Notes under the pieces: model-generated | Told to the model about the DNA's origin: nothing | Seen by the model: only the letters and a program-made list of their open reading frames with translations | Databases searched by the model: none | Source: Nitrospina sp. | GTDB lineage: Bacteria > Nitrospinota > Nitrospinia > Nitrospinales > Nitrospinaceae | Reading direction: 5' to 3' | Assembly (NCBI GenBank): GCA_004357435.1 | Contig: SMVS01000071.1 | Location: 1-39,890, forward strand | DNA: 39,890 nucleotides | Shown here: positions 1 to 39,890 of the stretch, one piece after another | How the letters are laid out: each line of letters opens with the position of its first letter | Position numbering within the stretch: position 1 is the first letter of the stretch | Made by a program: the position numbers and the translations under genes

Positions 1-682
<682 letters not shown>

Positions 683-769
683 ATATTAGGGACCTCAAAA
701 GCCTGAGAAAACCGTAACTGTTTTTTATTGGGTATGCTTTTTTAAAACTTCTTTTAGGAGACCACACTG

Positions 770-4861
<4,092 letters not shown>

Positions 4862-4890
4862 ATTAATGATATATAAAGGTCATTTTACCC

Positions 4891-4918
4891 TTGACTCCGG
4901 TCTTTTCGATGTTAAGAT
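4891..4918 (+). promoter_or_regulatory. Candidate sigma70-type promoter of the str genes
   Basis: TTGACT at 4891-4896 and TAAGAT at 4913-4918 are separated by 16 bases. They lie in the 168-base gap between rpoC and rpsL, about 110 bases before the rpsL start. This is the only gap in the first 23 kb where I see such a pair. It would give rpsL-rpsG-fusA-tuf and downstream genes transcription independent of rpoBC. It is a sequence match only, without mapped start-site evidence. Confidence 0.45.
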
Positions 4919-4958
4919 TCAGGTCTTTTCCTCTGCTGGAAATAAAACCTAACGTTTT

Positions 4959-5017
4959 TTAACTCAACAAGTTAATCAGGGGGCATCCGTCTGATTTTAT
5001 TAGGATTGCCTGATTAA
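4959..5017 (+). promoter_or_regulatory. rpsL leader with competing inverted repeats
   Basis: TTAATCAGG at 4972-4980 has a perfect 9-base inverted copy, CCTGATTAA, at 5009-5017, directly against the rpsL ribosome-binding region (5017-5023). The same left arm can pair instead with CTGATT at 4991-4996 through AATCAG at 4974-4979. It also overlaps a third repeat, TTAACT/AGTTAA at 4959-4964/4970-4975. These pairings exclude each other. A leader that either hides or frees the ribosome-binding site would fit feedback control by a ribosomal protein, as S7 does for the str operon in E. coli. The regulatory role is inferred. Confidence 0.35.
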
Positions 5018-5029
5018 GAGAGGTTTATT

Positions 5030-5407
5030 TTGCCGACCATCAATCAACTGGTCAAAGTTGGCCGACAGCGGCCTGAAGATAAAACGGGCAGTCCGGCTCT
5101 AAAGGCCTGCCCGCAAAAGCGAGGGGTGTGCGTCCGGGTGTATACCTCCACGCCAAAAAAGCCCAACTCGGCCTTACGTAAGGTGGCCCGGGTCCGGTTG
5201 ACCAATGGCATGGAAGTGACGACCTATATCCCCGGTGTGGGTCACAATTTACAGGAGCATTCGATTGTTTTGATCCGGGGGGGGCGGGTGAAAGATCTTC
5301 CGGGAGTGCGGTACCACGTGGTCCGGGGCAGTTTGGACACTTTGGGTGTGGATGGCCGCATGAAGAGCCGTTCTAAATACGGCACGAAGAAACAGAAAAA
5401 AGGCTAA
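5030..5407 (+). CDS. rpsL: 30S ribosomal protein S12
   Basis: S12 sits at the decoding centre of the small subunit and helps check codon-anticodon pairing. The 125-residue product carries the hallmark [17 protein letters not shown] block (the lysine changed in streptomycin-resistant mutants is present) and the [10 protein letters not shown] loop. The start is TTG at 5030, six bases after AGAGAGG; no ATG or GTG fits, and the protein begins MPTINQLV as expected for the family. It opens the classical str order rpsL-rpsG-fusA-tuf and is preceded by a structured leader. Confidence 0.97.
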
Positions 5408-5429
5408 TTTTTAACCCTAAAAGGAACCC

Positions 5430-5903
5430 ATGGCAAGAAGGCACGAAGCAGAAAAACGGGAGATTTTACCGGATCCCAAGTACAGCGATATCCTGGTGGC
5501 TCGGTTTATCAACTGCCTTTTGAAAAAAGGCAAGAAGAGCCTGGCTGAAAAGTTGTTTTATTCGGCCCTCGATAATGTTGCCATAAAACTGAAGGAAGAA
5601 AAGCCGCTGGCCGTTTTCAAAAAAGCTGTGGAAAATGTCGCGCCGGTACTGGAAGTGCGGTCGCGCCGCGTGGGAGGCGCCACGTATCAGGTGCCGGTGG
5701 AAGTCAGTTTCACCCGACGCACCGCTTTGGGCATCCGCTGGATGATTGCCAACGCCAAATCCCGCGCGGGACGGACCATGGCGGAAAAACTGACCCTTGA
5801 GATTGTCGATGCTTTTAATAATACCGGTGGTGCCATTCGTAAAAAAGAAGATGTGCATCGAATGGCCGAAGCCAACAAGGCGTTCGCTCATTACCGTTGG
5901 TGA
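5430..5903 (+). CDS. rpsG: 30S ribosomal protein S7
   Basis: S7 is a primary 16S rRNA binder that nucleates the 30S head and lines the exit site. The product has 157 residues, the normal length, starting [18 protein letters not shown] and containing [12 protein letters not shown] and the [15 protein letters not shown]-terminus. The ATG at 5430 follows AAAGGAA. It lies 22 bases after rpsL and 15 bases before fusA. In E. coli S7 is the translational repressor of the str operon, so it is the natural candidate ligand for the leader before rpsL, although that is not shown here. Confidence 0.97.
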
Positions 5904-5918
5904 GTGCAATAGAAATTC

Positions 5919-8021
5919 ATGAGTAAGAAAATCACGCTGGAAAAAGTCAGGAATATCGGGATCATCGCTCACATCGATGCCGGCAAGACCACGACCACGG
6001 AGCGCATCCTGTATTACACCGGTAAAAGTCACAAAATCGGTGAAGTTCACGATGGCAGTGCGACCATGGACTGGATGGAGTTGGAGCAGGAGCGGGGCAT
6101 CACCATCACCTCCGCGGCCACCACCTGTTTTTGGAAGGAGCACCAGATCAACATCATCGACACTCCGGGGCATGTCGATTTTACCGCGGAAGTGGAGCGG
6201 TCCTTGCGGGTGCTCGATGGCGCTGTTGGCGTGTTCTGCGCCGTGGGGGGAGTCGAGCCGCAGTCCGAGACGGTGTGGCGCCAGGCCTCCAAATACCAGG
6301 TGCCGCGCATTGGATTCGTCAATAAAATGGATCGCGCGGGTGCGGATTTCCTCAATTGCGTGGCGCAAATGCGGGATCGGTTGAACGCCAATCCAGTGCT
6401 GGCGCAGTTGCCCGTTGGTGCTGAGGACCGTTTCGAGGGTGTGGTGGACTTGGTGACGATGAAGGCCAATATTTACTCCGATAAGAATAGTAAAGGCGAG
6501 ACTTACGATGTAGTGGAAATCCCGGAAAATCTCCGCGAGCAGGCCGAGGAGTATCGCGAAAAGCTGATGGAAGCCTTGAGCGACGTGGATGAAGCCCTGA
6601 TGGCGAAGTTTTTGGATGGCAAGGACATCTCCGAGGCGGAAATCCGGGCGGCCTTGCGGGCCGGCACGCTGAGCTTGAGTTTCACCCCGATCTTTTGCGG
6701 CGCCGCTTTTAAAAATAAAGGAGTCCAGCAGTTGCTGGATGCCGTCAATGCTTATCTGCCCTCTCCTCTGGAAATTCCAGCCGTAGTCGGAATCAACCCC
6801 AACAATCAGCAGGAAGTGACGCGTGCCCCGGATGTAACAGCGCCTTTGTCGTCTCTGGCTTTTAAGATCATGACCGATCCTTTTGTCGGCCAGCTGGTTT
6901 TCATTCGAGTGTATTCGGGGGAATTGAAAAGCGGTACTTACGTGTACAACTCCACAAAAAACCAGCGCGAGCGGGTCGGGCGTTTGCTCCGCATGCATGC
7001 CAATAAAAGGGAAGAAATTGATACGCTTTCCGCCGGCGATATCGGAGCCGTGGTCGGATTCAAAAAAACTTTCACCGGCGACACGCTGTGCTTGGAGGGG
7101 GATCCGGTGGTGCTGGAAACCATTTCCTTTCCCCAGCCGGTCATTTCCGTGGCGATCGAGCCTAAAACCAAGCCGGAGGCGGACAAGCTTTCGGATTGTC
7201 TCGCCAAACTCCAGCAGGAAGATCCCACCTTTGAGGTTCGGGTCGATCCGGAAACCAATCAAACCATCATTTCCGGGATGGGTGAATTGCATTTGGAAAT
7301 TTTAGTGGATCGTATGAAGCGCGAATTCTCTCTGGATGTGAACGTATCGAAACCGCAGGTCGCCTACCGCGAAACCATCACCAAATCGGTGGAATTTAAT
7401 TACAAGCATGTCAAGCAGTCCGGTGGCCGTGGCCAATACGGTCATGTGGTGATCTTGCTGGAGCCGCGTGAGGCGGGTGACGGGTTTGAGTTCGTCAATA
7501 AGATCACCGGCGGGGCCATTCCCAGGGAATATATTCCCGCTGTGCAAAAGGGCATCGTCGAAGCCATGGACCGCGGCATCTTGTGCGGATATTCGGTGGT
7601 GGATTGCCGGGTGACCCTGCTCGATGGCTCCTATCATGATGTCGATTCCTCCGAGATGGCTTTCAAGATTTGCGCCTCGATTGCCTTCCGGGAGGCCGCC
7701 AAGAAGGCTTCTCCGGTATTGCTGGAGCCCGTGATGGAGGTCGAAGTGGTGACTCCGGAGGATTTTATGGGCGACGTGATTGGTAACTTGAGTTCCAAGC
7801 GAGCCAAGATTAAGGAGCTGGGTGACCGGGCGGGCGCCAAGGTCATTCGGTCCGAGGTGCCGTTGGCGGGCATGTTTGGTTATTCCACTGATTTACGGTC
7901 TGCCACCCAGGGCCGAGCTAATTATACGATGGAGTTTGCGAAATATGATGTGGTTCCCAGTTCAGTAGCCGAGGAATTGATTGCGAAAGCGGCGGGAACC
8001 TCCAGTTCGGTTGCGGTGTAG
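5919..8021 (+). CDS. fusA: Elongation factor G
   Basis: EF-G is the GTPase that moves tRNAs and mRNA through the ribosome and helps recycle it. The 700-residue protein has the full set of GTP-binding motifs: G1 AHIDAGKT at residues 17-24, G3 DTPGH from residue 81 and G4 NKMD at residue 135. The C-terminal domains carry the EF-G blocks [19 protein letters not shown] and [16 protein letters not shown]. Length and spacing agree with the canonical translocase rather than a diverged paralogue. The ATG at 5919 has only a weak ribosome-binding sequence, so coupling to rpsG 15 bases upstream is plausible. Confidence 0.97.
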
Positions 8022-8066
8022 ACCCATATCAAAATAAACCCTCTAGAAAAAATGGAGTGAAAGAGC

Positions 8067-9257
8067 ATGGCTAAAGAAAAATTTGTGAGAGATAAACCCC
8101 ATATGAATGTTGGTACCATTGGTCATGTCGATCATGGTAAAACCACCCTCACTGCGGCCATCACTTTAGTTTTATCCAAAAAAGGTCTGGCGGAGAGTGT
8201 CGCTTTCGATCAGATCGACAAGGCGCCTGAGGAAAAAGAGCGGGGCATCACCATCGCCATCGCGCATGTGGAATACCAGACCGAAAAGCGTCATTACGCG
8301 CATGTGGATTGCCCCGGCCATGCCGACTATGTCAAAAATATGATCACCGGCGCGGCGCAGATGGACGGCGCCATCCTAGTGTTGAACGCTTCCGATGGCC
8401 CCATGCCGCAGACCCGGGAACACATCCTGCTGGCGCGCCAGGTGGGTGTGCCCAAGATCGTGGTGTTCATGAACAAGTGCGATACGGTCGACGATCCAGA
8501 TCTGCTGGATTTGGTGGAAGAGGAAGTGCGAGACCTGTTGAAAAAGTATAAATTCCCGGGGGATGAAATTCCCGTGATTCGCGGCAGTGCCCTGCAGGCT
8601 TTGGAAAATCCAGATGACGAGGAAAAAACCAAATGCATTTGGGATTTGATGAACGCCGTGGATGAGTACATCCCGGTTCCAGACCGGCCCATCGACAAGC
8701 CGTTCCTGATGCCGATTGAAGACATTTTCAGCATCTCCGGTCGCGGCACCGTGGCTACCGGCAGGATCGAAACCGGAGTCATCAAAGTCGGGGAAGAAGT
8801 GGAAATCGTAGGATTCAGGCCCACCACCAAAACCACCGTGACCGGCGTGGAGATGTTCCGCAAACTGCTGGATGACGGGCGGGCCGGGGACAACGTGGGG
8901 TGCCTGTTGCGCGGTACCAAACGCGAAGATATCGAACGCGGTCAGGTCTTGGCCAAGGCGGGTTCCATCACCCCGCACACCAAGTTCAAAGCCGAGGTGT
9001 ATATCCTGACTAAAGATGAGGGAGGCCGTCACACGCCCTTCTTCAACGGCTACCGTCCGCAGTTTTATTTCCGCACCACCGACGTGACCGGTATTGTGAC
9101 TCTGGCATCGGGCGTGGAAATGGTGATGCCTGGTGACAACGTGACGTTTGAGGTGGAATTAATAACCCCGGTGGCCATGGCCAAGGAATTGCGATTCGCC
9201 ATCCGGGAAGGCAGCCGCACAGTGGGCGCCGGTATCGTAAGTGAGATCACCGAATAA
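8067..9257 (+). CDS. tuf: Elongation factor Tu
   Basis: EF-Tu delivers aminoacyl-tRNA to the ribosome as a GTP complex. The product is 396 residues with G1 GHVDHGKT at residues 19-26, G3 DCPGH from residue 81 and G4 NKCD. The effector region [11 protein letters not shown] is also present. The start ATG at 8067 follows GGAGTGAAAGAG. Its stop codon TAA shares its last A with the ATG of rpsJ, tying EF-Tu synthesis to the S10 gene block. Whether a second tuf copy exists elsewhere cannot be seen from this window. Confidence 0.97.
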
Positions 9258-9565
9258 TGGGCGACCAGAGAATTAAAATCAAGTTGAAAGCGTACGACCA
9301 TAAGCTCCTCGATTGGTCGGTGGCCGAGATTGTGGAAACCACCAAACGGACGGGCGCGCGGGTGATCGGGCCGATTCCTTTGCCGACAGTGAGAAATCGG
9401 TGGACCGTTCTCAGGTCGCCGCATGTCGATAAAAAATCCAGGGAGCAGTTCGAGATGCGGACCCACAAACGGATTCTGGAAATTCTCGAGCCGACCCCGC
9501 AAACCGTGGATGCTTTGATGAAATTGGACTTGTCGGGCGGCGTGGATATTGAAATCAAACTTTGA
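9257..9565 (+). CDS. rpsJ: 30S ribosomal protein S10 (NusE)
   Basis: S10 is part of the 30S head and, as NusE, bridges NusB/NusG during antitermination. The 102-residue product shows the typical IKLKAYDH block near the N-terminus, GPIPLPT in the middle and the FEMRTHKR(I) segment, with normal length. The ATG at 9257 overlaps the tuf stop by one base, which fixes the start and suggests translational coupling. It is the first gene of the S10 block; no separate promoter is visible before it because it lies against tuf. Confidence 0.97.
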
Positions 9566-9579
9566 GTGGTTAAGGTGCT

Positions 9580-10209
9580 ATGAAGGGATTGTTGGGAAAA
9601 AAGATTGGAATGACCGAGATCTTCACAGAGCAGGGAGACTGTGTGCCGGTGACCGTTATTCAAGTGGAGCGTTGTATTCCCTTGCTCAGGCGCACTCTGG
9701 AGAAAGACGGTTACCAGGCGGTTTTGGTTTCCTATGGCGACCGCAAGGCCAAGCACACCAATAAACCGTTGCAGGGATTTTATGACAAGTTGAAAGCCAA
9801 GCCGGGAAAGATCCTCACCGAGTTTCGTGATCAGGATATTGACGATGAAGCTCTGGGCAAACCGCTCAATGTGGATATGTTTGAAGAGGGAGAGCGCGTC
9901 AAAGTGGTCGGGATTTCCAAGGGCAGAGGCTTCGCCGGAGTGGTGAAACGATTCGGGTCCAAGGGCAATCCTGCGTCGCGGGGCACCCACGAATCCTTCC
10001 GCGGCGGCGGCGCTATCGGCATGCACACCTATCCGGGGCGTGTCCTCAAAGGTCAGGGCATGCCCGGCCGGATGGGCGGGCAAACGGTGCATGAGAAAAA
10101 CCTCAAGGTGGTCCGTGTGGATGCCGGCAACAACGTCATTCTCATTAAGGGCTCGGTCCCGGGAGCCAACGGCGGGATCGTTAGAATCATGGGCAGACCC
10201 ACGAAATAA
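9580..10209 (+). CDS. rplC: 50S ribosomal protein L3
   Basis: L3 is an early assembly protein whose extended loop reaches towards the peptidyl transferase centre. The 209-residue product begins [15 protein letters not shown], contains [11 protein letters not shown] and the conserved loop [20 protein letters not shown], and ends RIMGRPTK. These are family hallmarks, and the glutamine in KGQGMPGR is the residue methylated in many bacteria. It lies 14 bases after rpsJ and 20 bases before the chosen rplD start. Confidence 0.97.
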
Positions 10210-10229
10210 TTTTGAAAGGAAAACCCGGC

Positions 10230-10862
10230 ATGCCGGAATTGGAATTGGATTTGGTTGACATGGACAACAAGAAGGTGGGAACCGTCGCGCTGGCCGCGGC
10301 CGTGTTCGACGTCAAGATACGGGAGCACTTGGTCCAGCAGTATGTGAATCTGCAGATGGCGACCCGGCGGCGAGGCACCGCGTCAACCAAGAGTAACAAG
10401 GGGGATCTGCACGGCAGTGGCGCAAAACCCTGGCGGCAGAAAGGCACCGGCCGGGCGCGGGCGGGCACCACCCGGTCGCCCATCTGGCGTGGCGGTATGA
10501 CGGTGTTTGGGCCGACCCCGCGCGATTATTCTTTCAAAATGTCCAGAAAATCCAAAAAACTGGCGCTCAGTTCGGTTTTGACTGACCGGTTGCGGGCCAA
10601 CAAGATTCAAGTGGTGAAGGAGTTGTCCCTCGCGGCACCGAGGACCAAAGACGCGGTGGCGTTACTGAAAAAGCTGGGGTTGCCATCCAAAACTCTTTTT
10701 CTGCTGCACCAAAAAAACTCCAACCTGGAGTTGGCCGTGCGTAATTTGCCGCAGGTGGATGTGTTGTCGGTGGACGGCCTCAATGTGTACGACATTTTGA
10801 TGCATGAGAAAATTGTGTGTACCCCAGAAGCGTTGAAGAAGGTTGAGGAGCGTTTGAACTGA
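10230..10862 (+). CDS. rplD: 50S ribosomal protein L4
   Basis: L4 lines the peptide exit tunnel and in E. coli also represses its own S10 operon. I start the gene at ATG 10230, nine bases after GAAAGGA, giving 210 residues beginning [11 protein letters not shown]. An upstream in-frame TTG at 10212 has no ribosome-binding site. The tunnel loop is recognisable as [24 protein letters not shown], read here in two parts. The last base of its TGA is the first base of the rplW ATG. The E. coli-type L4-binding leader is not expected here because rpsJ overlaps tuf. Confidence 0.95.
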
Positions 10863-11149
10863 TGAACGTCTATAAAATTTTAGAAAAACCACTGATCACT
10901 GAAAAAAGTACCCTCATGCAGGAACAGAGCAACCGGGTGATGTTTCAGGTGAAGCGGTCGGCCAATAAGTTGCAGATCAAGGAGGCGGTTCAGAAAATAT
11001 TCAGCGTTACCGTGCTGGATGTGAACACCATGAACGTCAAACCCAAAAATCGCCGGTTCGGAAAGCATATGGGTAAAACCAAGCAATGGAAAAAAGCCAT
11101 CGTGTTGCTGAAGGCTGGCGACAAGATCGACTTTTTTGAGGGAGCTTAA
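10862..11149 (+). CDS. rplW: 50S ribosomal protein L23
   Basis: L23 sits at the mouth of the exit tunnel, where it docks trigger factor and signal recognition particle. The 95-residue product begins [16 protein letters not shown] and contains [20 protein letters not shown] and a basic loop ending in [13 protein letters not shown], a standard L23 profile. The ATG overlaps the rplD stop codon by one base (TGATG), so its start is secure and translation is probably coupled. Confidence 0.96.
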
Positions 11150-11154
11150 GATCA

Positions 11155-11982
11155 ATGCCGATTAAAAAAATGAATCCCACCTCCCCGGGCGTGCGGTTTC
11201 AAACCCGTAACGATTACCACGAGATCACCAAAAAGACGCCGGAAAAGAGTCTGTTGGTGTCCATTTCCAAGCATGCTGGCCGGAATAACAACGGCCGGAT
11301 CACCGCCAAGCGGCGGGGCGGCGGGCACAAAAGACAGTACCGCATTATCGATTTCAAGCGGGACAAGGATGGCATCACCGCCAAGGTTGTCGGGATCGAG
11401 TACGATCCCAACCGTTCCGCGAATATCGCCCTGTTGGTTTATAAGGATGGCGAGAAACGTTATATTCTGGCACCCAAGGAATTGACCGATGGGTCGGTGG
11501 TGGTGTCCGGCGAGGGCGTGGAACCGCGGCCCGGGAATTGCCTGGCGCTCAAGGATATTCCTGAAGGCACGCTGATTCACAATATCGAACTGCGCCCCGG
11601 CAAGGGCGGTCAGTTGGCGCGCAGTGCCGGTGCCAGCGTGCAGTTGATGGCCAAAGAAGGACGGTACGCCAACCTCAAGTTGTCGTCCGGGGAAATTCGA
11701 CTGGTGGACGTGAATTGCCGGGCGACGGTGGGTACCGTGGGCAACAGCGATCATGAAAACGTCACGCTCGGCAAGGCCGGGCGGGTGCGCTGGATGGGTC
11801 GGCGGCCGCGGGTTCGAGCCGTGGCCATGAACCCGGTGGACCATCCCATGGGCGGGGGTGAAGGGCGCTCTTCCGGCGGCCGGCACCCGTGCAGTCCCTG
11901 GGGAGTTCCAGCCAAGGGGTACAAGACGCGTAAAGTTAAAAAATTGTCCAGTAAATATATTTTAAGCCGTCGCAAAAAATAA
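11155..11982 (+). CDS. rplB: 50S ribosomal protein L2
   Basis: L2 is required for peptidyl transferase activity and subunit joining. The product has 275 residues, a normal length, starting [17 protein letters not shown]. It includes [19 protein letters not shown], the SVLM-like segment [13 protein letters not shown] and the C-terminal loop [20 protein letters not shown], which contains the histidine near the catalytic centre. It starts five bases after rplW. No anomalies are visible. Confidence 0.97.
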
Positions 11983-12007
11983 TGAACGAAGATAAGGAAC
12001 GGGATTC

Positions 12008-12289
12008 ATGGCAAGATCATTAAAAAAAGGACCCTTTGTGGATGGGTCGTTGTTGGAAAAGGTGGAAGTGATGAACCGGCGCAACGACCGAAAGGTCATC
12101 AAGACCTGGTCGCGCAGGTCCACCATCCTGCCGGAGTTCGTGGGACACACGTTCGCCATTCACAATGGCAAAAAGTTCATTCCCGTGTTTGTGACGGAGA
12201 ACATGGTCGGTCATAAAATGGGTGAGTTTTCGCCGACCCGCACTTTTCGGGCGCACAGCGGAAAGACTAAAAAAACCTTATCGAAATAA
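12008..12289 (+). CDS. rpsS: 30S ribosomal protein S19
   Basis: S19 binds the 30S head next to S13 and contacts the large subunit. The 93-residue product begins [19 protein letters not shown] and holds [27 protein letters not shown], read as consecutive conserved blocks, and [14 protein letters not shown]. Length and sequence are typical. The ATG at 12008 is preceded by AAGGAACGGG. It lies 25 bases after rplB. Confidence 0.97.
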
Positions 12290-12309
12290 CCAGGGATAGC
12301 GAGCTGACG

Positions 12310-12648
12310 ATGGACGTGAGAGCTGTACTGAGACACACGAGGACGACCCCGCAGAAAGCGCGGCTGGTGGCGGATATGATTCGCGGCAAAAATGTCAACG
12401 AAGCGATGAATGTGCTTTCGTTCACCCGCAAAAAAGCCGCCGGAATATTTCAAAAGCTGTTGAAGTCCGCCATCGCCAACGCCGAGGAAAATCACAAGGT
12501 AGTGGATGTCGATGATTTATACATTAAAGAGGTGTATGTGGATGCGGGGGCGGTATTGAAACGTCAGCTGACGCGGGCGCGGGGAATGGCCAACTTGATA
12601 CTGAAACGCACCAGCCACATCACTCTGATATTGAACGAAAAAGACTAA
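12310..12648 (+). CDS. rplV: 50S ribosomal protein L22
   Basis: L22 spans the exit tunnel with a long beta-hairpin that erythromycin resistance mutations alter. The 112-residue product begins [20 protein letters not shown] and contains MVRGKxVxxA-type sequence ([15 protein letters not shown]). It ends with [20 protein letters not shown], the hairpin and C-terminal strand region. The ATG at 12310 lies 20 bases after rpsS. The gene ends 13 bases before rpsC. Confidence 0.96.
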
Positions 12649-12661
12649 TAGGGAGATTGAC

Positions 12662-13333
12662 GTGGGACAAAAAGTTCATCCTTATGGCTTTCGGTTGGGA
12701 ATCAATAAGCCGTGGAGATCCAATTGGTATGCCAAGAAGGATTATCCTGAGCTCCTGCAGGAAGACATTAAAATCCGGACATATTTGAGGAAGGCTCTGT
12801 CGCACGCTGGAGTTTCGAACCTGGAAATTGAGCGTTCCGCCAACCGCATTCGGATCAACATTCACACCGCCCGTCCGGGAATCATCATCGGCAAAAAGGG
12901 GTTGGAAGTGGATCGTTTGAAAGAGGAAATTCAGCAGATCATCGGCGGCAAGCAGGTCAACCTGAATATCAAGGAAATTCGGCGGGCGGAGTTGGACGCT
13001 TCCCTGATTGCCCAGAACATTGCGTTGCAGTTGCAAAAGCGGATTTCTTTTCGCCGCGCGATGAAGAAGGGAGTGATGTCGGCGCTGAGGTTTGGCGCCA
13101 AGGGAATCAAGATTCGTTGTTCGGGACGCCTGGGGGGTGCCGAAATTGCCCGCAGTGAGTGGTATCGCGAAGGCCGGGTGCCTCTGCACACCCTTCGCGC
13201 TGACATTGATTACGGAACGGCCGAAGGCCTGACCACGTACGGTTTGATCGGCATCAAGGTCTGGGTATACAAAGGCGAAATTTTCAATGTGCCGGGACCT
13301 GCGGTGGCAGCGGAAGAAAATGCTAAATCCTGA
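12662..13333 (+). CDS. rpsC: 30S ribosomal protein S3
   Basis: S3 lies at the mRNA entry site and has helicase-like activity with S4 and S5. The 223-residue product begins [14 protein letters not shown] and has the KH-domain GXXG region ([17 protein letters not shown]). The C-terminal domain contains [17 protein letters not shown] and [22 protein letters not shown], read as conserved blocks. The start is GTG at 12662, preceded by GGGAG at 12652-12656; no ATG fits the conserved N-terminus. Confidence 0.97.
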
Positions 13334-13377
13334 AATAAAATTAACCAGCCGCATGTTGCTGTGGGAGACCTGATCTC

Positions 13378-13785
13378 ATGTTGATGCCCAAAAAAGTCAA
13401 ATACCGGAAACGGCATAAAGGCCGTATGCGCGGCACCGCTTTTCGCGGCGGTTCCATGAATTTCGGAGAATACGGATTGCAGGCTCTCAGTTGCGGCTGG
13501 ATCACCGACCGACAAATCGAGGCCGCCCGAATTGCTATGACCCGTCATGTGAAACGCGGTGGCAAAATCTGGTTGCGTATTTTCCCGGACAAACCCATCT
13601 CCAAAAAGCCCGCGGAAACCCGGATGGGTAAAGGTAAAGGCAATCCGGAGTTCTGGGTGGCGGTGGTCAAACCTGGCCGTATCCTGTACGAAATGGCTGG
13701 GGTTCCGGAGGACGTCGCCCGCGAAGCTTTGCGGTTGGCTTCGCACAAGTTGTCCGTGGCCACGCGAGTGGTGGTCAATAAATAG
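13378..13785 (+). CDS. rplP: 50S ribosomal protein L16
   Basis: L16 organises the A-site tRNA binding region of the 50S subunit. The product has 135 residues beginning [19 protein letters not shown], with the family's GxxGLxA-type segment ([21 protein letters not shown]) and the [17 protein letters not shown] loop. Two in-frame ATGs exist (13378 and 13384). I use the first because GGGAG at 13363-13367 is ten bases away and the M-L-x-P-K N-terminus is standard. It is 44 bases after rpsC. Confidence 0.96.
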
Positions 13786-13803
13786 GAAACGGAGTTAGAT
13801 TTT

Positions 13804-14037
13804 ATGAAAATGCAGGAAGTTCTGGATCTTTCGGAAAAAGAGCGCGAAGAAAAACTGAAGGATTTGCAGGAAGAATATTTTAATTTAAAGTTTCAGCTGG
13901 CCACCGGTAAAATCGAAAACCCCGGACGGCTGAAGCATATGCGCAGGGATATGGCCCGGATTAAAACTCTGGAGAACCGGAGCCAGCCAGACCCGCAGGC
14001 AACAGGCACTACTGAAGAAAAACCCGCTGGAGCTTGA
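13804..14037 (+). CDS. rpmC: 50S ribosomal protein L29
   Basis: L29 is a small two-helix protein at the exit tunnel rim beside L23. The 77-residue product has the expected helical hairpin ([20 protein letters not shown], then [28 protein letters not shown]). About 17 additional residues, rich in Pro, Thr, Glu and Ala, extend the C-terminus beyond a standard 60-65-residue L29. It lies 18 bases after rplP. The short polar tail is probably disordered. Confidence 0.94.
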
Positions 14038-14075
14038 TGCGGCACTAACAGATAAGAAGTCGTTCAGGAGGCATT

Positions 14076-14342
14076 TTGAGTCAGAAGATAAGTCGGAAGG
14101 TTCTTACCGGAACCATAGTCAGCAATAAAATGGACAAAACCGTGGTGGTGAAGGTGGAGCGCAAGTTTCCGCATCCCAAGTTTAAGAAAGTGGTCAAGAG
14201 AACCAAGAAATACAAATGCCACGACGAGGAAAATAAATGCCTGGTGGGTGATGTGATCACCATGGTGGAAGTGCGGCCTCTGAGTAAGGAAAAACGCTGG
14301 TCGCTGGTGAGTATATTAAGAACCAAAACTGTAGCCGGGTGA
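14076..14342 (+). CDS. rpsQ: 30S ribosomal protein S17
   Basis: S17 is an early 16S rRNA-binding protein with an OB fold. The 88-residue product reads [20 protein letters not shown] near the N-terminus and continues [19 protein letters not shown], a clear S17. The start is TTG at 14076, four bases after a full AGGAGG (14066-14071). That spacing is short, but no other start codon is available in frame. The gene ends seven bases before rplN. Confidence 0.94.
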
Positions 14343-14349
14343 GGAAACC

Positions 14350-14718
14350 ATGATTCAATTGCGGACCGTATTGGAAGTCGCCGACAACTCAGGCGCGAAA
14401 AAAGTTCAGTGCATCAAAGTGCTGGGCGGCACCGGCAGGCGTTATGCCTCGGTGGGGGACATCATCGTGGTGGCGGTCAAGGAATCTGAACCGCAGAGCA
14501 CCATCAAAAAGGGCGAAGTCAGAAGAGCTGTGGTGGTGCGGACCCGCAAGGAGTTGCGCCGGGCGGATGGCAGTTATATCAAATTCGACACCAATGCCGC
14601 GGTGTTGGTGACCGATGCTAAAGAGCCCGTCGGTTCCCGCATTTTTGGTCCGGTAGCACGCGAGTTGCGAGCCAAGAAGTTTTTAAAAATCCTTTCTCTG
14701 GCTCCGGAGGTGCTGTGA
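14350..14718 (+). CDS. rplN: 50S ribosomal protein L14
   Basis: L14 forms an intersubunit bridge and is the docking site for the silencing factor RsfS. The 122-residue product begins [20 protein letters not shown], with the family signature around residues 60-86 ([18 protein letters not shown]) and the C-terminal [24 protein letters not shown]. The length is exactly typical. Its TGA stop overlaps the chosen ATG of rplX by one base. Confidence 0.97.
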
Positions 14719-15050
14719 TGAGCGCAGGCAAAGCCCATCTTAAAAAAGACGACATCGTTCAGGTGATCGCCGGCCGGGAAAAAGGTAAAAAAGGCAAAAT
14801 CCTGATGCTGTTGCCAGGCGATGAAAGAGTGAAAATCGAAAAATTGAATATGTACAAACGGCACGTCAAGCCATCGGACAAAAACCGGCAAGGCGGTATC
14901 ATGGAGCTTGAAGGCGCCATGCATTGGTCCAATGTTCTCCTGCTGTGCGACAAATGTGGCAAGGGTGTGCGCATCAAACGCAAAAAGCTGGAAGACGGAA
15001 AACGGGTCCGGGTTTGTTGCAAGTGCAACGAAGTCATTGACAAAAATTGA
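14718..15050 (+). CDS. rplX: 50S ribosomal protein L24
   Basis: L24 starts large-subunit assembly by binding the 5' region of 23S rRNA. I start at ATG 14718, which overlaps the rplN stop (TGATG) and is seven bases after GGAGG, giving 110 residues. The immediately preceding in-frame GTG (14715) is possible but less well placed. The KOW motif region DDIVQVIAGREKGKKGKIL is clear, followed by the GGI-E block and CDKC/CCKC cysteine pairs near the C-terminus, which may bind zinc. Confidence 0.95.
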   Translation: MSAGKAHLKKDDIVQVIAGREKGKKGKILMLLPGDERVKIEKLNMYKRHVKPSDKNRQGGIMELEGAMHWSNVLLLCDKCGKGVRIKRKKLEDGKRVRVCCKCNEVIDKN

Positions 15051-15074
15051 TGAAAGTTTTACGGAAAACAGGTC

Positions 15075-15614
15075 ATGTCGAATTTTAAAAAAGCGTATCA
15101 GGAAAAATTCAAGGCGCAGATCCAAAAAGAACTGGGTTTGAAAAATATGATGCAGGTGCCCCGTCTTGAGAAAATTGTGATCAACGTGGGATTGGGGGAG
15201 GCTTTGCAAAATTCCAAACTCATCGATTCCAGTGTGGATCAGTTGCGGCTCATCACCGGTCAACAGCCGGTGGTGACCAAATCGAAGCAAGCCATCTCCA
15301 ATTTTAAATTGCGCGAAGGCGTGCCGATCGGAGTGCGGGTCACCCTGCGCGGCAATCAAATGTACGAGTTTTTTGAGCGGTTTGTGGGATTTGCCCTGCC
15401 GCGGGTGAGGGATTTCAAGGGGCTCTCGTCGAAAGCCTTTGACGGACGCGGTAATTACACCGTCGGCATCCGGGAGCAACTGATATTTCCGGAAATCGAT
15501 TACGACACGATTGAAAAAATCAAGGGAATGAATGTCACGATTTGCACCTCCGCCAAAACGGATGAAGCGGGCAGGGTGTTGCTCAAGACGATGGGTTTCC
15601 CGTTCAGGAATTGA
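15075..15614 (+). CDS. rplE: 50S ribosomal protein L5
   Basis: L5 binds 5S rRNA and contacts P-site tRNA. The 179-residue product has the normal length and contains the family blocks [38 protein letters not shown] and [21 protein letters not shown], and ends GFPFRN. It lies 24 bases after rplX and 25 bases before the S14 gene. No anomaly is visible. Confidence 0.97.
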
Positions 15615-15639
15615 TTCTTATTTAACGCAAGGGAATTTT

Positions 15640-15825
15640 ATGGCCAAGAAATCCTTGATCGCCAAGGCGCAAAGGAAACCGAAATTCGCAGTTCGGGCGT
15701 ACAACCGTTGTGCCGTATGCGGCCGGCCGCGGGCTTTTCTCAGGAAGTTCGGGATGTGCCGAATTTGTTTTCGCACCCGGGCGCTGTTGGGGGAGGTCCC
15801 CGGAGTGACCAAGTCGAGCTGGTAG
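15640..15825 (+). CDS. rpsN: 30S ribosomal protein S14, zinc-binding short form
   Basis: S14 completes the 30S head. This is the 61-residue zinc-binding type (also called rpsZ), starting at ATG 15640 ([20 protein letters not shown]). Its zinc ribbon is CAVC followed by CRIC, with the rRNA-binding [12 protein letters not shown] loop between. An open frame extends upstream to 15532 but only overlaps rplE out of phase. The start is confirmed by AAGGGAA before it and by the standard MAKKSL N-terminus. The gene is easy to miss because of its length. Confidence 0.95.
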
Positions 15826-15861
15826 GTACCGGCCCGGCTCTTTACTGGAGTGTTTTTTATT

Positions 15862-16254
15862 ATGATGACCGATCCCATAGCGGATTTTTTCACACGCATT
15901 CGAAACGCCCTGAAGGCAAAACACAGCAAGGTCGATTTTCCCAATTCCAAGATGAAAGTCCGCTTGGCGAAGATCCTCAAGGATGAGGGGTTTGTTCGGG
16001 ATTTCAAGACCGCCAAGGATAGCAAGCAGGGAGTCCTGCGAGTTTATCTGAAGTACAAGGATGGCGACCCCGCGATCCGTGGTATCAAGCGGGTCAGCAA
16101 ACCGGGTTGCCGGGTGTACGTGGCCAAGGATGCCTTGCCGAAAGTTATTAATGGATTGGGCGTGGCGATTATTTCCACCTCTTCCGGAGTTATCACCGAC
16201 GAGGGGTGTCGCCAAAAAGGAATCGGCGGCGAGGTCCTGGGTTACGTCTGGTGA
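15862..16254 (+). CDS. rpsH: 30S ribosomal protein S8
   Basis: S8 is a central-domain 16S rRNA binder and the translational repressor of the spc operon in E. coli. I start at the ATG at 15862 ([16 protein letters not shown]), eleven bases after CTGGAG; the next codon is also ATG, so the start may be three bases later. The product has 130 residues and ends with the family's STSSGVxTDxxARxxxxGGExL-type sequence, seen here as [20 protein letters not shown]. It lies 36 bases after the S14 gene. Confidence 0.95.
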
Positions 16255-16272
16255 TTAAAGAGAAAAAGGATT

Positions 16273-16824
16273 ATGTCTAGAATTGGTCGGAAACCCATCC
16301 CCATTCCTTCTGGGGTGGAGTGCAAAATTCAAGGATCCCACGTTACCATCAAGGGGCCCAAGGGGGAATTGCAACGCGATTGCCATCCCAACATGAAGAT
16401 TGAAATGGCGGAAGGGCAGGTTCTGGTGACCCGCCCCTCGGACAGTCGCACCGACCGGTCCCTGCATGGCTTGACCCGAACCCTGATCAACAACATGATG
16501 GTGGGTGTTTCAGCAGGGTACATGAAACAGCTCAATATCGTGGGAGTGGGATACAAGGTTGAATTGAAAGGCAAGAACTTGGTGATGCAACTGGGTTATT
16601 CGCATCCCATCCATTACGCCAGTCCGGACGGGATAGAGTTTGAAGTCGATTCCAAGGCCAACACGATCAAGGTCAAGGGGATCAATAAAGAAACAGTCGG
16701 ACAGACCTCGGCTGAAATCAGGAAGTTCAGGCCGCCGGAACCGTACAAGGGTAAAGGGGTGATGTATTCCGATGAACGAATTCGAAGAAAAGCGGGCAAG
16801 ACCGCCGCTGGAACCCAAGGCTAA
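16273..16824 (+). CDS. rplF: 50S ribosomal protein L6
   Basis: L6 sits at the factor-binding base of the 50S subunit. The 183-residue product begins MSRIGRKPIPIPSGV and has the duplicated L6 fold. The C-terminal signature reads EVGQxxAxIRxxRPPEPYKGKG-like: QTSAEIRKFRPPEPYKGKGV. It lies 18 bases after rpsH, with AGAAAAAGGA before the ATG, and ends nine bases before rplR. Confidence 0.97.
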   Translation: MSRIGRKPIPIPSGVECKIQGSHVTIKGPKGELQRDCHPNMKIEMAEGQVLVTRPSDSRTDRSLHGLTRTLINNMMVGVSAGYMKQLNIVGVGYKVELKGKNLVMQLGYSHPIHYASPDGIEFEVDSKANTIKVKGINKETVGQTSAEIRKFRPPEPYKGKGVMYSDERIRRKAGKTAAGTQG

Positions 16825-16833
16825 CAGGAATCT

Positions 16834-17199
16834 ATGAAAACTTCTATCCGACGCCACCTGCGGTTGCGCCGCAAGTTCAGCATCAAGAAAAAAATTCAGG
16901 TGCAAAGAGGCAAGTTGCGGCTGACGGTGTTCCGCAGTTCGAAGCATATTTATGCCCAGATCGTGGACGACGCACAGCGCCGAACCCTGGTCTCAGAATC
17001 GACGGCCACCCAAGCTTTTCGCGAGCAAATGCAGTACGGGGGCAATGTCAAGGCCGCCGCTTTGGTGGGTGCGCTGTTGGGTGAGAAGGCGGCGCAACAG
17101 GGGATTAAGGAAGTTGTTTGCGACCGCAATGGCTTTGCCTATGCCGGTCGGGTGAAAGCGTTGGCGGATGCGGTGCGGGCAAAGGGAGTTAAATTTTAA
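16834..17199 (+). CDS. rplR: 50S ribosomal protein L18
   Basis: L18 binds 5S rRNA and brings it to the 50S subunit. The 121-residue product has the standard profile: a basic N-terminus (RRHLRLRRKFSIKK), RLTVFRSSKHIYAQIVDD, the alanine-rich helix ending AAQQGIKEVVCDRNGF and YAGRVKALADAVRAKGVKF. Length and start (ATG 16834) are normal. It lies 45 bases before rpsE. Confidence 0.96.
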   Translation: MKTSIRRHLRLRRKFSIKKKIQVQRGKLRLTVFRSSKHIYAQIVDDAQRRTLVSESTATQAFREQMQYGGNVKAAALVGALLGEKAAQQGIKEVVCDRNGFAYAGRVKALADAVRAKGVKF

Positions 17200-17244
17200 T
17201 TCAACCGAGGTCGCTGGCCGGCCGGGTTTTCAGGAGACAGGGAT

Positions 17245-17748
17245 TTGCGGGAACGAACGGCAAACAAACAGGATTTTGTTGATAAGGTAGTGAAGATCAA
17301 CCGGGTTGCTAAGGTGGTGAAAGGCGGTCGGCGGTTCAGCTTCAGCGCCTTGGTGGTGGTGGGCAATCGCGAAGGCAAAGTGGGCTGGGGTTTGGGTAAA
17401 GCCAACGAAGTTCCGGAAGCCATTCGCAAAGCGTTGGAAAAAGCCAAGAAGAACCAGGTGGTGATTTCTCTGGAAGGGTCCACCATTCCTCACGAGATCG
17501 TGGGTTGTTACGGGGCCGGCCGGGTGTTGATGAAGCCGGCATCCCGAGGCACCGGTTTGATTGCCGGTGGCGCTGTGCGTGCTGTTCTGGAGGTGGCTGG
17601 GGTGAAGGATATTTTGACCAAATGCCTGCGCACCAACAACCCCCACAACGTTGTGAAAGCCACCATAAACGGTTTGTTGAATCTGCGGAATAAGGAGCAA
17701 TACCTCCAACTCAGAGGCAAAGCGCAGGAATCCAAAATTTCGGCCTGA
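17245..17748 (+). CDS. rpsE: 30S ribosomal protein S5
   Basis: S5 contributes to decoding fidelity and mRNA unwinding. The 167-residue product contains the dsRBD-like N-terminal domain ([19 protein letters not shown]) and the GxVGxGxGKAxEVPxAI-type block ([20 protein letters not shown]). It also has the [20 protein letters not shown] loop. The start is TTG at 17245, eight bases after AGGAG at 17232-17236; no ATG is in frame before the conserved region. The next gene, after seven bases, is rplO; rpmD, often found in between, is missing. Confidence 0.95.
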
Positions 17749-17755
17749 AGGGATC

Positions 17756-18196
17756 ATGATTACATTATCGAATTTAAAAATTATTCCGGGATCTCGTAAA
17801 AACCCTAAACGCGTGGGGCGCGGTCATGCCGCAGGCCAGGGCAAGACCTGTGGCCGCGGTCAAAAAGGCCAGAAGAGTCGCTCTGGAGGCAACCCGCATC
17901 CCTGGTTTGAAGGCGGCCAGATGCCTTTGCAAAGACGGTTGCCGAAGCGCGGCTTCACCAATATTTTCAGAAAGACTTATGAAATTGTGAACCTGGATCA
18001 GCTGGCGCGGGTTTCTGCCGAGGGCACGATGACTCCCGAGGCGATGAAGGAAAAAGGGCTGATTCATAAAACGGGTGCGGTCAAAATTCTGGGCAACGGG
18101 GAACTGTCCAGTGCGGTGACCGTACACGCGCACAAGTTTTCCAAGTCCGCCGTAGAGAAAATCGAAAAATCTGGAGGAAAGGCAGTCGTCCTATAG
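17756..18196 (+). CDS. rplO: 50S ribosomal protein L15
   Basis: L15 is a late assembly protein with an extended N-terminus buried in 23S rRNA. The 146-residue product has the typical glycine- and arginine-rich leader (RVGRGHAAGQGKTCGRGQKG), the FEGGQMPLQRRLPKRGF block and the C-terminal VTVHAHKFSKSAVEKIEKSGG. Its stop TAG is immediately followed by the secY ATG. No anomaly is visible. Confidence 0.97.
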   Translation: MITLSNLKIIPGSRKNPKRVGRGHAAGQGKTCGRGQKGQKSRSGGNPHPWFEGGQMPLQRRLPKRGFTNIFRKTYEIVNLDQLARVSAEGTMTPEAMKEKGLIHKTGAVKILGNGELSSAVTVHAHKFSKSAVEKIEKSGGKAVVL

Positions 18197-19513
18197 ATGA
18201 GTGGTGCAGAAAGTTTTGCCAATATTTTTAAAATCCCGGAGCTCAAAAAACGAGTTCTGTTCACTCTGGCCGTCTTGGCGGTGTACCGGATCGGGGCCCA
18301 CATTCCGACGCCGGGAATTGACAGCGTTGCCCTGGCTGAAATTTTTGCCCAGGTAAAAAACACCATTCTGGGGTTTTTCGACATGTTTTCCGGCGGGGCG
18401 TTGAGCCGGTTGACCATATTTGCTTTGGGCATCATGCCCTACATCAGCGCTTCGATTATTTTGCAGTTGCTGACCATTGTGTCGCCGCATTTGGCGCGGC
18501 TCAAAAAAGAAGGCGAGCAAGGTCAGAAAAAGATTACGCAGTACACCCGTTACGGCACCATTGGCATCAGCATCATTCAAAGTACCGGCATCAGCATTGG
18601 ATTGGAGGCCATGCTGAGTCCCGGCGGGGCGGCGATCGTGCCCAACCCGGGGTGGGAGTTTCGCTTGATGACGATCCTCACCCTGACGGCGGGAACTTCG
18701 TTCCTCATGTGGCTGGGTGAGCAAATCAACGAGCGCGGCATCGGCAATGGCATTTCCCTCATCATTTTTGCCGGGATCGTGGCAGGCACCCCCGCCGCGA
18801 TTTTCCAATCGATGGATTTGATGGGAACGGGCGAGCTGTCTATCCTGATAGTTCTCATGTTGTTGGTGGTGATGATGGCGGTGGTGGGAGCCATCGTGTT
18901 CACTGAGGGCGGGCAGAGACGCATCCCCATTCAATATGCCAAGCGGGTGGTGGGCAGGAAAATGTATGGTGGGCAGAGCACGCATCTGCCGCTGAAGGTG
19001 AATACGTCGGGCGTTATCCCGCCCATTTTTGCCTCCTCCATCATTATGTTTCCAGCATCCATCGCCCAGTTTGGAAGCGTTGCGTGGATGCAGACGATTG
19101 CCGCCATGCTGACTCCGGGGACTTTCGTGTACAGTCTCATTTTCGTTGGGGCGATTTTTTTCTTTTGTTACTTTTACACCGCCGTAATTTTCAACCCAAC
19201 GGATGTCGCGGATAATATGAAAAAACATGGAGGATTTGTGCCGGGGATCCGTCCCGGGGCCAAAACTTCCGAATACATCGACGAAATATTGTCCAAATTG
19301 ACTTTTTATGGAGCCATGTACCTGTCTTTTATATGTATTTTGCCAGATTTTTTGATAAGGTATCTCAACATTCCATTTTATTTCGGCGGCACGAGCTTGC
19401 TCATCGTCGTTGGAGTGTCCCTCGATACAATGCAACAGATCGAGTCCCACCTGGTAATGCGCAATTATGACGGGTTCACGAAAAAAGGGAGGATTAGAGG
19501 GCGTCGAGGCTAA
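18197..19513 (+). CDS. secY: Preprotein translocase subunit SecY
   Basis: SecY is the membrane channel of the Sec export pathway. The 438-residue product has about ten hydrophobic segments, starting with ~20-40 ([19 protein letters not shown]). The conserved [15 protein letters not shown] plug-adjacent region and the cytosolic loops follow. The [18 protein letters not shown] sequence is present as [14 protein letters not shown]. The ATG abuts the rplO stop. Ribosomal context between rplO and adk is the standard location. Partner genes secE and secG are not in this window. Confidence 0.97.
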
Positions 19514-19516
19514 TCC

Positions 19517-20158
19517 ATGAGGTTGATATTGTTAGGTCCCCCGGGATCGGGGAAGGGGACACAGGCCAATTTGCTCCAAAGAAAGTTCAGGGTCCCCAAG
19601 ATTTCAACGGGTGATATTCTGCGGGCCGCGGTGGGCGACCAGACGGAACTGGGAGAAAAAGCCAAAGTTTTTATGGACCAGGGCCAGTTGGTTCCCGATG
19701 AGATTGTCGTGGGGTTGATCAAAGAACGAATTGACGAGGCGGATTGCGTGGATGGTTTCATTCTGGACGGATTTCCCCGCACCATCGTCCAGGCAGAAAA
19801 GCTGGACGAGACGTTGAGCGCGTTGGGTCAGGAACTGGGCACGGTGGTTGATCTGGAAGTCGACCGGCAAGAGTTGCTGGTGCGGTTGGTCGGCCGGAGC
19901 ACCTGTAAAAACTGTGGAACCATGTATCATCGCACCGCCCGGCCTCCAGAAAACCCGGGAGCGTGTAATGAATGCGGCGGCGAGCTCTACCAGCGGCCGG
20001 ATGATAATGAGGCCACGATCGTTAAACGGTTGGCAGTGTACGAAAAGGAAACCGCTCCGCTCAAAGAATTTTACCGGAAGCAGAAGAAACTGAAATCCTT
20101 GAACGGGTCGGGCTCAGTCGAGGAAATATTTTCAAGAGTTTGTGAAATGGTGTCTTGA
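19517..20158 (+). CDS. adk: Adenylate kinase, zinc-lid type
   Basis: Adenylate kinase converts ATP and AMP to two ADP. The 213-residue product has the P-loop GPPGSGKGT at residues 7-15, the NMP-binding motif [10 protein letters not shown] and DGFPRT. The LID domain carries a zinc-type four-cysteine set, Cys130/Cys133 and Cys150/Cys153, as in Gram-positive and several other lineages but not E. coli. It starts three bases after secY. Its stop is two bases from the infA ATG; the map gene often found here is absent. Confidence 0.97.
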
Positions 20159-20160
20159 TC

Positions 20161-20379
20161 ATGTCCAAAGAAGAAGCGATCGAAGTTGAAGGGACGGTTC
20201 TGGAGCCCTTACCCAATGCCATGTTTCGCGTGGAGTTGGAAAATGGACATAAAGTCCTGGCACATATATCGGGAAAAATGAGATTGCATTTCATCCGGAT
20301 TTTGTCTGGAGACAAGGTGAAAGTGCAATTGTCCCCCTATGATTTGACCCGGGGGCGGATCACCTACCGGTATAAATAG
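20161..20379 (+). CDS. infA: Translation initiation factor IF-1
   Basis: IF-1 occupies the A site of the 30S subunit during initiation. The 72-residue product from ATG 20161 begins [20 protein letters not shown] and contains the OB-fold blocks [20 protein letters not shown] and [18 protein letters not shown], the standard IF-1 sequence and length. An in-frame TTG at 20155 overlaps the adk stop but adds only two residues and has no ribosome-binding site. Translation is probably coupled to adk. Confidence 0.97.
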
Positions 20380-20393
20380 GAGTTGAAATTGTT

Positions 20394-20507
20394 ATGAAAG
20401 TCAGATCGTCTGTAAAACCCATGTGCAAGAAATGCAAAGTCATTCGCCGGCGGGGGATCGTGCGCGTCATTTGTGAAAACCCGAAACACAAACAGCGGCA
20501 AGGGTAA
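20394..20507 (+). CDS. rpmJ: 50S ribosomal protein L36
   Basis: This 37-residue gene is read directly from the sequence: ATG at 20394, TAA at 20505-20507. The product starts [20 protein letters not shown] and has the zinc-ribbon ligands Cys11, Cys14, Cys27 and His32 of the zinc-containing L36 form. Ribosome-binding sequence TAGGAG lies at 20377-20382, partly within the infA stop region. L36 is the smallest 50S protein and ties together 23S rRNA helices. The location between infA and rpsM is canonical. It is easily missed by length-filtered gene finding. Confidence 0.96.
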
Positions 20508-20532
20508 ACCCCTGGGGCCGGAAACATCTCTA

Positions 20533-20550
20533 TTGGGAAAAAATTCCCAA
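20533..20550 (+). promoter_or_regulatory. Hairpin before rpsM
   Basis: A perfect 7-base inverted repeat (TTGGGAA, loop AAAA, TTCCCAA) lies in the 60-base gap between rpmJ and rpsM, ending 17 bases before the GTG start. It is not followed by a T-run, so it does not look like a terminator. In E. coli S4 represses the alpha operon through an mRNA structure at the rpsM start; this hairpin may play a similar role here, but it does not obviously form that pseudoknot. Confidence 0.35.
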
Positions 20551-20567
20551 GAAAGAAAGGACACATT

Positions 20568-20936
20568 GTGGCAAGAATCTCGGGTGTGGACATTCCCAAA
20601 GATAAACGAGCGGTGATCGCGTTAACTTATGTGTATGGCATCGGCGCGACGGCCTCGGTGAATATTTTGAAGAAGGCCGAAATATCTCAGGATATCCGGG
20701 TCAAGGACTTGACCGAAGAAGAGGTCACTAAAATCCGTTCGATCATTGACAAGGATTACGAAGTGGAAGGCGATCTGCGTCGCGGGATCAATATGAACCT
20801 GAAGCGTTTGATGGACATCGGGTCCTACCGGGGCCTGCGGCATCGGCGGGGTTTGCCAGTGCGCGGTCAACGTTCGCACACCAATGCCAGGACCCGCAAA
20901 GGACCCCGCAAGACGGTGGGCGCGAAATCTAAATAA
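20568..20936 (+). CDS. rpsM: 30S ribosomal protein S13
   Basis: S13 is in the 30S head and contacts the P-site tRNA and the large subunit. The 122-residue product begins [20 protein letters not shown] and contains YVYGIG, the [20 protein letters not shown] block and the C-terminal [16 protein letters not shown]. The start is GTG at 20568 preceded by GAAAGAAAGG; it is the only start compatible with the family's N-terminus. It opens the alpha-operon part: rpsM-rpsK-rpsD-rpoA-rplQ. Confidence 0.97.
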
Positions 20937-20954
20937 CTGAAAAAAGGTAAACCA

Positions 20955-21350
20955 ATGGATAAGGGAAAATCCCCCAAAGGGGGAAAGAAGAGAAATAAAA
21001 CCGCTCCGGAAACGGGCATCGCTCATGTCCGGGCCACGTTCAACAACACCATCATAACGATCGCGGATATGTCCGGGAATGTGATTTCCTGGTCGAGTGC
21101 TGGCGCGCAGGGGTTCAAAGGATCGCGCAAAAGCACACCGTTTGCGGCCCAGGTGGCGGCAGAAAAAGCGGCGATCAAGGCCAAAGACATGGGCATGAGA
21201 AAACTGGAAGTGCATGTCAAAGGTCCGGGTTCGGGACGGGAATCGGCCATTCGGGCTTTGCAGGCGGCGGGTATGGAAATCACCGTCATTCGGGATAAAA
21301 CCCCCATTCCACATAACGGATGTCGACCGCGTAAACGTCGCAGGGTATAA
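20955..21350 (+). CDS. rpsK: 30S ribosomal protein S11
   Basis: S11 lies on the 30S platform near the mRNA exit. The 131-residue product has a basic, low-complexity N-terminus followed by [41 protein letters not shown] and the C-terminal [18 protein letters not shown], all family hallmarks. ATG 20955 follows AAAAAGGTAA, 18 bases after rpsM. The asparagine-glycine pair near the end is the site of isoaspartate formation in some bacteria. Confidence 0.97.
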
Positions 21351-21374
21351 CTGTTTATTAAAGGGAGAATGATT

Positions 21375-22001
21375 TTGGCAAGATATATTGGATCGGTTTG
21401 CCGGCTGTGCAGGCGAGAAGGTGAAAAACTGTATTTGAAAGCGTCGCGTTGCGAAACTCCAAAATGCGCCATTGAAAAAAGGGCTTACCCACCGGGCCAG
21501 CATGGTCAAGGCAGGATTAAGGTCAGTGAGTACGGCATTCAGTTGCGGGAAAAACAGAAGGCTCGGCGGATTTATGGCGTTCTGGAAAAGCAGTTTCGAA
21601 AATATTTCAAGATCGCGGAACGCAAAAAAGGCGTCACGGGTGAAAACCTTTTGCAACTCCTGGAAATGAGATTCGATAGTGTTGTTTACCGGCTTGGCTT
21701 TGCCGGGTCCCGGAGTGCGGCCCGGCAAATGGTGCGGCATCGTTTTTTTACCATCAATGGCAAAAGGGTCGATGTGCCTTCCTACATTATGAAAAAAGGC
21801 GATGTCATCGCTCCCGTATCAAAAAAAATGGAGACGTTTCCCATTAAAACTGCTTTAGAAAAAATGGCGGGGAAAACTCTCCCGCAGTGGTTGACATTTG
21901 ACATGGATAAGAAGGAAGGGACGGTGCAATCTCCCGCCAGCCGGGAAGATGTCGCCTTACCGATTCAGGAACAGTTGATTGTCGAACTCTATTCGCGTTG
22001 A
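21375..22001 (+). CDS. rpsD: 30S ribosomal protein S4, zinc-binding type
   Basis: S4 is a primary 16S rRNA binder with an S4 RNA-binding domain. I start at TTG 21375 (MARYIGSVCRLCRREG), seven bases after AAGGGAG; the ATG at 21369 is only one base from that site and would add two residues. The product has 208 residues. The N-terminal cysteines CRLC and C-x4-C (SRCETPKCAI) are the zinc-binding form. The S4 domain is visible at MRFDSVVYRLGFAGSRSAARQMVRH. In E. coli this protein represses the alpha operon. Confidence 0.95.
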   Translation: MARYIGSVCRLCRREGEKLYLKASRCETPKCAIEKRAYPPGQHGQGRIKVSEYGIQLREKQKARRIYGVLEKQFRKYFKIAERKKGVTGENLLQLLEMRFDSVVYRLGFAGSRSAARQMVRHRFFTINGKRVDVPSYIMKKGDVIAPVSKKMETFPIKTALEKMAGKTLPQWLTFDMDKKEGTVQSPASREDVALPIQEQLIVELYSR

Positions 22002-22085
22002 CGTTTAGCACAAAAAAACAAAACCGGCCATTGTTTTGGCGGATTTCTATGAAAAAACACAAGACCCAGTTGGAGGATTGAATTC

Positions 22086-23114
22086 ATGATGCAGGGCATC
22101 GTCAAACCCAAAGGACTTGATTTCGATAAAAAAACGAAGTCAGAAGTATATGCAAAATTTAGAGCGGGACCCTTTGAACGAGGTTATGGGGTCACCGTTG
22201 GCAACTCCCTCAGAAGGATGTTGTTATCGTCTATTGAAGGAGCGTCCATCATCGGGGTGAAATTCGACGGCATTTTTCACGAATTTTCATCCATTCCAGG
22301 AGTGTTGGAGGATGTGAGTCAAATTATTCTCAATCTGAAAAAAATGAATTTGAGAATGAACGGCGAGTCCGATACTAAACGCATGTATTTGAAGAAAAAT
22401 AAAGTCGGCGATGCGATCGCCGGTGACTTTGAAGCGGACCCAGATATCACCATCCTGAATCCAGACCATCGCATCGCTACTTTGGACAAAGGCGCCGAGT
22501 TGAATATGGAAGTGATCGTCCGGAAAGGGCGCGGTTATGTGCCCGCTGAAAAACACGATTTGAGCAACGAATCGGTTCAGATGATCCCCGTGGACGCTAT
22601 TTTTTCTCCCGTGGAAAAGGTGACTTATACCGTGGAGAAAACCCGGGTGGGACAATCGACGGACTATGACGCGCTGGTGATGGAGTTGTGGACCAACGGA
22701 GGTATTATCCCTGAAGATGCCGTGGCGCACGCCGCAAAAATCGTCAAGGATCATATGCAGGTTTTCATTAATTTTGATGAAGAGCCGGAACCCGTGCAAC
22801 CGCAGGTTGATGAGAAAAAACTGAAAATGATCACCAACCTGTCCAAAAGCGTGGAGGAACTCGAACTTTCTGTGCGTTCCTACAATTGTCTCAAAAATGC
22901 CAACATCCAGACGATTGCGGAGCTGGTTCAAAAGGGCGATACCGAAATGCTCAAGACCCGTAACTTCGGCCGGAAATCCCTGAATGAGATCAAGGAAATT
23001 CTTGAAGAAATGGGGCTGTCTCTGGGGATGAAGCTGGATGAGGATGACCTGAAGCAGATTCAGACCGCGCGCAAGAAAAAAGAATTGGAAACGGAAGTAG
23101 TGGATCGACCCTGA
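22086..23114 (+). CDS. rpoA: RNA polymerase alpha subunit
   Basis: Alpha initiates assembly of the polymerase core and contacts UP elements and activators. The 342-residue product has the N-terminal dimerisation domain ([20 protein letters not shown], residues ~31-50), a linker near 235-255 rich in acidic residues, and the C-terminal domain with [21 protein letters not shown] and [19 protein letters not shown] at 22072-22076 lies nine bases before ATG 22086; a second ATG follows directly. It is 84 bases from both neighbours rpsD and rplQ. Confidence 0.97.
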
Positions 23115-23198
23115 TCGAAAGTTTAAGCTGGAGGCCAACAGCGGCCCACTGGAATTACGATGAAGCTCACAACAAATTAATCGGAGTGCATTGATCTT

Positions 23199-23792
23199 AT
23201 GCGTCACTTGAAATCTGGGAGAAAATTTGGCCGAACCTCGGCTCACCGGAAGGCTCTGTTCCGGAATCTGGTCATCGCCTTGATCCGTCGTGAGCGGATT
23301 CGCACCACCCTGGCCAAAGCCAAGGAGCTGAGAAGCCATATTGAGAAAACCATCACCTTGGGCAAAAAAGGCACCCTGCATGCGCGGCGTCTGGCCTTCA
23401 CGGTAGTGAATGAAAAAGACGCGTTCCTCAAACTGTTTGGGACCCTTTCAGAACGGTATGCCAATCGCAATGGCGGCTACACCCGGGTCATTAAAATAGG
23501 CAACCGCCGGGGCGACGATGCGCCGATGGCGTACATTGAATTGGTGGACCGTGAAGAAGAAGTCGCCGAAGCCAAAGGCGGTAAAAAAGCTCAAACAGAT
23601 AAAAAGGAATCCGGCGAGAAAGTAGAGACAAAAAAGACAGAGGCTGGCAAAGAAAAAGCCTCCGCCAAAAATAAGGAAACTTCTGCCAGCGTTGCCAAAA
23701 CCGGGGAAAAGGGGAAAACGGAAGATAAAAAAGCCGCGGGTAAGAAGGCCGCCCCTCAAAGCAAAAAGTCAGACAGCGGTGAAGGTAAATAA
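23199..23792 (+). CDS. rplQ: 50S ribosomal protein L17 with long lysine-rich tail
   Basis: L17 sits beside the exit tunnel of the large subunit. Residues 1-120 form a normal L17 ([20 protein letters not shown], then [20 protein letters not shown]). Residues 121-197 are an added tail of 77 residues containing 22 lysines and many Glu, Ala, Ser and Thr, with no aromatic residue. It resembles a disordered, highly charged linker rather than a domain. Such tails occur in L17 of some lineages, but the length here is large. The gene closes the ribosomal run; no convincing intrinsic terminator follows in the 109 bases before the convergent neighbour. Confidence 0.95.
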
Positions 23793-23901
23793 AAAGCTTT
23801 TTATACCCCTCCCCCCCGACCGACCCCGCGCCTTTTTTGGGTGCGCCCTCCAGAACAATCGAGATCCCATCGGTTCATTGTCACCTATAAATTCAGAACG
23901 C

Positions 23902-24351
23902 TTAAGCTGAGGCGGCTATCGGCTCCATTTTGTGGGGGTGTTTGCCCACCTTCATAAGCTTGTATTTGAACCGATAACGGGTGTTGTCATTGATCCAGAG
24001 CAACAGCTCTTCATAAGATTTGAAATGCTCGCTGAACCCGTAGTCCTCGCCCGTGTATTCGCAGGTTTCGATGCTGTGTTCCTTGCAAATGGATGGCCGG
24101 GTATCGTAAATAGCGCATTTGTTGTCTGCCGTTAAAAAATTGCAAACAGTGTCCATCATGATGTGCCAGCGTTTGCGATAGATATAAAATGAAACACCCT
24201 GGTGAGCGATCTGCCACAACATGGCATCATAATCTTTGCGACTTTCCGGTTCATCCACCTCCAAAGCGAAATAGGTGCAACACTTTGCCGGCAGACATTT
24301 TTTGCATTGGTCCCAAGGGTTCTTTATTTTTTTAACCTTTTTATTGGCCAT
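23902..24351 (-). CDS. YkgJ-type cysteine cluster protein
   Basis: The 149-residue product belongs by pattern to the CxxCxxCC zinc/iron-chelating family (YkgJ-like). It shows Cys16, Cys19, the Cys24-Cys25 pair, then Cys70, Cys79, Cys89 and Cys97. The conserved IYDTRPxxC segment (AIYDTRPSICKEH) is present. These cysteines could coordinate a metal or an iron-sulfur cluster; the biochemical role of the family is not established. There is no signal peptide or membrane segment, so it should be cytosolic. It converges on rplQ and diverges from the methyltransferase gene across 335 bases. Confidence 0.8.
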   Translation of the reverse strand: MANKKVKKIKNPWDQCKKCLPAKCCTYFALEVDEPESRKDYDAMLWQIAHQGVSFYIYRKRWHIMMDTVCNFLTADNKCAIYDTRPSICKEHSIETCEYTGEDYGFSEHFKSYEELLLWINDNTRYRFKYKLMKVGKHPHKMEPIAASA

Positions 24352-24686
24352 TGAAAGATTTCCGTTTTAAGGTTGGGGTTATGAATAATCGTGGTTTGTT
24401 TGATCCGTTAAACAGCCATTCTCTATGCTATGTTCGATTGTAAAAGAAGGCAAGAAAGAAATGTTTCTTTATCCATTTTTATGCTTCCCGGCTCAGGTTG
24501 CCAAGACGAACCGCGGCTTCTCTGTTGGTCACTGTAATGATGTGGGGCGTTGGTCGTGTCCACTGTTGGTATGCTCTGTATCGGAAATGGAATTTAAGAA
24601 ATGATATGCGGATGTCTTCGGGGCGGTTGAAATAATCCACGGGTCGCTGGTTTTTAAGCGCCGTCTTCTCCCAAGGTTGAAGTGTT
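24352..24686. other. Intergenic region between divergent genes
   Basis: This 335-base gap must hold the start regions of the cysteine cluster gene (minus) and the methyltransferase gene (plus). I found no open frame worth calling, no strong inverted repeat and no convincing -35/-10 pair on either strand. A weak candidate for the plus gene is TTGAAA at 24627-24632 with a TTTTAA-like box about 19 bases later. Confidence 0.4.
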
Positions 24687-25307
24687 ATGGGATATTATGA
24701 GGAACAGATTCTTCCGCGTGGCATCAACTGGGTGATGAGTGGAAAAATTTTCCGCAGACTCCGTGCGCAATATCTTCAGCAAGTGAGCGGCGATATTTTG
24801 GAGGTTGGGTTTGGGTCCGGTTTGAATCTACCTTATTATTCCTCGAGGGTTGACAGGGTGTATGCTTTGGACCCCTCCCGGGTGGCGCACCGCTTGGCGG
24901 CACAAAGAATTTCCGTCGCCCCATTCCCGGTCGAAACGGTTGATTTGCGGGAAGGCATCATCGATCTTCCCGATCATTCGGTGGATCAAGTGGTGACCAC
25001 TTGGACCCTGTGTACCATCCCCGATGCTTTATCAGCCTTGAAGGAAATGCAACGGGTGCTGAAACCGCATGGGAGGTATCATTTTTTGGAACACGGACGG
25101 TCTCCGGAAAAGCGGGTCTCCCAGTGGCAGGATATCTGGAATCCCCTGCAAAAAAGATTTGCCGGCGGTTGTCACGTCAACCGACCCATCCGGCAACTGA
25201 TTATCGAGTCAGGATTTCGCATAGAGAGTCTTAATAATTTTTATATGGCGGGACCAAAAATATTTACCTACATGTACCAGGGAAGCGCGGTGTTGGATCG
25301 AGGTTGA
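24687..25307 (+). CDS. Class I SAM-dependent methyltransferase
   Basis: The 206-residue product has the Rossmann methyltransferase motif I as LEVGFGSGLN from residue 38, the acidic ribose-binding Asp62 (VYALDPS), and motif IV-V regions TTWTLCTIPDALSALKEMQR and LKPHGRYHFLEHG. The EHG-plus-downstream NRPIRQLIIESGFRIE arrangement resembles the METTL7/UbiE-like group that methylates small thiols or lipids. Substrate cannot be read from sequence. The gene stands alone on the plus strand, convergent with the DUF1566-type gene. Confidence 0.8.
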   Translation: MGYYEEQILPRGINWVMSGKIFRRLRAQYLQQVSGDILEVGFGSGLNLPYYSSRVDRVYALDPSRVAHRLAAQRISVAPFPVETVDLREGIIDLPDHSVDQVVTTWTLCTIPDALSALKEMQRVLKPHGRYHFLEHGRSPEKRVSQWQDIWNPLQKRFAGGCHVNRPIRQLIIESGFRIESLNNFYMAGPKIFTYMYQGSAVLDRG

Positions 25308-25379
25308 TTGTTTTAGGGAGGGGCAACGTAGTTTGAATTTAACCGCCGGTGCGAGAGCAATGGCCGGGAGGGAAGCCGG

Positions 25380-26000
25380 TCAGCGGGCCTGACGGACAGC
25401 CCGCACGCCACCGTTGGCGCACGCGCTGAACCGCCGCACGTTGGTGAAGCCTTTAACAAAATAAAAGCTGTATGCGCAACAATCCGTGAGGTCAGTATCT
25501 TCTATTTCGCCGGACCAATACCAGTAAGCCGCGCCATCGGCAAAAAGTGGGTCGAGGTGAAGCGGATTTTTCGGGTCATGATCCCATGCAAAAACGTTTT
25601 TCAAAGTGTCATCGTAAATGCTGTACAGTTCGATCACCGTGGGCATCCGCCAATCGGTGTGCCCGCCGGTTTTGAGCTGTTTGACATAAGCTTCCGATTC
25701 ATGCCAATTCAGGCACCGGCCCCAATCCGCGTAGCTGTCTTTTCGGGTCCACATCAATCCGTTGCCTTCGGTGAGTGTGCCGTCCTGATTGTCGGTCAGG
25801 TGCACTTTCGATACCGGCGGTGGCGGCGGTACATAGGCGGGCGCTTCATAGGGTGCGTGGGGCAGATACGGGGTGGGGTCGGCCAGACTCCCAGTGGCTG
25901 ACACCATTCCCAAAAGCAGAATCCAGCACCCGGCAATCCGCGATAGGCAGGAGGAAAATGGCAATGACTCCCATTGGTCTTTGATGCTGACATTCCTCAT
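25380..26000 (-). CDS. Secreted DUF1566 (Lcl C-terminal-type) protein
   Basis: The 206-residue product has an N-terminal hydrophobic stretch (AGCWILLLGMVSATGSLA, about residues 23-40) consistent with a signal peptide, then a proline-rich spacer with PPPPP. The C-terminal part has the DUF1566 profile: DNQDGTLTEGNGLMWTRKD, WRMPTVIELYSIYD, YWYWSGE and a final GGVRAVR. This domain is found in extracellular and surface proteins of many Gram-negative bacteria and its role is unknown. Several cysteines in the domain could form disulfides in the periplasm. Confidence 0.75.
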   Translation of the reverse strand: MRNVSIKDQWESLPFSSCLSRIAGCWILLLGMVSATGSLADPTPYLPHAPYEAPAYVPPPPPVSKVHLTDNQDGTLTEGNGLMWTRKDSYADWGRCLNWHESEAYVKQLKTGGHTDWRMPTVIELYSIYDDTLKNVFAWDHDPKNPLHLDPLFADGAAYWYWSGEIEDTDLTDCCAYSFYFVKGFTNVRRFSACANGGVRAVRQAR

Positions 26001-26330
26001 GAGGCGTCTCGGGTTTCAGGGCTGATATTTTCTGAGGTAGATTAAATCCACCCTCCTTTCCGGGGCCGACCGGGGATAATTAAACCACGCCGGCGGGAAG
26101 TTTTCTATAATTTAAAACCGCTGAAAATACCATCCATGCAAATTTCACTTGAAATTCAGTGGACTCTATTTTAACTTTCAGTAATACCCATCTGTTTTTT
26201 TAGCTGGGAACGTCTGCTTCAGTGGTCCCGGAAATTTTTCTTCGCTTCGGGCTTTTTCCGGTTCCAATAATAGACAGTCCCCTTATTTATAAGTGCTCGT
26301 GTTCCACTCCGATTGAAAGGAATAAAAATC
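26001..26330. other. Divergent intergenic region with inverted repeat
   Basis: This 330-base gap separates the DUF1566 gene (minus) from the Rieske gene (plus). It holds an inverted repeat with arms GGTCCCGGAAA (26224-26234) and TTTCCGGTTCC (26255-26265), matching at nine of eleven positions, with no T-run after it. CTTAT/ATAAG at 26282-26293 is a second short inverted repeat about 40 bases before the Rieske start. No clear consensus promoter was found. Either element could be an operator; neither is assigned. Confidence 0.4.
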
Positions 26331-26636
26331 ATGACAACGTTTTTTGTTGCTAAAGTTTCAGACATTCAAGATGGCAAGTGCCAGGCCTTTGAGGTCAACG
26401 GTCAGAAAATTGCCGTGTTCAATGTCGGCGGCGAGTTTAAAGCCACCGAAGGCATCTGTCGGCATAAAGGCGGTACGTTGGGGGAGGGCGCCCTCGACGG
26501 CAAAGTCATTACCTGTCCCCTGCACGGCTGGCAATACGATGTCACCACCGGAGAATGTGTGGCCAATGATGCAGTCCAAAAGCTGGCGATTTATCCCGTT
26601 AAAATCGTTGATGACCAGATCGAGGTGGAACTTTAA
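26331..26636 (+). CDS. Rieske-type [2Fe-2S] ferredoxin
   Basis: The 101-residue product is a single Rieske domain. Cluster ligands are visible as Cys43-x-His45 (CRHKGG) and Cys62-x2-His65 (CPLHGWQYD). The sequence resembles the small ferredoxin components of dioxygenases and the NirD subunit of assimilatory nitrite reductase, but no oxygenase or nitrite reductase gene is next to it. I start at ATG 26331, ten bases after GAAAGG; an upstream TTG at 26313 lacks a site. It has no signal peptide, so it is a cytosolic electron carrier. Its partner is unknown. Confidence 0.85.
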   Translation: MTTFFVAKVSDIQDGKCQAFEVNGQKIAVFNVGGEFKATEGICRHKGGTLGEGALDGKVITCPLHGWQYDVTTGECVANDAVQKLAIYPVKIVDDQIEVEL

Positions 26637-26661
26637 TTGCCGCGGATAAAACCCAGGCCCG

Positions 26662-29235
26662 CTAAGCGCCAGCCTGGCGCAGGGTCTTGATGGGCTTGTT
26701 GTTCAGGACATCGAGACTGCTCAATATTCCTGTGGCCGTGGTCAGGACCACCGCGAACAACCAGGCCCAGACCAAAGGCATCAGGCGGAGGTGCCAGGGC
26801 GACTTCACGATATACTCCATCACGGCCCAGGACAGGCCGACCGACAGCACGACCCCGATGAAACCCGCGATGATTCCCAGTGTGACGTACTCATAGCCCA
26901 GAATGAAAGCCACCGTTTTGCGCGTAGCGCCCAGCGTTTTGAGCAGGGCCGCTTCCTTGAGCCGCCGGAACTTGGTGGAAGCCACAGCGCCTGACAGAAT
27001 GAACAATCCGCAAGCGATGGTGAAACCCGACATGAAGTCGACCAGCGTCAGCAGTTTGTTCACCACGGATTCTATCGTGTCGACAATGTCGCGGGTGCTG
27101 AGCGCGGTCACGTTGGGCAGGGCGTCCACCACTTCCTGTTGCAGTTCCTGCTCCTTGTCACGCGCAACGTAAACGGTGCTGACGAACGTGATCGGCGCTC
27201 CCGCTAAGGCGCCCGGCGAAAATATCATATAGAAATTGGTGCGCATGTTGCGCCAGTCCACCTTGCGGATGCTGGTCACCGTCGCGGTCACCGGGAACCC
27301 TTGGATATCCATTGTGAGTTTTGATCCCAGTTTGGCGCCGATGCGCCGCGCCGCGTCCTGTTCCATCGAAACCAGCGAAGCTTGCGCTTCCTCGGGGGTC
27401 CACCAGGTGCCCGCCACCACCTGGTTGCCGTGGCCCGGTGCCTCCGTTCTATAGGTCAAAACAAATTCCCGATTGATGAACCACTCTTCCCGCGGGCGGT
27501 TCTTAAATTGCCATTGATCTGCCCGGCGGCCATCAATGCTGACAAATTTAGACCGCACCAGCGGAGTCAGTTCTTCTTTCGCTTTCGGGGCAACACGCCG
27601 GACCACTTCCTGATAGGTTTCGGTCTGGTCTTTTTGGATGTCGATGAAAAAATAATTCGGGGGCCGGTTCTCGGTATTTTGATTCAACATGGCGATCATA
27701 TCCATTTGCACCAGGCGAAGCGTGAGCACCAGCATGATCCCCATGCCGAGTGCGGTGATGATCGACACCGCCTGGTTGTTGGGACGGTACAGGTTGGCGA
27801 GGCCGTAACGCCGCGTCATGGAGGCCGGCGGCGGCAGGCGGCGCAGGATTTTCAGAAACACCAGTGAGATGCCGGCCAGCAGTCCGGCGGAGACCCCCAG
27901 GGCCAGCAGGAACACCGCGCCGCGCTGAATGGATTCAGCTTGCCAGAAAATTATAGCGGCCAGCCCCGCCAAAAACAGCGTCCCCATCGTCCACCTTTGC
28001 CAGCGCGCTCCGCGCCCCAGCTCCTCCTCTTCGGCGATGTGCCGGAACAATCGCAGGGGCGGCGTTTTCACCGCGCGGATCAGCGGCCACATAGTGAACA
28101 GCAATGTGGTGAGCAATCCCAACAACAACGACTGCACCGCCGGCCGCCACAAAAATTCCGGTTCCACGGAAAGGGTCAGCAATCCAGCCAGTTTGGATGG
28201 CAACAGGTATTGCAAGCCGTATCCGGCCAATACGCCGAGCCCACTCCCCGCCAGGCCCAGCAACAGGGCTTGTATAAGGTAAATGAAAAGTATGGTGCGT
28301 GATGTAGCGCCCAGACAGGTCAGGATGGCGATGGTGTCGAGTTTCTGCGACATGAAAGTACGAATGATCATGGCCACGCCGATGCCGCCCATCAACAGAG
28401 CGATGATGCCCACCGCGCCAAGGTATTGCTCCATGCGTTCGATGGAGTGAGTCAGGGAGGACTCCATGTCTTTGTAAGTGCGTATGGAGGCGGCCCGGTC
28501 CGTCAACCCGCGCTCAAGCAGCGCCAGGGCCCTTTCCAGATCGGCTCCTGCGGGAAGCCGAATCAATGTTTTGTGCTTCACCCGGCTACCGGGAGCGATC
28601 AACTCCGCCCGGTTCAAGGTGTCCGCTGAGACCATCACCCGTGGTCCGATACTGAAGGCGCGTGAGATGCGGTCGGGCTCGGCATCTATGATGCCAGAAA
28701 TTTTCGCCTGGACCGATCCCAGTTGAAAATCATCGCCCACCACCAGCCCGGTCTTCAACAGAAAATTTGGCTCGACCAGGGCACCGCCATCGGCCAGTAA
28801 AGTATCGAGAGCGCCTGCGGGCCGGGTTTCGATTTTGCCGTACAAGGGATACAGCGGGGCCGTCCGGGGCACGGATTTCAATTCCACCAGCAGGCTGGCC
28901 TTGCGCTGGGAGGTGGCGGATGGGAAGCGAACCATAGCGTGCAGTTCCCGCACGAACAAAAATTCTGTGCCGGCCGGTAAGATCTTTTGTTGGGTGGCGC
29001 GGTCTTCCGGGCTCTGCGGCCAACTGCTCTTGATTGCAATGTCAGCCGCCAGCAGACCCTTGGATTCGCGTTGAATGGATTGTTTCAGAATATCGGAAAA
29101 ACTTTTGATGGTCATCACCGCGCCGACGCCGATGGCCAGGCAGATCACGAAAAATATGAAGCGCCGCCCGGCGCCACGGGTTTCCCGCAACGCCAGTATG
29201 AATAATTGCGCCAACGTTAACTGCCGGGTGGTCAT
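26662..29235 (-). CDS. FtsX/MacB-type ABC transporter permease (YbbP-like)
   Basis: This 857-residue inner-membrane protein has a first membrane segment at about residues 24-45. Then comes a periplasmic domain and an FtsX domain near 265-375 (ending LGATSRTILFIYLIQALLLG). Central membrane segments and a second large periplasmic domain follow. A second FtsX domain lies close to the C-terminus (LKTLGATRKTVAFILGYEYV). This double layout is that of YbbP-like permeases, of which the substrate is unsettled, rather than LolC/E. Its start overlaps the stop of the ATPase gene by four bases (ATGA), so the two form one unit. A GCGCCAG-C-CTGGCGC palindrome (26666-26680) lies over its last codons. Confidence 0.85.
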   Translation of the reverse strand: MTTRQLTLAQLFILALRETRGAGRRFIFFVICLAIGVGAVMTIKSFSDILKQSIQRESKGLLAADIAIKSSWPQSPEDRATQQKILPAGTEFLFVRELHAMVRFPSATSQRKASLLVELKSVPRTAPLYPLYGKIETRPAGALDTLLADGGALVEPNFLLKTGLVVGDDFQLGSVQAKISGIIDAEPDRISRAFSIGPRVMVSADTLNRAELIAPGSRVKHKTLIRLPAGADLERALALLERGLTDRAASIRTYKDMESSLTHSIERMEQYLGAVGIIALLMGGIGVAMIIRTFMSQKLDTIAILTCLGATSRTILFIYLIQALLLGLAGSGLGVLAGYGLQYLLPSKLAGLLTLSVEPEFLWRPAVQSLLLGLLTTLLFTMWPLIRAVKTPPLRLFRHIAEEEELGRGARWQRWTMGTLFLAGLAAIIFWQAESIQRGAVFLLALGVSAGLLAGISLVFLKILRRLPPPASMTRRYGLANLYRPNNQAVSIITALGMGIMLVLTLRLVQMDMIAMLNQNTENRPPNYFFIDIQKDQTETYQEVVRRVAPKAKEELTPLVRSKFVSIDGRRADQWQFKNRPREEWFINREFVLTYRTEAPGHGNQVVAGTWWTPEEAQASLVSMEQDAARRIGAKLGSKLTMDIQGFPVTATVTSIRKVDWRNMRTNFYMIFSPGALAGAPITFVSTVYVARDKEQELQQEVVDALPNVTALSTRDIVDTIESVVNKLLTLVDFMSGFTIACGLFILSGAVASTKFRRLKEAALLKTLGATRKTVAFILGYEYVTLGIIAGFIGVVLSVGLSWAVMEYIVKSPWHLRLMPLVWAWLFAVVLTTATGILSSLDVLNNKPIKTLRQAGA

Positions 29236-29912
29236 GAGGCGGGATTCACGAAATCGTTGACGATGCGGCCATCGGCCAGGGTCAGAACCCTTTCCGCGCG
29301 TTCGGCGATGTGAGCCTCGTGCGTGACCAGCACGATGGTGGCCTTTTTTACCCGGTGCAACTCGGCGATCAGGCCGATGATGTGTTCGCTGTTTTTGGAA
29401 TCAAGGTTGCCGGTTGGCTCGTCGGCCAGCACGATGTCGGGTTCGTTGACGAAGGCGCGGGCCAGGGACAGGCGTTGTTGTTCGCCGCCCGAAAGCTGGG
29501 AGGGATAGTGATGCAGGCGGTCCTCCAGCCCCACCACGCCCAACAGGTTTTTTGATCTATTATGGGCGTGGTCCGCCCCGTTCAGTTCGGCGGCGAGAAT
29601 CACGTTTTCCAGGGCAGTCAACGTTGGGATGAGGTGAAAGTTTTGGAATATGAATCCGAATCGGCGGCCGCGGAGCAGGGCCAGTTCATCCTCATTCAGT
29701 TTCGTGATATCCTCTTGGTCGATCACGATGGACCCGCTGGTGGGAGCGTCCAATCCGGCCATCAGGCTCAGCAGGGTGGTCTTGCCGCTTCCCGAAGGAC
29801 CGGTCACCGCCACGAACTGGCCGTCGGGGATCGTCAAATCGATATCGGTCAGAATGTCCACCCGGTGGCCACCGCCGTGCAGGGATTTGTTCAACTGGCT
29901 GATCTGGATCAT
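29232..29912 (-). CDS. ABC transporter ATPase (YbbA/LolD family)
   Basis: The 226-residue ATPase powers the permease encoded directly downstream. Walker A is GPSGSGKT at residues 38-45, the ABC signature LSGGEQQR starts at residue 140, and Walker B with its catalytic Glu165 is in [11 protein letters not shown]. The length and the GNLD sequence place it in the MacB/LolD/YbbA group of mechanotransmission exporters. It diverges from a TesA-like esterase gene across a repeat-bearing gap, matching the E. coli ybbA-ybbP/tesA layout. Confidence 0.92.
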
Positions 29913-30041
29913 GGATTATGGGGACCCGGTCTAAGTAAGGGGCGAACGTCACCGCTGGTATCAATGAATTTAAACCTTCGCGTTACAACCATGTTCTATT
30001 TTTACAAAGTCCGAGGTATTGTTCCAGTGGTTTTTCCCCAG

Positions 30042-30156
30042 CGTGCCACTGGCCGGGCGTGGCCCGGAGCAAATAGGTCGAACTCAGATTTGTGCTCAAT
30101 GATTATGAGGCATGGTTTCAGAGTTTGGCCCTCTGCCTCCCCTGCAAGGGGTCGGG
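30042..30156 (+). repeat. Dispersed intergenic repeat, copy A
   Basis: This stretch aligns with the reverse complement of about 35098-35212. Shared words include the 13-mer GCCCGGAGCAAAT (30062-30074) and CTGCAAGGGG (30142-30151), in the same order and near-equal spacing, with small gaps between. It contains its own short palindromes (CCGGGC...GCCCGG and CCCTGCAAGGGG), so it could fold as RNA. It has no open frame. The core recurs in part right after it. Confidence 0.7.
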
Positions 30157-30317
30157 CAAGGCCCGGAGCTGAATGGGTTACACGGCACTTGCGTGCAACA
30201 ATGATTTAACATAATCCCAAGGTGTTGCTGGGCCTAAATAATTCCCCCTTTTTGAAGAGACCTTTGCATAGCCTGAAAATTATGGATCGGTGGGTCGCTT
30301 CGATGGGAAACCGATGA

Positions 30318-30351
30318 GCTCCCCCTTCTCCGAAGGGGGCTGGGGGGCTTT
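30318..30351 (+). repeat. C/G-rich palindromic repeat, copy 1
   Basis: The element contains CCCCCTTCTCCGAAGGGGG, a hairpin, followed by CTGGGGGGCTTT. The same arrangement occurs in inverted orientation at 34956-34989. It ends about 15 bases before the esterase start, so the mRNA leader of that gene would contain the hairpin. Similar C/G-run elements are common between genes of many bacteria; that statement is from memory. Confidence 0.6.
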
Positions 30352-30366
30352 CTCCTTGGAGTGTTT

Positions 30367-31080
30367 ATGGATTGTTCATCTTATGCAAAGCTTTCGTTGG
30401 CAGTACCCAAAGTCTTCGGTAGACTTTTCCCGCGCGTCCATGGGCCTGTCGGCAGGAACTACTTCCAGCGGATCATGGCGGGGCTGGCGCTGGTTTTTTT
30501 CTGTGGAATATCAACCCCTGTATTGGGAGAACCCGTGATCCTTGCGTTTGGAGACAGCCTCACCGCTGGCTACATGGTCGGCGAACAACACAGTTATCCA
30601 GCGCGCCTGCAGGAAATTCTGCAGGCCAAAGGCTATCCGCACAAAGTGGTCAACGCCGGGGTGACCGGCGACACCACGGCCGGCGGAGTGCGCCGCATCG
30701 ACTGGTTGCTCAAGCATCAGCCCAAAATTGTGATCCTCGAATTGGGCGCCAACGATGGCCTGCGCGGATTATCGGTGGCCGCCATGGAAGCTAATTTGGC
30801 AACCATCATCAAAATTTGCCAGGCCAACCATGCCCGGGTCCTGCTGGCCGGTATGAAAGCCCTGCCCAACTACGGTAAAGAGTACAACCGGGAATTTGAA
30901 GCCGTGTTTACCCGGCTCGCCGAAAAACACAATCTGCCGCTCATCCCGTTTTTTCTCGCCAACGTCGCCGGTATCCAAAAACTGACCCGCCCCGACGGCC
31001 TGCATCCCGTCGCCGCAGGCTACGCCATCGTCACCCAGACCGTCTGGCAATACCTCGAACCCATGCTGGCGCAGAAATAA
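30367..31080 (+). CDS. tesA: SGNH-family arylesterase/lysophospholipase (TesA-like)
   Basis: The product is a periplasmic or secreted SGNH hydrolase acting on thioesters, aryl esters or lysophospholipids. Block I is FGDSLTAGY with nucleophile Ser64, block III GAND contains Asn129, and block V DGLHP supplies Asp210 and His213 (numbered from ATG 30367). A hydrophobic signal segment, IMAGLALVFFCGISTPVLG, precedes the domain. The start is uncertain: ATG 30367 follows GGAG closely, while ATG 30475 would give a more standard signal peptide length but leaves out the basic residues before it. Divergence from a ybbA/ybbP-type pair supports the TesA assignment. Confidence 0.85.
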   Translation: MDCSSYAKLSLAVPKVFGRLFPRVHGPVGRNYFQRIMAGLALVFFCGISTPVLGEPVILAFGDSLTAGYMVGEQHSYPARLQEILQAKGYPHKVVNAGVTGDTTAGGVRRIDWLLKHQPKIVILELGANDGLRGLSVAAMEANLATIIKICQANHARVLLAGMKALPNYGKEYNREFEAVFTRLAEKHNLPLIPFFLANVAGIQKLTRPDGLHPVAAGYAIVTQTVWQYLEPMLAQK

Positions 31081-31092
31081 GAAATACCGGTA

Positions 31093-32187
31093 TCACCTGC
31101 AGGCTTGGACATACTGCATAAGTTGATTCTGACAAGTTCCCTTGTTAAGGATTTTCCAGGCGGTGGCGGTTGCCGTTGGGAGGTCGGGCAGGATGCCGAA
31201 CAGGTGGCACAGGGTGCCTGCCTGGTGGGCGATCATCGGGGCGGCGGGACCGGTGCCGTCTTGTAACGCCTGCTCGCCCAGTTGTGCCAGCGATTCACGT
31301 GTCGCCGGAATTTTTTTCAAAGCCTTAAACGCGTCGCCGATTTGCCGGGCGGTGGCGCTGTCGTACAGACTTTCATAATCGAGTTTCTTTTCCGCCACTT
31401 GTTCGCCGCCGGATTCGACAAACACTTTGCCTTGTTTGTGGACGCCGAACAAGGTGCCGCCTTCCATACCGTTGCCGATGGCCACGCTGTCGAATTTGCT
31501 CAACTTCGCCACGGCCAGCATGGACACTTCATAACCGGGATGAAAGTAATTGGTGGCCAGATAATTTTTTTCAGCTTGGAGCGGCAACAGCATTTTTTCC
31601 AAGGTGGCCAGCATGGGACGCTTCACGATTTCCACGCGCAGGTCGCGCAGGCTTTCCAGTGGCGGATGGCTCTGCCGGGTGCTCAGGTATCCAAATTTGA
31701 ATTTTTCGATGAGTTCTTTTCTTTTTTCGAACGGTTGCTCCGCCGCCACTCGATAATGGTTGACCAGCAGGTCTTCAAAGGTGATGCCGAACTTGGGCGG
31801 CAGGGGCAGGGTGGAGTGGCCGTAGGCCGGCAGGCCCATCGCGGCCAGCACTGGCAGAGCGTAAAATCCAAAATAAGGCACGCGGTTGAAGCCGTCGAAG
31901 GCGTCCGCCACCTGCAGGAGGCACGGCAGGCTCACCGATTGTTTCACCGTGGTGTCGTCCAAAGCCCGCCAGTAGCCGATGTTTTCCGCGACGGTTTCGA
32001 GTTTCATCCGGGCGGCGATCAGAAACAGCGCGGAGCGCACCTGGGACACCTCGCCGTTCAATATCATGCGCAGACCGTCTGCGGCTTCCAGCTCGGTCAG
32101 GTCCTTGCTCATTTTTGGTCCGGTGGCGATCTTGACCAGGTAGGTCTTCATGCGTTGGTCGGCTGGGATGGATGAAATTTCATTCAT
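31093..32187 (-). CDS. TrpD2-like protein (anthranilate phosphoribosyltransferase-related)
   Basis: The 364-residue product has the helical N-terminal domain of the glycosyltransferase 3 family (KDLTELEAADGLRMILNGEV, then ALFLIAARMKLET) and the C-terminal GMEGGT-type loop. The PRPP-binding GTGGD motif of true TrpD is not found; the aligned place reads ADAFDGFNR. This fits the TrpD2/YbiB group, which in E. coli binds nucleic acid instead of making tryptophan. No trp genes are nearby. I start at ATG 32187; GTG 32208 would add seven residues. It converges on the esterase gene with a 12-base gap. Confidence 0.7.
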   Translation of the reverse strand: MNEISSIPADQRMKTYLVKIATGPKMSKDLTELEAADGLRMILNGEVSQVRSALFLIAARMKLETVAENIGYWRALDDTTVKQSVSLPCLLQVADAFDGFNRVPYFGFYALPVLAAMGLPAYGHSTLPLPPKFGITFEDLLVNHYRVAAEQPFEKRKELIEKFKFGYLSTRQSHPPLESLRDLRVEIVKRPMLATLEKMLLPLQAEKNYLATNYFHPGYEVSMLAVAKLSKFDSVAIGNGMEGGTLFGVHKQGKVFVESGGEQVAEKKLDYESLYDSATARQIGDAFKALKKIPATRESLAQLGEQALQDGTGPAAPMIAHQAGTLCHLFGILPDLPTATATAWKILNKGTCQNQLMQYVQACR

Positions 32188-32246
32188 AGACTTGGGCTCT
32201 GGCCTCACGGCCTCATTTAGAGTAGAATAGCAGTTTCATTTACCTA

Positions 32247-33968
32247 ATGGATTATATGCCTGAAACGGAAATAATTGAACCGCCTAAAAAGACCCGACGG
32301 CGGCCGGTGAGCGTCTTGTTGACCTACCCCAGCACCAACGACGTGGCGCTGGCCAATCTGGGATTTCAACGGGTGTACTCTCTGCTCAACCAGATTGACG
32401 GCGTGACCTGTGACCGGTTCAGTTTGCCGGTTGGTTGGGACCCGGAGACGTCGCAGTTGAAATCCGACCAACTGCGCTCGCATGATTTGGGCCGTCTCCC
32501 CGGCGATTTTGACATCATCGCGTTTTCCATTTCGTTCGAACCGGATTATCTCAACACGGTTCTCATCTTAAAATATTTCGGCATCCCGCTGAAGCGCACG
32601 GCGCGGGACCGCCGGTACCCGTTGATCGTGGCCGGCGGCTCGGCGCTGTTCATCAATCCGGAGCCACTGGCGGACGTCCTCGACCTGTGTTTCATCGGCG
32701 AAGGGGAAGGACTGGCCGAACGATTTTTTGATCTGGTCACTCACTCGGACTGGGACGACCCGCGGCAATTTCTTCCCGAAGCGGCGCAACTCAGTGGGAT
32801 CTACGTTCCACAATTCTATCATCCGGTGTATGAAAAAGACCGGCAGGTCGCTCTCCGGGCCGAACCGCAGGTGTCCGCACGGGTGGAACGGCATTGGGTG
32901 GCGGAGGATTCGCCCGACCTGTGTACGCATTCGGAAATTCATGATGAAGTGTCGACCTTCAAGGACATGGCGTTGATGGAGGTGACACGCGGGTGCATTT
33001 GGGCCTGCCGGTTTTGCACGGCGGGGTTCATTTACCGGCCCCCGCGCGAGCCTAATCTGGAAACCACCTACAACTCGCTGGCCAAAGTTTTAGACGAGCA
33101 GGGCAAGGGCGCGTCGACCATCGGGTTGGTCGGCCCGTCGGTGACCGATCACCCGCAACTGCTTCCGTTGGCGCGGCGGTTGGTGGCGGAAGGCAAAAAA
33201 CTGTCGTTTTCGTCGCTTCGTATGGAAACACTCACCGATGAGCTGGTGGATCTGATTTTGAAGAGCGGACAGAAGACCCTCACCATGGCGGTGGACGCTC
33301 CGTCCGAACGCATGCGCGACGTCATCAACAAATCCGCGAGCGATGACTTCATCATCGACAAGTGCCGTTTCCTGACCGAGAAAGGCATCCTGCATTTGAA
33401 AATTTACTCCATCATCGGCCTGCCCGCCGAGGAGGACGAGGACATCGACCAGTTCATCCGGCTGGTGGAGAACATCCAAAAGGTGTATGTCGAGGCCTGC
33501 CGCAAGCGCGCCAGCATCGGCACGGTGACCATCAGCCTGAGTCCATTGGTGCCGAAACCGGGCACGCCGTTTCAGTGGCATCCCATGGAAGCGGTGACGA
33601 TCCTCAAGAAAAAGTTCATGAAAGTGCGCAAGGCGCTGGGCCGGCTCCCTAACATTCAACTGAGTTTCGGCTCGCCCAACGAATCCTACCTGCAAACTTA
33701 TTTTTCGCGCGGGGACCGGCGGGCCATGAGTTTTTTTGAAGAATACCTGGCCAACGGGCACGACGCCAAGGCGGCGTTGCAGGCCGCCCAGCCGCATCCC
33801 GATCAGTTCGTGTACCGGCAATTCCAGAAAAAAGATTTTCTGCCGTGGGACATCATCGACCACGGTTACTTCGCCGATTTTCTCTGGCAGGATTATCAGC
33901 GCGGTTTGCGTCAAAAGCACACGCCTGTGTGCGACACCGCCACCTGTAAAATCTGCGGCATCTGTTAG
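32247..33968 (+). CDS. B12-binding-type radical SAM protein
   Basis: The 573-residue product has an N-terminal cobalamin-binding-like domain (SVLLTYPSTNDVALANLGFQ; the AFSISFE and IVAGGSALFINPEPLAD segments). A radical SAM domain follows with the cluster motif Cys250-x3-Cys254-x2-Cys257 (CIWACRFC). The C-terminus carries a second cysteine group, CDTATCKICGIC. This layout is that of the widespread uncharacterised family whose members are often fused or adjacent to a DUF2344 domain; that partner is not visible here. The reaction is unknown. It is followed after 25 bases by a CDP-alcohol phosphatidyltransferase gene, suggesting cotranscription. Confidence 0.82.
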   Translation: MDYMPETEIIEPPKKTRRRPVSVLLTYPSTNDVALANLGFQRVYSLLNQIDGVTCDRFSLPVGWDPETSQLKSDQLRSHDLGRLPGDFDIIAFSISFEPDYLNTVLILKYFGIPLKRTARDRRYPLIVAGGSALFINPEPLADVLDLCFIGEGEGLAERFFDLVTHSDWDDPRQFLPEAAQLSGIYVPQFYHPVYEKDRQVALRAEPQVSARVERHWVAEDSPDLCTHSEIHDEVSTFKDMALMEVTRGCIWACRFCTAGFIYRPPREPNLETTYNSLAKVLDEQGKGASTIGLVGPSVTDHPQLLPLARRLVAEGKKLSFSSLRMETLTDELVDLILKSGQKTLTMAVDAPSERMRDVINKSASDDFIIDKCRFLTEKGILHLKIYSIIGLPAEEDEDIDQFIRLVENIQKVYVEACRKRASIGTVTISLSPLVPKPGTPFQWHPMEAVTILKKKFMKVRKALGRLPNIQLSFGSPNESYLQTYFSRGDRRAMSFFEEYLANGHDAKAALQAAQPHPDQFVYRQFQKKDFLPWDIIDHGYFADFLWQDYQRGLRQKHTPVCDTATCKICGIC

Positions 33969-33993
33969 CGCATCCTGAAACTTCCATTCCGCC

Positions 33994-34884
33994 ATGGCAT
34001 CGACACCCCACTTTGAAAAAATGCACAAACTGCCGGAGCCATGCCGGTTCTTCGACCTGAACGCGTTGTGGTATTTCCCCAACCGCTGGGTGGTGCGCGT
34101 TTTGTATCCCCTGCCCATCTCCGCCAACCAGATCACTTTGCTGGCGCTCATGGCGGGGCTGGCCGCAGCGGGGTTTTATGCTTTCGGCGGGGAGCGGGCC
34201 TTCTTTTTTGGCGCGGTGTTCCTGTACGGCAAGCTGTTCCTGGATAATGTGGATGGACCGCTGGCGCGTTTGCGCGGTGAGGTGTCGCGGCTGGGACGTT
34301 TTCTGGATTCGTTTGCGGATTTCACGGTGGCGGTGGCGGTGTATGGCGCCATCACCTGGCGGCTGGCGCAGAGTTCACCGAACCCGGCATTCCTCTGGGC
34401 GCTCGGCATTTTAGCTTTGCTGAGTGGGTTACTGCAATGCAGTTACTGGGTATTTTATTACGTGCATTACGCGTCAAGAGTGGGCGCCTATGAAAACAAC
34501 CGCACCGATGAAACCGTGACCGAACAGGACCGGCAAGCGGCGGTGGCGGGCGAATTGCCGGGCCTCGTACTTTTTCTGCAGAAATTTCACAACGCCGCTT
34601 ACGGCTGGCAGGACCAGGCTGTGGCCATGTTTGATGGCCTCAGCCGTAAACTGGCCGGTGGGGCCGGCGCGCCCGAACAGCCGGACCGCTGGTACGCGGA
34701 CAAAACTTTTCTGGTTTGGATGGGCCCCCTGTGCGTCTGTAGCAACACCATGGCCCTCATTGTGTTTTCCCTCATCGGCCAGCTCGAATTGTTTTTATAT
34801 CTGGTGGTGTTGCTCGGCAACGGTTATTTGATCGGATTGCAGGTTTGGAAAATTGCTCGATACAAGAGTGCCGTTGGTCACTAA
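33994..34884 (+). CDS. CDP-alcohol phosphatidyltransferase family protein
   Basis: These inner-membrane enzymes join a CDP-linked lipid or alcohol to a second alcohol to make phospholipids or related phosphodiesters. The full family motif is present: Asp84, Asp87-Gly88, Ala91-Arg92, Gly101, Asp105 and Asp109 (DNVDGPLAR, then LGRFLDSFAD). Several hydrophobic segments flank it, including one near residues 46-66 and others near 138-155 and 245-285. The 296-residue length is greater than PgsA or PssA, and the middle soluble loop (residues ~165-225) is unusual. The substrate is not predictable. The start codon is not strongly supported, but the frame is certain. Confidence 0.82.
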   Translation: MASTPHFEKMHKLPEPCRFFDLNALWYFPNRWVVRVLYPLPISANQITLLALMAGLAAAGFYAFGGERAFFFGAVFLYGKLFLDNVDGPLARLRGEVSRLGRFLDSFADFTVAVAVYGAITWRLAQSSPNPAFLWALGILALLSGLLQCSYWVFYYVHYASRVGAYENNRTDETVTEQDRQAAVAGELPGLVLFLQKFHNAAYGWQDQAVAMFDGLSRKLAGGAGAPEQPDRWYADKTFLVWMGPLCVCSNTMALIVFSLIGQLELFLYLVVLLGNGYLIGLQVWKIARYKSAVGH

Positions 34885-34889
34885 ACTCA

Positions 34890-34905
34890 GCGGTGAACCG
34901 GGTCA
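34890..34905 (+). repeat. 16-base direct repeat, copy 1
   Basis: GCGGTGAACCGGGTCA occurs here and again, identical, at 35076-35091, 186 bases downstream. The two copies bracket the C/G palindrome and a CCGCGTCCTCTGCGG segment. Direct repeats of this sort can mark insertion or duplication ends. Confidence 0.7.
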
Positions 34906-34955
34906 CCCTTCGACCGGCTCAGGATGACAGGAGACGTCACCCGTGTTTATCTGTG

Positions 34956-34989
34956 AAATCCCCCCTGCCCCCTTCAAGAAGGGGGAGCC
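34956..34989 (-). repeat. C/G-rich palindromic repeat, copy 2
   Basis: Read on the minus strand this is GGCTCCCCCTTCTTGAAGGG followed by GGCAGGGGGGATTTC. It matches the element at 30318-30351 in order and size, with changes in the loop that keep the hairpin paired. Conservation of the stem with a changed loop suggests the fold matters. Confidence 0.6.
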
Positions 34990-35075
34990 ATTGTTTTCTC
35001 CCAGTGAATTCTGGCCCAATAAATTGGGCAACTACACAAAACCTGTATTCTTCGCTTGCGCCCTCCGCGTCCTCT

Positions 35076-35091
35076 GCGGTGAACCGGGTCA
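35076..35091 (+). repeat. 16-base direct repeat, copy 2
   Basis: Identical to 34890-34905 (GCGGTGAACCGGGTCA). It is preceded by TTGCGCCCTCCGCGTCCTCT, a string I recall as a frequent intergenic repeat in unrelated bacteria; this was not checked. Confidence 0.7.
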
Positions 35092-35097
35092 TGCTTC

Positions 35098-35212
35098 GCC
35101 GCCCCTTGCAGGGAGGCAAAGGGTTGAACCTTGGAGTTATGCCTGGAAACTACTGAGTGCCAGCAGGAGTTCGGCCCCATTTGCTCCGGGCTTTGCCCGG
35201 CTGGCCGTGCGC
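35098..35212 (-). repeat. Dispersed intergenic repeat, copy B
   Basis: The reverse complement of this stretch aligns with copy A at 30042-30156, including the shared 13-mer (here 35179-35191) and CTGCAAGGGG (here 35102-35111 on the minus strand). It begins within about ten bases of the LON gene stop codon at 35219-35221. The order of short palindromes is the same as in copy A. Confidence 0.7.
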
Positions 35213-35218
35213 CGAGCA

Positions 35219-35884
35219 CTAATTCATGCGGACGTCGTGTCCCGATTTGGCCAAGGTTTTGGATTGCTGAACGATGGCGATTTTGAGTTGCAGGTGAGAC
35301 ATCACGGTTTGGTGACGTTTGAGGGCGTCCGGTTCTTCGACCAACTGCTGTTGCTGGTGGGGCGGCAGTTCCAACAAGTAGGCCAAAAGGTCGACCACCT
35401 CGCCGAGAGTGTCGCTCCCTGACAACTCCAGCTCCGCAATTTGCGGGTTGGTATCCGGTAGGAGTTCGGTGAATTGCTGGTAGGTGTTCATCAAGCGCAC
35501 CATCTCCGGATCATTTTCTGCATACGGACGGTCGTTGATGGCGGGCAGAAGTTCCACCTCCGCCTCACGGAACGGGCGATCTCCCACCTCGCGAACGACC
35601 CGAAAGCGGCTTTGTCCGCGCAGGAGAATGTTGTATTTGCCGTCCTCCAGCCGATCCCACTTTTCCAGGTTGCCAGCACAGCCGATGGGTTTGATCGCCG
35701 GACCGCCAAAGTATTCTTTCTCATAACCCGGCTCCAAAAGGACCATGCCGATCCATTGCCCGGATTCAATCGAGTGGGCCACCATATCCCGATAGCGGGG
35801 TTCAAAAATGTGCAGAGGCAGGACGGTTTTCGGATAAAAAACTGACGCAGGCAGGGGGAACAGCGAAATGCGTTTGGTTTCCAT
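35219..35884 (-). CDS. LON substrate-binding domain protein
   Basis: The 221-residue product is a stand-alone Lon N-terminal (LON/PUA-like) domain: ISLFPLPASVFYPKTVLPLH, FEPRYRDMV and the PIGCAGNLEKWDRLEDGKYN segment match the family, followed by a helical C-terminal part with VVDLLAYLLELPPHQQQQLV. There is no ATPase or protease domain, so it is not Lon itself. Such proteins are common and their function is not established; binding of unfolded proteins or peptides is inferred from Lon. The start METKRISLFPLP is firm. Confidence 0.85.
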   Translation of the reverse strand: METKRISLFPLPASVFYPKTVLPLHIFEPRYRDMVAHSIESGQWIGMVLLEPGYEKEYFGGPAIKPIGCAGNLEKWDRLEDGKYNILLRGQSRFRVVREVGDRPFREAEVELLPAINDRPYAENDPEMVRLMNTYQQFTELLPDTNPQIAELELSGSDTLGEVVDLLAYLLELPPHQQQQLVEEPDALKRHQTVMSHLQLKIAIVQQSKTLAKSGHDVRMN

Positions 35885-36034
35885 AATATTTTTTTAAAGA
35901 TGGATTATTTGAAATTGCAACAGGCCCCAAGGGTCCGGAATAATTATATCGCGTTGTCCTTCTTGGTGAGCTGTTTACTTTCCGAAAAAAGTTAGTCACC
36001 GATTCCTTGAATCCTCAGAGGTTCCACACCTTCT

Positions 36035-36040
36035 TATAAT
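36035..36040 (+). promoter_or_regulatory. Candidate -10 box upstream of the ATP-grasp-like gene
   Basis: A perfect TATAAT lies 62 bases before ATG 36102, in the 217-base divergent gap after the LON gene. TTGAAT at 36007-36012 is 22 bases upstream, which is too far for a standard -35 box, so support is partial. A second TATAAT on the minus strand (35943-35948) could serve the LON gene. Confidence 0.3.
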
Positions 36041-36101
36041 ATATTGAAATGTTGATGTTTTTTTGACTAATTGCGCCAGTTGTTCTAACCTTTTTCGCAA
36101 T

Positions 36102-37502
36102 ATGACCGCCACCCCCGAACAGATTTGCTCCAAAATTAAAAATTCGCTGACCGATTCCGGGATGTTTTCCGCTGATGAAGCCGACCCGGCCCACCACTGG
36201 CGGATTTCGCCTGACCCTTATTTCCTGACGCCCGATGATTGCGCATTTTTTGAAGGGCTGGGCGAACATCTCTTGAAATTTTACGGTGCTCTCAACCGCT
36301 TGTACCTGGACAGCGCCAAGGGTAAAGCCCCGGCGTGGGTCGCCGAGTATCTGGATTTGGGCAAGCCGTCCGACCTGATTGATTTTGGGAAGATGAAGCG
36401 GTTCAAAAACCAGCTTCCGGGGATCATTCGCCCTGATGTTATTGTGACCGAAACTGGATTTTCCGTCACCGAGCTGGATTCGGTGCCGGGTGGATTTGGC
36501 GTGACTGCCGGATTGATGGACTGGTATGCCCAAAATGGTTGGAATGTGCTGGGTCAGGAAAACGGGGGCCTGCCGTCCAAATTTCAGCAAATGATTGAAT
36601 CGTATGCGGGCAAACCGGGTTGTACGCTGGCGCTGGTGGTCTCCGACGAGTCGCGGGATTATCTCAGGGAGATGCAATATTTGAGTAAGATTTTGAATGA
36701 CAGGGGATTCTCAGCGTATGTGGTGCATCCCAAAGAGGTATTATTTAAGGAAGAGGGGTTGTCTCTGGAGATGGGGACAGGCGAAGTTGCAATTGACGTA
36801 ATTTACCGTTTTTTTGAGCTATTTGACCTTAAAAATATCCAAAAATCGGAACTTTTGATGTTTTCTGCGAAAAAGGGCCGGGTCCGGACCACGCCCCCGT
36901 ACAAGCATTATTTGGAAGAAAAGCTTAGTTTTGCCCTGTTTCACCACCCGGCCTTGAATGATTGGTGGGAAAAAGCCCTGGGGGTTGAAACTTTTGCCCT
37001 TTTGGCTCATCTAATTCCAAACACCTGGATATTGGACAATCGTCCTCTACCGCCGCACGCAGTGATCCCGGATTTGGTTCTGCAGGGCAACCAGGTGAAC
37101 GATTGGAAGGACCTTTACCCCTTGACCCAGAAGGAGCGGCGGTTGGTGATCAAGCCTTCCGGGTTTTCCCCCGAATCGTGGGGTAGCCGGGGAGTGGTGA
37201 TTGGCCACGATGTATCCAGTAAGGATTGGCAGGCGACCCTCGACAAAGGGTTGGGGGAATTCCCGGCGCAACCCTACATTTTGCAGAAATTTCACAAGGG
37301 AAAACGGGTCACTGTCCGGTATTGGGATGTCCCATCTCAGTCTCTTAAGGACATGGAAAGCCGGGTGCGATTGACCCCTTATTATTTTGTCATCGGGGAC
37401 CGGGCGGAACTGGGCGGTATTCTGGCCACTCTGGTGCCGCATGACAAAAAGAAAATCCACGGTATGGTGGATGCGGTCCTAGCGCCTTGTGCCCGGACCT
37501 AA
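36102..37502 (+). CDS. Uncharacterised ATP-grasp-like protein
   Basis: I do not recognise a named gene. The 466-residue product resembles ATP-grasp ligases of the glutathionylspermidine-synthase/circularly permuted type. An N-terminal substrate-like domain has VTELDSVPGGFGVTAG (Glu124 region) and DVIYRFFELFD from residue 232. A nucleotide-binding part has LVIKPSGFSPESWGSRGVV around Lys351 and YILQKFHKGKRV from Tyr392. These enzymes make amide bonds via acyl phosphates. ATG 36102 is preferred to TTG 36063 because no ribosome-binding site favours the longer form, though neither has a good one. It is the first gene of a tight three-gene operon with a glutaredoxin and an aminomutase. Confidence 0.5.
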   Translation: MTATPEQICSKIKNSLTDSGMFSADEADPAHHWRISPDPYFLTPDDCAFFEGLGEHLLKFYGALNRLYLDSAKGKAPAWVAEYLDLGKPSDLIDFGKMKRFKNQLPGIIRPDVIVTETGFSVTELDSVPGGFGVTAGLMDWYAQNGWNVLGQENGGLPSKFQQMIESYAGKPGCTLALVVSDESRDYLREMQYLSKILNDRGFSAYVVHPKEVLFKEEGLSLEMGTGEVAIDVIYRFFELFDLKNIQKSELLMFSAKKGRVRTTPPYKHYLEEKLSFALFHHPALNDWWEKALGVETFALLAHLIPNTWILDNRPLPPHAVIPDLVLQGNQVNDWKDLYPLTQKERRLVIKPSGFSPESWGSRGVVIGHDVSSKDWQATLDKGLGEFPAQPYILQKFHKGKRVTVRYWDVPSQSLKDMESRVRLTPYYFVIGDRAELGGILATLVPHDKKKIHGMVDAVLAPCART

Positions 37503-37519
37503 AAATTAAAGTTGGCAGT

Positions 37520-37765
37520 ATGATGAAACTCTATAACATTGACGGTTGCGGTTATTGCGGTATGGTCCGGGAAGTTTTGGAAAAACTGGACCTTGAATAC
37601 GAAAAAATTGATGTTCCCTGGCCGCACCATATGCGGAAAGAAGTCAAAGAAGTATCGGGCCAGAGTCATGTTCCCGTCATGGTCGATGGCGAAGTCATTC
37701 TCAGTGATGAATATGAAATCATCGACTACTTGAAAACTACTTATTCTTCCAAGACCCAAAATTAA
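37520..37765 (+). CDS. Small glutaredoxin-like protein
   Basis: The 81-residue product is a single thioredoxin-fold domain of the glutaredoxin/GST-N type. Its redox motif is Cys10-Gly-Tyr-Cys13 and the cis-proline loop is HVPVM (Pro52), followed by LSDEYEIIDYL, the glutathione-binding helix start. Two adjacent ATGs (37520, 37523) can start it. It sits 17 bases after the ATP-grasp-like gene and 13 bases before the aminomutase gene, so all three are probably one transcript. It may reduce a disulfide or supply reducing power to the neighbouring enzymes. Confidence 0.8.
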   Translation: MMKLYNIDGCGYCGMVREVLEKLDLEYEKIDVPWPHHMRKEVKEVSGQSHVPVMVDGEVILSDEYEIIDYLKTTYSSKTQN

Positions 37766-37778
37766 ATAAAGGTAAAAC

Positions 37779-38912
37779 ATGGAACTCTGGCAAAAACAAT
37801 TGAGCGCGAGTGTAGTAAAAGTGGAAGACTTGCCTTTCGTTTCCGGTTCTGAGGTGTATAAGGAAAAACTTCGGAGAGTGTCCGAAATTTTCCCGATCCG
37901 CATCAACTCATATTTTCTGGAACAAATCAAAGAAGAGAACGACCCGTTATGGAAACAGGTGGTGCCCTCTGTAGAAGAGTTGGATGACTTTCTGAGCGCC
38001 GAGGAATCGCTGGAATCTGATCCGCTACGTGAAGAGCGGGACATGCCCGTGCCCGAGCTGGTGCACCGTTACCCGGACCGGGTACTGCTGATGCTGAACA
38101 ACCAATGCCCCATCATTTGCCGGTTCTGCACCCGCAAACGAAAAATTGGATTTCCCGGCATCGTCACCCGCGAAACCCTGCGCCAGGGCATCGAGTACAT
38201 CGCTCAACATCCTGAGATCCGTGATGTCATCATGTCCGGCGGCGACCCTCTGCTGGTGCCGGATAAAGAGCTGGAACGCATTCTATCGGCGTTACGCGAT
38301 ATATCTCATGTGGAGATTATCCGCATCGGCACCCGCGTGCCGGGAACGCTTCCGGAACGTATCACTCCAGAGTTGTGCGCCATGTTGAAAAAATACCATC
38401 CCCTGTACGCCAACCTGCATTTCAATCATCCTGATGAAATCACTCCGGAAGTGGAACGGGCCTGCAACCGGCTGGCCGATGCCGGAATTCCGCTGGGCAG
38501 TCAGACGGTTTTGCTGAAAGGCGTGAACGACGACGTGGAGATCATGAAAGAACTGATGCTCAAGTTGCTTAAAATGCGCGTGAAACCTTATTACCTTTAT
38601 CAGGCTGACATGACCCTGGGCACCGATCATTTTCGAACCACCGTTGAAAAAGGTTTGGAGATCATCCAGGGATTGATGGGGCACATTTCGGGAATGGCGG
38701 TGCCTTATTTTGTGATTGACGCGCCCGGCGGCGGCGGCAAAGTCAGACTGCTCCCCGATACGGTGATTGAGCGCAATGATAAAGAAGTCATCATTAAAAA
38801 CTTTGAGGGAAAAGTTTTCCATTACCCGCAACCGGTTGATAAAAAATCCAAACCCCGAAGAGCCGACCCCGCTGTCCCTGCTGCTACCGAAAAGCTTTGT
38901 GAAATGGCTTGA
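37779..38912 (+). CDS. kamA: Lysine 2,3-aminomutase-type radical SAM enzyme
   Basis: The 377-residue product has the radical SAM motif Cys110-x3-Cys114-x2-Cys117 (CPIICRFCTRKRK) and the KamA-family blocks MSGGDPL, HPDEITPE and GTDHFRTTVEKGLEII. The two aspartates that bind lysine in the Clostridium enzyme (293 and 330) correspond to Asp277 (QADMTLG) and Asp314 (VIDAPGGGG), with the same spacing of 37. This favours lysine as substrate over glutamate, and separates it from EpmB. The expected product is beta-lysine, a precursor of acetyl-beta-lysine osmolytes. No AblB-type acetyltransferase is visible. It lacks the C-terminal cysteine trio that binds zinc in the Clostridium enzyme. Confidence 0.85.
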   Translation: MELWQKQLSASVVKVEDLPFVSGSEVYKEKLRRVSEIFPIRINSYFLEQIKEENDPLWKQVVPSVEELDDFLSAEESLESDPLREERDMPVPELVHRYPDRVLLMLNNQCPIICRFCTRKRKIGFPGIVTRETLRQGIEYIAQHPEIRDVIMSGGDPLLVPDKELERILSALRDISHVEIIRIGTRVPGTLPERITPELCAMLKKYHPLYANLHFNHPDEITPEVERACNRLADAGIPLGSQTVLLKGVNDDVEIMKELMLKLLKMRVKPYYLYQADMTLGTDHFRTTVEKGLEIIQGLMGHISGMAVPYFVIDAPGGGGKVRLLPDTVIERNDKEVIIKNFEGKVFHYPQPVDKKSKPRRADPAVPAATEKLCEMA

Positions 38913-38993
38913 TCTCCTGGCCAGTTTGAAGAAGTTTGGAAATGCCTTTCGGCCCGTTGGTTCCGTTCTTCAGTCCGAGCGCAGTCTTCTTTT

Positions 38994-39022
38994 TTGACAG
39001 CCCACCTGCGCACATTTATACT
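38994..39022 (+). promoter_or_regulatory. Strong sigma70-type promoter for the pilin-like gene
   Basis: A perfect TTGACA at 38994-38999 and TATACT at 39017-39022 are separated by exactly 17 bases. A transcript from here would begin near 39029, about 30 bases before the ATG at 39059. It is the closest match to the sigma70 consensus in the window and separates this gene from the aminomutase operon. Confidence 0.6.
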
Positions 39023-39058
39023 GAAATCCTTGTGAACTATTTGCCTGCAGGATGGGCC

Positions 39059-39415
39059 ATGTTTTTTGCCAGACAGAAAAATGCGCAAGGATTTTCCGCG
39101 CTTGAAATAATCATGGTGATAGTCATTGCCGGTGTTTTAGGCGCAGTGTTCATGCCGAGATTATCGACCGCCCCGATCAGTCTCGCCACGGCAGTGAGCA
39201 CTATCCAGTCGGACCTCAGATTTGCGCAGGAGCTGGCGATGTCGCGCAACCCCACGCCGGGAACACCGATTGGGATCACCTTCAGCGCGGGAACGAGAAC
39301 CTACACCGTCACCGATCCGGCCGGCGCCGTGACCATTGTGCGGAATTTGCCGTCCGATGTGATCCTCACCGTCGGCGGAAGAAGATCTATTTCACGACAG
39401 CGAATATTATTTTAA
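39059..39415 (+). CDS. Type IV pilin-like (GspH/FimT) protein, probably truncated
   Basis: The 118-residue product has a prepilin cleavage region: QGFSALEIIMVIVIAGVLGA, with processing expected between Gly and Phe and the usual Glu at mature position 5. A hydrophobic helix and FimT/GspH-like sequence follow (STIQSDLRFAQELAMSRN, then TPIGITFSAG). ATG 39059 is six bases after AGGA. The family is usually 150 residues or more; here the frame ends abruptly after ILTVGG with an atypical basic tail. A TPR frame opens at the same place, so the 3' part is probably lost or shifted. Confidence 0.65.
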   Translation: MFFARQKNAQGFSALEIIMVIVIAGVLGAVFMPRLSTAPISLATAVSTIQSDLRFAQELAMSRNPTPGTPIGITFSAGTRTYTVTDPAGAVTIVRNLPSDVILTVGGRRSISRQRILF

Positions 39416-39890
39416 TCTGGCTGTTTATTATCACCAGAAAAAAAATTATTTGAAGGCGCTGGAGTTGTATGACAAGGCGTTGCAGTTGGACCCCGCTGAT
39501 GCGCGGCCTTATAATAACCGAAGCTTGATCCATCAAAAGCTTGGCAACAAGGATCAGGCCGTCGAAGGATTTTTAAAGGCCATTCGTCTGGACCCCGAAT
39601 ACGGCAAACCTTATAACAACATGGGCTTGGTCTATTACCATGAGGGTAATTATTCCGGTGCGGCGGCAAATTTCGAAAAAGCCATAGAGCTGGGTGAGAA
39701 TCATATGGAAAGTTACAATAATCTGGCCATTGTGTACAAAAATTTGAACCGCCTGAAAGAGGCCAAAGCATTGTATGAAAAAATTCTCACGCGGGTTCCC
39801 AGCCATGCGGAGGCCAGTTACAATCTGGCGTTGCTGTTGGAGGATGAAGGAAATATTGATTCCGCTGTTCAGTTCTACCGCCGATTTGTG
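39363..39890 (+). CDS. TPR-repeat protein fragment, no start codon, cut by window end
   Basis: A frame open from 39363 to the last base encodes at least four 34-residue tetratricopeptide repeats, each with the A-x-Y-N-N/N-L and A-L-x-L-D-P-type pattern (KALELYDKALQLDP, then AVEGFLKAIRLDP, then AAANFEKAIEL and AKALYEKILTRVP). The TGA at 39360-39362 precedes it and no ATG, GTG or TTG lies near the beginning; the first ATG falls inside the third repeat. The gene therefore lacks its natural 5' end. TPR proteins act as scaffolds in assemblies such as pilus machinery, but no specific role can be given. Confidence 0.7.

Follow-up and report, generated by a model that had tools for sequence, protein, structure and literature searches.

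A family of paired-hairpin repeats with exchanged terminal hairpins in Nitrospina and related Nitrospinota

Introduction

The window, a stretch of Nitrospina sp. DNA analysed here over its full 39,890 nucleotides, contains a non-coding unit of about 115 bases at 30042-30156 that recurs in inverted orientation at 35098-35212. A sequence-only reading of this DNA proposed that the unit might be either a non-autonomous element or a structured RNA of this lineage, which raises the question of how widely it occurs, whether its structure is conserved and how it spread. Only two copies in the genome, or a match to a known repeat or RNA family, was what that reading had set against its own proposal.

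Two inverted copies in the window

Copies compared side by side follow a common plan of about 100 bp, consisting of a first hairpin (H1), an arm, a central stem, the inverted arm and a second hairpin (H2). H1 has a 6-bp stem and a 3-nt loop and is followed by a tag (GGAGC, GGAGGC or GGACTC), then AA and the arm, and H2 has a stem of about 5 bp with a GCNA or GCA loop. A covariance model built from 17 copies (R1) recovered the inverted pair, with bounds agreeing to within about 10 bases. Copy A occupies 30052-30151 on the forward strand (95.7 bits, model positions 1-101, E = 2.5e-20 in the window) and copy B 35102-35201 on the reverse strand (76.1 bits, model positions 1-101, E = 7.5e-16 in the window). 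Both are full length, align in opposite orientations and contain the two shared words first reported, GCCCGGAGCAAAT and CTGCAAGGGG; they are the only full copies that R1 identifies within the window. Copy A is located in the divergent gap between genes for an ABC-transporter ATPase (29232-29912, reverse strand) and a GDSL lipase (30361-31080, forward strand), and copy B in the convergent gap between genes for a CDP-alcohol phosphatidyltransferase (33994-34884, forward strand) and a LON-substrate-binding-domain protein (35219-35884, reverse strand), all named by Pfam.

In copy A, H1 (CCGGGC-GTG-GCCCGG, 30053-30067, forward strand) is defined by sequence, fold and helix covariation over 144 aligned copies. 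The central stem (30076-30130, forward strand) is formed by pairing of the arm GGTCGAACTC (30076-30085) with GAGTTTGGCC (30121-30130) around an inner hairpin, as judged from the fold and from centre helices that are 70-78% paired across copies, and H2 (CCCCT-GCA-AGGGG, 30139-30151, forward strand) was read from the sequence and corresponds to helix 5 of the model. The partial duplication of the core noticed after copy A is a truncated second unit arranged head to tail (repeat D2 in the sequence, about 30152-30211, forward strand), comprising an H1 hairpin, TCGGGCAAGGCCCGG, and the 5' half of the core. In copy B, sequence and alignment to R1 place H1 (CCGGGC-AAA-GCCCGG) at 35186-35200, about 18 bp beyond the stop codon of the gene at 35219-35884, and H2 (CCCTGCAAGGGG) at 35102-35113, both on the reverse strand.

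Other repeats were noticed in the window. At 30257-30395 lies a second possible miniature element, in which the outer inverted repeat, formed by CCTTTGCATA ... TATGCAAAG, encloses a CCCCCTTCTCCGAAGGGGG hairpin; CTTTGCATA sequences are also found at further loci of Nitrospinota (L156, L193). A CCCCCTT..AAGGGGG hairpin repeat at 30321-30339 and 34968-34986 represents a separate intergenic repeat class, for which 315 kb of sequence from the same genome gave 26 matches, counted by strand. Furthermore, the direct repeat CGGTGAACCGGGTCA adjoins copy B (34886-34912 and 35072-35098), and these are its sole two matches in the same 315 kb.

Copy number and phylogenetic distribution

Used as a DNA query against the 1.76-Mb MAG from which the window derives (72% complete), copy A matched about 40 places at E<1e-3, and R1 matched all 150 scored candidates there, nearly all of them at full length, which together exclude chance. 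The MAG therefore contains at least 150 copies, not two, and a local search gave further weak copies. Many copies are arranged head to tail with a period of about 100 bp, as in C92 (167-267-369-462). The element is palindromic, its 3' end approximating the reverse complement of its 5' end, and is thus also weakly detected on the opposite strand. No match to a known family was obtained in Rfam, either at the gathering threshold or at E<=0.5.

In other genera, R1 also detects diverged cousins, from which a second model (R2) was built. R2 matched in 42 of 77 Nitrospinota genomes, all belonging to the order of the window's genome, with at most 52 candidates scored per genome, so that the counts are lower bounds; in other orders of the class, none of 13 genomes matched. 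Named records carrying elements include Nitrospina, Nitrospinaceae and other Nitrospinota. Copy number can be very uneven within a genus: in genus g4, two genomes have no copies, one has a single copy and four have at least 50. An origin from phages or plasmids was considered and rejected, as no similar DNA was found there. In genome G044 (L060, L082), one copy is very close to a copy of the window's genome, and 45 matches compare with one to three in its genus mates; contigs from a related organism may be mixed into this MAG.

Structural conservation and hairpin modules

Among 144 aligned matches, 96% of the H1 cells and 95% of the H2 cells were paired, and each base pair of both hairpins showed double changes. 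Over the whole structure, 422 double-change cells were counted, compared with 153 in shuffles and 50-97 with partners slid by one to three columns, counts that lean towards the model to which the alignment was fitted. A first, model-free alignment gave the same result (36 double-change cells compared with 15.5), and cousins from other genera display the same covariation pattern. The folding advantage of single copies over shuffles is only moderate, and the case for structure therefore rests on covariation. Together with the order-wide distribution, this covariation strongly supports a structured, non-coding and lineage-specific family, as the sequence-only reading had envisaged. Nested arrangements also occur, such as a full element inside an outer hairpin pair, GGCA|ACC..GGG|TGCC, as do half elements ending in ..GCTCAA|CC.

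H1 is drawn from a small set of exact alleles, namely CCGGCGAAGCGCCGG (21 copies), CCGGGCAAGGCCCGG (20), CCAGGTTGCACCTGG (8), CCAGCGTGACGCTGG (7) and CCAGCCTGCGGCTGG (7), which stay identical while core identity averages 59%, and an exact 22-base H1 module heads quite different cores over much of Nitrospinota. A clear tie of H1 type to core lineage was sought but is only weak, with 40 of 108 nearest neighbours sharing a type compared with 26 by chance. Of 99 distinct places with the CCAGCGTGACGCTGGAC hairpin, 11 have the trinucleotide GGC ahead of it (one base further left), compared with an expectation of 1.5 under equal trinucleotides.

The exact 22-base H1 module RCCAGCGTGACGCTGGACTCAA was also found in six Clostridia records (L144, L165, L185, L188, L198, L201), where it is commoner than chance would suggest. 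An explanation of these matches as tRNA 3' ends holds for only one of the six, which lies directly at a tRNA 3' end.

Position at gene ends

With ORFs of at least 120 or at least 160 codons called by a simple greedy rule in place of a trained gene finder, 68% or 80% of the copies, respectively, lie in ORF-free DNA, compared with 19% or 23% of random positions. Among the 32 H1 ends located within -2 to +17 of a stop codon, 15 begin exactly at the upstream stop, giving junctions of the form TAA|CC or TGA|CC (e.g., TAA|CCGGCG). This abutment departs from a uniform spread with p = 2e-8, or p = 7e-5 if an A is needed to the left, both values treating copies as independent and applying to a distance range chosen after looking. 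The stop codon itself could be dismissed as part of the element, since gene-distant copies lack it and the AspS gene described below keeps its natural end. The ends of some genes lie within an element (loci L096, L098, L100, L110, L127), and a short C-terminal stretch of their products thus appears to be repeat-encoded.

Gain and replacement at orthologous loci

Of the 30 AspS loci read, nearly all encode closely similar C-terminal residues, and an element follows the stop codon only in the window's genome, being absent in 29 relatives. The AspS orthologues document one lineage-specific gain.

At a first, convergent junction common to Nitrospina species, the core is kept and H1 reads CTACTCGGCGTAG, CCACTAGGCGTGG or CCACTCGGCGTGG depending on the species. 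One species has an older half, CTACTAGGC, followed by a new hairpin, GCCAGCGTGACGCTGGACTC (CTACTAGGC|GCCAGCGTGACGCTGGACTC), and another has CCGGCGAGCCGCCGG between the stop and an old hairpin and has lost the core. The same kind of H1 change was found at a second Nitrospina junction, including CCGGC|ACCAGCGTGACGCTGG|CCGG. H1 is thus replaced at orthologous sites while the element persists, and is sometimes spliced into an older hairpin. H2 of the first junction exhibits a compensatory change between Nitrospina species (GTCC..GGAC compared with ATCC..GGAT), and core divergence at this junction approximates that of third codon positions, which gives no case for strong selection on the core sequence. 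This in-place exchange of terminal hairpins is the most unusual feature of the family. Neither it nor the stop-codon abutment had been seen in the sequence-only reading. The original observation is real, and larger than first described.

Origin, maintenance and relationship to known repeats

Of the two options originally proposed, the non-autonomous element is the better one, since the dispersal, the tandem arrays, the uneven copy number within a genus and the lineage-specific gain at AspS all fit it; a mobilising enzyme or a clear target duplication was not found. Y1_Tnp was detected nowhere in the 72% complete MAG. Aligned flanks revealed no consistent target duplication, and a close empty site for each copy is lacking. 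We consider it reasonably probable that these repeats form a new REP-dimer/REPIN-like non-autonomous family that spread in the past by means of a trans-acting enzyme, exchanged its hairpin caps and persists mainly behind stop codons. Under this proposal, the elements would have spread as hairpin-forming single-strand DNA, with the mobilising enzyme presumably supplied in trans, and the hairpins would have been exchanged by ectopic template switching or gene conversion between copies. The elements would persist mainly just after stop codons, where transcribed hairpins could cap mRNA 3' ends.

Alternatively, the elements could primarily be cis-acting RNA structures selected at mRNA 3' ends, where they would block exonucleases or slow translation termination, and only secondarily be repeats. 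The hairpins that begin exactly at stop codons are consistent with such a role, as are the retention of an element at one junction that several Nitrospina species share and the compensatory changes in its H2. Furthermore, E. coli REPs, to which the Nitrospinota elements are similar in their proximity to stop codons, have been reported to stall ribosomes when located within 15 nt of the stop (PMC12306157). However, copy A sits between divergent gene starts, copies form tandem arrays, genomes of the same genus manage without elements and the core changes roughly as fast as third codon positions, and we regard a primary role as cis-acting RNA as unlikely.

It is also conceivable, albeit with rather low probability, that quasi-palindrome correction, in which template switching perfects imperfect hairpins, produced the covariation incidentally, and that the covariation reflects neither function nor recognition. 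Such correction would be expected to yield perfect stems of changing sequence, and half-replaced hairpins were indeed seen, but the re-use of a few identical hairpin alleles across cores and genera would remain unexplained, as would the stop-codon abutment. Equally speculative is the possibility that the hairpin-plus-tag modules of about 20 nt are themselves mobile units, which would enter existing hairpins (after ..GGC) and sites exactly behind stops by a process that is guided by structure and linked to single-stranded DNA or translation termination, re-capping resident elements in place.

REPINs or REP doublets of Pseudomonas are inverted pairs of small hairpins of about 100 bp that are intergenic, form tandem clusters, number hundreds per genome and contain a structured spacer with compensatory changes (PMC3116915). 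All these features are shared by the Nitrospinota family, in which two inverted REP-like hairpins flank a pairing spacer, and could suggest true REPINs, with a RAYT (Y1 tyrosine transposase, IS200/IS605 superfamily) as the mobilising enzyme. Contrastingly, Y1_Tnp is missing not only from the MAG but also from eight further genomes (G007, G023, G024, G027, G028, G036, G039, G049) and is absent from most element-rich genomes, whereas G015 has one and no elements, a distribution on which a RAYT association was rejected. The hairpins also lack the GTAG tag and are not clearly tagged with CGTC, and the family differs further from REPINs in having several interchangeable H1 alleles per core and an H1 that is swapped at orthologous sites. 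True REPINs are thus a very improbable explanation, and the family was not filed as such because most element-rich genomes lack a Y1/RAYT transposase. CGTC-tagged REPs resemble the Nitrospinota elements in combining a hairpin with an unpaired tag, in forming inverted dimers without a dedicated transposase and in lying near gene 3' ends, but have stems of 8-9 bp that begin with A-T pairs and mostly CCA tails (PMC3733652). The combination of a CGTC, TGTC or CCTC tag with such a stem and a CCA tail was not found in the Nitrospinota family, where stems are 5-6 bp and G+C-rich and the tag, GGAGC, GGAGGC or GGACTC when read inward, precedes AA; CCTC or CGTC does occur as some H2 tags, but these stems match neither in length nor at their base. 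Double hairpin and other repetitive elements of mitochondria likewise have two hairpins, complementary stem substitutions and tandem copies, but are shorter and lack both a conserved core of about 70 nt and stop-codon abutment (PMC2800124).

It is highly improbable that the elements are MITEs derived from a DDE-type transposon, with their arms serving as its terminal inverted repeats: long terminal inverted repeats are present in elements of about 100 bp with intergenic dispersal, but the flanks revealed no consistent target duplication, no partner transposon happened to turn up in the loci fetched and the terminal hairpins are swapped around a retained core. ERIC/IRU-type palindromic MITEs are imperfect palindromes of about 100-130 bp that are intergenic and non-coding. 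The Nitrospinota element fits this description, but its host lineage is unrelated and its terminal hairpins vary as modules.

A published description of the family was found neither in Rfam nor in the open-access literature searched, and such repeats go unmentioned in the Nitrospina gracilis genome paper. The REP-dimer-like, non-autonomous family that we favour occurs across the marine nitrite oxidisers of the genus Nitrospina and their relatives, with at least 50 copies in several genomes. It offers a natural series in which the same element at the same locus carries different hairpin caps, and this series makes it testable by strain comparison how REP-like hairpins spread in the absence of a dedicated transposase and why they are placed at stop codons.
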